Of a DNA stretch of 64,000 nucleotides, positions 1 through 64,000 are shown piece after piece. Position 1 is the stretch's first letter; the number at the start of each line of letters is the position of its first letter. The position numbers and the translations under genes are program-made. Under the pieces are notes generated by a model. That model did not search any database. It had not been told where the DNA came from and was given only the letters and a program-made list of their open reading frames with translations. Source of the DNA: Octadecabacter ascidiaceicola (GTDB lineage: Bacteria > Pseudomonadota > Alphaproteobacteria > Rhodobacterales > Rhodobacteraceae). The stretch spans positions 62,001 through 126,000 of the forward strand of contig NZ_FXYD01000006.1 in assembly GCF_900185015.1 (NCBI RefSeq), written 5' to 3'.

Positions 1-1
1 C

Positions 2-835
2 AACCAATTCCTTGCCAACATCCGCGAAACCGACGCAATCGCCCATGTGTTGCGTTGTTTCGAAGATGGGGATGTAACCCATGTCGACGGTCGCGTTGAC
101 CCCGTTGCGGACGCAGAAACGATTGAAACAGAACTGATGCTGGCCGATCTGGAAAGCATCGAAAAGCGGCTGCAAAACCTTGTGCGCAAGGTGAAGGGCG
201 GCGACAAAGACGCTGTTCAGCAGGTGCGTTTGCTCGAAGAAGCCAAAGCCGCGCTTGAAAACGGCAAGCCTGCACGCACAATCGAGGTCGATGATGATGA
301 CCTTAAGGCATGGAATATGCTGCAACTTTTGACGACGAAGCCCGTTTTGTATGTGTGTAACGTAGGCGAATCTGAAGCCTCTGACGGCAACTCCCATTCT
401 GCCGCCGTTGCCGAAATGGCCGCCAATCAGGGCAATAGCCACGTCATCATTTCCGCCCAGATCGAAGAAGAAATCAGCCAGCTTGAAGATGACGAAGCCG
501 CCATGTTCCTTGAGGAGATGGGCCTGCATGAGGCTGGTTTGGACCGTCTTATCAAAGCAGGCTACGCGCTACTGCACCTCGAAACCTATTTCACCGTAGG
601 CCCAAAAGAGGCCCGCGCGTGGACGGTTCCGGCCGAAACCAAAGCCCCGCAAGCGGCTGGCGTGATCCACGGTGACTTCGAAAAAGGCTTCATCCGCGCC
701 GAGACGATCGCCTATGAAGACTTCGTAACTTTGGGCGGTGAACAGGCTGCAAAAGAAGCCGGTAAAATGCGTGCTGAAGGTAAAGGTTATGTCGTCAAAG
801 ACGGCGATGTCCTGCACTTCTTGTTCAACACCTAA
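2..835 (+). CDS. ychF: Redox-regulated ATPase YchF (OLA1 family), 5' end outside window
   Basis: The reading frame is open from base 2, so the N-terminal G1-G3 nucleotide-binding motifs lie outside the window. About 277 residues are present of a usual length near 363. The first visible residues ([16 protein letters not shown]) match the segment just after the family's G3 region. The G4-equivalent NVGE follows in [11 protein letters not shown], then a helical domain. The C-terminal 90 residues are a TGS domain ending in [10 protein letters not shown]. YchF is a ribosome-associated ATPase of the Obg-related GTPase class, conserved in nearly all bacteria. It is core chromosome and marks the left border of the tRNA-Ser integration zone. 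Confidence 0.95.
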
Positions 836-841
836 AATTTT

Positions 842-888
842 GGGTGAATTCACCCTTGCCCCTCAATTGCCAGACCGCTATTGCGGTC
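842..888 (+). terminator. Two short hairpins after ychF
   Basis: Bases 842-855 form a perfect 14-bp palindrome (GGGTG-AATT-CACCC) seven bases after the ychF stop. Bases 873-888 form a second hairpin (GACCGC-TATT-GCGGTC) directly before the tRNA-Ser repeat. Neither has a clear run of T after it, so termination is plausible but not proven. The second hairpin is absent upstream of the complete tRNA at 3552. It therefore belongs to the chromosomal side of the junction. Confidence 0.35.
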
Positions 889-932
889 AGCGGAGACGTG
901 GCCGAGTGGTCGAAGGCGCTCCCCTGCTAAGG
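888..932 (+). repeat. Left direct repeat: truncated tRNA-Ser(GCU), att-like
   Basis: These 45 bp are identical to 3548-3592. They cover 4 bases of leader and the 5' half of tRNA-Ser(GCU): acceptor strand, D-arm, anticodon stem and loop, and the first two bases of the 3' anticodon stem. After base 932 the sequence diverges (GGCAAATT instead of GGGAGTAG), so the 3' half is missing and this copy cannot make a tRNA. A break just past the anticodon loop is the usual crossover place for tyrosine integrases that use tRNA genes. I read it as the chromosomal 5' half left behind when an element inserted and supplied a replacement 5' half at 3548. Confidence 0.85.
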
Positions 933-1266
933 CAAATTTTCACCTTTAATTTACCTTACATAACAAGCGCTTATGCAGCTTCTATCTAAGCATGTGTCAC
1001 TTTCGTGCCGCAACTATTGACCACTTTTTCTCAATAAGCCAACTGATCGATTTTTTGGTTTATGCCCATGAATAACACCTTAAGTTGAATCGATGGCTGC
1101 CGTTTACTCTCTGCGGATGTTGAAATATCAGTATCCGCAATTGCAAGTTTGAGGGTATGTTTTGAAGAAGTGTGGACTAAAACGTCGCCGCTGGTTTGAG
1201 CTTCGAGCAACAAACCAGATAAAGAGAGTGACGCGAAAAAATGGTCAATCTGAACCTCAGGAACGC

Positions 1267-2364
1267 ATGCCGAATGGTGCCGTTGAGCAGAGGCGGCGTG
1301 GAAACTATCATAACAGCATTGTAAGCATTTGGCAGGGAGGTGTGGAGGAAACCGCAGTATGCAGGCAGCAACCTCGGGCCGCACCGGAAAACCTTTGCTT
1401 CAAGACGAACAGAGTTGAGACCATTAGTTTCTTTGACAAAATTCGAAAGAGCTTCAGTAGATCGATAAGTAAGAAAAAGGGTGGGTTCGTATATCGGCGT
1501 ACCGCAAATTCAATACCCAAGATTTCTGGCTATTTTGATTTCTCAAAAATCGAGAAGATTTCGATGGCGTCTGCAGTGGTCCTCGCTGCTGATTATGAAA
1601 GGTTGAAGCATTTTCTCAATGAAGTGCCTCCGACGATTAATTTGAGGAGATGGAACCCGGTTGTTGTTACGAAACTTAACCAGATGGGTTTTTTCAATAT
1701 TTTGGGGCACCAACCCGATGAAAACTTGCTAATCCAAGATGGTGACTTCCTATTGATGCGGATCTTGAGGTCAGTGAATAGCGCAAATCTGAGCCAAGTC
1801 GATGATGCGCTAATGGAGCTCGGTGCATTTGTTTCTGATGACGAAAGTGCAATCGACGAGAAGGTTACGCATACGCTATCAATTGTAAGCGAAGTAATGG
1901 CAAATGTAACGCAACATGCGTATAGGAACGAAGTCGATTTCACATACAATCACCTAAGCAGTTTTTGGGTTTCCGCAGAGGCGAACCGAGCAGAGAAAAC
2001 ACTACGGATTGTGTTGTACGATCAAGGTGCCACGATACCTGTTACCTATCCAATTCTGGACAGGACGAAGCGCGTAACCCGGTTCCTCGAACGAGTACTG
2101 AGGCGGGCGCCCAAATTTGACTATGAAGATGATGGCACCTATATCAGGGCTGCACTCCGTTACGGCGGGTCGCGAACAGATTTGGATTATCGGGGTAAAG
2201 GGTTTCCACAGATGATCCAGCTTTTGGGTACTCTTGGTGGTGGTGAACTTATGGTTCTAAGTCGCGGTGGATGGTGCGCACGGGCAAGTAACGGAAAAGT
2301 AACTTCCGGTTCTTATCCCTGTTCTATCGGCGGAACTTTGGTCGAATGGAAGATAGAATTATAG
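1267..2364 (+). CDS. GHKL-type ATP-binding protein (histidine-kinase/anti-sigma-like fold)
   Basis: The C-terminal half carries the Bergerat ATP-binding signatures in order: N-box EVMANVTQHAY (bases 1891-1923), G1-like YDQGA near 2017, G2-like RGKGFPQM near 2191, and a final GGTLVEW strand. There is no phosphoacceptor His domain and no receiver, so it is an orphan GHKL protein like SpoIIAB/RsbW rather than a full kinase. The N-terminal part (KISGYFDFSKIEKISMAS onward) is a separate domain that I do not recognise. The start is uncertain. The frame is open from 1162; ATG 1267 is chosen because AGGAA precedes it, and ATG 1564 is also possible. A DUF4325 gene follows three bases after the stop, which suggests a co-translated pair. 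The gene is AT-richer than ychF, which fits acquired DNA. Confidence 0.7.
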   Translation: MPNGAVEQRRRGNYHNSIVSIWQGGVEETAVCRQQPRAAPENLCFKTNRVETISFFDKIRKSFSRSISKKKGGFVYRRTANSIPKISGYFDFSKIEKISMASAVVLAADYERLKHFLNEVPPTINLRRWNPVVVTKLNQMGFFNILGHQPDENLLIQDGDFLLMRILRSVNSANLSQVDDALMELGAFVSDDESAIDEKVTHTLSIVSEVMANVTQHAYRNEVDFTYNHLSSFWVSAEANRAEKTLRIVLYDQGATIPVTYPILDRTKRVTRFLERVLRRAPKFDYEDDGTYIRAALRYGGSRTDLDYRGKGFPQMIQLLGTLGGGELMVLSRGGWCARASNGKVTSGSYPCSIGGTLVEWKIEL

Positions 2365-2367
2365 CAA

Positions 2368-2727
2368 ATGGATACAGATGTAATGACCATTGATATAGCT
2401 GCTCAATTCTCCCGTCACCCATCGGGGCGTGTCGAAGCCGATGGACCTGACAACGGAGAGCGTTTTCGAAATGAGTTATTGGCTCCTGTGCTGCTAAAAG
2501 CTCTGGACCGTGGCGAAAATCAAAAAGTGGTCGTGGACATAGACGGCTGTCGTTCCTTTGGATCATCTTTTCTAGAAGAGGCATTCGGGGGGTTGTCCCG
2601 TCTGCCCTCATTTCCGTTTGCGGAAGCTTTAGAAATCTTGAGTATTCGTTCTGCTAAACCGCATCTACAGATCTATAGAGACGCCATTCTAGAGTATTTG
2701 GCAGATGCCAAGACACAAACTGCCTAG
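2368..2727 (+). CDS. STAS-like domain protein, DUF4325 family
   Basis: This 119-residue protein has the DUF4325 core: VVVDIDGCRSFGSSFLEEAFGGL, split here as VVVDIDGCRS followed by FGSSFLEEAFGGL, at about residues 51-73. DUF4325 is described in Pfam as STAS-like and of unknown function. STAS domains act as phosphorylation-controlled antagonists of GHKL kinases in partner-switching circuits. A Ser pair (GSS) sits where such a site would be expected, but that is inference. It starts three bases after the ATPase stop. The pairing with a GHKL protein and a membrane protein suggests a small signalling module. Confidence 0.65.
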   Translation: MDTDVMTIDIAAQFSRHPSGRVEADGPDNGERFRNELLAPVLLKALDRGENQKVVVDIDGCRSFGSSFLEEAFGGLSRLPSFPFAEALEILSIRSAKPHLQIYRDAILEYLADAKTQTA

Positions 2728-2741
2728 AGTTGACGTAGGTA

Positions 2742-3242
2742 ATGTCTGATAGGTTGATAATTGCTCTGGTTGGAGCGGCAATTGGCTGGGTGTTATCATG
2801 GCATAGATTCCGTGTTGCAGAGAATGCCAACTTAATTAGTGACCACATTGCGGATATGGAACGGCTCGCGGACGCCCTCCGCATTCATTGGACAACGTCA
2901 TTCGCAGACACGGATGTGAGTGAACATAAGAGTGAGATAGCAAAGGTAAGGGCGCTATACACCTCGATTCCGTCATTTTACGGCGTAGCTGAGTTGACGC
3001 TGGGCACTGAGCGTTTTCGCCAATACCAAATGCATCAGTTGAAACTGCTCAAGGTAGGCCTAGGAGGAGATTTTGACAGCCTGAACCGTGACTTGTCGGA
3101 GGCTACTGCAGTGGACTCTCAACATATTGCTTGGGATATTATTCAAAACCTGCGGACAGCGCGTCGAGAGCAATATAGCTTACGCGCGATTTACCGATCG
3201 ATGTTTTTGAGCAGGAAAGCTCCTCGTAAGCAACATTCTTAG
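2742..3242 (+). CDS. Membrane-anchored protein of unknown function, third gene of the module
   Basis: This 166-residue protein has one N-terminal hydrophobic segment at about residues 5-20 (LIIALVGAAIGWVLSW). A mostly helical, charged soluble part of about 140 residues follows, ending in a basic tail (SRKAPRKQ). No enzyme motif is visible and I do not recognise a family. It lies 14 bases after the DUF4325 stop on the same strand, so it probably belongs to the same transcript. By position it could be the membrane effector or sensor of the module. The start ATG at 2742 has only a weak GTAGGT upstream. Confidence 0.55.
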   Translation: MSDRLIIALVGAAIGWVLSWHRFRVAENANLISDHIADMERLADALRIHWTTSFADTDVSEHKSEIAKVRALYTSIPSFYGVAELTLGTERFRQYQMHQLKLLKVGLGGDFDSLNRDLSEATAVDSQHIAWDIIQNLRTARREQYSLRAIYRSMFLSRKAPRKQHS

Positions 3243-3286
3243 TGCTATTAGCAGTTCAATGTTCCTGCTCCTTTTTCTCAAATTTT

Positions 3287-3317
3287 GAGGGCGCTCCCTT
3301 GGAAAGGGAGCGCCCTC
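3287..3317 (+). terminator. Perfect 14-bp-stem hairpin after the three-gene module
   Basis: Left arm 3287-3300 and right arm 3304-3317 are exact complements around a 3-nt loop. This is a very stable GC-rich hairpin 45 bases after the last module gene. No T-run follows on either strand, so it may act as a transcript end structure or as something else. The nonamer GGCGCTCCC in its left arm is identical to tRNA-Ser bases 3575-3583. Confidence 0.55.
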
Positions 3318-3449
3318 ATTTACATAAGAATATGAATCCTTTTGCAAATTCTGCGAAGTGGCCGGATCCTTGTGTCAATTTCGTGCCAATCCACAATTCA
3401 GAAAGTCGCAAAACAGCTTATTTTCTGCCAAAAAGCCAAGGCCTCCGAT

Positions 3450-3479
3450 GAAAACCAACGAAAACCAATGAAAACAAAA
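3450..3479 (+). repeat. Three 10-bp tandem units near the tRNA
   Basis: Units GAAAACCAAC, GAAAACCAAT and GAAAACAAAA follow one another, with one and three changes from the first. They lie 70-100 bp inside the right end of the mini-island. Short helically phased repeats next to a core site are typical of integrase arm-binding sites, but this role is inferred. Confidence 0.45.
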
Positions 3480-3547
3480 GGTTGCGTGTTTTGCAAAATT
3501 AGCAGTTTAAAATGCTTGTTTCTCCGATGGTTAGCTCATAGAACCGC

Positions 3548-3592
3548 CAGCGGAGACGTGGCCGAGTGGTCGAAGGCGCTCCCCTGCTAAGG
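3548..3592 (+). repeat. Right direct repeat overlapping complete tRNA-Ser, att-like
   Basis: This is the second copy of the 45-bp repeat at 888-932, with no mismatch. Here it continues into the intact 3' half of the tRNA. The 2660 bp between the repeat starts is the size expected to be lost on excision, which would leave one complete tRNA-Ser behind ychF. Confidence 0.85.
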
Positions 3593-3641
3593 GAGTAGGC
3601 GGTAACCCGTCTCGAGGGTTCGAATCCCTTCGTCTCCGCCA
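3552..3641 (+). tRNA. tRNA-Ser(GCU)
   Basis: A 90-nt class II tRNA. The 7-bp acceptor stem is GGAGACG (3552-3558) with CGTCTCC (3631-3637). It has D-arm GCC/GGC, anticodon stem CTCCC/GGGAG (3579-3583 and 3591-3595) and a loop with anticodon GCT at 3586-3588. A long variable arm, T-loop TTCGAAT, discriminator G3638 and encoded CCA 3639-3641 complete it. The long variable arm and GCT anticodon identify serine for AGC/AGU codons. It is complete and should be functional. Confidence 0.97.
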
Positions 3642-3696
3642 CCGCGCCTCATTAACTTATTGATTTTATTGGTAAATTTTACAATTACCGCAAGTC

Positions 3697-3717
3697 GTTC
3701 CCACACTTGTTCCCACA
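3697..3717 (+). repeat. Direct repeat GTTCCCACA x2 between tRNA and integrase
   Basis: GTTCCCACA occurs at 3697-3705 and again at 3709-3717, 12 bp apart. The pair lies between the tRNA-Ser 3' end and the integrase gene, where tyrosine-integrase arm or excisionase sites usually are. Function is inferred from position. Confidence 0.45.
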
Positions 3718-3744
3718 TCACATTGTCGCTTAAATTGCCCTGTT

Positions 3745-4776
3745 TCAGTCTTCATCAGACGTTTTGCCAGTAACCAGCTTACGTTGATCCTCGCGGCTGA
3801 TTTGGCCGTAGCTGCGCAACGTCGTCAAAACATCTGTGTGGCCAAGGTTCTGTGAAGCGGCCACCAGTTCAGCCACAGACGTCGCGTTTTTGGCCGCATG
3901 GCGCGCCAGCATATGGCGAAAGGCGTGGGGGCCGTAGTTGGGAACGCCTGCAGCCTCATACGCTGTACGAACAATCTTGCGCACGGGTTCGGTGGTTTTC
4001 CAATGTTGGCGCGTGAATCCGTTTGCTGCAAAACCTGAATTTGACTTTGCAGCTATCGCGGTTGCTGAGAACAAAGGATCATCTGGACCGTAAAGCGCCA
4101 CTTCGTCGCAATAGGTCATCCAGTCCGCAAGGGCGGTTTCTGCATCCTCAAATCCTTTGGCAAAGAAGGTATCAATTGGCCTGCCAAATTTGGTGTCGAC
4201 CTCGCGTGGGTTTTGGGTGACAGATTGTTCCTGCAAATCAACGTGTTTGATCTTGAGCGACACTAACGCGGCAACACGAACGCCTGTCAGGCAAAGCAGG
4301 GCAAAGACTGCCTTGTCGCGCTTTTGGTGCGGTGTCGCGCTGGGCATAAGCGCAAGAGCGCGTTTGGCTTGGTTCATACTGGGTGCTGGGCGGGGCGGGG
4401 CCGCGCGGGCTTCTGCTTCATCGCGTCGGGATAGATTGAAGTAATCCGCATCCGCTGCTTTGATACGGCTTCGAAACCCATCTTGCTGAGAAAGCCACAG
4501 CACAAATTCCCGCAAGGTGGCCAATAAAGACCGCATTGTCGATTTGCCCAAGGGCTGTCCGGCCTTTGTCTTGCTTTGCTCCAAGTGGGTACGGAACCCC
4601 ATAGCCTGCTCAATATGAAAACGGGCAAAGTCCTTGCGCCCGTTCCAGACGTCAAAGCGTTCAAGGGCTGCGATCTCCCGATCTAGCGTTTTTTCCGAAA
4701 GCTGGCGCGCGAACTTGCGATATTCCAGAAAGCGGCGTTTCAGGCGTTCGTTCTTCTCATTGGGTCGTTTGCTCAT
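3745..4776 (-). CDS. Tyrosine-type site-specific integrase
   Basis: This 343-residue phage/ICE-type integrase has an N-terminal SAM-like core-binding domain (about residues 10-120) and a C-terminal catalytic domain. All catalytic residues are visible: Arg167 in TGVRVAAL, Lys196 in DTKFGRP, His284-x-x-Arg287 in PHAFRH, His313 in LGHTDV and Tyr323 in LRSYGQ. It catalyses strand exchange between an element attachment site and its chromosomal target. It lies 104 bp downstream of tRNA-Ser and reads toward it, which is the classic arrangement for a tRNA-targeting island. It appears intact. Excisionase-like genes lie behind it on the same strand. Confidence 0.93.
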   Translation of the reverse strand: MSKRPNEKNERLKRRFLEYRKFARQLSEKTLDREIAALERFDVWNGRKDFARFHIEQAMGFRTHLEQSKTKAGQPLGKSTMRSLLATLREFVLWLSQQDGFRSRIKAADADYFNLSRRDEAEARAAPPRPAPSMNQAKRALALMPSATPHQKRDKAVFALLCLTGVRVAALVSLKIKHVDLQEQSVTQNPREVDTKFGRPIDTFFAKGFEDAETALADWMTYCDEVALYGPDDPLFSATAIAAKSNSGFAANGFTRQHWKTTEPVRKIVRTAYEAAGVPNYGPHAFRHMLARHAAKNATSVAELVAASQNLGHTDVLTTLRSYGQISREDQRKLVTGKTSDED

Positions 4777-4785
4777 GATAGGCTC

Positions 4786-5013
4786 CTAAGCTTGGGGGCA
4801 ATTTTGGGATGGGGAATTTTGGTGGGCCAGCACGGTATCCGGCATTACAATTCCTAGTTTTTGGTAATCAGAGAACATCCGCCATTCCTGCATCACCCGC
4901 ACTTGGGTTGGGGTTCTCAATAGAAAGTTCAAAACTGTGCGGGGCGGGCGAATTTTGACCGCAACACGGGGTAGTGGCCCAATGGGAAATACAGGGGGGC
5001 TTATGTCCACCAT
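4786..5013 (-). CDS. Small hypothetical protein between HTH gene and integrase
   Basis: This 75-residue protein starts within the stop of the preceding gene (TAATG overlap at 5013), so translation is probably coupled. It ends 9 bases before the integrase start. It is proline-rich at the N-terminus (VDISPPVFPIGPLP) and has no recognised domain. The tight packing in an integrase operon supports it being real. Function unknown. Confidence 0.5.
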   Translation of the reverse strand: MVDISPPVFPIGPLPRVAVKIRPPRTVLNFLLRTPTQVRVMQEWRMFSDYQKLGIVMPDTVLAHQNSPSQNCPQA

Positions 5014-5438
5014 TATAATGTCGCTTCCACCCGCTTTATTGTGAGGTCGAGTCTTGAGCGAACTTCGGGAAGGCGGGCTAGAGATATGGGCTTACAAACG
5101 ATACCTTCGCAGACGTTGCAAAGGGCCATGAGCATGGCTTTATTGCCTTCAATTTTACAGTCCGCCATTTCGGCGGCAGGCGCGCGACCCTTTCTGCAGC
5201 GCAGACAATAGAACTCGCACAGGCCTGTTTTGACCTTCCGGCCTTCGCGCTGGGCGGTGATGTGATTACGCAGGTCATCGCCGCGAATGAGGGGCGGGTA
5301 AGTCGCGTCCAACAGAGGCAAACCATCCCGTGTCCAGTTCCCGATTGTGCGGATGGAAACGCCGACAAGTGCCGCCGCCTCCGCTTTTGTGTAACACCGA
5401 AAAGACTTGATCCCGCTCAGACGGGCTTGCTTGGGCAC
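5013..5438 (-). CDS. HTH DNA-binding protein with Cys-rich C-terminal part
   Basis: This 141-residue protein has an N-terminal MerR/HTH_17-type helix-turn-helix (YTKAEAAALVGVSIRTIGNW, residues about 16-35), as in excisionases and prophage regulators. It continues with RDGLPLLD, a wing-like segment. The second half has two CxxC pairs (FYCLRCRKG and ALCNVCEG), which suggests a zinc ribbon. It sits between the 69-residue Xis-like gene and the integrase in the same operon. It is likely a regulator or recombination directionality factor. Whether it is the true Xis or the neighbour is cannot be decided from sequence. Confidence 0.7.
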   Translation of the reverse strand: MPKQARLSGIKSFRCYTKAEAAALVGVSIRTIGNWTRDGLPLLDATYPPLIRGDDLRNHITAQREGRKVKTGLCEFYCLRCRKGRAPAAEMADCKIEGNKAMLMALCNVCEGIVCKPISLARLPEVRSRLDLTIKRVEATL

Positions 5439-5444
5439 GGCGTT

Positions 5445-5654
5445 TTACTCCGTGCCTGTTTGGTAGGACGCCAGCCACTCGTGGATGGCCTCGATCTTGA
5501 TCAAACGGCGCGAACCGATCTTTATGCTTTTCAGATCACCTTTGGCCAAGGCGGCGTAAAGGCTTGTCCGCCCAATACCTGCAAGCCGTGCAGCTTCGTC
5601 GGGTGATACCGCGATAGGGGGTGTCGCGTGGCCGGATTGTTTCGAATGTGTCAT
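5445..5654 (-). CDS. Excisionase-like helix-turn-helix protein
   Basis: A 69-residue protein built almost entirely of an HTH_17/Xis domain: VSPDEAARLAGIGRTSLYAA, followed by the basic KSIKIGSRRLIKIEAIHEWL. That second stretch is the usual DNA-binding wing and tail of small excisionases. Size and operon position, seven bases upstream of another HTH gene and then the integrase, fit a recombination directionality factor for this element. Confidence 0.75.
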   Translation of the reverse strand: MTHSKQSGHATPPIAVSPDEAARLAGIGRTSLYAALAKGDLKSIKIGSRRLIKIEAIHEWLASYQTGTE

Positions 5655-5735
5655 CGTTCATACTCCATCATTTGACGATGGATGAACCTTGGCGGACGTA
5701 AGGTGGATCAAAACAGATCGTGAGTTATGATCCGG

Positions 5736-6476
5736 TTATGATCCACTTCTTGTTTTGGTAACGTATCGCTTAACCGTCGGTAATGACGGGCATTTTGCAT
5801 TAGGAAATTTGGCCATAAACTCCGCACGTAATGCCTTTGCTTCTTCGTTGCGGCCCTGCACAGCACGACCTTGGCTGGCCCTAAGTGCTATAAGATCGTT
5901 TAACGCTGTCTCGTAGTCATTGGGCCGCCCGCCAGTGCGTTGCTCTGGAACGCCCGCAATTGATCGAAGATCACCAATCACGATGAGTTTTCCGGTAATA
6001 GGGTCAAGGCTTAGGACATCCTGCAGTTGAGCAGTAGCGTAGGGGGGCAAAGATAATGTGCCCTTGGACGTCAGGATCACACCAAAGGGGGATTTCACTT
6101 CGCTTGCAAAAGCTGTTCGCAGGTCTCTTATATCCTGCGCGTCTTGCAGGGTTGGGTGCAGGTACAGAACAACGTCGCCTGCAGGGCTATCAACGGCCCC
6201 AATGCGCCATGTATCCTTGTCTATGGGCGATGATTTGCGTCTCTTACAAGCTAGAGCGTCTGCAATCTGCGCAACGGATGCACTTAGGTTCGGTTGCGTT
6301 GCAATAAGTTCGAAACGTGGTTTCGAAATGAAGCCAAGATCAGGGCAGTAATATCCATATTGCGAACCCTCATAAGCAATCTTTGCATCATGGGACTGGT
6401 CGCATTCATCGCAAATGATGGACGAAACAGCGTGTGATAATTGCCGTTGGCGAGTGTGGTTACACTTTTGAGCCAA
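5736..6476 (-). CDS. Hypothetical island protein with N-terminal zinc-ribbon-like motif
   Basis: A 246-residue protein. The N-terminus has ICDECDQ and, about 20 residues later, YYCPDLG, which suggests a small metal-binding ribbon. The rest alternates helices and strands. The C-terminal part is rich in basic residues (CPSLPTVKRYVTKTRSGS), as in DNA-binding proteins. The earliest start is TTG 6476, and its first 43 bp overlap the divergent ArdA-like frame, so the true start is doubtful. It reads in the same direction as the excisionase and integrase genes, 81 bp upstream of them. No known family recognised. Confidence 0.55.
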   Translation of the reverse strand: MAQKCNHTRQRQLSHAVSSIICDECDQSHDAKIAYEGSQYGYYCPDLGFISKPRFELIATQPNLSASVAQIADALACKRRKSSPIDKDTWRIGAVDSPAGDVVLYLHPTLQDAQDIRDLRTAFASEVKSPFGVILTSKGTLSLPPYATAQLQDVLSLDPITGKLIVIGDLRSIAGVPEQRTGGRPNDYETALNDLIALRASQGRAVQGRNEEAKALRAEFMAKFPNAKCPSLPTVKRYVTKTRSGS

Positions 6477-6685
6477 GCACTAAGCCTGACGATTTCGAAG
6501 TCGATATTTATCAGGTTGAAAGCTTGCGCGATCTTGCCGAGCAGTTTGTCGATGAAGCTCTGTTTGGGGACATTCCAGAGCGGCTACGATTCTACATTGA
6601 TCATGACGCCATCGCGCTCGATCTGGCGGTCGAGTTTTCTGAAATCACTATCGCAGGGGAACGGTTCGCTTATGCCAGCCGTTAA
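6434..6685 (+). pseudogene. ArdA antirestriction protein, C-terminal remnant
   Basis: The 83-residue frame matches the C-terminal third of ArdA. AEQFVDEALFGDIPERLRFY, then IDHDAIALDLAVEFSEITIAG, line up with the family pattern FV-L-D-PE-Y-D-x-A-x-DL-I-x-G. ArdA is a DNA-mimic that inhibits type I restriction enzymes and is about 165 residues long. Here roughly the first 80 residues are missing, and an in-frame stop lies at 6416, just before the GTG at 6434. It is either a 5'-truncated relic or a one-domain variant. Acidic composition (many D and E) is kept. The downstream 103-residue gene overlaps it by 14 bp. Confidence 0.6.
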
Positions 6686-6983
6686 ACCCAGAGATGACAG
6701 ATATGTTGAGTCTTTGATAACGTGGCGGGGCATTGCTTTGAATGTTCGCCATTGCCCTGACTGGTCAACGTCCTGCGGCATCGAACATATCGAAGTCATC
6801 AGCTTTGAGCGCTTGCCGCTGCCGATCACCGAAACTGGGTATAAGTCGCATTTCATCGACCGCGACCAGCTTGCAGAAATCGGAACACCTGTGGAATTTG
6901 TCATTGCTTGGCTGGATCATGACGCGGAATCGACAGAATGGAAAAAGGCGGAATTTGAGTCGCGACAACTCAGCCTGTTTTGA
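6672..6983 (+). CDS. Small hypothetical protein downstream of ArdA remnant
   Basis: A 103-residue protein starting at ATG 6672, inside the end of the ArdA-like frame, which suggests former translational coupling. It is acidic (DDRYVES, LDHDAESTEW) and ends ESRQLSLF. No signal peptide, membrane segment or known domain is seen. The frame is open further upstream, but that part is only the shadow of the ArdA frame. It ends directly against the convergent resolvase stop at 6984. Confidence 0.5.
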   Translation: MPAVKPRDDRYVESLITWRGIALNVRHCPDWSTSCGIEHIEVISFERLPLPITETGYKSHFIDRDQLAEIGTPVEFVIAWLDHDAESTEWKKAEFESRQLSLF

Positions 6984-7520
6984 CTATTCGGCCTCGAAGA
7001 GTTTTTGGATTTCTTGAACATGGTAGTATTTTGCCACATCTTTCAGGCTGGTGGACATGAGACGCAGCATCGCATTACGTATCTTGCGATCTGTCATCTT
7101 CGGCGGTGGACCAAGACGCACACCGTTTCGCTTGGCGACTGCCAACCCTTGTTTGGTCCGTTCAGAAAGCTTGTTGCGCTCATGCTCGGCCACAGCCGCG
7201 ACAACCGTAAACGCCAACCGCCCATCTGCCGTGGCCGTATCAACACCAAGGCTGACGATCTGGAAATTCACCCCGCGCTCTTTCAAGTGATCCGCATGTA
7301 TCAACGCGTCTTTTGTGTTGCGGAACGCGCGATCCAAATCCCAAACGACGAGCGTGTCGCCAGCCGTCAAACCGGCCACGACCTTTTCAAAGATGGGGCG
7401 TGATTTTGCGACAGCGGACAGGGTTTCTACATGTAGTTCGTCACAAATAGGCCTAAGCGCATCGGCTTGGCGCGCAATGTTTTGATCTTCTGTACTGACG
7501 CGTAGGTAGCCTATCCTCAT
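6984..7520 (-). CDS. Serine recombinase of the resolvase/invertase family
   Basis: A 178-residue small serine recombinase. The catalytic Ser9 is in RIGYLRVSTEDQN. It is followed by family blocks VVWDLDRAFRNTKDA and AEHERNKLSERTKQGLA, then a C-terminal helix-turn-helix region (DVAKYYHVQEIQKL), which is short for the family. It resolves or inverts DNA at paired res-type sites. ATG 7520 is preferred over TTG 7529 because the catalytic domain normally starts MRxGYxRVS. A nested palindrome directly upstream (7532-7592) could be its site. It is likely responsible for element resolution or for regulating a nearby inversion. Confidence 0.88.
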   Translation of the reverse strand: MRIGYLRVSTEDQNIARQADALRPICDELHVETLSAVAKSRPIFEKVVAGLTAGDTLVVWDLDRAFRNTKDALIHADHLKERGVNFQIVSLGVDTATADGRLAFTVVAAVAEHERNKLSERTKQGLAVAKRNGVRLGPPPKMTDRKIRNAMLRLMSTSLKDVAKYYHVQEIQKLFEAE

Positions 7521-7531
7521 GTATTTCAATG

Positions 7532-7592
7532 CCTTAACGGGAAAGGTTGAGCTGATAACCGCTCAACACAAACGATCCTTCCTGTGTTAAGG
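7532..7592. promoter_or_regulatory. Nested inverted repeats upstream of resolvase (possible res/operator)
   Basis: Outer arms CCTTAAC (7532-7538) and GTTAAGG (7586-7592) enclose inner arms GTTGAGC (7546-7552) and GCTCAAC (7561-7567). The block begins 12 bp before the resolvase start. Small serine recombinases usually bind imperfect palindromic subsites beside their own gene and repress it from there. This role is inferred from position and symmetry. Confidence 0.45.
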
Positions 7593-7708
7593 TCTGGGGA
7601 GGGTGGGTTTACTGTCGCAAAGCCGCCAAACGCCCCGTTTTCCTTCCTTGTATTACTATTCTACCAGATTTGAGGTAAGACATTCAAATATCACGTAAAT
7701 GATCGTTT

Positions 7709-8068
7709 ATGCGGTGCGTGAAACAGGCGAAATTAACCAAATCTTCATCAATATCTGCGATGATACTGGCAGGTGGGATGATTGTGTCATCCACGGGTGC
7801 AGCGCAGGCGCTGACTGCCGATGATGTGTTGAACAATATGACAACGGATCAGCGGTACAGTTACATCGCTGGCGTCGTCGGGGGATTGGCTTACTCGCGG
7901 TACTTGCGGGAACAGCCAGATCAGGCCGGTATGTCGTGTATCTACGATTGGTATCATGATGCAGAGACAGACAGCTGGCCCCAAATTGCAACGTGGTTTG
8001 CGCGACATCCAGACAGGCAGGTAGAGCCTTTATTGTATGTTTTGATTAAACGAGAATGTGGAGAGTAA
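7709..8068 (+). CDS. Small exported protein, possibly Rap1a/Tai-like
   Basis: A 119-residue protein with a Sec signal peptide: basic start (KQAKLTK), hydrophobic core (AMILAGGMIVSSTGA) and cleavage after AQA before LTADD. The mature part of about 85 residues is helical with two Cys (GMSCIYDWY and KRECGE), which could form a disulfide in the periplasm. The pattern of a Gly-rich first helix, a Cys, then W..A...ARHPD and a final hydrophobic helix with Cys resembles small periplasmic Rap1a/Tai immunity-type proteins. This is a weak resemblance. The next gene starts right after its stop. Confidence 0.6.
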   Translation: MRCVKQAKLTKSSSISAMILAGGMIVSSTGAAQALTADDVLNNMTTDQRYSYIAGVVGGLAYSRYLREQPDQAGMSCIYDWYHDAETDSWPQIATWFARHPDRQVEPLLYVLIKRECGE

Positions 8069-8809
8069 GTGGTTCAACTAGCTGAACATTTTGAGAGCAA
8101 AGATCGTGGGACCCATTCAGAATGGGCCCGCCAACAGCGCTGGTTCATCAAAGCGCGTCAGGACACAGAGCGCCGCGAGAAAGTTCAAGATCGATTGGAA
8201 GATGACCTGGCGGCATTGGCCGCCGAAGTTATCATGGCGACACAGGCGCAACTTGCAGCCCTCGAGGTTAAACTCGACAGTTACGATGAAGCCACCGTTA
8301 CCGCCCTCATGGAAAACCAAGAATTGCTAGACGTGGTAAATGCACGGATCGAGGCGATGTTAAATCAGGCTTATGTCATGGAAGATGGACGTCGTGTGTT
8401 CAGAACCGAAGATGGCCAACAGGTCTTTGACGAGCATGGCACGGAGGTTGGTGCCACGGAACTCGACCCACAGATGATTGATTCATCTTTGCCAACCTGG
8501 GAAATGTTTAGCTCAGATATTGAACAGCAAAGAGCATTGGAAACCCAGCGCACCGAAATTCTCGATTATCAAGAACAACTAGATGCCGCGCGCGATCAGA
8601 TCGCAGAAGGCGAGATTTCTGAAGCTGATCTTGAAGCACTGGATGCCGACCTACTGGACGCGATGCCAGATGCAGTCCGTAGCTATGCGGGTATTGAAGC
8701 ACACGCGCCAACGCCGGGCTCCACGTCACAATTTAATGCGCCAACAGCCTTGGAACCAATTCCAAACTTGATCGCCGAAAACTCAATTTTGCCCCCCTCA
8801 CCATTTTAG
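8069..8809 (+). CDS. Acidic coiled-coil hypothetical protein
   Basis: A 246-residue protein from GTG 8069, with GGAGAGTAA just upstream and the start touching the previous stop, so the two genes are coupled. Residues about 20-105 and 160-200 are highly helical with heptad-like patterns (REKVQDRLEDDLAALAAEV and TEILDYQEQLDAARDQ), pointing to two coiled coils. The C-terminus is proline/serine-rich and unstructured. No signal peptide or catalytic motif. Function unknown. The pairing with an exported protein recurs as a unit here, but I cannot connect it to a known system. Confidence 0.6.
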   Translation: MVQLAEHFESKDRGTHSEWARQQRWFIKARQDTERREKVQDRLEDDLAALAAEVIMATQAQLAALEVKLDSYDEATVTALMENQELLDVVNARIEAMLNQAYVMEDGRRVFRTEDGQQVFDEHGTEVGATELDPQMIDSSLPTWEMFSSDIEQQRALETQRTEILDYQEQLDAARDQIAEGEISEADLEALDADLLDAMPDAVRSYAGIEAHAPTPGSTSQFNAPTALEPIPNLIAENSILPPSPF

Positions 8810-9270
8810 AAGGGGATTCAGTCTTCAACGTATATCGCGTGCATTCAACGTTTAGGGTCGCAATGTACACGCATTGTCTGAAGCGCCATGTAAGGTGTTA
8901 GCGGCTCAAACAGGTGTCGATTGGTTGCTCAATGCTCAATGCTCAATGCTAGATGCATCAGCACCATGCCCGTACTTTGCCGATTGTTAACGTGTTCGGT
9001 TTCAACGGAATTGAGCCATTTATTGAATCCCGAGATGAGCACACAGTCTAGTGTGACACGTTTTCGCCCATTTCTAGGCGATAGTGAACGTGGTCAGCAC
9101 TCGGGCTCAAGGTCTACTAGAATAACCACTGTCGCGCATCAAAACGTCAAAGGGCAAAAAGATCGAAATAGGCTTGAACCCAGATGTTAGTTACTCCAAG
9201 TTGCGTGAACAACTATAACGTGAGTGTTGAGTAGACGCTACGTTTTGTATGATTTACTGGGGGTAGCGCG
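8810..9270. other. Non-coding stretch with a TGCTCAA tandem repeat
   Basis: No credible gene. The only structure I see is a 7-bp unit TGCTCAA repeated three times plus TGCT at 8926-8950. The open frame at 8921-9190 starts inside this repeat and has no family resemblance. The region may hold the promoter for the exported-protein and RTX genes that follow. Confidence 0.5.
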
Positions 9271-10206
9271 TTGCAAAAGAATAGACGGTCAAGGTCGCTA
9301 TTGCTCTCTCACGTATTGAAGGGATTGTCGTTCTATATTGCACTAACGACGTCGGTATTTGCTCAAGATATTGCAACGACCATGAGTGAACGGTTGAAAG
9401 ACCTGACAACTTGGAATGAGCTATGCGAAATTGAGGATTGCAGCCAATTTCCTGACGGTCATGTAACCTGGGCGATCGGAGCCGAACTTTATAGTTTTCC
9501 ATTGTATGACACGCTGGCTAACAAAGTAGGGAGAGTGGCTTACGGCGTCCGGAACGGACGGTTTGAGGAAATCAATTCAAATGGGGACGTGACACGTTCG
9601 TTTGGATATTCTGATCGGCTGAGGCTCTCACACTGTTGTGGACCTCTTTTAGAGTTCTTTGATCTGATGGACGATTTCCCCGCTTTGGGCGACGATCCTG
9701 ATGTGCGATGGATGCCGTCCTCTCGCGTGTATTTGTTGAGTGGTGACCCCAGTGGCACCCGTCATAGACTGGAAAGATATTTGGAGCACGCTTCTATTGA
9801 TATTGCCGGAGCACAGACCATTGGTGAATTGACCTTTAGCGAGCAGTCATCATTCGATCAAAACTTCTGGCTGCTCGATTTGCGCATGCACCCGAAACTA
9901 GTAATTCCAAGTTTCACACTGCTGTCAAAAAGGCCGCTATTGAATAATCGCCACGTCGTAGCGGTATGCGGTACGTTATGCGACTTCCGTACCGTGAACT
10001 TGGGATCATCTGTCGATACTGCGACCGCTCATGTTTCGATCAATTGGTTGCGACTCGGATTGGGGGACTCGTATGTTTGCGGTCCTGAGGGTACTGAGCC
10101 GCGATGCAATCTGAAAAATGGGCTTCTTGACCCAGTTCCTGAAATCCTTTCGACACTAGAGCAGCTGTTTACAATAGTGCGAATTCAAAACTTTAACGAG
10201 CATTAA
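9271..10206 (+). CDS. Exported hypothetical protein, cargo gene
   Basis: A 311-residue protein from TTG 9271, with GGGGG eight bases upstream. A signal peptide is visible: basic NRRSRS, hydrophobic LSFYIALTTS, cleavage after VFA before QDIAT. The mature protein has several Cys pairs (LCEIEDC, SHCCG, VCGTLC, VCGPEGTEPRC), consistent with a disulfide-bonded periplasmic or secreted protein. No enzyme motif is recognised. It precedes a second small protein and the giant RTX gene on the same strand, so it may be part of one surface or secretion-related unit. Confidence 0.6.
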   Translation: MQKNRRSRSLLLSHVLKGLSFYIALTTSVFAQDIATTMSERLKDLTTWNELCEIEDCSQFPDGHVTWAIGAELYSFPLYDTLANKVGRVAYGVRNGRFEEINSNGDVTRSFGYSDRLRLSHCCGPLLEFFDLMDDFPALGDDPDVRWMPSSRVYLLSGDPSGTRHRLERYLEHASIDIAGAQTIGELTFSEQSSFDQNFWLLDLRMHPKLVIPSFTLLSKRPLLNNRHVVAVCGTLCDFRTVNLGSSVDTATAHVSINWLRLGLGDSYVCGPEGTEPRCNLKNGLLDPVPEILSTLEQLFTIVRIQNFNEH

Positions 10207-10263
10207 TGCAGTGAACGTATGTTTGAAGCAGCTTTAAGCTTTTCGGATAACTTGGAGTAAACC

Positions 10264-10809
10264 ATGACCACGCTACAACTTACAGAAATGCAGCGGAAAC
10301 TGCTAGAAATACTGGATTTAGCTCTGCCCAATTTTAGATTGAAGCTGAACGTGACCTGCATCCGGCTTGTAACATGTTTTATCGCGTATGCCGGTGCCGC
10401 CCACTCAGACTCCATTGGTGGCGAAGGTCAAGGACCGTTGGGTTTTCAGAGCGCCTTCGCCGAACACTCAATCGTCCATCCATCGGGCCTGATAGAGCTG
10501 CGACGCGATAATGCGGTTGGGCTTACGGCGCATGTTGCGTCCTTTTGGCAGTGGAATGTTATTGAAATTCCACTCGATATTGTCGCCGTCGTGGATGGCC
10601 TGCCGGCGACTTGCGTTATTCTAACCGAGAAAGACGCTGTTTCTTATGGTGACTGCAGCTTTTTTCTGGGTTCGATAGAAGATGGTGCAACGTCGCTTTT
10701 AGAACTCATCTACATTCACGACCCGGCATTGGTTGAATGTCCTGATGAACAGCCTGGCAGTGATGATCAAATGACTATTCTTAATTGTACAAGAGGAAAG
10801 CGCCAATGA
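10264..10809 (+). CDS. Hypothetical protein coupled to the RTX gene
   Basis: A 181-residue protein from ATG 10264, with GGAG at a good distance. A hydrophobic segment at about residues 32-46 (TCIRLVTCFIAYAGAA) could be an internal signal sequence, with the true start further in, or a membrane anchor. The mature part has paired Cys (ATCVILT, GDCSFF, VECPDE, LNCTRG). Its stop overlaps the RTX start (ATGA at 10806), so the two are translationally coupled. It could be an accessory or inhibitor of the RTX protein. That is an inference from position only. Confidence 0.6.
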   Translation: MTTLQLTEMQRKLLEILDLALPNFRLKLNVTCIRLVTCFIAYAGAAHSDSIGGEGQGPLGFQSAFAEHSIVHPSGLIELRRDNAVGLTAHVASFWQWNVIEIPLDIVAVVDGLPATCVILTEKDAVSYGDCSFFLGSIEDGATSLLELIYIHDPALVECPDEQPGSDDQMTILNCTRGKRQ

Positions 10810-13800
10810 GTGTTCAGGGACTTATCGATATTGGAGCAATCCGCTTTTTTCACGCAGATCAATGGTCACAAAATGAAGGCTCATCACCCGCGGAATGGGA
10901 GATCGATCAGAATGCGATGGATTTATCGCTAATTGACTGGCAAGAAAGGCAAATTTTTCGCCTAAACAGGCTGACGGCCAGTGATACATTTGTAGATTTG
11001 TTGGGAAACTTTGGCCCAGAAAACGCCCTTTGGATCGGCTATACAAGATTGCCGGACATAGCAGAGGGTGACCTGTATCCCGGCATTGATATTCGCGGAA
11101 TTGCAATCGTCAGCGAAGAATTCTCGTTTGGATTTGTTGATCAAAATGGCGACGTAGTAGAGCTTTCCATCGAGCGGTTGCTTGCTCATGAGATCACTCA
11201 TGCAGCACTAGGAACACCGGACACGACTCAACCTTTGGATGGTAGCGTACCGGACCCAAACTATGCTGGGCCGACTGTCGACAAAGAAAACGCGATCATT
11301 CTTGAAGCGTTCCCGGACAACGAATCAATCCGAACCACTTATTCAAGTGTTACTCCACTTTCGGATTTGACAGAAAGGTCTAACTGGACGTTCGGCAATG
11401 AGGTCGATCTCGTTCATGTGGCAAAAGGGTCTCCTCCTGACGATCCGACTACGACCGGACCCGGATTTAATATTAACACCAGTAACAATTCGACTAACCT
11501 TAGAGATCTGATTATTTATAGAGATCGCGACGGTGACCCAGTCGACAATACGATAAGGTCTGGGGACGGGAGCGACTATATTTATGCTGGGAAAGGCAAT
11601 GATATCATTAGCCCTGGTCGCGGAGATGATTACGCATTTGCAGAAGATGGCAACGACGTTGTTTTGGGGTTTGAAGGAAACGATAGACTGGATGGTGGCG
11701 AAAACGAAGATCGCTCTGTAGATTTTGACACCTTGAACTACGAAGCGCTTTCATATGGGATTATCGTCGGTGTAGAGGAAGAAGCAACGGTTAATAGCCC
11801 AACGGTCTTTTATGCAGAGGACAGCCGTGAAAATTCGCAATGGCGTGACCTTTTTTGGAACTTTGAAAAACTTGCCTTAACGCGGCTTGATGACACCCTC
11901 AAGTTTGATCCAAAAATGTTCGATCTTAACATTGAGGGAAGTGGTGGTTTTGACTCTGGATTGTCTTTGGAAAGGGGCGATCTTATTGATGGTTCGAACC
12001 TAGAATCCGACCTAACCATTGCGCTCCAGGGAGCGTTGAGCGGCGATCCGGGAACTATAGCAGCCAACGGATTTGCAGTAGATGTGATCAAATTTGATGA
12101 TGTGATCGCGACGAAATACGCGGACACCATTACAGGAAGTGATACCAGCAACAAGATCTATGCGGGCGATGAGGCTGATAGCATAGACGGCGGGCTTGGT
12201 CACGATGACATTTATGGTGGCCTTGGGAACGACACGATCCTCGGCGGTGATGGCGCAGATTTTATCTATGACAATGGCTCAGCATCTCCCATAGAGGACG
12301 GTGAGGCTCCGCAAGAGTTTCTGGGACGTGTCCTCGCATATGATACTGAAGGTGACGATTCCATTGATGGTGGTGCGGGCGCCGACATCATCTATTATTC
12401 TGGGGGTATCGACACTGTCTCTGGTGGGGCCGGAAACGATATATACATGACCGCTCCAGAAGTTCGGGGAACGTCTATTTTTGATGACAACCTTACGATT
12501 GTATTGAGTGAAACCGCTGATGATCCGTTTGGAAACGACCTCATTTTGGGCGACGGCAAAGGCGTTGATCGGGTCCGGTTTGAAGGCATCAACAGAGCCG
12601 ATGTTACAGTCACTTACGACTATGAAAAGACATTTATCGGAACCCAAGTCGTCGAATTTGGCTCGTTTTTCTGGTACGATTTCGATCTTGCTCTGACAGT
12701 CGATCAATATGTCACCGTCGGTTCTGTCCAGATCACCGTTAATGCAACAGGCAGTAGTATTACAGTCGAACAGGTCACCGGCTTTCAGTTTGAAGGATAT
12801 TATGTCGGGGACACGTCTCCTTTCGAAGCATCAATGGTTGTCCCATTTTTGGTCGAGTTCGAAAACGGATATCTTGACTGGCCAACGTCGATGTTGGACC
12901 CGGCAACAAATAAATATACGTTCACCAATTCGGATCATGGTGAGCCGGAGAACGAAGAACCACCTGTAGGTGCGTCAAGCGCAGGTTCGGGTGGAACGAC
13001 TGGAGGTGGCAGTTCTGGCGGCGGCGGCTCCAATGATCCAGGTTCCAATGATCCAGGTAACGGCAGCAATGCATTCGCAGCACTCGGATCGTTCGAGTTT
13101 GAGCGTGCGCAGGCAGAGACAATTATTGATGGCGACGACGATGACGATGATATCTATGCAAGCACTGAATCGGAAATTGTGAATGCGGGGGGCGGCAATG
13201 ATCGAGTGTTCGCAGGCGGCGGAAGCGACATCGTCATCGGTGGAGCCGGAGCAGACACTCTCTATGGGGGCTCAGGCACCGATACAGCCAGCTACGATAC
13301 CGCAACTTCAGGCGTAGGTGTTTATCTGGACGAGGACCGGTTGACGATCACAAATACCTTTGGTGATGCGGATGGCGATGTCCTCGAAGGGTTCGAAAAC
13401 CTTACTGGCAGCGACTTTGATGACAGGCTCTACGGAGACGACGGTGCAAACCTAATCGTAGGTCGTGCGGGTAACGATACAATTCGGGGTCTTGGCGGAC
13501 AGGATACACTTGTTGGTGGGGACGGTGACGACACGATCATTGCAAGTGAATACGTAGATGACGACGACGTGTTGTTCGTTTCTGACGTCGAGATGTATGG
13601 TGGCGCTGGTAACGATACGATCCGGTCGTCAAGTGGGAACGATATCATTTTTGGTGGAGACGGCGATGACCTCGTTGAGTTGAGTAATTTCACGAATATC
13701 TTCGCGCCAGGGACGCCAGGCAATGACACTGTGAATGGTGGGTCTGGGTTGGATACCGTCCATTTCTTCAACGGTCCGATCATTGTCGATCTGGGAGCTG

Positions 13801-16800
13801 GAACAGCCGAGTATGTTGGTACAGGTGAAAGCGTTCGTCTTATTGATGTCGAGGGCATCAAAGCTGGCGGGGAAGATGATCTCATCATTGGTGGCGCCGG
13901 AGATAACATTCTCGACGGTGGCGGAGGTGATGATACGCTTATTGGTGGTGCGGGAGATGACGAGCTATACGGCGCGACCTACAACTTCCGAGACGACGCG
14001 ATCCTCTATGGCGGTTCTGGTGTCGATACCGCGCATGTAACCTGGGACTTCACCAACTCCACATTGGAGGTCATCGAAGGTGGGTTGAAGATCAACAAGG
14101 CGAGTGGTTCTGGCAGCTACACGATTTACGATGACATTGAATTCATTCAGTTTTCAGATGCGAATAAGACTTATCAGGAACTCGCCCAAGGTCTGATCAC
14201 GGAATTTGCTGTGATCGACGATTACATTCGTGTCGAAGAAGGCGCGACGGTTACACTCGACCTCTTGGCGAATGACCTAGAGTTTGACGGAAATGCCATC
14301 ACGTTGGAGACAATTAACGGTGTAGCGGCAGATCCCGGCGCGAATATTCGACTTTCCAGCGGCGCGGTTATCACAGTGGAAGCAGACGGCAGCCTCACCC
14401 TTGATCAGGGTGGCGCTTACGCTTGGCTGGATGCCAACGAATCTGTCTTCACTGTGCTGACATACACTGCGACGGATTCTACAAATGTTGTGCGTGAAGC
14501 AACGTCTACGCTCGTGATCGACGGTGTGGATACTGAAACTAACAACATCCATTTGGACCGCAACGTGTTCATAACCGAGACCAATCCCGATGCCGCTGAA
14601 GCTCTGCGGATCGGGAATTTTGATGTTTCTATAGCAGTACTCATCATCGACGAACAATACATTGATCCGAACGATGTGCCGGTCGGATTTTCTGTTGAGG
14701 AAATTAATGGTGAAACTTTCATCACCTATGGTGGTGATGATGCGGTGATCTTGAGCGACGTGGCGCTGGATACTTGGCAATATGCGGCTGCAAATCGGAC
14801 CGTGGGAACGAGCGCTGATGAACTCATCAATGGCACTGATGGCGACGATGTTATCCAAGCAGGTGCAGGCAACGACACCGTTCGATCTGGCGAAGGAAAC
14901 GATGTGGTTATCGGCCAAGATGGTGTTGATCGACTGAGTTTCACAGGCGGCGACAATATTGCAATTGGCGGAGCTGGCGGCGATTTTCTCACGGCCTTCG
15001 GTGGAGGAGAGAATTTGCTGTATGGTGGGGAAGGCGATGACCAATTGTTCAGCAACGATGGAGATGACACGCTAAACGGCGGATCTGGAAACGACAGTCT
15101 GCTGGGTCGAGATGGTGACGACACTTTGTTGGGTGGCGACGGCGATGATGTTTTCTTTGGTGGCAGCGGCCAAGATAGCTTCGACGGTGGGGCTGGCTTT
15201 GATCAAGTCGTACTTTACAACGACGATGTCGCGGGCCTTTCAGGCGGAGTGACCGTGGATCTCGCTGCTGGCTGGATAAGCTGGAGTTCCATCTATCCGT
15301 TAGAAACTTTGGTTTCAATTGAGTCGGTCTTGGGGACCGGGCAGGATGACACGCTTCTAGGTGACGAATTCGACAACGTTCTCGCGGGCAACTCAGGCGA
15401 TGATCTGATCCACGGTCGTGGAGGCGATGACAGCCTCTATACAGGTAGTGGATCAAGCACGCTTTATGGAGACGCAGGAGACGATCTTCTTTACGACCAG
15501 AGCGAAGGTGGCGATCAGCTTTTCGGCGGCGATGGGGATGACCGTTTCAACGTGAATACCCTCTTTGGTGGGGCCAATGAATTCCATGGAGGGGACGGAA
15601 GCGACACTCTTGATCTATCCGGGTCCAACCAGATGCTGAATGTCGACCTTACAAGCGGCCAGTTTGAAATTGGCGCAGAAAGCAACCAGTTTTCCGGGAT
15701 CGAAAATATCATCGGAACAAATGGCGACAATATTCTGATAGGAGATGGCGCTGACAATACCTTTGAAGGGTTAGGTGGGGCCGACACTTATACGTTGGGT
15801 AATGGCAATAATCTTGTACGTGTCGCTACTGGAAGCGGCCACGATATTATTACAGATTTTGATATTGCCGAAGACGCTATCGAAATCAACGGTGCGAATT
15901 TTGATCCTTCCGTTGGCGCGACGGGCGTTACAGCAACTCAAATTGGCTCGGACACTGTCCTCAACTTTGGTGCACAAGACAGCCTGACTTTGAACGGCAT
16001 CGATCTTACGTCTTGGCAAACTGCAAGTACTGGCCCAACCGGTGATGGTACGATCACGGGCACTGTTGGCAACGACATTATCGACGGAACGTTCGCGGAT
16101 GATCCTGAGGGTGATGTCATTACGGACAACGGCGACACGATCAACGCAGGCGCTGGTGCCGACAAGATCTACGACGGTGCAGGAGACGACGTTGTCTTTG
16201 GTGGTGATGGCCGTGATACGTTCTTTGCCGGGGCTGGGGCCGATCAATATGATGGCGGTGCGGCGAACAATGACGCTGTAAATTACAGCTTAGCATCGCA
16301 AGGGGTGACCGTTGATTTAACGGATGGGTCCAACAATTCCGGCATCGCAGCTGGAGACACATACACCAACGTCGAAGAGATCACCGGTTCGTCGCTTGAC
16401 GATATTATTGTTGGCGATGCTTCGATCTTTAAATTGTATGGTGGTGCTGGCAACGATGTGATCACTTCTGGAACGCTTAAGAACATCTTAGCAGGAAACG
16501 CAGGCGCTGATACTTTTGTGTTTGGTGTGGGAAGCAATGAAGACGTCGTTAAGGACTTCAGTGTCGGCGAGGATATCTTGGATGTGAGCGGTTGGGGTGC
16601 GACTTCCCTTGCTGACCTCACACTGGATGACAGCAGCGGCAAGGTCTACGTGAGCTTCGGATCAGATAGCTTTAGGTTGGACGGCATCATTTCGGTGGCT
16701 GATCTCACCGATGCCGACTTTGTGTTCGCACAGGACACCGGTTCAACGGGCGATGGCACGATCACGGGTACTTCTGGCGACGACCTCATTGATGGAACGT

Positions 16801-18179
16801 TCTCCGGTGATCCGGAGGGCGACGCGGTAACTGACGATGGTCAAGTGATCAATGCGGGCGATGGCAATGACGACATCTACGATGGTGCGGGTGATGACAC
16901 GGTCTTTGGCGGCGACGGCAAAGATGATTTCTTTGCGGGCGATGGGGCTGACCATTACGACGGTGGTGCTAGCAATCAAGACGTCGTCCACTTCACCACA
17001 TCCACGGTCGGCTTAACGGTTGATCTCACTGACACCAGCAACAGCACAGGTATCGCGACAGGCGACAGCTATGTCGGGATCGAACGCATCATTGGCTCTG
17101 ACTTCGACGATGTGCTCATCGGGGATGGTATTGTTCGCCACCTTTACGGCGGCGACGGCAATGACATCATAATGGACGCTGCTGGCTCGAACTACCTTCG
17201 TGGCGGCAACGGCGCTGATACGTTTGTGTTTGGGGCTGATGGCGGCAATGACCGGATTTATGACTTTGAGCTTGGGGTCGATACCATCGATGTCTCCGCT
17301 TGGGGCGCGACGAGTTTGGATGACTTGAATATCTATGAGAATAGTGGCCGCTTGGAGGTTCAGTTAAAGAGTGATCTGTCTGAGAGAATCCAATTGGATG
17401 GCCTCGATCAGACACATGTCGATTCATTCGGAGCGAGTGACTTTGTGTTCGCAACCGGTGGTGGTAGCGGCCCGACTGGGAATGGCACAATCACCGGCAC
17501 GTCTGGCAATGACATCATTGATGGAAACTTCGCAGGCGATCCTGAAGGTGATGTCATCACCGACAATGGCGATACGATTGATGCAGGCGTTGGCAACGAC
17601 AAGATCTACGATGGTGCTGGCGACGACATGGTCTTTGGCGGCGACGGTACTGAAACGTTCTATGCCGGTGCGGGGGCTGATCACTACGATGGCGGCGCGA
17701 GCAATCATGACGGTGTGGATTTCAGCGGTGCAACACAGGGCGTTACGGTTGATCTGACCGATGGTACAGGTGCCAGTAACACAGGCATCGCCGCAGGTGA
17801 CACCTACATCAACATCGAAAAGATTGTCGGGTCGTCTCATGATGACACCCTGATCGGTGATAGTCTGGTTAACAAATTGATCGGCGGCGATGGTGATGAT
17901 ACGATTGTCGCAGGAGCCCGCCACAATATCATGATCGGTGGCGACGGCGCTGATACGTTTGTGTTTGCAACAGGAAGCAAAACCAACGCTGTAAAGGACT
18001 TCTCTGCTAGCGAAGGCGATCTTCTCGACGTCAGCGGATGGGGTGCGACCTCGCTCGCAGACCTCTCATTGGATGACAGCAGTGGCAAAGTGGTTGTGAG
18101 TAATGGGGTAGATAGCATCACGCTGGATGGTATTATAGCTGTCAGCGATCTGACTGACAGTGATTTCGCGTTCGTCTAA
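10806..18179 (+). CDS. Giant RTX calcium-binding protein with HExxH motif, T1SS-type substrate
   Basis: A 2457-residue acidic secreted-type protein. ATG 10806 is chosen because it overlaps the previous stop and AGAGGAAAG precedes it. Residues 1-230 form an N-terminal domain with HEITHAALG at 128-136, a zinc-metallopeptidase-like HExxH. RTX nonapeptide arrays (GGxGxDxUx) then recur at about 255-305, 440-550 and 775-1070, and from 1340 onward. A Gly/Ser linker lies at about 722-759. A cadherin/VCBS-like beta-sandwich (VIDDYIRVEEGATVTLDLLA) lies at about 1136-1240. The C-terminal 715 residues are three copies of one unit, ending in DSDFAFV like type I secretion signals. No N-terminal signal peptide, and no ABC/HlyD/TolC genes, are nearby. 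It may be a surface protease or adhesin. The missing third metzincin His leaves protease activity uncertain. Confidence 0.88.
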   Translation: MSVQGLIDIGAIRFFHADQWSQNEGSSPAEWEIDQNAMDLSLIDWQERQIFRLNRLTASDTFVDLLGNFGPENALWIGYTRLPDIAEGDLYPGIDIRGIAIVSEEFSFGFVDQNGDVVELSIERLLAHEITHAALGTPDTTQPLDGSVPDPNYAGPTVDKENAIILEAFPDNESIRTTYSSVTPLSDLTERSNWTFGNEVDLVHVAKGSPPDDPTTTGPGFNINTSNNSTNLRDLIIYRDRDGDPVDNTIRSGDGSDYIYAGKGNDIISPGRGDDYAFAEDGNDVVLGFEGNDRLDGGENEDRSVDFDTLNYEALSYGIIVGVEEEATVNSPTVFYAEDSRENSQWRDLFWNFEKLALTRLDDTLKFDPKMFDLNIEGSGGFDSGLSLERGDLIDGSNLESDLTIALQGALSGDPGTIAANGFAVDVIKFDDVIATKYADTITGSDTSNKIYAGDEADSIDGGLGHDDIYGGLGNDTILGGDGADFIYDNGSASPIEDGEAPQEFLGRVLAYDTEGDDSIDGGAGADIIYYSGGIDTVSGGAGNDIYMTAPEVRGTSIFDDNLTIVLSETADDPFGNDLILGDGKGVDRVRFEGINRADVTVTYDYEKTFIGTQVVEFGSFFWYDFDLALTVDQYVTVGSVQITVNATGSSITVEQVTGFQFEGYYVGDTSPFEASMVVPFLVEFENGYLDWPTSMLDPATNKYTFTNSDHGEPENEEPPVGASSAGSGGTTGGGSSGGGGSNDPGSNDPGNGSNAFAALGSFEFERAQAETIIDGDDDDDDIYASTESEIVNAGGGNDRVFAGGGSDIVIGGAGADTLYGGSGTDTASYDTATSGVGVYLDEDRLTITNTFGDADGDVLEGFENLTGSDFDDRLYGDDGANLIVGRAGNDTIRGLGGQDTLVGGDGDDTIIASEYVDDDDVLFVSDVEMYGGAGNDTIRSSSGNDIIFGGDGDDLVELSNFTNIFAPGTPGNDTVNGGSGLDTVHFFNGPIIVDLGAGTAEYVGTGESVRLIDVEGIKAGGEDDLIIGGAGDNILDGGGGDDTLIGGAGDDELYGATYNFRDDAILYGGSGVDTAHVTWDFTNSTLEVIEGGLKINKASGSGSYTIYDDIEFIQFSDANKTYQELAQGLITEFAVIDDYIRVEEGATVTLDLLANDLEFDGNAITLETINGVAADPGANIRLSSGAVITVEADGSLTLDQGGAYAWLDANESVFTVLTYTATDSTNVVREATSTLVIDGVDTETNNIHLDRNVFITETNPDAAEALRIGNFDVSIAVLIIDEQYIDPNDVPVGFSVEEINGETFITYGGDDAVILSDVALDTWQYAAANRTVGTSADELINGTDGDDVIQAGAGNDTVRSGEGNDVVIGQDGVDRLSFTGGDNIAIGGAGGDFLTAFGGGENLLYGGEGDDQLFSNDGDDTLNGGSGNDSLLGRDGDDTLLGGDGDDVFFGGSGQDSFDGGAGFDQVVLYNDDVAGLSGGVTVDLAAGWISWSSIYPLETLVSIESVLGTGQDDTLLGDEFDNVLAGNSGDDLIHGRGGDDSLYTGSGSSTLYGDAGDDLLYDQSEGGDQLFGGDGDDRFNVNTLFGGANEFHGGDGSDTLDLSGSNQMLNVDLTSGQFEIGAESNQFSGIENIIGTNGDNILIGDGADNTFEGLGGADTYTLGNGNNLVRVATGSGHDIITDFDIAEDAIEINGANFDPSVGATGVTATQIGSDTVLNFGAQDSLTLNGIDLTSWQTASTGPTGDGTITGTVGNDIIDGTFADDPEGDVITDNGDTINAGAGADKIYDGAGDDVVFGGDGRDTFFAGAGADQYDGGAANNDAVNYSLASQGVTVDLTDGSNNSGIAAGDTYTNVEEITGSSLDDIIVGDASIFKLYGGAGNDVITSGTLKNILAGNAGADTFVFGVGSNEDVVKDFSVGEDILDVSGWGATSLADLTLDDSSGKVYVSFGSDSFRLDGIISVADLTDADFVFAQDTGSTGDGTITGTSGDDLIDGTFSGDPEGDAVTDDGQVINAGDGNDDIYDGAGDDTVFGGDGKDDFFAGDGADHYDGGASNQDVVHFTTSTVGLTVDLTDTSNSTGIATGDSYVGIERIIGSDFDDVLIGDGIVRHLYGGDGNDIIMDAAGSNYLRGGNGADTFVFGADGGNDRIYDFELGVDTIDVSAWGATSLDDLNIYENSGRLEVQLKSDLSERIQLDGLDQTHVDSFGASDFVFATGGGSGPTGNGTITGTSGNDIIDGNFAGDPEGDVITDNGDTIDAGVGNDKIYDGAGDDMVFGGDGTETFYAGAGADHYDGGASNHDGVDFSGATQGVTVDLTDGTGASNTGIAAGDTYINIEKIVGSSHDDTLIGDSLVNKLIGGDGDDTIVAGARHNIMIGGDGADTFVFATGSKTNAVKDFSASEGDLLDVSGWGATSLADLSLDDSSGKVVVSNGVDSITLDGIIAVSDLTDSDFAFV
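16032..18176 (+). repeat. Three tandem ~236-243-residue repeats at the RTX C-terminus
   Basis: Units start at 16032, 16740 and 17469 and are 708, 729 and 708 bp long. Each begins TGDGTITGT or TGNGTITGT. Each then has a DPEGD..TD block, RTX nonapeptides, a VDLTD strand, a second RTX block, ADTFVFG, and a closing beta domain (DVSGWGATSL or DVSAWGATSL) ending in DFVFA or DFAFV. The last domain resembles the C-terminal cap of type I secreted proteins. Units 1 and 3 are closer to each other than to unit 2 around WGATSLADL, which points to in-gene duplication. Confidence 0.85.
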
Positions 18180-18308
18180 GTATTAACGTGTGACCTGGCA
18201 CTTGTTGGGTCACATACGCCACGAACTCCCGAGCGTTCTCAAAATGCAGCCCCGATGGTGAGATATGTTGAAATATTGAGACCGCCTTAGCGGTTTGCGC
18301 TGTTCACG

Positions 18309-21083
18309 CTATCGAGGCCGTGTTTGGGGCCTTGCTTTGAACATTTTGGATGAACGCCTATTCCGCCTTTCCTGACCTCGCGTATGCTGAATATCGGGCG
18401 CAGTATAAAAACCAGTTTCACCCCTGTGCCGCGTCAACGCAACGTAGGCCAAGTGTTTATCCAAGGACCGACTGGACAGCACGAAGCTGCGATCCACCGT
18501 ACAACCTTGCGAGCGGTGAATACTGACAGCGAAACCGTGATCAAATGCTGTGAACTGGGAGGGCGAAAACCTCAACTGTCGTTGTTTGCCTGTGTCATCA
18601 ACATCAAAACGGATCGCCAATTTATCGTCGCCAGTTGTCTCAACTGTTCCCAACATTCCGTTCCTCACTCCGAGTGTTGCATCATTACGGGTGAACAGGA
18701 TGCGGTCGCCCTCGGCGAATGCGCGTGGCCCATGATCGGTTTCGAAAAAGGTTTGGGGTTGGTCGTCGTTTGCACGCGCAGCTTTAATTCCTTGGTTGAT
18801 GGCGTGCACATCTACGCGGCGATGCGCCAATGCCAGTCTAGAACTTGCATCTCCGTTCTTATGCCAATCCGCGACGTAATCATCGACCAGTGCAGCAATT
18901 GCATGGTCTCTGTCGCGCGTGTTGCAAACGGCACCATGGCTAGCATAGCTTTGGAGGGCGTCGCTCGTGCGACCATTTGCCAAATCCACTGACGCGCGAC
19001 GTTGCCAATCCGATGTTTGCCTGCGGATTTCTGTGAGGGTTGCAGCACCATTTGCGTCAACCACATCCTTAAACGGTGTTCCTGCCTCAATGGGTTGGAG
19101 CTGATCTGGATCGCCTACTAATACTAGTTTGCAACCACGCTGGCGAAGTTGTTCTGTGACACGGGACAATTGCCGTGTGCCAACCATACCAGCTTCGTCC
19201 ACGACGACGATATCACCGCACCCGACAGGCTCGTATCCACTCTTCCAGCTTGCCTCCATTGAAGCCAACGTGCGCGACGGAATGCCCGATGCGCTTTGCA
19301 GGCTGTCGGCAGCTTTTCCGGCCAAGGCAGCGCCATGGACGCGGTACCCTTGGCGTTCCCACGCAACACGCGCGACGGACAGCATTGTGCTTTTCCCAGC
19401 CCCAGCAAGGCCCACAACTGCGGACATTTGGTGCGGGTCAAGAATGTGGTGAATGGCAGTGACCTGTTCTTCGCTGAGCGATGCCCCAATCTGTTTCTGC
19501 AAACGCGTGTTTTCGCGTTTGATCGCTTGTTCGACGTAAGAAGTATTAACTTTGAACCCACCTGAGCCAGCCATTTCTGATGTGCAGGTCGTTAAAGCTT
19601 CCGTCACCTCCAAGAAGTCGCGGGTGGTGTATTCCGCCCCTTCGTCGTTCTTGACCTGTACCAACTCTGGTGATGCCAGCGCCAGATCCGAGGCAATCCG
19701 TAAATCGAATGGGTCGCTGATATGCTCTGCTAACCCCCGTAGAATATCGGTACGCGTGAAGTGCGCTTGTTTGTCGTTGAGGTGGGCAAGGATCAGGTCA
19801 GGCTGCACTTTCAATTGCGTGACTGAGAACGGCGAGATGTCATGCGGCAGGATAAGTGGCTGGCGCGGATCAAGTGCATAAGGCGTAGAACGCTCCTTGG
19901 TCGCATTGCCGAGAAATTCATCTCTTAAAGCGCGCTGTGCATCAGAAAAGGATATTTCGCGTTCAAGGGTCCGGCGTTCTGCCAAATGGCGATCAATAAG
20001 CGCCTGACACTCCAGTTGATCGCGCAGAGCACAAGCTTGTGCTTGAGCAGCGGCGTCATCACAAAGTCGCTGATATTGCCCCGTCAGGCGTGCCCACGCA
20101 GCTCTCAAGCCAGTCGGCAATTTAGAGTGCCGTGCTGTCAGTTCTTTGATCCGGCGTGCGTCCTGCGACTCGTCCAGAGTTTGCCGTTCCCTGCGTTGAC
20201 GCGAAACTAACTCTGTCAGTTTTTGGGCAAATACGTCCTGTTTGGCATCGGAGAAGTCATTTTGTTCCCGTATGCTTTGGAATGACGGGTCAATACCTTC
20301 GTCCAACAGTGCGCGTGCCGCTTCAACATCGGGGAGGTCAGCACCATCACCAAGACGGTTGCGCAGCTCTTTGGTTTTGACGCGGCACCAACGAGACAGC
20401 GAATAAATCTCACCGCGCACATCGACGGCGACAAAGCCGCGCCGGCCACCCCGTGCAAGGCAAAACCCTTGCTCCAATAGCGCTGCCTCGAACGACTTTC
20501 GAGAGTCAGACATCTCCCAGCAAGATCTGAACATCGCTTTGAGTTGTTCAGGATCACGTTCTACCCGTTTTGCCTGACCTGCCTCGTCATGGGTGTATGT
20601 ATTTGGACTGCGATCCTCAGCCCGACGCAACCCCGCAGGCATCTCCCAACCATGTTCCAGATAAAGTTCGCGGCTGATATCCATCAACCGTCGTTTGAAA
20701 TGGGGCAGATTGATCGCCCGCATCTTTGCCGTATCGATCCGAGACCAAACGCAATGCGCGTGGCGACGCCCCTTCTTTTCATGGAAGACAATTGCCCGGG
20801 GTTGACCCGACAGACCCATGCGACGTTCGATATCGGCAATCGCGACCTCAAATTCTGCGACAGTTACCTTTGCTGTCTGAGGTGGGTTAAGGTTGAGGGA
20901 GAACAGGTATTGCTGGCATTTCGTGCCGAGCGAGATTGCTTCACTTTCTTTGAAGGCATCCGCCAGATCGCTCGCTAGGAACCCGCGTAGCTCGTGAAGT
21001 GTGACATGTTCATTGTCCATCGCGTTCAGCAAATGCTGCGCAAGTTCTTGTCCATTGGCACGTTGATTGCCCTTGAGGATCAT
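18309..21083 (-). CDS. Relaxase fused to RecD/TraA-type helicase (mobilisation protein)
   Basis: A 924-residue fusion. The N-terminal relaxase domain (residues 1-200) shows the histidine cluster His101, His108, His110 in HEKKGRRHAH, typical of PF03432-type relaxases that nick oriT and stay bound to the 5' end. A basic coiled region follows. From about 530 on comes a superfamily I helicase: Walker A GLAGAGKST near 557, DEAGM box near 624, GDPDQLQP, and a C-terminal SIHRSQGCT motif. This Ti-plasmid TraA-like layout nicks and unwinds the transferred strand. It overlaps mobC by 4 bp. No type IV secretion or coupling-protein gene is present, so the element is at best mobilisable in trans. Confidence 0.88.
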   Translation of the reverse strand: MILKGNQRANGQELAQHLLNAMDNEHVTLHELRGFLASDLADAFKESEAISLGTKCQQYLFSLNLNPPQTAKVTVAEFEVAIADIERRMGLSGQPRAIVFHEKKGRRHAHCVWSRIDTAKMRAINLPHFKRRLMDISRELYLEHGWEMPAGLRRAEDRSPNTYTHDEAGQAKRVERDPEQLKAMFRSCWEMSDSRKSFEAALLEQGFCLARGGRRGFVAVDVRGEIYSLSRWCRVKTKELRNRLGDGADLPDVEAARALLDEGIDPSFQSIREQNDFSDAKQDVFAQKLTELVSRQRRERQTLDESQDARRIKELTARHSKLPTGLRAAWARLTGQYQRLCDDAAAQAQACALRDQLECQALIDRHLAERRTLEREISFSDAQRALRDEFLGNATKERSTPYALDPRQPLILPHDISPFSVTQLKVQPDLILAHLNDKQAHFTRTDILRGLAEHISDPFDLRIASDLALASPELVQVKNDEGAEYTTRDFLEVTEALTTCTSEMAGSGGFKVNTSYVEQAIKRENTRLQKQIGASLSEEQVTAIHHILDPHQMSAVVGLAGAGKSTMLSVARVAWERQGYRVHGAALAGKAADSLQSASGIPSRTLASMEASWKSGYEPVGCGDIVVVDEAGMVGTRQLSRVTEQLRQRGCKLVLVGDPDQLQPIEAGTPFKDVVDANGAATLTEIRRQTSDWQRRASVDLANGRTSDALQSYASHGAVCNTRDRDHAIAALVDDYVADWHKNGDASSRLALAHRRVDVHAINQGIKAARANDDQPQTFFETDHGPRAFAEGDRILFTRNDATLGVRNGMLGTVETTGDDKLAIRFDVDDTGKQRQLRFSPSQFTAFDHGFAVSIHRSQGCTVDRSFVLSSRSLDKHLAYVALTRHRGETGFYTAPDIQHTRGQERRNRRSSKMFKARPQTRPR

Positions 21084-21517
21084 GGCTTAAGACCAAGCGC
21101 CGCGATCAAAGCCGTGCGCATTTCCAACACATTGTCATAGGCCTCAGAAATTTGACCAAGCGTGACATCATCGATTGGCAACGCCCCAATATTGGCGTGA
21201 TAGGCAAGTTGATTGAGGTTGTTTGCGATCCTAGATTGGCCCAAGAGCCCGAAAATTTGGGCCAACGCTGCTTTATCCGCAATTGAGGTTGTCGAGCGCG
21301 GTGTGCGACGGGGCATCGTGTCCCCAAGCGCCTTGGCACGAATGAATGTGCTGAGTGCCATCCCATCGGCCAGCGCTTTCAGCCGTTCGTGGTCTTCAAC
21401 AGACAGGCGCAGCGTCACACGCGGACAATCACGGGTGGTCTTGTAGCGTGGCGTTTTGCCCTTGGCAGAACTTTGCGGTTGCGAAGTGCGTTGGAAATCC
21501 TGCGAAATGACCGTCAT
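21080..21517 (-). CDS. MobC-like relaxosome accessory protein
   Basis: A 145-residue protein with a ribbon-helix-helix-like N-terminal segment (RVTLRLSVEDHERLKALADG) followed by the MobC core AQIFGLLGQSRIANNLNQLA and a final helix. MobC binds oriT with the relaxase and helps melt the nick region. It overlaps the relaxase gene by 4 bp (ATGA) and is itself overlapped by the upstream small gene, so all three form one operon. Confidence 0.85.
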   Translation of the reverse strand: MTVISQDFQRTSQPQSSAKGKTPRYKTTRDCPRVTLRLSVEDHERLKALADGMALSTFIRAKALGDTMPRRTPRSTTSIADKAALAQIFGLLGQSRIANNLNQLAYHANIGALPIDDVTLGQISEAYDNVLEMRTALIAALGLKP

Positions 21518-21723
21518 AACGAAGGCCCACGCATGCGAGATATCGGCTTGGGACGTTGTTTCTGCGGCGTGTCCTCACTTGCAGGGCGCGATGCTTTCGC
21601 AAAATCCCGAAGCTTGTGGATAGCCTCAGGCTCAGACTTGAGAACAGCCTCCCATTGCTCTAATTCTTGAAACAACGCAGACATATCAGAGTTCGAACTT
21701 GAACTCGCTCTGTCCGCCACCAC
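21514..21723 (-). CDS. Small hypothetical protein heading the mob operon
   Basis: A 69-residue protein with a GTG start at 21723 (GTG 21720 also possible). Its stop shares ATGA with the mobC start, which supports real, coupled translation. It has a Ser-rich start (ASSSSNSD), a helical middle (LFQELEQWEAVLKSEPEAIHK) and a basic tail. No known domain. By position, a relaxosome accessory. Confidence 0.5.
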   Translation of the reverse strand: MVADRASSSSNSDMSALFQELEQWEAVLKSEPEAIHKLRDFAKASRPASEDTPQKQRPKPISRMRGPSL

Positions 21724-21739
21724 CCTTATTTTGTTATTT

Positions 21740-21818
21740 TTCAGATGCTTGCAGGGGTCTTACCACCTACGCTTGCCACCTATGCTGATAAAGAAGGGGA
21801 ATCCCTATTTAGCCCCTC
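21740..21818 (-). other. Candidate oriT region upstream of the mob operon
   Basis: The 80 bp upstream of the mob genes contain CCACCTACGCT and CCACCTATGCT in direct repeat near 21765-21785, plus a CCCCT-AGGGG inverted repeat nearby. oriT sites usually lie next to the relaxase operon and contain such repeats. I see no known nick consensus, so this is a location guess. Confidence 0.3.
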
Positions 21819-21850
21819 AGCAGGGGAGCCCCTTCGACCACTCGGCCACG
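21819..21850 (-). repeat. Inverted fragment of tRNA-Ser(GCU) 5' half
   Basis: Read on the minus strand, these 32 bases match tRNA-Ser bases from the end of the acceptor strand through the GCT anticodon, with one mismatch (GGGGCT for GGCGCT). No acceptor partner, T-loop or 3' end follows, so it is not a working tRNA. It has the opposite orientation to the copies at 888 and 3548. It may mark an island end moved by inversion, or an attachment site of another element. Confidence 0.7.
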
Positions 21851-21863
21851 CTAATTGGATTAG

Positions 21864-22521
21864 TCACTTGACGACATGGACCAGTAGCACCGCAGGGGAA
21901 TTTAGATTCTCACTAACCCGATCGCTTGATCCAACGAAACTTGGCCGAGGTTCTGCGATCTCTACGATTGAGAAACCTACTTTGACAATGGTGGAGACGA
22001 TCTCTTCGATAGAACGGTGGTAGCATTGTACATTTCTATCCAACCAGATGTAGTCTCGTCTCCCTTGATCGAAGTAGTTGCTAACTTTCCAGTTTGGGTG
22101 ACTGATTGTCGATGCTGCACCTTTTGGGTTCGCTGTTCTAATTGGGTGGCGTTGAGTGAATAAAAAGCGCCCACCACTTGGTAAGGATCGGAATGCAGAC
22201 CGTGCAAAGAGGCGAATTGTGTCAGTAACGTCCTGATAGTTACGACCTAAGCGATCAACCCAACGAACAACCAACACGTCACCATTGCGCAGCAGATCAA
22301 ACAGTCTTTTACCCTCTGGACGCTCCGAGAGCTTGGTAGATACTCCTGAGATGCCATCATCCGACACAACTTGATCAATCTTGAATCCAGCGGCCTCAGC
22401 TTGGGTCTGCTGATGAGAGATCGTCTGATCTGAAGTTGATACGCGGGCATAGCCCTCTAATCTTTGCTACCGATTGCGAGTCCAGGTTACGGACTGAATA
22501 TCTTTGCAAGGTGTTTTCCAT
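21864..22521 (-). pseudogene. Serine recombinase N-terminus fused in frame to a methyltransferase C-terminus
   Basis: The reading starts at ATG 22521 (MENTLQRYSV), then needs one frameshift near 22455 to reach the resolvase motif GYARVSTSDQT and SDDGISGVS...VVRWVDRLGRN. From about 22205 the same frame leaves recombinase sequence and continues as the C-terminal part of a class I SAM methyltransferase: LPSGGRFLFTQRHPIRTA, YFDQGRRDYIWL, VQCYHRSIEEIV. The first part lacks its start frame and DNA-binding domain. The second lacks its SAM-binding motifs. Both are broken, and the join looks like a recombination scar. Confidence 0.7.
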
Positions 22522-22759
22522 TTTCGTCCTCCAACTGTATTTAGCCGATGTCAGACGGAAGATGGTCAAATGTATGCCTCTCAAAGCGCACCAGTCAGCC
22601 TTTAACGCTTGTCTCGCGAACTTAGCGGCCCTTTTCAGTCAATAGCCGCCTGGTGGCCTCTACAGCCAGCCTAAACAAAGGTTGGCGTCGTATATCGAAG
22701 TAGGTACCAAGGCGTCAGTGAACGCCATTCTCGTAGGTGCAAACAGCTAATATTGTATT

Positions 22760-23230
22760 TCAAGAGAGTGCATCAAGCAGTACACGTCGCCGCTTCGATT
22801 TGCGTTTCTTTTCAATCTCGATTTGGGTGAACAGTATAATCTGTTTCGTTCGATGCATCCGATGTTGGTAGCGGGTCTCAGCAACCTTCCAGGCCATCGA
22901 ATTTCGCTTCTTGAACTGACTCAGGCGTTTAGGTGTATAGAAGAGCGACTGGGCTGTACGGACACCCTGATGGTCAAGTATGTAACTAATGGTTCTCAGA
23001 CAGGCTCGTTTGCCTCTGGTCTTCAACGATTGATGCGCAACAACAGAAAGCACAGCTTGTTTTATCCGTTTGTCATTTAGCTTCTTTGCTTTCGAGGCTT
23101 GTTTCTTGAGGGATTTGACATTGACGTTCCCCACAGTGCCACCGGCGGCGATACGTTTGGCAATGCCATCTTTGCATGCAATCCGCTGAGCTTTGTATCG
23201 TGCCTCTATGCGATGGTGTTCATGCGCGCT
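22760..23230 (-). pseudogene. Degenerate serine recombinase C-terminal remnant
   Basis: The frame contains a lysine/arginine-rich helix, then LRTISYILDHQGVRTAQSLF. That matches the LR-IA-L-GV-TA pattern of the C-terminal DNA-binding part of large resolvases. No catalytic domain is attached. The open frame runs on to 23371, but that part only shadows the phosphohexomutase start. It is probably a leftover of the same element as the chimera at 21864. The 238 bp between them holds nothing I can name. Confidence 0.4.
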
Positions 23231-23278
23231 ACAAAAAGACGTATAGTGTTTTGAAAGAACTTTGAGGGAGTGAACTGA

Positions 23279-24658
23279 GTGGCACCGAAATTTGGCACCA
23301 GTGGATTGCGCGGGCTCGTTGTTGAGCTGACTTCGGAATTGGTTACGTCGTACACACATGCATTTATACAAGCTTGTGAAACTGGTAGCGCCGTGCGTGT
23401 TGGTTGGGATTTGCGTCCATCGTCACCAGATATAGCCAAAGCAGTGATCGATGCGATCGTTGCCGCGGGACGAACTGCGATTGTGGATGGGGCATTGCCG
23501 ACGCCCGCGCTTGCGCTTGCGGCGCTCAATCGAGGGCAAAGCGCAATTATGGTGACGGGCAGCCATATCCCAGCCGACCGCAATGGGCTAAAGTTTTACA
23601 CGACAGGCGGTGAGATTTCCAAAGACGACGAAGCCGCGATCATTGCCCAGCTTGGCGCGGCGTTGGACGGTCAGGGTGCACAGGTTGACGCGACGGGTGA
23701 CGTTATTACTGCTTATGTTGCTCGATATGTGAACGGTTTCGGTGCGGATGCTTTGAAAGGTATGCGAATTGGGGTGTACCAACACAGCTCAGTTGCGCGG
23801 GACATCATGGTGGACGTGGTGAAGGCGCTGGGTGGTGAGGCAGTGCCGCTGGCGTGGTCTGAAACGTTCATTCCCGTTGATACCGAAGCCGTTGATCCAA
23901 TCACACGCGTGCAGCTTGCGCAGTGGTGTGATGAACACAAACTTGACGCGCTGATTTCGACTGACGGCGATGCGGACCGGCCTATGGTGGCGGACGCGAC
24001 GGGTAAGATTGTGGTAGGTGATGTGCTTGGGCCGCTGACAGCGCGGCTGCTTGGGGCGGAGCGGATTTGTACGCCTGTTTCATCAAACACGATGGTGGAT
24101 GAGATGTCTGAGTTTAGCGCGGTCGTGCGTACGCGTATTGGCTCTCCGTTTGTGATTGCGGCGATGGAGTCCGGCGGCGCCCGGAACGTCGTCGGGTATG
24201 AAGCAAATGGCGGGTTCTTGCTCGGGTTTACGGCCGATGGTCCAGTTGGGCAGTTGGCCCCTCTCATGACGCGGGATTGTTTGCTGCCGATCCTTGCGCC
24301 GCTTTACATGGCGCGAAAGGCGGGATGCGGGTTGGCTGAATTGGTTGCTGGTTTGCCGTCGCGATTTACCGCGACAGACCGTTTGACCGGAATTGAGACC
24401 GATATTTCGAGGCCATTCCTTGAACGCCTAAGTACCGACGCAGCGGTGCGTGGCACGTTTTTCGACGACATGCCGGCTGAACTAAGCGTCGATCTGACGG
24501 ATGGGTTACGCGTAACGTTTGAGGGCGGCGAAATCGTGCATCTGCGCCACTCTGGAAACGCCCCCGAACTTCGCTGTTACGTCGAAGCCGAAAACCAGCA
24601 GCGCGCTGATACGCTGTTGGCGATGTTCTTGGAAAAGATTAGCGCGCGTTTGTCGTAA
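23279..24658 (+). CDS. Phosphomannomutase/phosphoglucomutase family protein
   Basis: A 459-residue alpha-D-phosphohexomutase. It starts at GTG 23279, with GGGAG about ten bases upstream. The FGTSGLRG motif is at residues 5-12. The phosphoserine loop is TGSHIPADRNG with Ser95. The metal loop TDGDADRP is at about 228-235, a sugar-binding loop is EANGG, and the C-terminal phosphate loop is RHSGNAPELR. It interconverts hexose 1- and 6-phosphates for envelope sugar synthesis. It is the first core-like gene right of the island. It is convergent with sulP two bases away. Confidence 0.88.
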   Translation: MAPKFGTSGLRGLVVELTSELVTSYTHAFIQACETGSAVRVGWDLRPSSPDIAKAVIDAIVAAGRTAIVDGALPTPALALAALNRGQSAIMVTGSHIPADRNGLKFYTTGGEISKDDEAAIIAQLGAALDGQGAQVDATGDVITAYVARYVNGFGADALKGMRIGVYQHSSVARDIMVDVVKALGGEAVPLAWSETFIPVDTEAVDPITRVQLAQWCDEHKLDALISTDGDADRPMVADATGKIVVGDVLGPLTARLLGAERICTPVSSNTMVDEMSEFSAVVRTRIGSPFVIAAMESGGARNVVGYEANGGFLLGFTADGPVGQLAPLMTRDCLLPILAPLYMARKAGCGLAELVAGLPSRFTATDRLTGIETDISRPFLERLSTDAAVRGTFFDDMPAELSVDLTDGLRVTFEGGEIVHLRHSGNAPELRCYVEAENQQRADTLLAMFLEKISARLS

Positions 24659-24660
24659 GT

Positions 24661-26382
24661 TTACGCGGCTACAGATTTAAGCGTTTTGACCGCATCAAAT
24701 TGCGACAAGAAGACCTGACCCGTTAGCTCTGACAGGAAGTGTTCGCGCTGCAGGCGGTCCATAACAGGGCCTTTTACTTCAGATAGGTGAAGGCAGACGT
24801 CCATTTCATGCAGACGTTCATTGATCGCCTCAAGAGACTCCAACGCGCTGAGGTCAATTTCGTTGATCGCAGAGCATTGCAAGATCACGTGGCGGATATT
24901 TTTGTCGCCAGCGACGCGGTTGTGGATCTTGTCCTCAAGGTAGCGCGCGTTGGCAAAATACAGGCTTTCATCGACGCGTAAGGTGACGATGTTCGAGTCA
25001 GTGAGCACATCGTGGCGCAAGATATTGCGGAAGTGTTCAGTCCCCGGAACTTGGCCGACTTCTGCAATATGTGGTTTGGATGATTTGTAGAGATGCAGCA
25101 GGATTGAAAGGCCGACACCCGCAGAAACGCCAGCTTCAACACCGAGTGCTAGCGTTAGCAAAATCGTCGCAAAGACTGCTGTGAAGTCAGCCTTGGAGTA
25201 GGTCCAGCTGCGTTTCAGGATTGAGAAATCCACGAGGCTGAGGACGGCGACGATAATAGTCGCAGCCAAGGTCGCCTTTGGAAGGAAGTAAGTCAGCGGC
25301 GTGAGGGCGAGGGCGGCGATCGCCAGACCAATCGCCGTGAACGCACCAGCAGCAGGGGTTTCAGCGCCCGCGTCAAAGTTCACGACTGAACGGGAAAAAC
25401 CGCCTGTCACCGGAAAACCACCCGTCAGAGATGCACCGATATTGGCGGCACCAAGCCCGATGAGTTCTTGGTCGGGGTCAATACGTTGGCGTTTCTTAGC
25501 AGCCAAGGTTTGAGCGACTGAGATGGATTCAACGAAGCCAATGATTGAGATCAAGAAAGCAGGGAGGAGCAGCTGGCCGAGGAGGTCAGGTGAAAAGGAC
25601 GGCAGCGTTAACGGCGGAAGGCTTTGTGGGACTTCGCCAACGATCTTAACGCCTTTGTCTGCCAGGCCGAACAGCCAGACGGCAAGGGTGGTAAGGACAA
25701 CAACGGCGACAGGGCCGGTTTTGACCAGTACTCCGGTCAGGCCAGAAGAAAGGCCAAGGTTCTGCAGTAGGGGTTTCAGACCCTTACGAACCCAGAACAA
25801 AAAGCCTGTCGCGAGGACGCCGATGATAGCTGTGATCCAGTTAATCTCGCCTAGATGTGAGGCCAATGAAATGACCAGCTCCAACAGATTGTGGCCATGT
25901 GCGTCGATCCCAAGGATGTGCTTTAGCTGACTGGCCGCAATGATGATTCCGGACGCGGTGATGAAGCCCGCGATGACTGGGTGGGACAGGAAATTGGCGA
26001 TGAATCCAAGACGGAACAGCCCCATTGCCAATAGAATGGCGCCTGACAAACCCGCAAGTGAAAGGGCCGCAACCGCGTAGCCCATTGTGCCTTGCTCAAC
26101 GATGTTGCTGAGCGCAGCGGCTGTCATCAAAGACACGACGGCGACGGGACCAACGGCCAGTGCGCGGCTGGTGCCGAACACTGCGTAAAGCATGATTGGA
26201 ACGATAGACGCATACAAACCCGCCTCAGGCGGCAGGCCCGCCAAAAGCGCGTAGGCCAGTGACTGCGGGATCAGCATGATCGTTACGATCAGCGCTGCCA
26301 CGAGGTCATTGGTCAGGGCAGAACGGTTGTAGGCCCGCCCCCATGTCAGAATGGACAGGTAGCGCGACATGTCAAATTTCAT
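24661..26382 (-). CDS. SulP family anion transporter with STAS domain
   Basis: A 573-residue protein with 10-12 hydrophobic membrane segments (residues about 25-420) and the SulP signature region around GLYASIVPIMLYAVFG. The TGGFPVTGGFSRSVVNFDAGA loop is split around the conserved Gly-Phe. A cytoplasmic C-terminal STAS domain lies at about 450-560 (VILQCSAINEIDLSALESL). It moves sulfate or a related oxyanion across the inner membrane. It is the last gene of a minus-strand sulfur cluster, so export or uptake of sulfite/sulfate is likely. Confidence 0.9.
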   Translation of the reverse strand: MKFDMSRYLSILTWGRAYNRSALTNDLVAALIVTIMLIPQSLAYALLAGLPPEAGLYASIVPIMLYAVFGTSRALAVGPVAVVSLMTAAALSNIVEQGTMGYAVAALSLAGLSGAILLAMGLFRLGFIANFLSHPVIAGFITASGIIIAASQLKHILGIDAHGHNLLELVISLASHLGEINWITAIIGVLATGFLFWVRKGLKPLLQNLGLSSGLTGVLVKTGPVAVVVLTTLAVWLFGLADKGVKIVGEVPQSLPPLTLPSFSPDLLGQLLLPAFLISIIGFVESISVAQTLAAKKRQRIDPDQELIGLGAANIGASLTGGFPVTGGFSRSVVNFDAGAETPAAGAFTAIGLAIAALALTPLTYFLPKATLAATIIVAVLSLVDFSILKRSWTYSKADFTAVFATILLTLALGVEAGVSAGVGLSILLHLYKSSKPHIAEVGQVPGTEHFRNILRHDVLTDSNIVTLRVDESLYFANARYLEDKIHNRVAGDKNIRHVILQCSAINEIDLSALESLEAINERLHEMDVCLHLSEVKGPVMDRLQREHFLSELTGQVFLSQFDAVKTLKSVAA

Positions 26383-26437
26383 CGGGTTCTCAAGGAATTA
26401 GGGGCCCCTGCACAGGGTGCAAGGGCCAATGGTTTAT

Positions 26438-28111
26438 TTACTTCGCAATGATCTTTTCAGGTCTCGCCATCCACTCACGGCCCTTCAGCATGCCCTTCCA
26501 ATAGATCGGAGGCAGCATCTTTTCCTTCAGGAACCATGCAGCGCGAGACGGCTTCGTGCCATCCACGACGAACTTCGGGAAGCTTGGCAGCAACGCGCCG
26601 CCATAGCCGAATTCAGCAAGAACGATCTTGCCGCGCTCAACGGTCAACGGGCAGGAGCCGTAACCATTGTATTGCGCCACGGACGACCCACCATGAATGT
26701 CAGCAATGATGTTGTCGGCAACAACCGGTGCTTGGATACGTGCAGCAGCTGCGGTTTTCGCATTCGGCGCGTTCATCACATCACCCAAGGACCAGATGTT
26801 GTCATATGTCTTGTGGCGCAGCGTGGCTTGGTCGACGTCGACCCAGCCTGAGGCGTCTGCGAGCGGTGATACACGAATGAAGTCAGGCGCGGTCTGCGGT
26901 GGGCAGACGTGCATCATGTCGAACTCCATCTCGACCCGATCAACCGGCGTGTCCGGCTTTGCCACATCGAACCATGCTTTCTTGGCAGGGCCATCAACAG
27001 CCACGAGATTGTGGAAAAAATTCAGGTTCGCGTCGTATTTTTTGACGTAATCCATCAGCGCAGGGACGTAGTCCTTAATGCCGAACAACACGCCGCCAGC
27101 ATTGTTAAACTGGATGTCGACATCTTTCAGGACACCGCGACGGTGCCATGCGTCACCGGACAGATACATCGCCTTTTGTGGCGCACCTGCACATTTGATC
27201 GGCATTGGCGGCTGCGTAAAGATCGCGCGACCTTCCATCATGCCGTTGACCAGCTGCCATGTGTAAAGGGCCAGATCATAACGGTAGTTTGATGTCACAC
27301 CGTTTTGGCCAAGCGTTTCAACGAGGCCTTCGATCTTGTTCCAGTCCAGTTTGATACCGGGGCAAACAATCAGGCGGTCATATTTCACAACGCGACAGCC
27401 ATCGAGGATCACGGCATTGTTTTCAGGTTCGAACGCAGCAACCGCAGATTTGATCCAGTGAACGCCTTTCGGGATCAAAGACCCCATCGTGCGGGATGTT
27501 TGCTCAGGCTCAAAAATGCCGCCGCCGACCATCGTCCAGCCGGGTTGATAGTAGTGGATGTCTGCCGGGTCGATGATCGCGATATCGAGCTCTGGCTTGC
27601 GCGATTTAAGGCTAGCTGCTGCGGCGATGCCACCAGCGCCAGCGCCAACGATAACAACGCTAAAACTTGCATCGCCGGTCTCGGTTGGCGTTTTGCCACC
27701 GTTAACAATGCGGCGCACAACACCGCCCATTTCATATCCTGCCGCCTTAGTCGCGGCGAGGATATCTGCAAGACTTCGCTGCCCCGCTTGGCCAAGGGAC
27801 CAGAGCGTCGCAGATCGGGTTCCTGTGCGGCAATAGGCCAGAACAGGACCGGGAAGGTTGGTGAGCGTGCTGTTGAAATCAGTCGCATCTGTGTCAGAAA
27901 CCTTGCCCGACACGATTGGCTGATACGCGGCCTCTAGGCCCAACTTCTTCGCCGCTTTGGCGATTTCTTCAAAGGTCGGCTGATCAGCGCCTTCACCGTC
28001 TGGCCGGTTGCAAACAACAGCGCGAAAGCCTGCGTTCCTGATTGCCTCTAGGTCGGACAGCTGAATCTGCTCGCTGACGGATAGACCCGCCGTGAGTGTT
28101 CTAATTTCCAT
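26438..28111 (-). CDS. DUF442 sulfurtransferase-like domain fused to sulfide:quinone oxidoreductase-like flavoprotein
   Basis: A 557-residue two-domain protein. ATG 28111 is chosen over TTG 28129 because GGAG sits 7 bases upstream. Residues 1-110 are DUF442 (TIGR01244) with a rhodanese-like loop, Cys94 in YCRTGTRSA. From about 140 a FAD-binding SQR-like domain follows (VVIVGAGAGGIAAAASL). It has Cys in VCPG, IKCAGAP and HVCPPQ at the positions SQR enzymes use. SQR oxidises sulfide to sulfane sulfur and passes electrons to quinone. The fused domain could accept the persulfide. It is followed by SulP and preceded by an MBL persulfide-dioxygenase-like gene. Confidence 0.9.
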   Translation of the reverse strand: MEIRTLTAGLSVSEQIQLSDLEAIRNAGFRAVVCNRPDGEGADQPTFEEIAKAAKKLGLEAAYQPIVSGKVSDTDATDFNSTLTNLPGPVLAYCRTGTRSATLWSLGQAGQRSLADILAATKAAGYEMGGVVRRIVNGGKTPTETGDASFSVVIVGAGAGGIAAAASLKSRKPELDIAIIDPADIHYYQPGWTMVGGGIFEPEQTSRTMGSLIPKGVHWIKSAVAAFEPENNAVILDGCRVVKYDRLIVCPGIKLDWNKIEGLVETLGQNGVTSNYRYDLALYTWQLVNGMMEGRAIFTQPPMPIKCAGAPQKAMYLSGDAWHRRGVLKDVDIQFNNAGGVLFGIKDYVPALMDYVKKYDANLNFFHNLVAVDGPAKKAWFDVAKPDTPVDRVEMEFDMMHVCPPQTAPDFIRVSPLADASGWVDVDQATLRHKTYDNIWSLGDVMNAPNAKTAAAARIQAPVVADNIIADIHGGSSVAQYNGYGSCPLTVERGKIVLAEFGYGGALLPSFPKFVVDGTKPSRAAWFLKEKMLPPIYWKGMLKGREWMARPEKIIAK

Positions 28112-28125
28112 GGTATTTCTCCGGA

Positions 28126-29007
28126 TCAAAGGCCGTTAACGGGCACTTTCAGCATTGGGTTCCCGTCTTTGTCTGTCGGGATTTCGCCAGCACGCATGTT
28201 GACCTGCAGGGATGGGATGATCAGCTTTGGCATTGCCAGTTGCGCGTCACGTTCCGTACGAAACTTGATGAAATCCTCACGGGTTTTGCCGCCGCCAACG
28301 TGAATGTTTTCAGCTTTTTGCTCGGCGACTGTGGTTTCCCACTCAATAGCGCGGCCGTTCGGGCCGTAGTCGTGGCACATGAACAGACGTGTCTCATCAG
28401 GCAAGGAAAGAACCTTCATGATGCTGTCGTAAAGCTCACCTGCGTCGCCACCGGGGAAGTCAGCGCGTGCAGAACCACCATCTGGCATGAACAGTGTATC
28501 GCCAGCAAAGGCCGCATCGCCAACAACGTGGACCATGCATGCGGGTGTGTGGCCTGGTGTGTACATAGCGAATGCTTGCATGTCGCCGATCATGTAGGTG
28601 TCGCCGTCTTTAAACAGCGCGTCGAACTGCGACCCATCACGTTCGAATTCAGTGCCTTCGTTGAAAACCTTCCCGAAGGTTTCCTGAACGACCATGATTT
28701 TCTCACCAACGCCGATTTTGCCGCCCAGTTGGTCCTGAATGTAAGGCGCCGCGCTGAGATGGTCGGCGTGAACGTGGGTTTCGATGATCCAGTCCAGCGT
28801 AAGGCCACGTTCTTTGATCTCAGCGATCAGTCGATCCGCGGCTTCGTAGGTAATGCGGCCAGCGGCGTAATCGATGTCCATAACGCTATCAATAATTGCG
28901 CAGTGGTTACTGTTCGGGTCTGTCACGATATACGTGATCGTGTTGGTCATCTCATCAAAGTGAGCGGATACATCGGGTGTGACGGTCATATCGATTGGGT
29001 ATGTCAT
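28126..29007 (-). CDS. MBL-fold hydrolase, persulfide dioxygenase-like (ETHE1/Blh type)
   Basis: A 293-residue metallo-beta-lactamase-fold protein. ATG 29007 is preferred to 29022 because GGGAG precedes it. The first metal motif is THVHADHLSAA. Further ligands are in YTPGHTPACM, AFAGDTLF and MCHDYGP, the pattern of glyoxalase II/ETHE1-like enzymes that oxidise persulfide to sulfite with an Fe centre. It lies directly upstream of the DUF442-SQR gene, so the two would give sulfide to persulfide to sulfite. Confidence 0.88.
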   Translation of the reverse strand: MTYPIDMTVTPDVSAHFDEMTNTITYIVTDPNSNHCAIIDSVMDIDYAAGRITYEAADRLIAEIKERGLTLDWIIETHVHADHLSAAPYIQDQLGGKIGVGEKIMVVQETFGKVFNEGTEFERDGSQFDALFKDGDTYMIGDMQAFAMYTPGHTPACMVHVVGDAAFAGDTLFMPDGGSARADFPGGDAGELYDSIMKVLSLPDETRLFMCHDYGPNGRAIEWETTVAEQKAENIHVGGGKTREDFIKFRTERDAQLAMPKLIIPSLQVNMRAGEIPTDKDGNPMLKVPVNGL

Positions 29008-29025
29008 TTGGAAAACTCCCATTAA

Positions 29026-29463
29026 TTAAGCTTGTGCAGTTGCACGTTTTGCGAGCGCGGATTTGAGGAACTTGGCGACAAAAACGCCGGCAAGGAGCGC
29101 TGCAACAAAGATGAATACTTCTGAGCGGCCAGTCCCCAACGCAGGCAAAGCACCACCTGGGCAGAAACCCGCGATGCCCCAGCCTACACCGAAAGCGGCA
29201 GACCCAGCGATAAGCGGCAGGTCAAGGTCGCGGCGTGTCGGAAGATGGAACTTGGCATCCATTATCGGTGCAGGGCGTTTCAGAACGAAACGGTAACCGA
29301 TGAAGGTAACGACAACAGCGCCGCCCATTACGAAGATCAGGCTAGGGTCCCAAGCACCGGCAAAGTCAAAGAAGTTCAGTACCTTGGCGGGGTTTGCCAT
29401 GCCTGAGATTGAGATGCCAACACCGAAAACGAGGCCGATAAGGAAAAGGATAATAAGGCGCAT
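29026..29463 (-). CDS. YeeE/YedE-family half transporter (DUF6691-type)
   Basis: A 145-residue protein with four hydrophobic segments and the short signatures GIAGFCPGGALPALG and SGMANPAKVLNFFDF. Such half-size YeeE/YedE proteins occur in pairs and are linked to uptake of thiosulfate or other sulfur compounds. It is three bases behind its partner at 29467. Confidence 0.87.
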   Translation of the reverse strand: MRLIILFLIGLVFGVGISISGMANPAKVLNFFDFAGAWDPSLIFVMGGAVVVTFIGYRFVLKRPAPIMDAKFHLPTRRDLDLPLIAGSAAFGVGWGIAGFCPGGALPALGTGRSEVFIFVAALLAGVFVAKFLKSALAKRATAQA

Positions 29464-29466
29464 GTC

Positions 29467-29901
29467 TTAGGCTCCCAAAACATGGCGGATCACGTAGACC
29501 GTGATGGCCGTTGCAATCATGAAGGAAATTGTTGCGACGATTGATCGGGGTGAAAGCCGCGCCATGCCACAAACGCCGTGACCAGACGTACAGCCGCCAC
29601 CAAAGGTGACGCCGACGCCGACGATGAAGCCGCCAACAATCAACATTGTCGTCGAGATAGGTACTTGAACAGCCGGCATTTCACCGGTGAACACCAACAC
29701 AACAAGCGGGCCAGCAATCATGCCGGCCAATATAACGGCACGCCATGTCCAGTCAGACAAGTTGGCGGGTTGAAAGAAGCCAGCCAGAATACCGGTGGCC
29801 CCCATGATACGGCCAGCGACGGCCATCAACGCGACGGAAGCGAGGCCAATTAAGACCCCGCCACCGAGTGACGCATAAGGTGTAAATGCAGTCTCGATCA
29901 T
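29467..29901 (-). CDS. YeeE/YedE-family half transporter, first half
   Basis: A 144-residue protein starting at ATG 29901, which shares ATGA with the stop of the DUF2892 gene. Hydrophobic segments enclose the conserved GGGCTSGHGVCGMARLSPRS motif, whose Cys is the one used by YeeE transporters to relay sulfur compounds. It works with the second half at 29026. Confidence 0.88.
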   Translation of the reverse strand: MIETAFTPYASLGGGVLIGLASVALMAVAGRIMGATGILAGFFQPANLSDWTWRAVILAGMIAGPLVVLVFTGEMPAVQVPISTTMLIVGGFIVGVGVTFGGGCTSGHGVCGMARLSPRSIVATISFMIATAITVYVIRHVLGA

Positions 29902-30110
29902 AGTTTGCACGTCCGGATGCCGAAGATGCGGTACAGCGGGCAGAAACGCATGGAAGACGTCGCCAGCATTACGATACCAACGATTACGGAAACTACAGTC
30001 GCAGTCGTGGATTCAAACAGTGCCATACTGCTCAGGAACGGCGCGACGAGCAATACAATGCCGAGAATGATTCGGATGATGCGGTCAATTGAGCCAATAT
30101 TTGCAGTCAT
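29898..30110 (-). CDS. DUF2892 small inner-membrane protein (YgaP-like)
   Basis: A 70-residue protein from ATG 30110, with GGAGACGAAGAA upstream. The family start NIGSIDRIIRIILG is followed by a hydrophobic hairpin and the CPLYRIFGIRTC end with two Cys. DUF2892 proteins are found alone or fused to rhodanese domains in sulfur metabolism. It is overlapped by the YeeE gene. The MMKSFIGDEE extension upstream is probably untranslated. Confidence 0.85.
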   Translation of the reverse strand: MTANIGSIDRIIRIILGIVLLVAPFLSSMALFESTTATVVSVIVGIVMLATSSMRFCPLYRIFGIRTCKL

Positions 30111-30196
30111 TTCTTCGTCTCCTATGAATGATTTCATCAAACATAGCGCGAAGGGGGGATTTCGACGGTGATATTGTCACCAAGTCGTGAATTTAC

Positions 30197-30868
30197 TCAG
30201 GTATTATGTTTTGCGAGGGTCTTGAGTTGGGTCATATCAAGCAGGCTGACACTGCCGCGAGACTGTTCGATCCAGCCACGACGTTGAAATTCCTGCAATT
30301 GACGCGACACAACTTCGCGCGCTGTCCCGAGTTCGACAGAAAGCTTCTGGTGCGTGGTTTTCACAACGTTTTTGTCGTCAGCAAGGCTGACAAGTTTGTC
30401 TGCAAGGCGCACGTCCAGCCGTTGGAATGCAACTTCGTCGATCATGCGAAACAGGTCCGTGATGCGTTTGGAAAACGCCGCAAATACAAAGTCACGGAAC
30501 GATTTGGATTGTGCAACGAGATCATCAAACACATCGCGTGGTACAGCGGCCGCCTGAACGGTGGTTTCTGCGATACCGTCAGCGGCATAATCCTCAAACG
30601 CAAGCAAACAGGCCGTCGTCAGAACGCAGCTTTGGCCTGCATGGATACGGTACAGTACGATCTCGTGGCCTGTTTCGGACACTTGCTGCACGCGCACGGT
30701 TCCGTCCAAAAGGAACAGCATGTTCTCGGGCGAATTACCCGGACCAAACAAGGTCGTCCCGTTTGGCACGTTCACGATGACGCTTCTGCTCGACAACAGC
30801 TTTTTGATTGGGGGCTCAAGGCGAGACAGCCCCGGAAAGCGCTCAACCCAGTCGGTTTCAATATTCAT
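30197..30868 (-). CDS. Crp/Fnr family transcriptional regulator
   Basis: A 223-residue protein. The N-terminal cyclic-nucleotide-binding-like beta barrel covers residues about 20-130 (NMLFLLDGTVRVQQVSETGH). A dimer helix follows, then a winged helix with TAREVVSRQLQEFQRRGWI. No FNR-type Cys cluster is seen at the N-terminus, so an iron-sulfur sensor is unlikely. Two Cys further in (SCVLTTACLL) could sense sulfur species; that is inference. It precedes the DUF2892-YeeE-MBL-SQR-SulP genes on the same strand by 87 bp and likely controls them. Confidence 0.85.
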   Translation of the reverse strand: MNIETDWVERFPGLSRLEPPIKKLLSSRSVIVNVPNGTTLFGPGNSPENMLFLLDGTVRVQQVSETGHEIVLYRIHAGQSCVLTTACLLAFEDYAADGIAETTVQAAAVPRDVFDDLVAQSKSFRDFVFAAFSKRITDLFRMIDEVAFQRLDVRLADKLVSLADDKNVVKTTHQKLSVELGTAREVVSRQLQEFQRRGWIEQSRGSVSLLDMTQLKTLAKHNT

Positions 30869-31092
30869 AGTGCCTTTCTATCGCCGAATTGGATTATGCG
30901 TAACCGTTCAAACGCTAATTCAAATGGGGACTGTCGCGGCAAATGTCCATCGAGCTTAATTGGGAGCAATCGAAGTTTAGCGGTCTTAGACTGGCAAAGA
31001 CATCAAGATCATGCGAAAACTTCACGACTTTACCAATGTTAACTGGATTGAATGCAATCCGTGTGCCCGTAAATGACGTCTGAAATTGCAAC

Positions 31093-32427
31093 GTGCTTCG
31101 CGGCCAGAATGAAGAGATACGCATTTTGATCCTCAACCTATTTCTAGTTTTTTACCGGTTGTTGTGGATTCCGCTCCTGCCTCTCGTCTTGATCTACCTT
31201 TGGCGAAGGGGAATGCGCGATGCAGATTACGTGCGAAATTTAGCAGAGCGTTTTGGGTTCTATCGCGAGCCCCTTCCGCAGGATGCGATTTGGTTTCACG
31301 CAGTGAGCCTTGGAGAAACCCGCTCGGCGTTGGGATTGATCAAGCTTGCCTTGGCGCGTGGCGACAAGGTCGTTCTTACGCATTTCACACCTGCAGGACG
31401 CCGTGAGTCTGAACAACAATTCAGCTCTGAGATCGCATCAGGTCAATTGGCAGCGGTCTGGGTGCCGCTTGATATGCGCTGGTGTTACCGGCGTTTTTTC
31501 CGTGCATGCCGCCCTAAAATTGGCCTTACGTTGGAGGTGGAAATCTGGCCGGCAATGATCTTCGCGGCAAAGGCTGCCGGTGTTCCGCTTTACATGTGCA
31601 ACTCGATCTATGGGTCAGGATCGTTTGCACGCGATAGCAAAGGATTGCGTCTTCGTCAGCGAATTATCAGCGGTTTCTCGGGCGCATTTGTAAAATCGTC
31701 AGTGCAGGCTGAACGCTTTGCTTCCGTCGGGCTGAAGAACATCACGGTGACAGGGGAGTTGCGTTTTGACCAACCTGTTCCACCCATGCTGACGGAAGCT
31801 GCCGCGCGTTTGCGGCCTGCCATTTCCGCTGTCCGTGAAGTCATTGCGATTGCTAGCGGCGTCGAGGGCGAGGAGCAGCTTTTCACTGAAGTCGCAAAAA
31901 AGTTGGTCGCGCAGGCGGATGCGGCAAATCAAACCGCGCCGCTGATCGTATATGTGCCACGTGCGCCAGAACGTTTCGATGCCGTTGCCGAAGGCTTGAC
32001 CCAAGCAGGTCTGACTGTTTTGCGGCGAAGTGAGGTGCTTGATCCAAGGTTGGAACAAGTTGCTTCGATCGAAAACGCAGAGGTTCTAGTTGGCGATAGT
32101 CTAGGTGAGATGTTTTTCTATCTGGCGCTGGCTGATCGCGTCGTTGTGGGCGGTGGTTTTACACCGAATGGCTCACACAACATCATCGAGCCGCTTATGC
32201 TGAGGAAGCCTGTTCTAACGGGCCCCAAAACGTGGACAATTGAATACCCGTTTGCTGAGGCGGAAGCGGCAGGTGTTGTTGTTAGTCTACCTGATCAAGG
32301 GGCTCTGATTGCAGCGCTTTCACAGCCTGCTGCGGCTGACGTTGAACGAATAGAAGCGTTTCTTGTCGAGCACGGTGGGGCCAGCGTGCGAACGCTTGCC
32401 GCGATTGACAAGGCACTAGAAGGTTAG
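31093..32427 (+). CDS. waaA: 3-deoxy-D-manno-octulosonic acid transferase
   Basis: A GT30-family Kdo transferase of 444 residues, or about 433 if a TTG near 31126 is the start. No good ribosome site precedes GTG 31093. An N-terminal membrane anchor (LILNLFLVFYRLLWIPLLPL) is followed by WFHAVSLGE, EVEIWPAM and the C-terminal nucleotide-binding half with GGGFTPNGSHNIIEP. It attaches Kdo to lipid A on the inner face of the inner membrane. It is a stand-alone core gene here, divergent from the Crp regulator. Confidence 0.9.
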   Translation: MLRGQNEEIRILILNLFLVFYRLLWIPLLPLVLIYLWRRGMRDADYVRNLAERFGFYREPLPQDAIWFHAVSLGETRSALGLIKLALARGDKVVLTHFTPAGRRESEQQFSSEIASGQLAAVWVPLDMRWCYRRFFRACRPKIGLTLEVEIWPAMIFAAKAAGVPLYMCNSIYGSGSFARDSKGLRLRQRIISGFSGAFVKSSVQAERFASVGLKNITVTGELRFDQPVPPMLTEAAARLRPAISAVREVIAIASGVEGEEQLFTEVAKKLVAQADAANQTAPLIVYVPRAPERFDAVAEGLTQAGLTVLRRSEVLDPRLEQVASIENAEVLVGDSLGEMFFYLALADRVVVGGGFTPNGSHNIIEPLMLRKPVLTGPKTWTIEYPFAEAEAAGVVVSLPDQGALIAALSQPAAADVERIEAFLVEHGGASVRTLAAIDKALEG

Positions 32428-32465
32428 AAAAGCTGGAATATCCTGAAGGGTAATTGGAGCAGCTT

Positions 32466-33707
32466 TTAGCCGCCTGTCGCGTTCCGATACCACGCAATGA
32501 TCGTTCTGCGGTTCTTGTCTGTCATCGTTGAGATAGCGTTCGGCGGAGGCATTGCATGGCTTGCGCCAGCTTGAAGGTAAATCTGTTGTGCGTTGCGTGC
32601 TATATCCGCTTCTGTCTCGAGGTAGATGCTTTTGGGTGCCCAGAACATCGTCTCGCTAAAAGCCGGTTCGCGGGTGTGGCACATGGAACAGTTTCCCAGA
32701 ACGACATTGTACGCTTCTTCAAAACCCGCAGCGGATGCGAACTGTTGTTCGTGCTCGGTAAGCTCCCGCGCTTCTAAGGCGTCGTAGTCCCCATCCCATG
32801 TGTTTGCGGTGGATAGCCACGCGATGAGAATCATCAGCAGCACCGTCACGGCCCATGTCCAATGTGGGCCTTTGCCCGTCTTGTGCATGGTGTTGAAATA
32901 GTGACGGATTGTGACGCCTGTCAGGAAGATCAGGCTTGCAATGATCCAAGCGTATTCGGTCCCAAACGATAGCGGGTAGTGATTGCTGAGCATCAGGAAC
33001 ACGACAGGCAGTGTTAGGTAGTTGTTATGCGTCGAACGCACCTTGGCAATCTTGCCGTACTTCGCATCGGGTGTGCGGCCTGCCATTAGGTCAGCAACGA
33101 CGATGCGTTGGTTTGGCATGATCTGGAAAAACACGTTCGCCGTCATAATGGTCGCCGTAAAGGCCCCAAGATGAAGCAGTGCGGCACGGCCCGTGAAGAT
33201 CTGGTTATAGCCCCAAGACATTGTGACAAGGATGATGAATAGCAACAGCATCAGAAGCGTCGGATGCTCGCTCAGTTTGGATTTGCACATCTGGTCATAG
33301 GCAAGCCAACCGATTGTCAAAGACCCACCCGAGATCAGAATGCCCTGCCACAACGACAGGTCGGCCTTCGTCGGATCAAGGAGAAATATCTCTCCACCGA
33401 CCCAGTAGATGATCATCATCAGCGCGGCGCCTGACAGCCATGTCGAATAGCTTTGCCATTTATGCCAGGTCAAATGTTCGGGCATCTGCGACGGGGCCAC
33501 CATGTACTTGATGGTGTGATAAAAGCCGCCGCCGTGGACTTCCCATTCTTCGCCAGACGCACCCTCAGGGAGGGTGTCGCTAGGCTTAAGCATAAGATCT
33601 AACGCAATAAAGTAGAACGACGCGCCGATCCACGCCATTGCCGTAATCACATGAAGCCATCGCACGGAAAACGCGATCCAGTCCCATAAAATTGCTACGT
33701 CGAACAT
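32466..33707 (-). CDS. puuD: Urate hydroxylase PuuD with C-terminal cytochrome c domain
   Basis: A 413-residue membrane protein. It begins WDWIAFSVRWLHVITAMAW and has about eight hydrophobic segments and His residues suited to haem (SMWGYNQ-type region, THNNYLTLPV). The C-terminal 80 residues are a cytochrome c with haem motif CSMCH and a later Met (SHAMPPP). PuuD oxidises urate to 5-hydroxyisourate and sends electrons to the respiratory chain instead of O2. The divergent LysR gene and the HIUase nearby place it in purine breakdown. Confidence 0.93.
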   Translation of the reverse strand: MFDVAILWDWIAFSVRWLHVITAMAWIGASFYFIALDLMLKPSDTLPEGASGEEWEVHGGGFYHTIKYMVAPSQMPEHLTWHKWQSYSTWLSGAALMMIIYWVGGEIFLLDPTKADLSLWQGILISGGSLTIGWLAYDQMCKSKLSEHPTLLMLLLFIILVTMSWGYNQIFTGRAALLHLGAFTATIMTANVFFQIMPNQRIVVADLMAGRTPDAKYGKIAKVRSTHNNYLTLPVVFLMLSNHYPLSFGTEYAWIIASLIFLTGVTIRHYFNTMHKTGKGPHWTWAVTVLLMILIAWLSTANTWDGDYDALEARELTEHEQQFASAAGFEEAYNVVLGNCSMCHTREPAFSETMFWAPKSIYLETEADIARNAQQIYLQAGASHAMPPPNAISTMTDKNRRTIIAWYRNATGG

Positions 33708-33737
33708 GCCGCTCTCCTAGATTCGAATTTGTTGTTA

Positions 33738-33752
33738 GCCTATGCGAAAGGC
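33738..33752. promoter_or_regulatory. Inverted repeat between puuD and LysR gene
   Basis: GCCT-N7-AGGC lies about midway in the 98-bp divergent spacer, a typical place for a LysR-type site. A second short palindrome, ATTCGAAT, starts at 33721. Assignment to the neighbouring LysR protein is inferred. Confidence 0.35.
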
Positions 33753-33805
33753 AATTATCATGCTATCTGCCCAAATACCCAAGCTGTGTCAAAAAAAGCA
33801 AGAGA

Positions 33806-34738
33806 ATGTCATACCTAGAAAATATTAGAACTTTCGTACGTGTTTATGAACTTGGCAGCATGTCGGCGGCAGGGCGGGATTTGCGCATTTCGCCTGCTGT
33901 AACGTCGTCGCGGATTTCACAGCTTGAACAACGTTTGGGCGTGCGCTTGTTTCAGCGTACGACACGGAGTCTGGCACCAACTGAGCAGGGAAAAGCGTAC
34001 TACGGCGGTGCCTCTCAGGTTCTGGAATCGGTGGCCGCGGCCGAGGCGCAAGTCGTTGAGATAACCGACAATCCGCGAGGATCATTATATGTTGCCGCTC
34101 CGTTAGGGGTGGGGCGACGGTTGATCGCGCCGCAAGTGCCCGCATTTCTGGAGGAATACCCAAACGTCAACGTGCGGCTAAGGCTGACGGATAGAAAGGT
34201 CGATTTGACGACAGAAGGCTTGGACCTCGCGTACTTTTTGGGGCAGCCGGAAGACAGCAATCTACGCATTAAAAAGCTCGCGGATGTTCAGCGCGTGTTG
34301 TGCGCGTCCCCGAATTACATTGCGAAACGCGGCCATCCGAAATCCGGCGCGGAAATCGTAAAAGACAAGCACGAGTGTTTGAACCTGAGGTTTCCTGGCG
34401 CGAAGGAATTTCAATGGCCGCTCATTACCAAAGATGGCCCCAAACGGTTTAACACGACGGGCCGTTCCGAATGCGATGACGGGGATGTGCTGATTGATTG
34501 GGCGCTTAGTGGGCACGGCATTGCGCTCAAGCCAGTGTTCGAGGTTGCTGAACATTTAGCGTCCGGTACGCTGGTTGTTGTCGGGGAAAACACGCCACCG
34601 GAGCCGATCCAAATGGCATGCCTGTTTACGCACCGCAGGCTTCAGGATCCAAAAATGCGGCTGTTCATGGAATTTGTTTCCAAACGAATTAGCCAAGTCA
34701 TTGAGGATACGAGGTTACCTGATCAGCTTCCGCGATAG
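33806..34738 (+). CDS. LysR family transcriptional regulator
   Basis: A 310-residue protein. ATG 33806 is taken because the LysR helix-turn-helix starts there ([41 protein letters not shown]), and the open frame upstream has no homology. The ligand-binding domain covers residues about 90-295. It is divergent from puuD with 98 bp between them and convergent with uraH, overlapping it by 16 bp. A role in urate catabolism control is likely from location. Confidence 0.88.
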
Positions 34739-35076
34739 GTCGAATAGCTGAACGGGGAAATGAGCAGGGGCACGTGGTAGTGCTGGGCCTCTGACATGCC
34801 GAAGCGAATTGGAATGATATCGAGGAAACGCGGGGATTCCGGCGGTGTTCCTGTGCGATCAAGATATTCGCCTGCGTGAAAGACCAACTCGTAGGTGCCG
34901 ATTTCGAATTCGTCGCTCGGCAGGATCTGCGCATCGGTGCGGCCATCATCGTTTGTTGTGACAGTCTTAAGAAGGGTGCGATCCTGTCCGGAAGTCCGAA
35001 ACAGGTCGATCTGCATCCCTTCGGCGGGGCATCCGCGGGCTGTATCGAGAACGTGAGTGGTGAGATAGCCGGTCAT
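34723..35076 (-). CDS. uraH: 5-hydroxyisourate hydrolase
   Basis: A 117-residue transthyretin-related protein. ATG 35076 has AAGGAG upstream. It shows the family ends [17 protein letters not shown] at the N-terminus and the C-terminal tetrapeptide YRGS, with [18 protein letters not shown] split before the end. It hydrolyses the PuuD product 5-hydroxyisourate to OHCU. The next enzyme, OHCU decarboxylase, is not in the window. It precedes puuD on the same strand, with the LysR gene between. Confidence 0.94.
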
Positions 35077-35138
35077 AGAGAATGCTCCTTTTGTTCGTGT
35101 AAGTGTCTCAACTGAGTGCTGCAGATGCAAACGCTGAA

Positions 35139-36107
35139 TTAGAAATCTACTTCCATACCAATGCCTTTGGCTTTCGCGATTTCAACGATTGAAGCCGAGA
35201 CCGCGAGGTCTTGGAGACCGACACCCGTGCCGTCAAACAAGGTGACTTCGGAGTCGGACGTGCGCCCTGCATGGGTCCCGTTGATCACGGCGCCGACTTC
35301 AAAGATGTCTTCGCGGTTCTTAAGGCCAGCACCGACGGCGTGCTGAGCTTCGCCCAAGGTCACGGACTGAGCGACTTCGTCGGTGAATACGGTCGCGCGA
35401 ACGATTAAGTCCGCGTCACATTCTTGTTTGCCGATGGTGTCCGTGCCCATGCACGCAACGTGCGCGCCATCGCTGATATGTGCTGACGTGAATACAGGGC
35501 TGAACGAGGATGTCATCGAGATCACGACATCGGCTTCGGTCATGCCATCAAGTGAGTCCAGTGCTTGAAATGGCAAGTTAAAGTCGGCGGCGACCTCAGC
35601 GATGCTAGGCAGCATTTCCGGGTGGTAGTTCCAGCCAATTATTTTTTCGAACTGATGGGTTTCCAAGGCGGCGCGCAGTTGGAATTTCGCCTGATGACCC
35701 GCGCCGATCATACCCATGACCTTGCTGTCTTTGCGTGCAAGATGCTTGATAGAAACCGAAGAGGCCGCTGCAGTGCGAAGCGCGGTCAACAAGTTGCCAC
35801 CAACCATCGCCGTAACTTTTCCCGTGTCGGGGTCAAATAAGAACACCGTTGATTGATGGTTAATCAGTCCGCGTTTTTCGAGGTTGTGGGGCCAGTAGCC
35901 ACCTGCCTTCAAACCCAGTGACATGCCATTGCCGTCAAACCCGCCCTTAAAGCCATAGAGTGCCTCTTCATGGCCAATTGCTTCGCGGATGACGGGGAAG
36001 TTATAAGCATCGCCTGCTGCCATCGCGGCGAAGACTTGTTCGACAGCGGTAAAGGCGTCGTCGCGCGTTAGGATGTCGGCAATGGCGGATTCTGGGACGA
36101 TATACAT
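35139..36107 (-). CDS. bhcD: Iminosuccinate reductase (ornithine cyclodeaminase family), beta-hydroxyaspartate cycle
   Basis: A 322-residue protein of the ornithine cyclodeaminase/mu-crystallin fold. ATG 36107 has AGGAGAG upstream, and the open frame beyond it is not homologous. NAD-binding motif [13 protein letters not shown] is at about residues 130-145. An early lysine region ([15 protein letters not shown]) lines the active site. The name BhcD is given from context: it follows a beta-hydroxyaspartate aldolase and dehydratase, and a divergent IclR gene stands upstream, as in the bhc clusters of Paracoccus. BhcD reduces iminosuccinate to L-aspartate, closing the cycle. Outside this context it would only be called an ornithine cyclodeaminase family protein. 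Confidence 0.85.
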
Positions 36108-36132
36108 ATGGTCTCTCCTCGGGGAATTCGTG

Positions 36133-36185
36133 CGTCCGTGCGCACCTAGGGTAGGCGGCGCACGGACGATTTGGGCCGGCCCAAA
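36133..36185 (-). terminator. Two adjacent stem-loops in the bhcC-bhcD spacer
   Basis: Arms 36133-36143 and 36158-36168 form an exact 11-bp GC-rich stem with a 14-nt loop. Directly next to it, 36170-36185 is a perfect 16-bp palindrome. They fill most of the 89-bp gap between bhcC and bhcD, while the bhcB-bhcC gap is only 12 bp. They could attenuate or protect the transcript, so that bhcD is expressed at a different level. No T-run is present. Confidence 0.5.
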
Positions 36186-36196
36186 GGCCAAGCTGT

Positions 36197-37363
36197 TTAG
36201 TAAGCTCTGCCGCGTGCAGATACGGGCCAAACGGTTTCGACCTTGCCATTGCGCACGCCGACATACCAGTCGTGGACGTTGCAGGTTGGGTCACAGTGAC
36301 CAGGAACTAGCTTCAGCTTGTCGTTGACCTTCAACACGCTGTCAGGGTCTGCCACCACACCGTGTTCGTCAGAACATTTGAGGTATTCAACCTTATCATC
36401 GCGGCCATAAATTGTTGGCAAACCACTATCGACGGACTGGGCTTTGAGGCCGGCGTCGACGATGGCTTTGTCCGCTTTGGCGTGGCTCATGACGGTTGTT
36501 AGAATGAACAACGCGTTCTCCCATTCGCCGTCATCGATGCGCTTGCCGTTCTCGTCAAGGATACGACCATAGTCCGCATCCATAAACGCGTAAGAGCCGC
36601 ACTGCAGTTCGTTGTAAACGCCAGATGCGGTTTCGAAATAATAGGACCCTGTGCCACCACCGCCGACGATGTCACACTCAAGCCCGTTGGACATCAGGCC
36701 CTGAACTGCATCAGCTACCTGCGCGATCGCGATGTCGAGCTTTTCTTTACGATCTGTATACAAGTCCATGTGCTGCATTGCGCCTTGGTAAGCCTGAATG
36801 CCCGCAAATTTTAGGTTCGGCGCTGCGTCGATCAGCTTTGCGATGTTCACAACATCCTGCGTTGTGCTCACACCGCAACGGCCCGCGCCACAGTCAATTT
36901 CGACAAGTGCTTCAAGCTCGGTTCCCGCGGCAACAGCGGCCTCGGACAGCGCTTTGACGTTTTCAGGATCATCAACACAGACAAGGATACGTGCGCCCAA
37001 TTTCGGCATGTCTGCCAAGCGTTTGATTTTTGCGGGGTCAGTCACTTGGTTGGAAACCATGACGTCCTTGATGCCGCCACGTGCGAACACCTCGGCCTCG
37101 GAAACTTTTTGGCAGCACACACCAATCGCAGCGCCCATATCCTGTTGCAGTTTCAGAACGTCGACAGATTTGTGCATTTTGCCGTGGGCGCGATGGCGCA
37201 TCCCGTGGTCTTTCGAGTAGTCGCCCATCTTTTTCACGTTACGTTCAAGCGCGTCGAGGTCGAGAACTAGGCAAGGCGTCTGGATATCCGCTTCATCCAT
37301 TCCGGGCTTGGCAGGGATGTCATAGCCGACTTCGAATTCGTCAAGATTTGTATGTGTGTTCAT
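36197..37363 (-). CDS. bhcC: Beta-hydroxyaspartate aldolase (D-threonine aldolase family)
   Basis: A 388-residue fold-type III PLP enzyme. The PLP lysine lies in RAHGKMHKS (Lys62). The barrel follows, with GGGGTGSY as the phosphate-binding glycine stretch, and a C-terminal beta domain carries the metal-binding motif GHCDPTCN. Length and motifs match D-3-hydroxyaspartate aldolase of Paracoccus. In the beta-hydroxyaspartate cycle it condenses glycine and glyoxylate to (2R,3S)-beta-hydroxyaspartate. It lies 12 bp downstream of bhcB. Confidence 0.9.
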   Translation of the reverse strand: MNTHTNLDEFEVGYDIPAKPGMDEADIQTPCLVLDLDALERNVKKMGDYSKDHGMRHRAHGKMHKSVDVLKLQQDMGAAIGVCCQKVSEAEVFARGGIKDVMVSNQVTDPAKIKRLADMPKLGARILVCVDDPENVKALSEAAVAAGTELEALVEIDCGAGRCGVSTTQDVVNIAKLIDAAPNLKFAGIQAYQGAMQHMDLYTDRKEKLDIAIAQVADAVQGLMSNGLECDIVGGGGTGSYYFETASGVYNELQCGSYAFMDADYGRILDENGKRIDDGEWENALFILTTVMSHAKADKAIVDAGLKAQSVDSGLPTIYGRDDKVEYLKCSDEHGVVADPDSVLKVNDKLKLVPGHCDPTCNVHDWYVGVRNGKVETVWPVSARGRAY

Positions 37364-37375
37364 GGTGAAACCCCT

Positions 37376-38326
37376 TCAGGTGAGCCATGGCAGCTTGTCG
37401 AGATCGACATTGCCGCCTGTGATGATGATGCCGATGCGCTTACCTGCGAACCGGTCTTTGTTTTTAAGAATGGTGGCGAGCGGGACAGAACTGCTCGCTT
37501 CCATTACGATACGCAGGTGTTTCCACGTCAATTTCATCGCATCGACAATCTCGTCCTCGGACGCGGTCAAGATGTCCGTGACGTTGTTGGATACAAAGTG
37601 CCAAGTCAGGTCTTTCAGCGGAACTAAAAGCCCATCAGCAATCGTTTGCGGCGCGTCATCAGCGATGATGTATCCGGCCTTGAAGCTACGCATCGCGTCA
37701 TCGGCCTGCTCAGGCTCGGCAGCGATGATCTGCACCTCCGGCGCTTGGTCGGACAGCGTTAGGCAGGTGCCGGAAATCATCCCGCCACCACCGATCGGCG
37801 CTACGACCATATCCAGCCCGTCAGTTTGTTCCATGAACTCACGTGCGCAGGTGCCTTGACCTGCGATGACCCGCGGATCGTTGTAAGGATGTACAAAGTC
37901 ACCACCTGTTGCGGCCTGAACCTTCGCGAAGGTTTCTTCGCGAGATGTCGTGCTTGGTTCGCACTCGGTGATCTTGCCGCCATATCGCGCGACAGTGTCT
38001 TTCTTGGCTTGTGGCGCCGTTTTAGGCATAACTACGTTACACGGAATACCGCGCAGCATTGCGGCGTAGGACAGGCAGGATGCGTGGTTTCCTGATGAAT
38101 GGGTTGCGACGCCTGCTTTGGCCTGCTCCTCATCCAAACCAAACACTGCGTTGGTTGCGCCACGTACTTTGAACGCCCCGGGCGTTTGAAAGTTCTCGCA
38201 TTTGAAAAATAGCTCAGCACCCACCAGCTCATTTAGGTAGGCGGATTGCAGCACTGGGGTGCGTTTGGTGTGTGGCTTAATTCGTTCGTGCGCATCCAGC
38301 ATGTCTTGGAAGGTTGGGATATACAT
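37376..38326 (-). CDS. bhcB: Beta-hydroxyaspartate dehydratase (threonine dehydratase family)
   Basis: A 316-residue fold-type II PLP enzyme. The lysine motif is TPGAFKVRGATNA (Lys53), substrate loop SSGNHASC, and the phosphate-binding stretch IGGGGMISG. No ACT regulatory domain is present, so it is a catabolic form. In the cycle it dehydrates beta-hydroxyaspartate to iminosuccinate. It is the first gene of the minus-strand bhcBCD operon and is divergent from the IclR gene. A plain serine/threonine dehydratase role is the alternative, less likely given the neighbours. Confidence 0.88.
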   Translation of the reverse strand: MYIPTFQDMLDAHERIKPHTKRTPVLQSAYLNELVGAELFFKCENFQTPGAFKVRGATNAVFGLDEEQAKAGVATHSSGNHASCLSYAAMLRGIPCNVVMPKTAPQAKKDTVARYGGKITECEPSTTSREETFAKVQAATGGDFVHPYNDPRVIAGQGTCAREFMEQTDGLDMVVAPIGGGGMISGTCLTLSDQAPEVQIIAAEPEQADDAMRSFKAGYIIADDAPQTIADGLLVPLKDLTWHFVSNNVTDILTASEDEIVDAMKLTWKHLRIVMEASSSVPLATILKNKDRFAGKRIGIIITGGNVDLDKLPWLT

Positions 38327-38533
38327 CGGTTAGTCCTTCGTTTCAGGGTCGCGGCGATGAGGGGCGTGTTCTTTGGCGCAGGGGGGCTAGCTGTGTTGCG
38401 AAAGCTCACGAATGCGCCCTCGGTGAATTTTGCGCGACTTTAAGACGGAACTTTGATGAATGAAATTTTTTCGATTCCGGCTCGATGAACAGGGGTGATC
38501 TAAAAACATCATTGTTGTCAGCGGTTTAAATTT

Positions 38534-38546
38534 TTCATAATATGAA
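38534..38546. promoter_or_regulatory. Palindrome in the bhcB-bhcR divergent region
   Basis: TTCATA-A-TATGAA is a perfect 13-bp inverted repeat 30 bp upstream of the bhcR start. IclR-family proteins usually bind AT-rich palindromes of this size in the divergent spacer. It is a good candidate site for BhcR. The remaining 200 bp toward bhcB must hold the operon promoter. Confidence 0.5.
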
Positions 38547-38576
38547 TTGACCTTTCACATTTAGTGGACTGAACAC

Positions 38577-39425
38577 ATGAATCTTCAGAAAAATGACGAC
38601 GGACGTGCGAAAAAGGCACGTGGTCGCCCACGCGATTGGGACGACAAGACGGATCAGAACACGATTAAGTCGTTGGACCGTGCGATGACTGTTTTTGAGC
38701 ATCTAAGTGAAGGGCAGGGACGCTCTTTGACCAATTTGGCTCGGGACCTCAAGCAGTCGCCCGCCACATTATACCGGATCCTCATTACGCTCGAAGTGCA
38801 TGGGCTGGTTGAGTTCGACAAGATCAATCAGGTTTGGGAGATCGGTCCACGTGCCTTTGTTATTGGGTCGCGCTTTTTACGGCGCACAAGTCTTGTGGAA
38901 CGTGCGCGCCCAATCATGAGGCGACTGATGGAAGCCACAGGCGAAACCGCGAACCTTGGTATTGAAAAGAATGGCCACGTATTGTTTGTCAGCCAGGTCG
39001 AAACCAATGCAGCCATCCGCGCATTTTTTCCGCCTGGCACAATGTCGCGTCTGCATGCGTCTGGTATTGGTAAAGTTCTACTTGCGCAGATGAGTAAACC
39101 TCGCGCTGATAAACTCCTTGGAGCGAAACCGATTGAGCGGTTTACGGAACACACGTTAACGGACCGCACGGCGCTACACGATGATCTCGCGCGTTCACGG
39201 GAACGCGGCTATGCGATTGATGGCGAAGAACGCAATCTCGGCATGCGATGTATCGCGGGCCCTGTTTTCGATATTCATGGCGAAGCGATTGCCGGCATAT
39301 CGGTTTCGGGACCAACGTCCCGTATTGGAGAGGATCAGATCGATGAGCTCAGCAAAGCTGTGGTCGCCGCGGCGCGTGAATTAACCGCAGCTATCGGGGG
39401 CGATGATCGTCAGCGAGCGGAGTAA
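38577..39425 (+). CDS. bhcR: IclR family regulator, BhcR-like
   Basis: A 282-residue protein. A basic N-terminal tail (KKARGRPRDW) precedes the winged helix (SLTNLARDLKQSPATLYRIL), and the IclR effector domain covers residues about 100-275. The effector region has NLGIEKNGHVLFVSQVE and GMRCIAGPVFD, typical of the family. In Paracoccus, BhcR controls the bhc operon and responds to glyoxylate. The same divergent placement is seen here. It ends directly against the allE stop. Confidence 0.83.
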   Translation: MNLQKNDDGRAKKARGRPRDWDDKTDQNTIKSLDRAMTVFEHLSEGQGRSLTNLARDLKQSPATLYRILITLEVHGLVEFDKINQVWEIGPRAFVIGSRFLRRTSLVERARPIMRRLMEATGETANLGIEKNGHVLFVSQVETNAAIRAFFPPGTMSRLHASGIGKVLLAQMSKPRADKLLGAKPIERFTEHTLTDRTALHDDLARSRERGYAIDGEERNLGMRCIAGPVFDIHGEAIAGISVSGPTSRIGEDQIDELSKAVVAAARELTAAIGGDDRQRAE

Positions 39426-40259
39426 CTATGTCGAAGGACGAAGGGCCATGTGCCGATTTACGTCTTTGTAGAGAAGATACCGGAATTTGCCCGGCCCACC
39501 TGCATAACACGCCTGCGGGCAAAACGCGCGCAGCCACATGTAGTCGCCAGCCTCAACCTCTACCCAATCTTGATTGAGCCTGTAGGCCGCTTTGCCTTCA
39601 AGAACATACAACCCATGTTCCATCACATGTGTTTCCAGAAATGGAATAACTGCGCCCGGTTCGAATGTGACGATGGTAACGTGCATGTCATGGCGCAAAT
39701 CCGTTGGGTCGACAAAGCGCGTCGTCGCCCATTTGCCGTCCGTGTCCGGCATAACTGTCGGGGCAATGTCATTTTCATTGGTGATGATCACATCGGGGCG
39801 GTCCAGCCCGTCAACAGCGTCATAGGATTTACGGATCCAATGGAAGCGGGTGATTTCTTTGGACGCGTTGTGCAAAGTCCATTGCTGACCTGCTGGAAGA
39901 TACGCGTAACCGCCCTGTTCAAGCGCATGATCTTCGCCATTCACCGTAATAGTGACCGTTCCTTCAACCACGAACAGCACGCCCTGCGCATTGGGGTCGA
40001 TTTCCGGGCGGTCGGACCCGCCACCGGGGGAAACCTCCATGATGTATTGAGAGAACGTTTCCGCAAACCCGCTTAAAGGACGTGACAGCACCCAAAGGCG
40101 GGTCTTGTCCCAGAACGGGAGAAAACTGGTCACGATATCCCGCATCGTTCCCTTGGGAATGACTGCATAAGCATCCGTGAAAACGGCACGATCCGTCAGG
40201 AGCTGGTCTTGACCAGGGTGTCCACCGGTTGGCGCGTAGTATTTCCTAGACATATGCAT
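39426..40259 (-). CDS. allE: (S)-ureidoglycine aminohydrolase
   Basis: A 277-residue bicupin. Cupin 1 is at about residues 55-140 (YIMEVSPGGGSDRPE), cupin 2 at about 185-265 (FEPGAVIPFLETHVMEHGLYVL), and the Mn-binding pattern E-H-H-Q/E is in the second. Family start YYAPTGGHPGQDQLLTDRAVF is split here at GGH. It deaminates ureidoglycine to ureidoglycolate, the step that leads to urea and glyoxylate. Starts at 40259 or 40253 are both possible. It links the urate genes to the glyoxylate-using bhc genes on the other side of bhcR. Confidence 0.9.
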   Translation of the reverse strand: MHMSRKYYAPTGGHPGQDQLLTDRAVFTDAYAVIPKGTMRDIVTSFLPFWDKTRLWVLSRPLSGFAETFSQYIMEVSPGGGSDRPEIDPNAQGVLFVVEGTVTITVNGEDHALEQGGYAYLPAGQQWTLHNASKEITRFHWIRKSYDAVDGLDRPDVIITNENDIAPTVMPDTDGKWATTRFVDPTDLRHDMHVTIVTFEPGAVIPFLETHVMEHGLYVLEGKAAYRLNQDWVEVEAGDYMWLRAFCPQACYAGGPGKFRYLLYKDVNRHMALRPST

Positions 40260-40587
40260 CCCCGATCCGTTTGGTTATTCCAAGTATGCGTGGGACAGCC
40301 ACGTAGTGCCACTCGAAATGTCACGACACACCTATAGGCATTTCTTGATAATCTATACGGGTTTAGCCAATGAGCACGGTCAACATTGATTAAGCGTGTC
40401 ATCAAGCGAGAATTAGTGTTTGGGCTGCGAATTGTGCGCAGCCTATGGGTCATACAAGTGACCAGCGGCGAATAGTTCAGACGATCAGAAGGGCTCAGGT
40501 GAACCGAGTGATCTAAGCAGTCTATTGAATTTTGGGTCCGGTATTTGGTGGGTGCCAAATAGGCGTGTTTCTATTCGGTAGATGGAA
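40260..40587. other. Intergenic region upstream of allE
   Basis: About 330 bases between allE and the universal stress protein gene. I see no gene, repeat or clear hairpin. It should contain the allE promoter. Confidence 0.5.
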
Positions 40588-41001
40588 TTAGGTGCCGCGA
40601 TAAACGTGAACGGCGCAAGGGGCATGGCGCACGACACGGGCCGCGGTCGAGCCAAGGAAAAAGTCGCTTAGGCCCGGTCGATGCGACCCCATCACGATGC
40701 AATCAACACCGTGTTTCACCGCGTAATCAACAATGGAGCGATACGTGTGACCGACAACTAGGTCCGTCGAGACATTTTGCAGACCTTCGGTTTTTTCGGC
40801 CAGTTGGATTTTAGCGGATGCCACTGCTTCTTCGACAAAGGATTTGTCCATGTACGAGGCTGCTACGCCTGGTGGTGCTTCGTAAACGTGCAGGCCGATG
40901 ATCTCTCCGCCATCAACGCAAATAGCACCTGCAACTTCGAGTGTGTGTTCTGAGACGCCGTGGTCTAGCGCCATAGGGACGAGGATCTTGCGATATAACA
41001 T
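40588..41001 (-). CDS. Universal stress protein (UspA family)
   Basis: A 137-residue single Usp domain from ATG 41001. It begins YRKILVPMALDHG and ends with the ATP-binding pattern MGSHRPGLSDFFLGSTAARVV, matching G-x2-G-x9-G(S/T). It acts in the cytoplasm in stress tolerance. The longer frame to 41037 adds only non-homologous residues. Not obviously tied to its neighbours. Confidence 0.88.
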   Translation of the reverse strand: MLYRKILVPMALDHGVSEHTLEVAGAICVDGGEIIGLHVYEAPPGVAASYMDKSFVEEAVASAKIQLAEKTEGLQNVSTDLVVGHTYRSIVDYAVKHGVDCIVMGSHRPGLSDFFLGSTAARVVRHAPCAVHVYRGT

Positions 41002-41263
41002 GTTGGTCTCCGATCTGCGCTGTGGGGTGATGGCCAAAGGTTCAGACGATCTTTGGGGTGGTCACAGCGTCCGCTTGCGAACCTTGGAAGGGTTTCCCAC
41101 TATTCGCAAGCGCGCTTTTCCGTTTCAGTCGAATGACAAAAAACGACCGTCGAAAACGACCACGAAGAGATTTGCTCTTGCGTTGGCCGTCTCGTGCAGA
41201 CGTGTTTGCGCAGTTAAAGACTGTTCTAACCTTCAAAACCGGCCTCAAGGCTGCGGAAAAGTA

Positions 41264-43198
41264 TTAGCTCTGCCCAATCATGAAAACATCAAAGAATTGT
41301 GCAAGGTCATCGTGAGCCGTCACTGGCAAGATTGAAGCGATATGCTGATCTGGCCTGACGATCACAATGCATCCTGTATCCCGATCAATTCCTCTGAGGT
41401 CGTAAACATCATTGTCTTCTTGCGCGTGAAACACTTTTTCATAATCCCGCAGCCCGTATTTTCCTTTCGCTGGCCACAGAGCGCCGTGCAGGTCGTGCAT
41501 GGACAAATCCGACTGCTGAAAGACGGCGTAGGTATCAATAACGGAGTCGAAATCGGATCTCTTCGGCGTATATTTCAATACCGGTGAGGCCGCGTCATTC
41601 GCGAGGAAGTCAATGAACTGATGCGCATCAGATGTCGTCTGTATTGGGTCTTGTGCCCCACCGAACAAAAAGATGCGCCAGCGACCGTCTGCTTTGACCA
41701 AATGGCCCAAATGCTGGCTCGCGCCATCGGCCACGCGTGTGGCTTCTGCTGAATGGAAACGTTGGCCGATATTGAATCCAGTTGCGAGGCCTTGGTTTTC
41801 TTGGCCTGTGCAAATGTAGGAGGGGAAGTATTCGATCGACGTGCCGCTCACAAAGCCGCTTTGACGTTTCATAAAGGCTTCAATCTTTGCTGTGTCTACT
41901 TGGGCCTTCTCTGATCCGTCGCCCGCTGTTGGCCGTGTGGCGACCAACTTTGACAGTTCCCGATCTGCGTTAATCAGTTGGTTTGCAACTTTACGCCGTT
42001 CTGTACCGTAGGTGGCAAGCAATTTTGGATCGCTCTTACCTTGCAAAACTGCCGCCATTTTCCAACCGAGGTTGAACGTGTCCGGCAATGAGGTGTTCAA
42101 ACCCCAGCCGCCCTTAGGGCTGTGTGTGTGGCACGCATCGCCGGCCACGAACGCACGTGGAATGACTTCATCGGTGCTGTTCAAGGGGCGGTTGTCGAAA
42201 CGATCGGCAAGGCGTTGGCCGACCGAATAGATTGACCACCAAGCCACTTCTTTGACGTCCAATGTATAGGGATGGAAAATCTGTTGTGCCTTCGCGATAA
42301 GGTCTTGTTCCGTTAACTTGATGTCAGTTGCCCGCGTGTCCTTCTTGATCTGGTCAAGTTCTACATAAAAACGGATGAGGTATCCGCCTTCGCGCGGGAT
42401 AGTCATCACCGCGCCGTGGTCTTTGGACTGAATGAAGCTTTTAACGCGGATGTCCGGAAAATCGGTGTTGAGCAAGATGTCCATAACGCCCCACGCTTTG
42501 TCCGCGGAATCCCCTTCCAACGCGATATCGAGACTTTTGCGAACGCGGCTTCTGCCGCCGTCGCAACCTACAGCGAAACGTGCTTTGACAGTTTCGACTT
42601 TGCCAGCGCCTGCGTCATCAGTTCGCTTGAACGTCGCTGTGATCGGGTAAGCACCTAGATCTTGCGTCATGCTTTCGTCGATATCCAAATCAACCAATTC
42701 GCGACTGTAGTGCGGACGCAGATTGGTTATTGAATTTGCCATGCCATCTAACAACAACTCGTGCAGGCGTGCTTGGTTAACAATGCCATGCGTGAATTCG
42801 GAAAGACCGGCGCGTGCATCCGCGATCTTGTGCGTGCGTTTGATGTTGCTGGGGCTTTCAGTGTCTGGTTCCCAGAACGTGTTTTGCTTGAGTTTATAGG
42901 TCTCTTTTTCAACCATCTCGCTGCTGTTGAAGGCTTCCATAATCTCAATGGTTCGGCAAGAAATGCCGTCTGCGCGACCAAACAGCAAAGGACCTTCTGC
43001 CATGTCCACTATGCACGTGCTTATGTCTTCAAACTCGGACATCTGACGGGCCATTGTGAGCCCTGCGGGACCAGTGCCGATGATCAGCACGTCAACCTCG
43101 CGGGGGAGATCTTCAATTGGCGGAATTGGGTAAGCTTTTCGTGCAGCGTCAGGAACTTGATAGTTGCCTGGTTTGAACCCGTTCAGATGAAATTGCAT
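41264..43198 (-). CDS. FAD-dependent aromatic hydroxylase (3-hydroxybenzoate 4-monooxygenase/phenol hydroxylase type)
   Basis: A 644-residue class A flavin monooxygenase. The dinucleotide motif is LIIGTGPAGLTMA at about residues 38-50. The DG motif is GCDGGRSRVRKS, and the GD motif is AGDACHTHSPKGGWGLN. A C-terminal thioredoxin-like domain is present (about 470-640), as in phenol hydroxylase and MobA of Comamonas. It adds one hydroxyl to a phenolic ring using NAD(P)H and O2. It stands at the distal end of a minus-strand cluster of unknown substrate, 34 bp after a kinase gene. Confidence 0.87.
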   Translation of the reverse strand: MQFHLNGFKPGNYQVPDAARKAYPIPPIEDLPREVDVLIIGTGPAGLTMARQMSEFEDISTCIVDMAEGPLLFGRADGISCRTIEIMEAFNSSEMVEKETYKLKQNTFWEPDTESPSNIKRTHKIADARAGLSEFTHGIVNQARLHELLLDGMANSITNLRPHYSRELVDLDIDESMTQDLGAYPITATFKRTDDAGAGKVETVKARFAVGCDGGRSRVRKSLDIALEGDSADKAWGVMDILLNTDFPDIRVKSFIQSKDHGAVMTIPREGGYLIRFYVELDQIKKDTRATDIKLTEQDLIAKAQQIFHPYTLDVKEVAWWSIYSVGQRLADRFDNRPLNSTDEVIPRAFVAGDACHTHSPKGGWGLNTSLPDTFNLGWKMAAVLQGKSDPKLLATYGTERRKVANQLINADRELSKLVATRPTAGDGSEKAQVDTAKIEAFMKRQSGFVSGTSIEYFPSYICTGQENQGLATGFNIGQRFHSAEATRVADGASQHLGHLVKADGRWRIFLFGGAQDPIQTTSDAHQFIDFLANDAASPVLKYTPKRSDFDSVIDTYAVFQQSDLSMHDLHGALWPAKGKYGLRDYEKVFHAQEDNDVYDLRGIDRDTGCIVIVRPDQHIASILPVTAHDDLAQFFDVFMIGQS

Positions 43199-43232
43199 TA
43201 TAGGCCTCTTTCCGATGATTTTTCCGAAGGTT

Positions 43233-44174
43233 TCACTTTTTTTGTTCCAAGTAGGCGTTCACGAGGGTCAACGCCGTAGTAATAAACCGCGCATTGCGCT
43301 CGGTTCCGTTATTCTCATGTGTGCGCGTTATGTTCCATCCAACATAGGTGGTCGCGCGCAATGCCATGAATAGGTCAAGCGATCTGTAGTCGATTATGCG
43401 TTCTGATATGTAACCATCTAGAAGTGCCTGTTTTAGGTCAGGATAATCAGGCGCGTCGATATGTTTGAGGAGGGCGGTGGCAAGGTCGAATATTCGATAT
43501 CCGAATCCGCCATCGTCGAAATCAATGAAATGCATATTGGAACCGTCCACCATGACATTCGCCGGTACAAGATCGGCATGGACCAAGCCATAGTCGAGGG
43601 AGCTGCCTTGGTCCGTCAGGTCTGTACGCGCTTTTTCACGGAAGGCATTAAACAGAACGCGCTCTTGAGACGTCAGCGTGGGGTTGTCCCAGAACCGGTC
43701 CCAAAGAGGTTCTTCTCCGATTAAACCGTCAATGTCCCAAGCGCAGCGGATAAAGTCTGCGGGCGGCTGCCAAGCGTCGCAGACACCATGCAGGCGGGCC
43801 ATTTCTTGGCCAAGGGTCTGCATCAATGACCTGCGGGTTTCGGTCTTTGGTTTGAACAGCGAGGTTTCAAGGGTTTCGCCATCCAGCCACTGTAAAACAT
43901 CCACCTGAATGTCATCAATTACGTGCATATCCGTGCCAGATACTGACGGGATCGGAGAGGGGACGCTGAGGCCGCCATCGCGAACCGCTTTCATCCAGTG
44001 AAGTTCGGAACCTAGTTCCGTGTCTGTTCGATAGTCTTGCCGATGAAGACGCAAGGCAAACGTACCGGATGGTGATGAGATTTTATAAACGGCATTCTCG
44101 CGTGCTGTGACAAGGGTGTAGCGCGCGCCCGTTAGGCCCCAGAGCGTAAGGGCTTTTTCAACAACCCCGGTCAC
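43233..44174 (-). CDS. Aminoglycoside phosphotransferase-fold small-molecule kinase
   Basis: A 313-residue protein with APH-type kinase motifs: ATP-loop region (NAVYKISSPSGTFALRLHR), catalytic loop VHADLVPANVMV and metal motif IDFDDGGFGYRIFD. It resembles homoserine-kinase-like and hydroxylysine-kinase-like enzymes. It overlaps the upstream class III PLP gene by 4 bp. APH-fold kinases beside AGXT2-like enzymes are known to form kinase plus phospho-lyase pairs (hydroxylysine, ethanolamine phosphate). That reading is inferred; an amino alcohol substrate is likely but not shown. Confidence 0.75.
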   Translation of the reverse strand: MTGVVEKALTLWGLTGARYTLVTARENAVYKISSPSGTFALRLHRQDYRTDTELGSELHWMKAVRDGGLSVPSPIPSVSGTDMHVIDDIQVDVLQWLDGETLETSLFKPKTETRRSLMQTLGQEMARLHGVCDAWQPPADFIRCAWDIDGLIGEEPLWDRFWDNPTLTSQERVLFNAFREKARTDLTDQGSSLDYGLVHADLVPANVMVDGSNMHFIDFDDGGFGYRIFDLATALLKHIDAPDYPDLKQALLDGYISERIIDYRSLDLFMALRATTYVGWNITRTHENNGTERNARFITTALTLVNAYLEQKK

Positions 44175-45454
44175 CTTGATACCTCGGTCAACACATCGTC
44201 GAGGGTGTCAAACAACAGGTCTGCGTTCTTAATTGAGAACGGCATAGGCGGGCGAATTTTGAGCGTGTTTTTGTGGCGGCCCAGTTTGGAAAGGATGATC
44301 CCGCGCGCGCGCATAGCATTGATGATCCCGTCGGTCAGGTCGCTGGCGGGGGATTTCGTAGCATGGTCGTTGACCAGTTCAGCCCCAAAAATTAGGCCCG
44401 AGCCGCGCACATCGCCAATGACATCATGTTTGGCCGCCAGCGCATTCAATCGAGCGCGGGCATGGTCCCCGACGGTCTTGGCGTTGGCCTGCAAGCCTTG
44501 TGCATCCATTTCTTCTAAAACTGCCATCGCTGCGGCACAGGAAACCGGATTGCCGCCGAAGGTGTTGAAGTAGCGGTACCCTTTGCGGAAAGCGGCGACA
44601 ATATCGCACCCCGCCACAACACCGCCAACTGGGTGACCATTCGCCATCGGTTTGCCCAGCACTATGATGTCAGGAACAACGCCCATCTTTTCATGCGCCC
44701 AAAGGTGGGTTCCCGTCCGTCCGAAGCCCGACTGAACTTCATCACAAATCAGCACCCCACCCGCATTACGCACGACGTCTGCCACGGGCTTCAACCAACC
44801 GTCAGGGTTGTCGGGGAAGCCTTCGTTCAGGAAGTAAGGGCAGACCACAAGAGCAGCGAAGCCCGTACCGTCTTTGATCAAACCGTCGATCTTTGCGGCA
44901 ACTTGCGCAGCAAAGATCGTGCCGTCTGGGTCAGGATGGCGATAGCTGTCGGGAGCATCCACAAAACGAAAATATTGGCCAAGACCAAAACCAACTGACG
45001 GGATATTGGATTTGGAAAGCTGACTGACCAATGATGTGTTGCCGTGATATGTCGCGTCCGTCGCAATGATGCCGCGCTTGCCGGTCACGGCCTCGGCCAT
45101 ACGCAATGCGATGTCGTTGGCTTCTGAGCCGGTGCACGTCAGGATTGCGGTATCCAGAGATGCATCCATCGTGCTGGTCAGCGTTTCTATGTAGTCCAGA
45201 ACGCCATCATGAAGGTAGCGCGTGTGCGTATTCAACGTACTGGCTTGCTTGCAAATAGCGTCGACAACGCGCGGGTTGCAGTGACCCACATGGGGGACAT
45301 TGTTGTAGCAATCTAGATACTTGCGCCCGTCAGCATCCCAAAGCCAAACACCTTCGCCGCGCACAAAATGTACGGGGTCGTTGTAGAACGTCGACACATT
45401 TGGCCCCATAAGGCGGGCCCGATCTGCCAAAAGCTGGGCTGTCGAACGTGTCAT
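44171..45454 (-). CDS. Class III PLP enzyme, AGXT2-like (aminotransferase or phospho-lyase)
   Basis: A 427-residue fold-type I PLP enzyme. Markers are TGSEANDIALRMAEA, the Asp in ICDEVQSGFGRTG, PLP lysine in VLGKPMANGHPVGG, and TFGGNPVSCAAA. The beginning (FYNDPVHFVRGEGVWLWD, DCYNNVPHVGHCNPRVV) matches alanine-glyoxylate aminotransferase 2-like proteins, including the O-phosphoamine phospho-lyases. The 4-bp overlaps with the kinase downstream and the MBL gene upstream (45451) show tight coupling. Confidence 0.83.
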   Translation of the reverse strand: MTRSTAQLLADRARLMGPNVSTFYNDPVHFVRGEGVWLWDADGRKYLDCYNNVPHVGHCNPRVVDAICKQASTLNTHTRYLHDGVLDYIETLTSTMDASLDTAILTCTGSEANDIALRMAEAVTGKRGIIATDATYHGNTSLVSQLSKSNIPSVGFGLGQYFRFVDAPDSYRHPDPDGTIFAAQVAAKIDGLIKDGTGFAALVVCPYFLNEGFPDNPDGWLKPVADVVRNAGGVLICDEVQSGFGRTGTHLWAHEKMGVVPDIIVLGKPMANGHPVGGVVAGCDIVAAFRKGYRYFNTFGGNPVSCAAAMAVLEEMDAQGLQANAKTVGDHARARLNALAAKHDVIGDVRGSGLIFGAELVNDHATKSPASDLTDGIINAMRARGIILSKLGRHKNTLKIRPPMPFSIKNADLLFDTLDDVLTEVSR

Positions 45455-46308
45455 AGGTCGATACGGAGTCCGTCGTGACCCACAATCAACTCGCCGTCGA
45501 AATGGCTTGCACAGGCTTCTTGCCAGTCCTTTGGCCCATATGATGGGTCGTCTGACGGGATCAGGTGCGACAAGGCCAAGCGTTTGACGCCCGCATTGGC
45601 CGCCGTGATCGCGGCATCGTGGGCAAATGTGTGCGAACGCAGCCAGTGTTGCATCAGCTTATCACTGCCGTTGCCGATGCGTTCCAGCAACGAAGGTAGG
45701 GCGGACTCCAGCATGGCCTCATGGATCAGCAGATCAGCGCCGCGGGCGAAATCTTCGAGCGCTTTTATCGGGGCAGTGTCGCCAGAAAAGACAGCGTGAT
45801 GATCCGCCGTTTTGAACGAAAAAGCGAAGCAGTCGACAAGCGGCGGGTGTTCGGTGCGGATCGCGGTCGCCAAAAGCCCGTCGCGGTCGAGAACAACGCC
45901 TTCATCTACAACATGAACACGCACGAAATCACGCAAATCATCGCGCCCGTCATCGACGATCCGCAAATCGATATCGGCCTTCATTGAAGCCACGAAACCG
46001 TCCCAATAGTCTTGGATGCCTTCGGGGCCATAGATATCGACCATCGTAGTAAGACCTGAACACCATGCCGTGTGGATTAGTGGACCGAGTTCAAGATAGT
46101 GATCGGAGTGCAGGTGGCTGATCAAGATCGTGGACAGGTTTTTGAGGATAAACCCCTGATCGACGAGCCCGCGCGTCACGCCTAGGGCGCAATCTACGAC
46201 GATGTGTTGGTCGTTCATCACAAACAGGTTTGAGGTCGGCATCGACGATCCCGGGCGGATCGATGGCCCGCCTTTGGTGCCCAATAGGGCGACAAAGTTC
46301 TCGCTCAT
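45451..46308 (-). CDS. MBL-fold hydrolase
   Basis: A 285-residue metallo-beta-lactamase-fold protein with HLHSDHYLELG as the first metal motif, AVFSGDTAPIK (Asp bridge) and a late LSHLIPSDDP. The layout is like RNase Z/arylsulfatase-type members rather than glyoxalase II. The substrate is unknown; a cyclic ester or amide in the pathway is possible. It is three bases downstream of one class III enzyme and overlaps the next by 4 bp. Confidence 0.8.
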   Translation of the reverse strand: MSENFVALLGTKGGPSIRPGSSMPTSNLFVMNDQHIVVDCALGVTRGLVDQGFILKNLSTILISHLHSDHYLELGPLIHTAWCSGLTTMVDIYGPEGIQDYWDGFVASMKADIDLRIVDDGRDDLRDFVRVHVVDEGVVLDRDGLLATAIRTEHPPLVDCFAFSFKTADHHAVFSGDTAPIKALEDFARGADLLIHEAMLESALPSLLERIGNGSDKLMQHWLRSHTFAHDAAITAANAGVKRLALSHLIPSDDPSYGPKDWQEACASHFDGELIVGHDGLRIDL

Positions 46309-46311
46309 GAT

Positions 46312-47667
46312 CTATCCTTTGCTGGCCGCGGCGAAGCCTGCGTCAAGTGCGGACAGGATAATGGCGGCGTCTGCTTCGGTCAGCACGAGGGGGGGAGACA
46401 GGATCAGGTTGGGGCCAGAGACCCGCACCATGGCGCCGTTTTGATAGGCGACCTCTTGCACGGCGGCCGCGCGGGCGGCGTCGATAGGGGCTTTGGTTGC
46501 ACGGTCACTGACCATTTCCAGCGCTGTCATCAGGCCATGACCACCCCGCACATCACCGATGATGTCATATTTTGCCATCAACGCCTGCACGCCATCATAA
46601 AGCTGCGTGCCACGGGCCGCGGCATTGTCGATCACGTTCAGCTTGCGGGTTTCCTTGAGGCAGGCAAGTGCGGCGGCGGCCCCGACTGGGTGGCCGGAAT
46701 AAGTGTAGCCATGGCCGATTTTGGCAGATGGATTGTCCTCAAAAACTTCAGCCATGCGATGCCCAAGCATCAGAGCGCCGAACGGGAAGTAGCCGTTGGT
46801 GATCGCTTTGGCGGTGCACATCATATCAGGCTGGATGCCCCAAAGTCGTGCTCCGGACCATGCGCCTGTACGCCCATAGGCCGTGATGACCTCGTCAGTG
46901 ATCAAAAGGATGCCGTTACGATTACAAATTTCCTGCACCATCGGCGCGAAGGATTCATGGGGTGGGATCACACCGCCCGCACCAAGGATTGGTTCCATGA
47001 TCATCGCGGCAATTGTACCCGCGCCTTGGAACGCGATTTCATCCTCAAGTGCCTGCAAGCAAAGCTGAGCGAGCTTTTCGGGGTCCGTTTCGTTAAACGG
47101 GTTCCGGTAGGTGTACGGCGCGGGGATATGAAAGCATCCTGGCAAAAGTGGCTCATAAGCGGTGCGGAAGTTTGCGTTGCCATTCACCGATGCTCCGCCG
47201 ATGTGGGTGCCGTGATAGCCCTTTTTGAGGCTGAGGAACTTGGTGCGGCCTTCCTCTCCGCGCAGTTTGTGGTACTGGCGCGCGAGGCGTAAGGCTGTTT
47301 CAACTGAATCCGAGCCGCCAGACGTAAAGAACGCGCGCGACATGCCGTCAGGCCCGAAAAAGTTGGACAGTTCATAGGACAACTCAATCGCGGCGTCGTT
47401 GGACGTACCGCGAAAGGTTGAATAGTAGGGCAGCTTGTCCAGCTGTGCGGCAATCGCATCCTTAACGGGTTGGCATGAATAGCCGAGGTTCACATTCCAC
47501 AGCCCCCCTACGCCATCGACAACAGAATGCCCGTCGATGTCTGTGATCGTCACGCCTTCTGAAGCCGTGATGATTTTCGGAGGGTTATCAATGCTGTCCT
47601 TTGGCGATGTCATCGGGTGCCACATCAAGCGGCCGTTGTTTTCTTTTAGGAAGTTTGAGTCTTTCAT
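46312..47667 (-). CDS. Class III omega-aminotransferase
   Basis: A 451-residue aminotransferase from ATG 47667, which shares ATGA with the stop of the IclR gene. Features are LMWHPMTSPKD, FTSGGSDSVETALRLARQYH, ITDEVITAYGRTG, PLP lysine in CTAKAITNGYFPFGAL and the C-terminal MVRVSGPNLILSPPL. It resembles beta-alanine/taurine/omega-amino acid-pyruvate aminotransferases. It would turn an amino group into an aldehyde, and a matching aldehyde dehydrogenase is in the divergent operon. Confidence 0.87.
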   Translation of the reverse strand: MKDSNFLKENNGRLMWHPMTSPKDSIDNPPKIITASEGVTITDIDGHSVVDGVGGLWNVNLGYSCQPVKDAIAAQLDKLPYYSTFRGTSNDAAIELSYELSNFFGPDGMSRAFFTSGGSDSVETALRLARQYHKLRGEEGRTKFLSLKKGYHGTHIGGASVNGNANFRTAYEPLLPGCFHIPAPYTYRNPFNETDPEKLAQLCLQALEDEIAFQGAGTIAAMIMEPILGAGGVIPPHESFAPMVQEICNRNGILLITDEVITAYGRTGAWSGARLWGIQPDMMCTAKAITNGYFPFGALMLGHRMAEVFEDNPSAKIGHGYTYSGHPVGAAAALACLKETRKLNVIDNAAARGTQLYDGVQALMAKYDIIGDVRGGHGLMTALEMVSDRATKAPIDAARAAAVQEVAYQNGAMVRVSGPNLILSPPLVLTEADAAIILSALDAGFAAASKG

Positions 47668-48473
47668 GATGTGGAATCCAATGCATGCGGCGTTGTGAGT
47701 GATTTGGCCCAAAGGCCTTCGATATGACTTGGGATGGTGCCACCCCAGTTATGCGTGATGTCGCGACTGGCGATCATCAGGTGTTCTTTGATGGTGTGCT
47801 CCAGCGCGGGCGTAAACCGTGTCGCGACACTGGCGACAGACACGGCGCCAGCAAATTGACCAGTCTGATCAAACAAAGGTGCCGAGACGCCCTCGATTTC
47901 CGTCTCATAGCTGCGCATCGCACGCCCAAATCCAGTTTGGCGGATCGCGTCGACGGTGTTGGATAGCGCACTCGGCGTCGTCGCGGTTTCTGTTGTGAAT
48001 GACGTGAGGTCGGCTAATGCCACATCCATCAAACCCTTGGGACCAAACGCAAGTGCGCATAGGCCGGAAGCAGTGGCATGGAGTGGAAACACATCAATAT
48101 CAATGATCGCACGCGTACCATGACGGGGCGAATCGCAGACTGCTAAGCCGAACATCTTCGTGCCTGACAGCACCGTGACATGCGCGGTTTCACCCGTTGT
48201 TTCAGTAAGGTCGAAAAGCGGGCGTTCTGTGCTGGCTTTGCGGGGGACAGTTGCCTCACGTGTCTGGGCAAGCTGCAACACGGCGGGTCCAAGGCGATAC
48301 TGTTTGCTCGTAGGGTTTTGCTCAACAAAGCCTGCAACTTCAAGAGCCTGAAGGTGGCGATAGGTCGTGGCTTTATCGCGTTTTGCGATGCGACATAGCT
48401 GTGACAACCCAATCTCGGCCCGCGCGGCTGAGAAATGGCTGAGAAGGTCAAGTGCTTTGGTCACGGACGACAT
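47664..48473 (-). CDS. IclR family transcriptional regulator
   Basis: A 269-residue protein. ATG 48473 is chosen where the winged helix begins (SSVTKALDLLSHFSAARAE, GLSQLCRIAKRDKATTYRHL); the long upstream frame is not homologous. The effector domain is at about 80-255. Its stop overlaps the aminotransferase start, so it is the first gene of the minus-strand operon. It faces the tctC operon with a 19-bp palindrome between. It probably controls both arms. Confidence 0.85.
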   Translation of the reverse strand: MSSVTKALDLLSHFSAARAEIGLSQLCRIAKRDKATTYRHLQALEVAGFVEQNPTSKQYRLGPAVLQLAQTREATVPRKASTERPLFDLTETTGETAHVTVLSGTKMFGLAVCDSPRHGTRAIIDIDVFPLHATASGLCALAFGPKGLMDVALADLTSFTTETATTPSALSNTVDAIRQTGFGRAMRSYETEIEGVSAPLFDQTGQFAGAVSVASVATRFTPALEHTIKEHLMIASRDITHNWGGTIPSHIEGLWAKSLTTPHALDSTS

Positions 48474-48552
48474 TTGAGGTGGGCCCTTCGAGTTTGGGAT
48501 AAAAAAAGTTTGACACAGGATAATTAACAAGGCAACCTTTTTTGCAAAACAA

Positions 48553-48571
48553 TGGTTCAATATATGAACCA
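48553..48571. promoter_or_regulatory. 19-bp perfect palindrome, IclR operator candidate
   Basis: TGGTTCA-ATATA-TGAACCA lies between the divergent IclR and tctC genes, 17 bp before the tctC start. Size and symmetry match binding sites of IclR proteins. Its closeness to the tctC ribosome site suggests repression. Binding is not shown. Confidence 0.6.
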
Positions 48572-48588
48572 CCAAAAGGGAGAACGAA

Positions 48589-49533
48589 ATGTCTAAGTTT
48601 ACAAAATCCGTGACAGCCATGGCGCTTGCGCTGGCAGCCGTCGCAGGATCCGCGCAGGCGGAATATCCAGAGAAACCAGTCGAGTTTGTTGTGCCATGGC
48701 CTCCCGGTGATCTAGAGGACGTGCTGACACGCATGATTGCTGAAGATTTTTCTGAAACGTATGGCGTGCCAACGGCCGTTGTGAACAAGCCAGGCGGCGG
48801 CGGAGGCCCATTCCCGGGCGCGATCGAAGTCGCAAACGCACCTGCTGATGGCTACACGATCGGTTCGTTTATTATCGCGATCCCAGTTGTTGGCCCGCAA
48901 ATCGGAATTCCAGAGTTGAGCCCTGATCCTTTCGTGCCGATTGGCAACTTTTTGACCTATCCGTTCGTGATCGCGACTTCTGGTGATGCGCCATATTCAA
49001 GCGTCGAAGAACTCGCAGCACATGCGCAAGACAACGACGTTGTTTTGGGTCACTTCGGTGCACCACTTGTGCCAACTCAGGTGACTTTCGGCCTTGCTTC
49101 AGAGATGGATTTTGCATTTGCCGCAGACGCCGCATTCGATGCGCTGGATTGCAACACACTGGCATCCGGTGATGTTGATGTCATCAATACCACGTTGCAG
49201 TTGATCCTGCCTTGTTTGGATGATGTGAAAGTCCTCGCGTCTATCGGTTCCGAGCGTATTCCTCTCACTCCTGATGCCCCGACTGTTGCTGAACTTGCAC
49301 CGTCTCTGGACGTTGCTCTTTGGAATGGCCTGTTCGTGCACGCTGATACGCCACAAGACGTTCAGGACAAAATCGCAGCTGTTGCCGCGGAAACGATGAT
49401 GTCTGATCGCGCACAGCAATTGGCAGCGGACACGGGTGCGAGCGTCTATTGGCAGCCTGCCGGCGAAGTCGCAGCGCAGATCACCAAAGATATCGAAACC
49501 CTTGCTGGTATCGAGGCGATGCTCGCCGAGTAA
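48589..49533 (+). CDS. tctC: TctC-type periplasmic substrate-binding protein
   Basis: A 314-residue protein with AAGGGAG upstream of ATG 48589. A Sec signal peptide of 24 residues ends in SAQA before EYPEKP. The mature protein has the Bug/TctC pattern VEFVVPWPPGDLEDVLTR and VVNKPGGGGG. It binds a carboxylate or similar ligand in the periplasm and delivers it to TctAB. An Asp pair (DLED) in the ligand loop, where most TctC proteins have GG, hints at an unusual, perhaps positively charged ligand. Confidence 0.9.
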   Translation: MSKFTKSVTAMALALAAVAGSAQAEYPEKPVEFVVPWPPGDLEDVLTRMIAEDFSETYGVPTAVVNKPGGGGGPFPGAIEVANAPADGYTIGSFIIAIPVVGPQIGIPELSPDPFVPIGNFLTYPFVIATSGDAPYSSVEELAAHAQDNDVVLGHFGAPLVPTQVTFGLASEMDFAFAADAAFDALDCNTLASGDVDVINTTLQLILPCLDDVKVLASIGSERIPLTPDAPTVAELAPSLDVALWNGLFVHADTPQDVQDKIAAVAAETMMSDRAQQLAADTGASVYWQPAGEVAAQITKDIETLAGIEAMLAE

Positions 49534-49542
49534 GTTCGCTGG

Positions 49543-49566
49543 GTCGGGCGGCTCCGGTTGCCCGAC
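49543..49566 (+). terminator. Hairpin between tctC and tctB
   Basis: GTCGGGC (49543-49549) pairs with GCCCGAC (49560-49566), 10 bases after the tctC stop. Such hairpins after binding-protein genes usually stabilise or attenuate the message, so that the binding protein is made in excess over the membrane parts. No T-run follows. Confidence 0.5.
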
Positions 49567-49598
49567 TCCATTCAGATTGAACCAAGTGGGGGCTGACA

Positions 49599-50138
49599 AT
49601 GTCGCGCGTCAAAACGTTACAATCCTTGTTCAAACGCTATCGACGCCCCGGGGACATTGTTTTCGCTTGGGTTTTTCTCGTGTTTTCAATCTTTCTGTTG
49701 TCTCAGCTGTTTGACCAGACCACCTTTCAGTCGCGTGGAAAGCTTGCGGCGCAGCCTCGGTTTTGGCCTGCGATATCGCTGATTTCTATGACCGGATTTG
49801 CCGGATTTCACCTTCTGGGCTCTGCTTTGTCTGATCGCATTGAGGGCCGTTGGGCGGAGGTCTGGCACTGGATTAAATCTGTTGAGTACGCGGGTTGGTT
49901 TGTCGCCTATGCTGCGGCTGTTCCTTATGCGGGCTATTTGCCCACAACCGTAATCTTTGCTGTGCTCCTTACAATTCGCGCCGGATACCGCAGCGGCAAA
50001 ATGGTAGGCGCCTCTGTGGTTTGCTCGATTGTGATCGTTGTTTTGTTCAAGACTTTGCTAAAAGTGAATCTACCCGCCGGACAAATCTATGAGGCGCTAC
50101 CGGATGGATTGCGCCAAATCATGCTGACTTATTTCTGA
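49599..50138 (+). CDS. tctB: TctB-type small membrane subunit
   Basis: A 179-residue protein with four hydrophobic segments (FAWVFLVFSIFLLSQLF, ISLISMTGFAGFHLLG, YAAAVPYAGYLPTTVIFAVL, VVCSIVIVVLFKTLL). It is the small, poorly conserved membrane subunit of tripartite tricarboxylate transporters. It sits between tctC and tctA with short spacers. Confidence 0.85.
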   Translation: MSRVKTLQSLFKRYRRPGDIVFAWVFLVFSIFLLSQLFDQTTFQSRGKLAAQPRFWPAISLISMTGFAGFHLLGSALSDRIEGRWAEVWHWIKSVEYAGWFVAYAAAVPYAGYLPTTVIFAVLLTIRAGYRSGKMVGASVVCSIVIVVLFKTLLKVNLPAGQIYEALPDGLRQIMLTYF

Positions 50139-50151
50139 TCGGAACGGCTCA

Positions 50152-51669
50152 ATGGAGAACATTTTTCTTGGACTAGAGATGCTGGCTCGATGGGATGTCA
50201 TGTTGGCGTTGTTCGTTGGGTCAATCGGCGGCGTAATCATTGGGGCTATTCCAGGTGTCGGCCCTGCGGTGGCTATTGCGATCCTGCTGCCGGCAACTTT
50301 CTCGCTTGATCCGATTGTCGGGTTAACCATGCTTTTGGGGATCTACGGGTCGTCTATGTATGGCGGCGCGATCCCAGCGATTTTGATCAACACACCAGGT
50401 ACGGCGGTGAATGCGCTGACGTCATATGACGGCTATCCGATGACAGAAAACGGAGAAGGGCATCGTGCATTGTCGCTGGCCTATTCGGCATCGTTCTGGG
50501 GTGGCATCTTCGGAATTCTTTGCTTGATCCTTTTGTCACCCGTCCTTGCTTTGATTGCGCCAATGTTTGGCTCGCGTGAAATTTTTCTAGCCGCGATGCT
50601 TGGCATCATCCTTGTGATCCTCGCCCACCGTGGCCAGATTTTTGCGGCTGGCATGCTCGCAATGTTTGGCATCTTCTTGCAGACCATTGGGTTGGACGCT
50701 GTGACCTACACGCAGCGCTATACGTTTGGGTATTCGTTCCTGAGTTCTGGGGTGAACCTGATCGTCGTTGTGCTTGGCCTATTCGCGCTCAGTCAAGCGT
50801 TCTTTCTGCTGACAGCCCCTGACAACAGCCCTGATGCAAAGCCCGTTAAGGGGCGAATGTCGGTCGGAATGCGCGAATTGATGAAGCATAAGCGCGTGGC
50901 AACTGTCGCATCCGGTTTCGGTGTTATACTCGGCATGATCCCTGGAACGGGCGAATTCACAGCCCAATTCATGAGCTATACCTACGCGCAGAAAACATCC
51001 AAAGACCCTGAAAAGTTCGGCAAGGGTTCTCCGGAAGGATTGATCGCATCAGAGGCCGCAAACAATGCCGTGCCAGCCGCAGCCATGATCCCACTATTGG
51101 CACTTGGCATCCCGGGTGAAGCGTTGACGGCGATGATGTTGTCTGTGTTTTACGTACACAATGTTATCCCGGGTCCGCAGTTGTTTCAGAACAATATCGA
51201 TCTGGTCTATGGGCTGTATTTCGCGTTGATCGCGTTAAATATCATCGTGATGGTGTTTTTGCTGTTTTCCACGAACCTGTTGACGAAAATCATCCGCGTG
51301 CCGACACGGTTCCTTGGTGTGATGATCCTGATTTTGTCGTTCGTCGGGGTCTATAGCCTTCGCAACTCGCTGACAGATTGCATGATTTCGGCTGTGTTCG
51401 GTGTGTTTGGTCTGATCTTGAAACGCCTGAACCTGCCGATTGTACCGATCATTCTCGGTATGGTTCTTGGTGGTATCATGGAGGTCAAACTACGCTCCGC
51501 GATGCCGCGCCTTAACTCGCCGCTCGACATGATCGACCGGCCTATCACCTTCATCCTGTTCGCAATCATCTTGCTCGTTTTGGCGCTGCATGTGCGTACC
51601 CTTATAAAAGAGTACCGCGCCCACGAGCCTATTGAAGATCACGACATGCATGACAGTCAAACACGGTAG
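50152..51669 (+). CDS. tctA: TctA-type large membrane subunit
   Basis: A 505-residue protein with about 12 membrane segments. The TctA signature GAIPGVGPAVAIAILLPATF is close to the N-terminus, followed by YGGAIPAILINTPGTAVNAL. A second symmetric motif, GMIPGTGEFTAQFMSY, lies in the middle. It forms the solute pathway driven by the ion gradient. It completes a TctCBA set; tctB ends 13 bases upstream and the aldehyde dehydrogenase starts 5 bases later. Confidence 0.92.
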   Translation: MENIFLGLEMLARWDVMLALFVGSIGGVIIGAIPGVGPAVAIAILLPATFSLDPIVGLTMLLGIYGSSMYGGAIPAILINTPGTAVNALTSYDGYPMTENGEGHRALSLAYSASFWGGIFGILCLILLSPVLALIAPMFGSREIFLAAMLGIILVILAHRGQIFAAGMLAMFGIFLQTIGLDAVTYTQRYTFGYSFLSSGVNLIVVVLGLFALSQAFFLLTAPDNSPDAKPVKGRMSVGMRELMKHKRVATVASGFGVILGMIPGTGEFTAQFMSYTYAQKTSKDPEKFGKGSPEGLIASEAANNAVPAAAMIPLLALGIPGEALTAMMLSVFYVHNVIPGPQLFQNNIDLVYGLYFALIALNIIVMVFLLFSTNLLTKIIRVPTRFLGVMILILSFVGVYSLRNSLTDCMISAVFGVFGLILKRLNLPIVPIILGMVLGGIMEVKLRSAMPRLNSPLDMIDRPITFILFAIILLVLALHVRTLIKEYRAHEPIEDHDMHDSQTR

Positions 51670-51674
51670 GACCC

Positions 51675-53159
51675 ATGGACCAGACTAAAATTGATGCGCT
51701 CCGCGCGCAGCCCGTTCCGGATTTTTTACATCTGATTGACGGGAAACATGTGCCCGCTTCGGATGGCGGCACAATGAATATTCTTTCCCCGATCGATGGT
51801 CAGGTTTTGACGACCGTGGCGAAAGGGACGGCGGCCGATATGGAAGCTGCCATCGCGTCTGCGCGCGCCGCATTTGAGGACCGCCGTTGGGCGGGGCAAT
51901 CGCCAGCTGCGCGTAAGAAAGTCCTGCTAAAGTGGGCTGATCTGATCGAGGCCAATGCCCTTGAACTTGCGGTGCTTGGTGTCCGTGACAACGGCACCGA
52001 GATTGGAATGGCGCTGAAGGCCGAACCGGGGTCAGCGGCTAGCACGATCCGGTATTACGCCGAAGCACTCGATAAGATTTACGGCGAGATCGCTCCGACT
52101 GCATCCGATATTTTAGGCATGGTCCACAAGGAACCCGTCGGGGTCGTGGGCGCTATCATCCCATGGAACTTTCCAATGATGATTGGCGCATGGAAACTTG
52201 GGCCTGCGCTGGCCATGGGCAATTCGGTCGTGCTGAAGCCTTCCGAAACGGCGTCGCTTTCGTTGATGAAAATGTGCGACCTCGCGCTTGAAGCCGGATT
52301 GCCGCCTGGCGTGCTGAATGCTGTGACGGGTGAGGGTAAGGTCGTCGGAGAAGTGATGGGCCTGTCGATGGATGTCGATGTATTGGTCTTTACGGGGTCG
52401 GGCGCTACAGGCCGGCGGCTGATGGAATACGCTGCGCGCTCAAACATGAAGCGCGTGTATCTGGAGCTGGGTGGCAAGTCCCCCCACATCATCTTTGCCG
52501 ATGCGCCAAATCTCGACGAAGCTGCAAAAGCTGCTGCTGGTGGCATCTTCCGCAACTCCGGTCAGGTTTGCGTTGCGGGCTCGCGGTTGTTGGTCGAGGC
52601 GTCGATCCATGATGATTTTGTTGCAGCCGTTGTTAAAGCGACAGAGGCGATGCGCGTTGGTGATCCGCTAAAGGTGGACACGACGATCGGTGCTGTGAAT
52701 TCCGAAATCCAATTGGCGCAGAACCTAGGCTTCGTTGAAACGGCACAGGCCGAAGGCGGGCAGGTCGTTACGGGCGGTAACCGCATTTTGCAGGATACCG
52801 GCGGATATTACATGGCGCCTACAATTGTGACGGGCATCACGCCAGGCGCGACACTGACCCAAAAAGAAGTGTTTGGCCCTGTGTTGGGCGTTACCCCGTT
52901 CAGCTCTGATGACGAAGCCGTACAGATCGCGAATGCTACGGTTTATGGGCTGGCGGGTGGCGTTTGGACCACAAACCTAAGCCGTGCGCACCGCATGGTG
53001 CGTGACGTTCGCACAGGCGTGATGCACGTCAACACCTACGGCGGCGCCGATGGCACAGTGCCTTTGGGTGGTGTTGGACAATCGGGCAATGGATCGGACA
53101 AGTCGCTTCATGCCATTGAAAAATATATCAACCTCAAGACAGCGTGGATCAAGCTATGA
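51675..53159 (+). CDS. NAD(P)-dependent aldehyde dehydrogenase
   Basis: A 494-residue ALDH superfamily protein. The NAD-binding PWNFPMMIGAWKLGPALAMG is followed by catalytic Glu in LELGGKSPH and nucleophile Cys299 in SGQVCVAGSR. Similar in pattern to phenylacetaldehyde/gamma-glutamyl-aminoaldehyde dehydrogenases. It would oxidise the aldehyde produced by the class III aminotransferase(s) encoded divergently. It overlaps the next gene by 4 bp. Confidence 0.9.
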   Translation: MDQTKIDALRAQPVPDFLHLIDGKHVPASDGGTMNILSPIDGQVLTTVAKGTAADMEAAIASARAAFEDRRWAGQSPAARKKVLLKWADLIEANALELAVLGVRDNGTEIGMALKAEPGSAASTIRYYAEALDKIYGEIAPTASDILGMVHKEPVGVVGAIIPWNFPMMIGAWKLGPALAMGNSVVLKPSETASLSLMKMCDLALEAGLPPGVLNAVTGEGKVVGEVMGLSMDVDVLVFTGSGATGRRLMEYAARSNMKRVYLELGGKSPHIIFADAPNLDEAAKAAAGGIFRNSGQVCVAGSRLLVEASIHDDFVAAVVKATEAMRVGDPLKVDTTIGAVNSEIQLAQNLGFVETAQAEGGQVVTGGNRILQDTGGYYMAPTIVTGITPGATLTQKEVFGPVLGVTPFSSDDEAVQIANATVYGLAGGVWTTNLSRAHRMVRDVRTGVMHVNTYGGADGTVPLGGVGQSGNGSDKSLHAIEKYINLKTAWIKL

Positions 53160-54388
53160 GCGACAAAACCATTCTCGTGATCGGCACCTACGATACCAAG
53201 GATGATGAACTGGGTTTCTTGGCGGACGTAATTTGCGACCAAGGCGGAAGCGTTTTGACAATGGATGTATCCGTGCTTGGCGATCCCACAAGCCCATGCA
53301 ACTACTCCAAACATGACGTGGCGCAAGAGGGTGGAAGTACCATTGAAGCCGCTATCGCATCGGGGAACGAAAACACCGCGATGCAGATCATGGCCAAGGG
53401 CGCATCGATGTTGGTGGCGCGGCTATACAGTGAGCGCAAATTTGATGGCGTGATCGTTCTTGGCGGCACAATGGGCACCGATTTGGCGTTGGATGTGACA
53501 ACTGCGCTACCGCTTGGCGTTCCAAAATATGTTGTTTCAACCGTGTCGTTTTCCCCGCTTATCCCCGCTGAGCGCCTTGCCGCGGATACACAGATGATCC
53601 TCTGGGCGGGTGGGCTATATGGCTTGAACTCTGTTTGCAAAGCGTCGTTAAGCCAAGCGGCAGGTGCCGTGTTGGGGGCTGCGCGCGCTGTGCAGTTGCC
53701 AGACCCTGACAAACCCCTCATCGGGATGATGTCACTCGGAACATCTGCGTTGAAATATGTGATCCCGCTGAAACCTGCGCTGGAAGAACGCGGTTTTGAG
53801 GTCGCCGTGTTCCATGCCACTGGCATGGGGGGGCGGGCGTTCGAAAGCCTTGCGGGGCAAGGCGCCTTTGCCTGTGTGTTTGACCTTTGCACGCAGGAGC
53901 TGGGGAATTTCGTCAATGGCTCTAACATTTCTGCAGGGGCGGACCGGTTGACCAACGCTGGCAAAAGCGGCACGCCACAAATCGTAGCTCCGGGATGTTA
54001 TGACCTCGTTGACGTTGTTGGCTGGCAGCCGATGGCAGCGAAGTGGGACAGCCACATGAAGCACGAACACAACCGCCTTTTAACGTCGATCGTTTTGGAG
54101 GCCGAAGAACGCAAAGAGGTCGCCCGCGCGCATTCAGCTCAATTGGCTACCGCCAAGGGGCCAGTCGCGATGATCCTGCCCGAAGACGGGTTGGGTGAAT
54201 GGGACCGAGAAGGCGCCGACCTACACAATGCCGCTGGCCTTGCGGAATTTTTGGCTGAGATTGAAGCGACATTACCCACCAATGTCGCCAAGCATCGAAT
54301 TCCTTGTCACATCAATGATGCAGGTTTCGCCGACAAGGCGCTTGAGATTTTCGATGGGTGGTGCGCCGATGGCACGATTAAGTTTTAA
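53156..54388 (+). CDS. Tm-1-like ATP-binding protein (UPF0261)
   Basis: A 410-residue protein from ATG 53156, sharing ATGA with the ALDH stop. It begins TILVIGTYDTKDDELGFLAD and has GGTMGTDLALDVTTALPLG and GTDxA-like stretches characteristic of UPF0261. The family fold resembles plant Tm-1 and binds ATP. Its metabolic role is not established. In bacteria it often appears in catabolic operons with class III aminotransferases or TIM-barrel partners. It ends overlapping hpaR by 4 bp on the opposite strand. Confidence 0.88.
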   Translation: MSDKTILVIGTYDTKDDELGFLADVICDQGGSVLTMDVSVLGDPTSPCNYSKHDVAQEGGSTIEAAIASGNENTAMQIMAKGASMLVARLYSERKFDGVIVLGGTMGTDLALDVTTALPLGVPKYVVSTVSFSPLIPAERLAADTQMILWAGGLYGLNSVCKASLSQAAGAVLGAARAVQLPDPDKPLIGMMSLGTSALKYVIPLKPALEERGFEVAVFHATGMGGRAFESLAGQGAFACVFDLCTQELGNFVNGSNISAGADRLTNAGKSGTPQIVAPGCYDLVDVVGWQPMAAKWDSHMKHEHNRLLTSIVLEAEERKEVARAHSAQLATAKGPVAMILPEDGLGEWDREGADLHNAAGLAEFLAEIEATLPTNVAKHRIPCHINDAGFADKALEIFDGWCADGTIKF

Positions 54389-54822
54389 GGCTGTGCTCCG
54401 GGGTCGAGGCGTTCCAAGAGATCGAGCAATCTCTCGTAGTCATCTTCACCTAAAACGTCTTTGAAGCCCGCTACGATCTGGGCAGCGTGGGGGCTGCGTT
54501 CATCAATGATCCGCTGCCCGGCTGCCGTGATTTCGATGAACTGGCGTCGCCTGTCTTTGTCGTCACGGGTCTGCGTCACCAGTTTTTTGTCGCGCAACGT
54601 GGCTGCAATACGGGTTAAGCTTGGAAACAGAAGGCTTGAGCGATCGGCGAGTGTTTTGGTGTCCATTCGTCCGAACTCTGCCAGCACCCTCAGGACTCGC
54701 CACTGTTGTTCGGTTATTCCGGTTTCTGACAACATTTCACGGATTGGAGACATCACGCCCTCGCGTGCCCTGATGAGCGCGATGGGTAGGGATCTTGCTG
54801 TAGACGGAAGTTGTTTTGTCAT
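54385..54822 (-). CDS. hpaR: MarR-type repressor of homoprotocatechuate genes
   Basis: A 145-residue MarR protein from ATG 54822. The N-terminal RSLPIALIRAREGVMSPIRE is the hallmark of HpaR. The winged helix follows (ITEQQWRVLRVLAEF, LADRSSLLFPSLTRIAATL). HpaR represses the meta-cleavage operon until the aromatic acid binds. It is divergent from hpaF with 106 bp between. The extra upstream frame to 54876 has no homology. Confidence 0.92.
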   Translation of the reverse strand: MTKQLPSTARSLPIALIRAREGVMSPIREMLSETGITEQQWRVLRVLAEFGRMDTKTLADRSSLLFPSLTRIAATLRDKKLVTQTRDDKDRRRQFIEITAAGQRIIDERSPHAAQIVAGFKDVLGEDDYERLLDLLERLDPGAQP

Positions 54823-54907
54823 ATTTACCTTAAATCTCGTTTCCCCTTCAAAGCACGACAAAGAAGGTGTTGACAATGCATGATACCGTTATTTAACTTA
54901 GCAACAA

Positions 54908-54919
54908 TTAACATGTTAA
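54908..54919. promoter_or_regulatory. Palindrome before hpaF, HpaR operator candidate
   Basis: TTAACATGTTAA is a perfect 12-bp inverted repeat ending 9 bases before the hpaF GTG start and touching the ribosome site AAGGA. MarR proteins bind such palindromes and block initiation. The HpaR assignment is inferred from position. Confidence 0.5.
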
Positions 54920-54928
54920 GGAAATGCT

Positions 54929-55318
54929 GTGCCTCACTTTCATCTTGAATATTCAGCCAACCTTGAAGACGTCGTGGATATCGCCGCCTTGTGCGAAGCG
55001 ATCCGTGCAGAGGCCGCGACAATCGACACATTCCCAATGGCCGGCATTCGAGTCCGCGCCAAGCGCGTCGATCATTTTGCAATGGCAGACGGCGATCCAA
55101 AACACGGCTTTATTGATCTGTCCGTACGTCTGCGAGAAGGGCGTGCAGATGATGTGAAGCGCGATGCGATCACGCGCATTTTTGCGACACTCAAAGATTT
55201 CATGGCGCCCGCTCTCGCCACCCGTTCCATCGCGCTTTCTGCCGAAATGCGCGACATTAATGCCGATTTATCGCCGAAGTTCGGCACTGTTCGCGATCAC
55301 TTGGAGGATCCCTCATGA
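54929..55318 (+). CDS. hpaF: 5-carboxymethyl-2-hydroxymuconate isomerase
   Basis: A 129-residue protein from GTG 54929, with AAGGA nine bases upstream. It begins with the catalytic Pro of the tautomerase superfamily (MPHFHLEYSANL). It shifts the double bond of the ring-cleaved, oxidised acid in homoprotocatechuate breakdown. It overlaps hpaE by 4 bp, as the first gene of the operon. Confidence 0.93.
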   Translation: MPHFHLEYSANLEDVVDIAALCEAIRAEAATIDTFPMAGIRVRAKRVDHFAMADGDPKHGFIDLSVRLREGRADDVKRDAITRIFATLKDFMAPALATRSIALSAEMRDINADLSPKFGTVRDHLEDPS

Positions 55319-56826
55319 CTGCTCTTAACGACAACATCGCCAAGCTCGACGGATTCCTAGAGCGGTTCCGCAAAACCGGTATTCTGAACCGGATCGCGGG
55401 GCAGGACGCGGCCGGTAGTGATGGCGTGTTCGAGAACACATCCCCTGTTGATAAATCCGTTATCTGCGATGTGGCCCACGGCACCGCTGCGGACATCGAT
55501 GCGGCGGCCAATGCCGCGCATGATGCTTTTGCTGCGTGGCGTGACATGCCAGCCCTTGAGCGCAAGAAAATCTTGATCCGCGTAGCGGAAGGCATTGAAG
55601 CCCGCGCCGAGGAAATCGCACTGTGTGAATGCTGGGACACGGGTCAGACCTATAAGTTCATGTCCAAGGCGGCTTTGCGTGGGGCTGAGAACTTCCGTTA
55701 TTTCGCGGATCAGGTTGTGCAAGCGCGTGATGGTCAGCAACTCCAATCGCCCACGTTGATGAACGTCACAACGCGCAAACCTATCGGTCCGGTCGGTGTT
55801 ATTACACCTTGGAACACGCCGTTCATGCTTTCTACATGGAAAATCGCACCTGCATTGGCTGCTGGCTGTACTGTGGTTCACAAGCCAGCCGAAGCGTCAC
55901 CGCTAACGGCGCGTTTGTTGGTCGAGATTGCCGAAGAGGCAGGCCTGCCGCCGGGTGTTCTGAATACTGTTAACGGGTTCGGTGAGGGCGCCGGCAAAGC
56001 GTTGTGCGAACATCCCAAGATCAAGGCGATTGCCTTCGTCGGTGAAAGCCGCACGGGCTCGCTTATCACGAAACAGGGCGCGGATACTCTCAAGCGCAAC
56101 CACCTTGAACTTGGTGGCAAGAACCCTGTCATCGTATTTGAAGACGCCGATCTGGATCGCGCTTTGGATGCCGTGATCTTCATGATCTATTCGATCAACG
56201 GCGAGCGGTGTACATCCTCGTCCCGCCTGCTGATCCAAGACACGATCCGCGAAGAATTCGAAGCCAAGCTGATTGAACGCGTCAACAACATCAAAGTTGG
56301 CCATCCATTAGATCCGGCCACGGAAATTGGCCCGCTTGTGACCGAAGAGCACTATAACAAAGTCACGAGCTACTTCGACATCGCCAAAGAAGACGGTGCG
56401 ACCGTTGCCGCTGGCGGTGTGAAAGTTGGCGACGAAGGCTATTTTATTCGCCCGACGCTGTTCACCAATGCCAATAACAAGATGCGTATCGCCCAAGAGG
56501 AAATCTTTGGTCCTGTGCTGACGTCCATTCCGTTCTCCACGGAAGAGGAAGCGTTAGAAATGGCGAACGACATTGACTACGGCCTAACTGGCTATGTCTG
56601 GACCAACGATCTGACCCGCGCTCTGCGTTTTACCGAAGCACTTGAGGCTGGCATGATCTGGGTGAACTCCGAAAACGTTCGCCACCTGCCCACACCATTT
56701 GGTGGCGTAAAGGCCAGTGGCATCGGGCGTGATGGCGGTGATTGGTCGTTTGAATTTTACATGGAGCAAAAGCACATCGGCTTTGCAACAGGGCAGCACA
56801 AAATCACCAGACTGGGAGCAAGCTGA
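55315..56826 (+). CDS. hpaE: 5-carboxymethyl-2-hydroxymuconate semialdehyde dehydrogenase
   Basis: A 503-residue ALDH. It has PWNTPFMLSTWKIAPALAAG (NAD site), catalytic Glu in LELGGKNPVI and Cys299 in GERCTSSSRL, the HpaE-type variant with Arg before Cys. It oxidises the ring-cleavage semialdehyde to 5-carboxymethyl-2-hydroxymuconate. It sits between the isomerase and the dioxygenase; its stop shares one base with the next start. Confidence 0.93.
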   Translation: MTALNDNIAKLDGFLERFRKTGILNRIAGQDAAGSDGVFENTSPVDKSVICDVAHGTAADIDAAANAAHDAFAAWRDMPALERKKILIRVAEGIEARAEEIALCECWDTGQTYKFMSKAALRGAENFRYFADQVVQARDGQQLQSPTLMNVTTRKPIGPVGVITPWNTPFMLSTWKIAPALAAGCTVVHKPAEASPLTARLLVEIAEEAGLPPGVLNTVNGFGEGAGKALCEHPKIKAIAFVGESRTGSLITKQGADTLKRNHLELGGKNPVIVFEDADLDRALDAVIFMIYSINGERCTSSSRLLIQDTIREEFEAKLIERVNNIKVGHPLDPATEIGPLVTEEHYNKVTSYFDIAKEDGATVAAGGVKVGDEGYFIRPTLFTNANNKMRIAQEEIFGPVLTSIPFSTEEEALEMANDIDYGLTGYVWTNDLTRALRFTEALEAGMIWVNSENVRHLPTPFGGVKASGIGRDGGDWSFEFYMEQKHIGFATGQHKITRLGAS

Positions 56827-57680
56827 TGGGTGAGATTGTCCTAGCCGCGAAGTGCACGCACGTTCCGACAATGTTGATGTCTGAACAAGAAGGTCCCGTG
56901 AAAGGTGCCCGTCAAGGTGCCATTGACGGCCATTTTGAAATTGCGCATCGTGCCAAAGAACTTGGCGCGGATACGATCGTTATTCTGGACACACATTGGG
57001 TGATCAATGCCGGTTTCCACATCAATGCAAACGATCGTTTTGAAGGGCTATTTACGTCCAACGAATTTCCGCAGTTTATCCAGAATATGCCGTATGCGTA
57101 TTCTGGAAATTCGGATCTAGGCGACGCTATTGCCAAAGAGGCTACCGAGCGCGGCGCCTATACTTTGGCTCACAAGCTGGACAGCCTCGAACTGGAATAC
57201 GGAACGCTTGTTCCAATGCGGTTCATGTCACGGGCGCATGACATGAAAGTTGTGTCCGTCGCTGCGTGGTGTACCGTTCACGGGCACGATGAAAGCCGCA
57301 TCGTAGGTGAGGCAATCCGTGCTGCCGTTGAGGCATCAGATAGCAAAGTATTGCTGGTCGCGTCTGGATCGCTCAGCCACAAGATTTGGCCGAACAAGGA
57401 CTATGCCGCCAACAACGGCACCTTTACGATAAGCTCTGAATTTAACCGGCAGATGGACCTGCATGTGCTGGACATGTGGCAATGCGGTGATCACGCGACG
57501 TTCCTCAAGATGTTGGGGGAATACGCTGATTTTTGCTGTGGTGAAGGCTCAATGCATGACACAGCTATGCTTTATGGTGCGTTAGGTTGGGATACCTATG
57601 ACGCCAAATGCGAGGTCGTGACCGAATACTTCCCGTCATCGGGAACAGGTCAGACAAACGTAATTTTCCCCGTTCAATAG
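56826..57680 (+). CDS. hpaD: 3,4-dihydroxyphenylacetate 2,3-dioxygenase, LigB (class III extradiol) type
   Basis: A 284-residue protein of the LigB fold, matching the 283-residue enterobacterial HpaD in length. Metal and acid/base residues are in KCTHVPTM near residue 12, LDTHWVINAGFH near 58, and the SGSLSHKIWP region. It opens the homoprotocatechuate ring next to the diol, using Fe(II) or Mn(II) and O2. It lies directly behind hpaE and 9 bases before a second, unrelated dioxygenase. Confidence 0.9.
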   Translation: MGEIVLAAKCTHVPTMLMSEQEGPVKGARQGAIDGHFEIAHRAKELGADTIVILDTHWVINAGFHINANDRFEGLFTSNEFPQFIQNMPYAYSGNSDLGDAIAKEATERGAYTLAHKLDSLELEYGTLVPMRFMSRAHDMKVVSVAAWCTVHGHDESRIVGEAIRAAVEASDSKVLLVASGSLSHKIWPNKDYAANNGTFTISSEFNRQMDLHVLDMWQCGDHATFLKMLGEYADFCCGEGSMHDTAMLYGALGWDTYDAKCEVVTEYFPSSGTGQTNVIFPVQ

Positions 57681-57689
57681 GAGGCCAAA

Positions 57690-58673
57690 ATGCCCGTACC
57701 TGCTCCAAACCTGTACCCCGACTTTAACACCATCCGTTTGAGCCACGTTTGTCTGAACGTGAAAGATTTGGCGGCCTCGCGTAAATTCTACACAGAGATC
57801 ATTGGTCTTCAGGTAACAGACGAATCCGATAGCCACGTCTATTTGCGCGCGATGGAAGAACGCGGACACCACTGCATCATTCTGCAAAAGTCAGATCAAC
57901 CGGGAACGGTTGAGGTCATGGGGTTCAAGACCTTTGATGAAGCCGATCTGGATAAAGCCGAAGCTTATTTCAAAGGCAAAGGCCGCCCTACGTCGTGGGT
58001 TGACCGTCCCTATCAGGGCAAAACATTGCTGACGTCTGACAACATGGGCATTCCACTGGAATTCTACCACAAAATGGATCGCCTTGAACCAATCCATCAA
58101 AAATATGCGCTCTATCGCGGGGTCAAACCGCTGCGGATTGATCACTTTAACTGCTTTAGCCATGACGTCGATGCGTCTGTAGAATTCTATAGTGATTTCG
58201 GTTTCCGTGTGACCGAATACACCGAAGACGACGACAGCAAAAAACTGTGGGCTGCTTGGATGCACCGCAAGGGCGGCGTTCATGATATGGCGTTCACCAA
58301 TGGCACGGGCCCGCGAATGCACCACGTTGCGTTCTGGGTGCCGACACCGCTTAACATCATCGACTTGCTCGATCTGATGGCCACGACAGGCTACGTCGAC
58401 AACATCGAACGTGGCCCCGGCCGCCATGGGATTTCGAATGCCTTCTTCTTGTATGTCCTTGACCCAGATGGTCACCGGATTGAGATTTACTGTTCTGATT
58501 ATCAAACAGTTGATCCCGATCTAGAGCCCATCAAATGGGATCTGCAGGACCCGCAACGCCAGACCCTTTGGGGCGCGAAAGCACCAGAAAGCTGGTTCAA
58601 GCATGGTACAGCGTTTGTTGGCGTCGACCAAAAGGGCTCCGACATCAAAGCAAGCCCGATTATCGCGCCATGA
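57690..58673 (+). CDS. 3,4-dihydroxyphenylacetate 2,3-dioxygenase, VOC (class I extradiol) type
   Basis: A 327-residue two-module VOC protein. Metal ligands are His19 (RLSHVCLN), a His in RIDHFNCF or MHHVAFWV, and Glu in HRIEIYCSDY near the C-terminus. Length and motifs fit the Brevibacterium/Arthrobacter-type homoprotocatechuate 2,3-dioxygenase. It catalyses the same reaction as the LigB-type enzyme just upstream, from a different fold. AGGAGG precedes its start. It could instead prefer a related catechol. Confidence 0.88.
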   Translation: MPVPAPNLYPDFNTIRLSHVCLNVKDLAASRKFYTEIIGLQVTDESDSHVYLRAMEERGHHCIILQKSDQPGTVEVMGFKTFDEADLDKAEAYFKGKGRPTSWVDRPYQGKTLLTSDNMGIPLEFYHKMDRLEPIHQKYALYRGVKPLRIDHFNCFSHDVDASVEFYSDFGFRVTEYTEDDDSKKLWAAWMHRKGGVHDMAFTNGTGPRMHHVAFWVPTPLNIIDLLDLMATTGYVDNIERGPGRHGISNAFFLYVLDPDGHRIEIYCSDYQTVDPDLEPIKWDLQDPQRQTLWGAKAPESWFKHGTAFVGVDQKGSDIKASPIIAP

Positions 58674-60139
58674 TGGACTTGGGCCTGGAGAACCCCGATC
58701 TATTGCGTCAAGCGGCCCCCGTTGGGGGCCGTTGGATCGATGCGGACAGTTCCGGCATTGCCGTGACCAACCCAGCGACCGGCGAAACGCTCGGGTATGT
58801 ACCCGATCTCGGGACTGCGGAAACGTCAGAAGCGATTGATGCGGCGCGGGTCGCCCAGAAAGCATGGGCTGCTCGCACGGCTAAAGACCGTAGCAATGTC
58901 TTACGCCGTTGGTTCGATCTCATGATGGCAAACCAAGACGACCTTGGGCGCATCCTAACGGCAGAGCAGGGTAAGCCTTTGGCTGAGGCCAAAGGTGAAA
59001 TCGCGTATGGCGCGTCCTTCATCGAATGGTTTTCAGAAGAAGCGCGCCGTGCGTACGGCGACATCACCCCCGGCCATGCGCCCGACAAACGGATTCTGTC
59101 GGTGCGCCAGCCCATTGGTGTCGTTGCAGCGATCACACCTTGGAATTTTCCAAATGCAATGATCGCACGCAAGGCAGCGCCTGCCTTTGCCGCAGGCTGT
59201 GCTATGGTTTTGAAACCGTCTGAAATGACTCCGTTCTCGGCCATAGCGATGGCTGTCCTAGCTGAAGAAGCGGGTCTGCCGAGTGGTCTGTTTTCCGTCG
59301 TAACTGGCGATGCCGCGACCATTGGTCAGGTCATGACTGACAGTCCGATCGTGCGTAAACTCACGTTCACGGGATCGACCGGGGTAGGGGCAAAACTCTA
59401 TGCGCAATGTGCGCCGACGATCAAGAAACTCGGCCTCGAGCTAGGTGGCAACGCGCCGTTCATCGTGTTTGATGACGCAGATCTGGATGCTGCCGTTGAG
59501 GGAACCGTGATCGCGAAGTTTCGGAACAACGGTCAAACCTGCGTATGCGCGAACCGTATTTACGTGCAGGCGGATGTTTATGATGCTTTTGCGGCCAAAC
59601 TGACAGATAAGGTTGCAAGTCTTCCGACAGGCAACGGGTTTGACGAGGGAATCGTGTTTGGCCCTCTGATCAATGACGCCGCTGTTACGAAGGTCGCAAG
59701 CCATATCGCTGATGCCACGTCACAAGGGGCCTCTGTCGCGCTGGGCGGTAAGGCACACTCCATAGGCGGCACCTTTTTTGAACCTACGATCCTGACGGAT
59801 GTGACCAAGGACATGGCAATCGCAACCGAAGAAACCTTCGGTCCGGTCGCGCCGCTTTTTAAGTTTGAGACTGAGGCAGAGGTTGTTGCCGCGGCCAATG
59901 ACACAGAATTCGGGCTGGCCTCGTATTTCTACAGTCAGGACCATGCCCGCGTGTGGCGCGTTTCTGAGGCATTGGACTACGGTATGGTTGGTGTGAACAC
60001 TGGTTTGATTTCAACCGCCGAGGCCCCGTTTGGCGGAGTTAAGGCGTCGGGTTTGGGGCGTGAAGGATCGCGCCATGGGCTCGATGATTTCTTGGAAATA
60101 AAATACATCTGCATGGGTGGAATTGAGGCGGAGGGCTAA
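58670..60139 (+). CDS. gabD: Succinate-semialdehyde dehydrogenase
   Basis: A 489-residue ALDH from ATG 58670, overlapping the dioxygenase stop by 4 bp. It has PWNFPNAMIARKAAPAFAAG, LELGGNAPFIVFDDADLDAA, and Cys291 in NGQTCVCANR, the GabD-type pattern. In this operon it takes the succinic semialdehyde released by HpaI and makes succinate. Confidence 0.9.
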   Translation: MMDLGLENPDLLRQAAPVGGRWIDADSSGIAVTNPATGETLGYVPDLGTAETSEAIDAARVAQKAWAARTAKDRSNVLRRWFDLMMANQDDLGRILTAEQGKPLAEAKGEIAYGASFIEWFSEEARRAYGDITPGHAPDKRILSVRQPIGVVAAITPWNFPNAMIARKAAPAFAAGCAMVLKPSEMTPFSAIAMAVLAEEAGLPSGLFSVVTGDAATIGQVMTDSPIVRKLTFTGSTGVGAKLYAQCAPTIKKLGLELGGNAPFIVFDDADLDAAVEGTVIAKFRNNGQTCVCANRIYVQADVYDAFAAKLTDKVASLPTGNGFDEGIVFGPLINDAAVTKVASHIADATSQGASVALGGKAHSIGGTFFEPTILTDVTKDMAIATEETFGPVAPLFKFETEAEVVAAANDTEFGLASYFYSQDHARVWRVSEALDYGMVGVNTGLISTAEAPFGGVKASGLGREGSRHGLDDFLEIKYICMGGIEAEG

Positions 60140-60142
60140 TTG

Positions 60143-61540
60143 ATGGATTGGGACGAGTTCGCCCATTGGGGTAAGCATATTTCGGAATGGGGCGCACAGT
60201 ACCACAAGGCACTGCCCGACACTCCTGTTCGCGCCCAAACTGCTCTTGGGGATATCGCGGCCCAGCTGAATCAGGTTCCCCCTGAAAACGGCGAAGACAT
60301 GGCGGCGATCCTTGAAGACTTCGAAACCATTGTGATGCCCGGCATGACGCACTGGCAGCACCCGCGTTTCTTTGCGTATTTTCCTGCCAATGCGGCGCCT
60401 CCTTCGATGTTGGCAGAGCAATTGGTGAACACCGTCGCTGCGCAATGCATGCTGTGGCAAACTTCTCCGGCGGCGACAGAAGTCGAAGGCGTTATGGTCG
60501 ATTGGCTGCGTCAGGCGCTTGGGTTAGCGGATGGATTCACAGGTGTGATCCAAGACAGCGCCTCGTCTGCGACCCTTTCGGCCGTGTTGACCATGCGTGA
60601 ACGCGCGACGGGGTATACGGGGAACAAAGATGGGCTGTCCAACAAGGGCCACCTGCGAGTCTATTGTTCCGACCAGGTGCATTCTTCCATTGATCGTGCT
60701 TGCTGGGTCTCTGGGATCGGACAGGCCAACTTGGTCAAAATCCCCGCGATAGGCCCGCGATTTGAGATGGACGTAGATGCACTGCAGCAAGCAATTGCTG
60801 ATGATCTCAAAGCAGGTCACACGCCGGCAGGCATCATCGCGATTACAGGTGGAACAGGCGTTGGAGGCTCCGATACGTTAGGGCCGATATTAGCGGTCGC
60901 CAAGGAGCATGACCTTTACACGCACCTTGATGCGGCGTGGGCAGGATCGGCCATGATCTGCCCAGAATTCAGGGACGAGTTTTGGCAGGATGTTGATGGC
61001 TTCGACAGCATCGTATTCAACCCTCACAAATGGCTTGGGGCGCAATTCGATTGTTCGATCCAGTTCTTGCGTGATGCGACGCCGCAATTGAACACGCTTA
61101 AGATCGAGCCAGAGTACCTAAAGACCACAGGTGCGCCGGTCACTAACTATTCGGAATGGACGATCCCGCTAGGGCGGCGGTTTCGGGCACTCAAAATATG
61201 GTTCTTGCTCCGGTCCTACGGGCTTGAAGGGTTGCGTCAGAGAATTCGAAATCACGTCGCATGGGCGGGTGAGTTGTGCGAGGAAATCCGCGCGATGGAT
61301 GGGTTTGAAATCGCGAGCGAACCAATACTCAGCCTGTTTTCGTTCCGCTGCCCGGGCGATGATGCCACGCAACAAAGTCTCGTTGATGCGCTTAATGATG
61401 ATGGCAGAATTTACCTGACACAGGGCGAAATTCAGGGACGTAAAGTGATCCGCTTTCAAGTGGGGCAATTCGATACAACACGTGATGATGTGATGATGGC
61501 CAAAACCGTGATCCAAGATATTTGGGAGAAAATTCAATGA
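60143..61540 (+). CDS. PLP-dependent aromatic amino acid decarboxylase family protein
   Basis: A 465-residue group II decarboxylase. ATG 60143 directly follows TTG 60140, another possible start. Marks are MTHWQHPRFFAYFPAN, the PLP-stacking region, HLDAAWAGSA and PLP lysine 296 in VFNPHKWLGAQFD. The family decarboxylates tyrosine, DOPA, tryptophan or phenylalanine to amines. It stands inside a homoprotocatechuate operon, so tyramine or dopamine could be the entry compound. Part of this family instead has amine-oxidase-like activity giving the aldehyde directly, and sequence alone does not decide. Confidence 0.85.
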   Translation: MDWDEFAHWGKHISEWGAQYHKALPDTPVRAQTALGDIAAQLNQVPPENGEDMAAILEDFETIVMPGMTHWQHPRFFAYFPANAAPPSMLAEQLVNTVAAQCMLWQTSPAATEVEGVMVDWLRQALGLADGFTGVIQDSASSATLSAVLTMRERATGYTGNKDGLSNKGHLRVYCSDQVHSSIDRACWVSGIGQANLVKIPAIGPRFEMDVDALQQAIADDLKAGHTPAGIIAITGGTGVGGSDTLGPILAVAKEHDLYTHLDAAWAGSAMICPEFRDEFWQDVDGFDSIVFNPHKWLGAQFDCSIQFLRDATPQLNTLKIEPEYLKTTGAPVTNYSEWTIPLGRRFRALKIWFLLRSYGLEGLRQRIRNHVAWAGELCEEIRAMDGFEIASEPILSLFSFRCPGDDATQQSLVDALNDDGRIYLTQGEIQGRKVIRFQVGQFDTTRDDVMMAKTVIQDIWEKIQ

Positions 61541-62391
61541 AATACGCGACCTACACAGCCGATGGGCAAACCCACTACGGCGCCGTCGCTGATGGGGGAA
61601 TGATCGCGCTGGATGGCGCTTTACCGCAGTGGCCCACGCTGTTGGATGTTGTGCGTGCAGGCGGGTTTGATGCATTGGAAAAGGCCGCAGAAGGCCAGTC
61701 GGTAACGCACACAGAATTCGAATACGAAATGGTGCTGCCAAACGCCCCACGCATCCTGTGCGTCGGTGTGAACTTTCCCGACCGCAACGCAGAATATAAA
61801 GACGGATCCGAGCAGCCGAAATACATGTCGCTGTTCCCACGGTTTGCGAGCGGTTTTACCGGGCACAATCGCCCTTTGATCCGCCCACCGGAGAACGAAA
61901 CGCTGGACTACGAAGGTGAGGTCGCGATTGTCATCGGCAAGGCCGGGCGCCGTATCAGCCAAGCTGATGCCTATGACCACATCGCCGCACTGACACTGTG
62001 TAATGAAGGCACGATCCGCGATTGGGTTCGCCACGCGAAATTCAACGTCACACAGGGTAAGAACTGGGATAATTCCGGTTCGATCGGTCCGTGGCTCGTG
62101 CCATTCACGGACGCAGCGCAGCTTGACGAGGCGCGCATCATCACGCGCGTGAACGGTGAAGTACGCCAAGACGACGTGCTGTCGCGCATGATGCACCCAA
62201 TCCGCCGCGAGATCGAATACATCTCGACGTTCATGACGTTGCAGCCCGGCGATATCATTGTCACCGGAACGCCGACGGGGTCTGGCGCACGTCTTGACCC
62301 GCCACAGTACCTCAAGCCCGGTGACGTGGTTGAGGTAGAAGTGAACGGGATCGGCACCCTTCGCAACACCGTTGAGGATGAACGCCTGTGA
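61537..62391 (+). CDS. hpaG: Fumarylacetoacetate hydrolase family decarboxylase/isomerase
   Basis: A 284-residue FAH-fold protein from ATG 61537, overlapping the decarboxylase gene by 4 bp. Metal ligands are in DYEGEVAIVIGK and the ending is DIIVTGTPTGSG. In the pathway it decarboxylates the 5-oxo-pent-3-ene-1,2,5-tricarboxylate intermediate. E. coli HpaG has two FAH domains (429 residues), but here there is one. The symbol is given by operon position. Confidence 0.83.
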   Translation: MKYATYTADGQTHYGAVADGGMIALDGALPQWPTLLDVVRAGGFDALEKAAEGQSVTHTEFEYEMVLPNAPRILCVGVNFPDRNAEYKDGSEQPKYMSLFPRFASGFTGHNRPLIRPPENETLDYEGEVAIVIGKAGRRISQADAYDHIAALTLCNEGTIRDWVRHAKFNVTQGKNWDNSGSIGPWLVPFTDAAQLDEARIITRVNGEVRQDDVLSRMMHPIRREIEYISTFMTLQPGDIIVTGTPTGSGARLDPPQYLKPGDVVEVEVNGIGTLRNTVEDERL

Positions 62392-63188
62392 TGCCGCAAG
62401 ATCATGCAAAAGCAGCCGCTGATTTGCTTGCCGCCGAAAAGTCTGGCGAACAGATCGGACTGTTGACCAAGGCCCACCCTGAAATGGGAATGGATGATGC
62501 CTATGCCGTTCAGAACGCGATTTATCGCGCCAAGCTAGCCGAAGGGCGCAGCGTGATCGGATGGAAGATCGGGCTGACGTCTAAGGCGATGCAATATGCG
62601 CTGAACATCGATATTCCTGACAGTGGTATTTTGTTCGACGATATGGCGTTTGAACACGGCGCAAACGTGCCCGCAGGCCGCTTTATTCAGCCGCGGATCG
62701 AGGCGGAAATTGCTTTTGTCATGAAATCCCCGCTGGGCGGTGCAGATGTTACGCGCGGTGATGTGATTGCTGCGACGGATTATGTGGCACCGTCGATCGA
62801 GATCCTCGATACGAGGATTTTGCGAAGCGATCCGGAAACCGGTGAAACACGCAAGGTTTTTGACACGATCAGTGACAACGCTGCCAACGCGGGCATTGTC
62901 CTTGGCCCGCAAAAACACGCCATAGATGCCTTTGATCTACGTTGGGTCGGTGCGATTACGTCGCGCAACGGAGAGGTTGAGGAAACCGGCCTCGGGGCAG
63001 GGGTGCTCAATGATCCGATCGAAAGCGTGGTTTGGTTGGCCCGCCGAATGGCGCAATATGGCCAAAGCATTGAACCTGGACAGATCGTCCTATCAGGTAG
63101 CTTTATTCGCCCTGTCGAATGCCCTGCCGGTACGCAAATTCATGCGGACTTTGGCCCCTTCGGCCACGTAGACATTTCATTCGACTAA
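62391..63188 (+). CDS. hpaH: 2-oxo-hept-4-ene-1,7-dioate hydratase
   Basis: A 265-residue protein related to catechol-pathway hydratases. ATG 62391 shares TGATG with the hpaG stop; GTG 62388 is the alternative. It has VIGWKIGLTSKAMQ, IEAEIAFVMK and DYVAPSIEILDTR, the metal-site pattern of HpaH/MhpD. It adds water to the 2-oxo-heptenedioate before aldol cleavage. Confidence 0.92.
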   Translation: MPQDHAKAAADLLAAEKSGEQIGLLTKAHPEMGMDDAYAVQNAIYRAKLAEGRSVIGWKIGLTSKAMQYALNIDIPDSGILFDDMAFEHGANVPAGRFIQPRIEAEIAFVMKSPLGGADVTRGDVIAATDYVAPSIEILDTRILRSDPETGETRKVFDTISDNAANAGIVLGPQKHAIDAFDLRWVGAITSRNGEVEETGLGAGVLNDPIESVVWLARRMAQYGQSIEPGQIVLSGSFIRPVECPAGTQIHADFGPFGHVDISFD

Positions 63189-63201
63189 AGGAAGCGCCAT
63201 C

Positions 63202-63984
63202 ATGCCAGCACCCCATAATTCGTTCAAACACGCCATCGCCAATGGTGAATTGCAAATTGGTTGCTGGATGGGTCTTGCTGATCCCTACATTGCGGAAATC
63301 TCGGCTGGTGCCGGATTTGACTGGCTGTTGATCGATGGCGAACATGCGCCCAATGATCTGCGGTCTATTGTGGCGCAGCTACAGGTTCTTGCCGCGCGCG
63401 ATAGCCATGCCGTTGTGCGCCCTCCAATTGGCGAAACATGGATTATCAAGCAGCTGCTTGATGCCGGTGCGCAGACGCTATTGGTTCCCATGGTCGAAAG
63501 TGCCGCGCAGGCTCAAGACCTAGTTGATGCCGTGACGTACCCTCCGCACGGAGTGCGCGGTGTTGGATCGGCCCTCGCGCGGGCATCGGATTTTTCAGGG
63601 ATTGGCGACTACCTGACCACGGCACGCAACGAAATCTGTTTGCTGGCACAGGTTGAGAACCAGAAGGGCATGTCAGAACTAGATCGTATTCTGGAGGTTG
63701 ACGGTATTGATGGTGTTTTCATTGGCCCGTCCGACTTGGCAGCTGATATGGGGTTTATCGGGCAGGCTGGCGCGGCTGAGGTTCAGGCGGCGGTTCTGGG
63801 CGCGATGGAGAAGATTGTTGCATCGGGCAAGGCTGCAGGCATTTTGACGTTGGATAAAGACTTGCAGAATGACTGCCGCGAAATCGGTGCGACATTTATC
63901 GCAACAGAGATTGATGTCACACTGTTCGCGCGAAACATGCGTAGCGCATCAAATGAAGCGCGTCAAAATCTTCAAGGTGAATAG
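63202..63984 (+). CDS. hpaI: 4-hydroxy-2-oxoheptanedioate aldolase
   Basis: A 260-residue HpcH/HpaI class II aldolase. GAAGCGCC precedes ATG 63202. Signatures are GCWMGLADPYIAEI, DWLLIDGEHAPND, the metal ligand in LAQVENQKG and VFIGPSDLAADMG. It splits 4-hydroxy-2-oxoheptanedioate into pyruvate and succinic semialdehyde, ending the lower pathway. The window ends 16 bases after the stop. Confidence 0.94.
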   Translation: MPAPHNSFKHAIANGELQIGCWMGLADPYIAEISAGAGFDWLLIDGEHAPNDLRSIVAQLQVLAARDSHAVVRPPIGETWIIKQLLDAGAQTLLVPMVESAAQAQDLVDAVTYPPHGVRGVGSALARASDFSGIGDYLTTARNEICLLAQVENQKGMSELDRILEVDGIDGVFIGPSDLAADMGFIGQAGAAEVQAAVLGAMEKIVASGKAAGILTLDKDLQNDCREIGATFIATEIDVTLFARNMRSASNEARQNLQGE

Positions 63985-64000
63985 AAACCTTCCATTACTT

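Follow-up and report, generated by a model that had tools for sequence, protein, structure and literature searches.

A 2,660-bp insertion was found in the tRNA-Ser gene of Octadecabacter ascidiaceicola, and three genes fill it. Positions given here are those of the window, that is, the whole stretch of 64,000 nucleotides that was analysed. The edges of the insertion are 45-bp repeats on the + strand (888-932 and 3548-3592), each carrying the 5' half of tRNA-Ser(GCT). The left copy is the remnant of the original tRNA; at the right edge tRNA-Ser(GCT) has been restored intact (3552-3641, + strand), with the right copy as its 5' half. The gene ychF, ending at 835, is the 5' neighbour of the insertion. 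In the close relative G001 the site is empty, with ychF followed by about 55 bases and then one intact tRNA-Ser, and the left flank of the window tracks G001 up to position 932 and diverges beyond it. The repeats and the empty site agreed with a preliminary description of this DNA, which had placed the three genes inside a mobile unit. Among 19 genomes of the genus, the kinase gene was detected only in the window's own, and so was the STAS gene. The ORF list showed no integrase ORF inside the 2,660-bp insertion. On the 3' side of the last gene lies a perfect 15-bp hairpin (3286-3318, + strand), a likely terminator; the 66-nt stretch around it folds at -32 kcal/mol (z -6.7), and the hairpin was missing from the output of a consensus terminator scan.

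Across the tRNA begins a separate, integrase-bearing island, with its integrase at 3745-4776. By eye, this neighbouring island also carries an ORF of 2,464 aa with repeated glycine-aspartate motifs resembling RTX-like calcium-binding repeats (10785-18179) and a relaxase/helicase-like ORF of 924 aa (18309-21083). Past the integrase and relaxase genes the 5' half of tRNA-Ser occurs a third time (21814-21850, inverted, 95%). This copy and the one within the intact tRNA make an inverted pair spanning 18 kb, which could be flipped by a recombinase. In four sister genomes (G002, G008, G013 and G015) the interval between ychF and tRNA-Ser holds an extra stretch with a LysR-like ORF, as judged by eye; the kinase search was negative in these four, and the idea of this interval as a hotspot of small islands was dropped.

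The first gene of the insertion (1162-2364, + strand) has a TTG start and encodes a protein of 400 aa, assigned as a STAS-like plus GHKL kinase from Pfam, phrog_3364, the ATP-site motifs and a structure model. The ATG at 1267, which the preliminary description had taken as the start, is too late and was ruled out, because conservation among relatives begins at 1162: the relatives in G019 and G301 align over kinase residues 1 to 400, at 71% and 66%. The Pfam match to HATPase_c_2 (E 3.8e-4) fell below Pfam's own cut-off, and among the PHROGs the protein matched phrog_3364, a viral family with unassigned function (E 2.5e-36). The kinase assignment does not depend on the weak Pfam score, because the phrog_3364 match comes together with a complete set of ATP-site motifs. 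The Bergerat-fold residues N248, D287, G289, G347, G391 and T392 were present in 146 of 146 aligned kinases, and E244 in 145 of them. The kinase model reached a pLDDT of 90, and its top four PDB matches were SpoIIAB structures. The N-terminal part of the kinase profile weakly matched SpoIIAA (E 0.071), which fits a STAS-like domain preceding the GHKL domain. The N-terminal tail is basic, with a net charge of +10 over the first 45 residues of the window kinase; over 131 kinases, the mean for these residues was +11.4, and 113 of the 131 had at least +8. At the level of sequence, the kinase motifs and the gene linkage described below are well supported.

The second gene (2368-2727, + strand) starts 3 bp after the first and ends 14 bp before the third, all on the same strand. 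It encodes a STAS-like DUF4325 protein of 119 aa, identified by Pfam, with a candidate phospho-acceptor Ser67 in GSSFLEEAFGGL. The match to DUF4325 (PF14213) was above the cut-off (E 2.7e-12, 46.7 bits versus 23), and the C-terminal part of phrog_5816 was matched as well (E 5.2e-11). Ser67 was found in 14 of 14 sequences of alignment A1, which were collected via kinase or BLAST similarity, and in 20 of the 22 alignable sequences (the window's included) from a Pfam survey that was not keyed on the motif. Both exceptions are PIN-type relatives with Ala at column 67, and they were counted against reading the protein as a switch. These two sets were used in place of alignment A5, in which conservation of Ser67 is not independent evidence because the motif SFL[ED]E[AV]F[GA] had been the search key for the genome and viral DUF4325 scans.

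DUF4325 had been described preliminarily as a family with no assigned function, and this is outdated. A three-gene system published in June 2026 in EMBO J, VapKSC, consists of the kinase VapK, the STAS antitoxin VapS and the PIN toxin VapC, and its main text reports that the S48E change in VapS releases VapC and that the operon protects against phage Bas42 by about 2 logs (PMC13373217). The same text describes a related kinase, CapK, as activated by ssDNA and its partner CapS as a DNA-binding repressor. The name DUF4325 is absent from this main text, and membranes come up in it four times, on each occasion in a different connection. When compared with the DUF4325 profile, the VapS chain of PDB 9z7o was sub-threshold (E 0.11), and the VapS stretch matched Pfam DUF4325 above the cut-off (E 1.2e-14). 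Judged by sequence, VapS is a DUF4325 member, and the family is no longer one without a function because this member is a phospho-switched antitoxin.

The third gene (2742-3242, + strand) encodes a protein of 166 aa that, from its sequence and structure model, is predicted to be a membrane-anchored four-helix protein with one N-terminal TM helix, and it is the putative effector. The model (pLDDT 94, pTM 0.85) contains one long N-terminal helix, including the TM part, followed by a helical bundle. Pfam and further family searches gave no match of weight, and the model matched nothing in PDB or viral comparisons at E <= 0.001. It is a generic four-helix bundle; a specific fold was not adopted, as PDB, viral and VIA comparisons returned generic helical bundles only. 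A match to Saf_2TM, the CBASS 2TM effector, occurred in one of 107 third-gene proteins (E 0.001) and was too weak for use. BLAST did not detect the third protein beyond its closest relative, and its layout could nonetheless be aligned. Charge was more positive after the TM helix than before it in 80 of 103 third proteins, with a mean net charge of +1.48 in the 15 residues after it and -0.58 in the 12 before. The helical bundle is predicted to be cytosolic because positive charge tends to sit after the TM helix. Five loci (L091, L092, L095, L096 and L133), namely single relatives from Bacteroidota, Omnitrophota, Patescibacteria and Clostridia plus one viral contig, showed two TM-like segments in this protein. 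The ORFs, the Pfam matches and the hydrophobic N-terminal segment thus bore out the gene content given in the preliminary description, a GHKL protein, a DUF4325 protein and a one-pass membrane protein with gaps of 3 and 14 bp.

We then examined how far these three genes stay together. In the host family, a protein search gave matches in 12 of 394 genomes, two of them short and weak (G233 and G316). The remaining ten genomes, the window's included, had 11 full kinase matches, and a DUF4325 gene lay directly 3' of the kinase in 11 of 11. A third ORF with a hydrophobic or truncated N-terminal start was present in nine of these loci; the two exceptions were L015, which ends at a contig edge, and L022, which has no third ORF nearby. 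A scan with the DUF4325 alignment returned 348 relatives in genomes (one genome per species) and 225 in viral contigs, and the best 80 of each, 160 loci, were analysed. Going by their record titles, the relatives belong to Pseudomonadota, Bacteroidota, Planctomycetota, Acidobacteriota, Desulfovibrio, Clostridia, Omnitrophota and Patescibacteria.

In 155 of the 160 loci the STAS gene had a kinase match no more than 400 bp away, with some loci cut by contig ends; in two of the five without a kinase match (L157 and L184), the contig starts at the STAS gene. Loci L086 and L108 have DUF4325 and the third gene with no recognised kinase upstream, and are natural cases of the STAS-membrane pair alone. 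The third-gene profile A3, built before the scan from 12 sequences of which four recur among the 160 loci, gave 112 matches among 20,972 ORFs. All of them were at the third position, 110 inside the set position limits and two (L049 and L055) starting earlier. By class, the third position held a profile match in 110 loci, another ORF with an N-terminal TM-like segment in 33, some other ORF in 11 and none in six. The 17 loci classified as having no third ORF with an N-terminal TM were counted against the trio, although they include L049 and L055, which have an A3 match, and some loci cut by contig ends. Pairwise protein distances over 89 loci correlated with r 0.63 for kinase and STAS protein, 0.84 for kinase and TM protein, and 0.60 for STAS and TM protein, versus a highest r of 0.09 among 500 shuffles. 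The trio is more than a chance grouping, because the three genes co-occur far outside the relatives of the host, and it is real and widespread. DUF4325 adjoining a GHKL gene and a membrane gene conserved in third place are both patterns that the preliminary description had looked to a neighbourhood search for. It had also proposed a GHKL-STAS switch with no sigma factor and with the membrane protein as a possible output. That output is likely, and the third gene shares the conservation of the other two.

Copies of the trio were found in mobile DNA. It lies one gene from a Cro/CI regulator gene in Marinobacter phage AS1, in a Helicobacter prophage, and on an Acinetobacter plasmid. In Francisella phage KIRK it sits between the CI repressor and the integrase, in a published table that gives the genes individually (PMC7924643), and the gene table of a Novosphingobium plasmid has the first two genes only. 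A tRNA on the same strand was present within 500 bp upstream in 11 of 80 genome loci, versus 0.37 expected from the background tRNA density of the same loci, and five of the 11 are tRNA-Ser. No tRNA was found within 500 bp downstream, or upstream in antisense, in any of these 80. When both sides and distances of up to 1 kb were allowed, 8 of 44 loci had a tRNA, versus 4.5 at random positions with 10 as the largest of 500 controls, which is not striking. Of the tRNA tests, the same-strand upstream count alone stands out. Together with the copies in phages, it agreed with the siting at tRNA islands expected in the preliminary description.

Among the 11 tRNA-adjacent loci, L030, which is the 71% relative, holds another small unit with the trio (8329-11353, about 3.0 kb). 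A 16-bp copy of the end of tRNA-Arg brackets this unit, the repeat length being read by eye, and no integrase was seen in it. The window unit and the L030 unit have only the gene region in common. The other ten tRNA-adjacent loci had no downstream tRNA copy of at least 15 bp; their few matches of 11-14 bp, some of them upstream of or within the tRNA, were read as chance. In viral contigs from isolate genomes, the cassette lay within 3 kb of an end in 14 of 44 versus 8.2 simulated (p 0.021), a weak excess that was left unused because some contigs are cut at the cassette.

The nearest neighbours of the trio were mixed. Among 140 neighbouring proteins, 99 Pfam families were matched, with Phage_integrase in four proteins, and integrase and repressor phrogs were present. 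The window cassette has no sigma factor, and sigma-70 had one match among the 140 in the matches listed, which took in 25 of the 99 Pfam families and 25 of the 74 PHROG families; these families gave no support to a core signalling locus with sigma factors. PADLOC, run on the same 140 proteins at E 1e-10 as a raw count without a control set, found no family with more than one match. Enrichment near known defence genes, which had been predicted beforehand, was thus not borne out, and the result does not support the defence-island prediction, with a cassette acting solo remaining compatible. Membership in a known defence family was rejected, as the first two window proteins had no PADLOC match and the third a chance-level match only. 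Among 62 kinases, PADLOC gave four weak matches to DrmA (best 4.1e-5), one to PDC-M65A and one to CSD_V.

A Pfam survey of the phylum found DUF4325 in 29 of 398 genomes, with 31 matches. Output types were assigned by reading 30 of the 31 loci, with ten proteins checked against Pfam; the 31st match also lies in a long frame. The membrane type accounted for eight of the 30 by profile (the window's included), plus one similar locus without a profile match (L214). Three loci were of the PIN type resembling VapKSC (L197, L198 and L200, the PIN match of L198 being below Pfam's cut-offs), ten had long frames reading as single-chain GHKL-DUF4325 fusions, six of these with an HTH-like start by eye, and eight were other. 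In this small sample the membrane type, with eight (plus one) loci, is thus no rarer than the PIN type, with three. The six chains with an HTH-like start, GHKL and DUF4325 (L192, L194, L195, L201, L204 and L207, of which L192 alone was Pfam-checked) are perhaps self-contained regulators. In L191 the kinase and DUF4325 genes are followed by an ORF that by eye resembles plasmid pRiA4b ORF-3 proteins, perhaps another output.

On balance we lean towards the trio being a release switch like VapKSC with a membrane effector in place of the nuclease. The basis for a switch is the near-constant linkage, the intact ATP-site motifs, the conserved candidate serine, the one-TM four-helix model and the mobile setting. 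At rest, the DUF4325/STAS protein would bind and hold the cytosolic helical bundle of the third protein. By analogy, the trigger would most likely be nucleic acid stemming from infection or from DNA damage, which the kinase would sense via its STAS/GHKL groove or its basic tail. The triggered kinase would then phosphorylate the STAS protein at its conserved serine; the STAS protein would let go as the complex dissociates, and the released membrane protein would disturb the membrane or stop growth. The outcome may be protection of the population and of the resident phage or island. Phosphorylation, release and trigger are carried over from VapKSC and CapKS, and the action of the membrane protein and the role in defence are pure conjecture on our part. 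There is no phosphatase gene among the three, which would fit a one-way suicidal switch.

The main rival reverses the wiring, with the membrane protein as a sensor or docking partner and the kinase-STAS pair signalling to an output elsewhere on the host chromosome. As a generic bundle whose nearest shapes are chemoreceptor sensor domains, the third protein may act as a sensor instead of an effector; many of its best shape matches come from chemoreceptors and histidine kinases, where they form four-helix sensor domains. Classic GHKL-STAS switches target host sigma factors, and this was counted in favour of such wiring too. However, the shape matches stand at the tool's stated noise level for helical bundles, the basic residues after the TM helix predict a cytosolic bundle, and a three-gene unit recurring in many phyla fits better with a self-contained output. 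We consider this wiring unlikely.

A housekeeping function for prophages, in which a module for superinfection exclusion or lysogeny control would signal DNA damage to the resident phage and would not defend the cell, was likewise given a rather low chance. The places of the trio in KIRK, between CI repressor and integrase, and in AS1, one gene from the Cro/CI regulator, speak for it, but some copies lie off prophages, in small tRNA units (the window and L030) and in one case on a plasmid. Finally, the STAS protein could regulate transcription of neighbouring genes as CapS does, the kinase-STAS pairing being common to both. This is very improbable, as no HTH domain was found in the STAS protein of 119 aa, the next downstream gene is on the same strand in just 26 of 74 genome loci, and a strong hairpin follows the third gene in the window.

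Beyond the preferred release switch, we put forward, as a tentative possibility that falls short of being probable, that the trio is a widespread and previously undescribed abortive-infection system against phages. A basic-tailed, nucleic-acid-sensing GHKL kinase would free a membrane-disrupting four-helix effector from a DUF4325 antitoxin, and the system would travel in its minimal form as integrase-less three-gene islands of about 2.7 to 3 kb, moved at tRNA sites by the integrases of other elements. Among the papers listed by a literature search, with preprints and most subscription journals outside it, none gave an account of a kinase-DUF4325-membrane trio as a system. DUF4325, a Pfam family of 'unknown function', is now linked to the mechanism described in June 2026, and our results point to a second output of the kinase-STAS switch, one that is membrane-bound and common (348 relatives in genomes, 225 in viral contigs). 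If true, GHKL-STAS pairs would serve generally as a catch that releases interchangeable effectors in conflicts with phages.

The comparison with known systems sets the limits of this reading. SpoIIAB/SpoIIAA and RsbW/RsbV have the GHKL fold and a STAS partner with an acceptor serine in common with the trio. Unlike them, the trio has no sigma factor and its third member is a membrane protein; the SpoIIAB and RsbW kinases have one domain, whereas the trio kinase has two domains and a tail. The viral clusters phrog_3364 and phrog_5816 match the kinase and the STAS protein, but they are sequence clusters with no assigned role and leave the third gene uncovered. CapK and CapS resemble the trio in having a STAS-GHKL kinase followed by a STAS partner. 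The main text that describes them places an HTH at the N-terminus of CapK and a winged HTH at the C-terminus of CapS, and has CapKS mostly preceding separate immune operons (PMC13373217). The trio has neither HTH, and its operon ends with the membrane gene. In the window, neither the kinase nor the STAS protein had an HTH match at E 1, and the trio is followed by the hairpin and the tRNA, with no immune operon as after CapKS.

VapKSC is alike in its gene order of kinase, STAS protein and third protein, in its STAS-GHKL kinase and DUF4325 STAS protein with a conserved serine, and in its spread over many bacterial groups. The kinase profile A6 also matches the kinases of the PIN-type operons L200 (E 2.6e-15), L198 and L197. 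There are also differences. The third gene of the trio encodes a one-TM four-helix membrane protein, whereas VapC is a PIN nuclease: the window third protein had no PIN match at E 1, and at most one of 107 third-gene proteins matches a PIN family (all families with at least two matches were listed, PIN not among them). The conserved Ser67 falls one column after VapS Ser48 in an ungapped profile alignment that assumes an 18-residue tag on the VapS chain, and this was counted against the likeness. The long basic N-terminal tail of the trio kinase is missing in two of three VapK-like kinases compared. The aromatic residues contacting ssDNA, F54 in VapK and W68 in CapK, have no clear counterpart in the window kinase in an alignment with VapK-like kinases that has the VapK and CapK references outside it. 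The trio stands outside VapKSC because its third gene is not PIN, and outside CapKS because it has no HTH domains; it is of the same kind as both and a member of neither. It may be a membrane-acting cousin of VapKSC, whose RNA-cutting toxin protects from phage.
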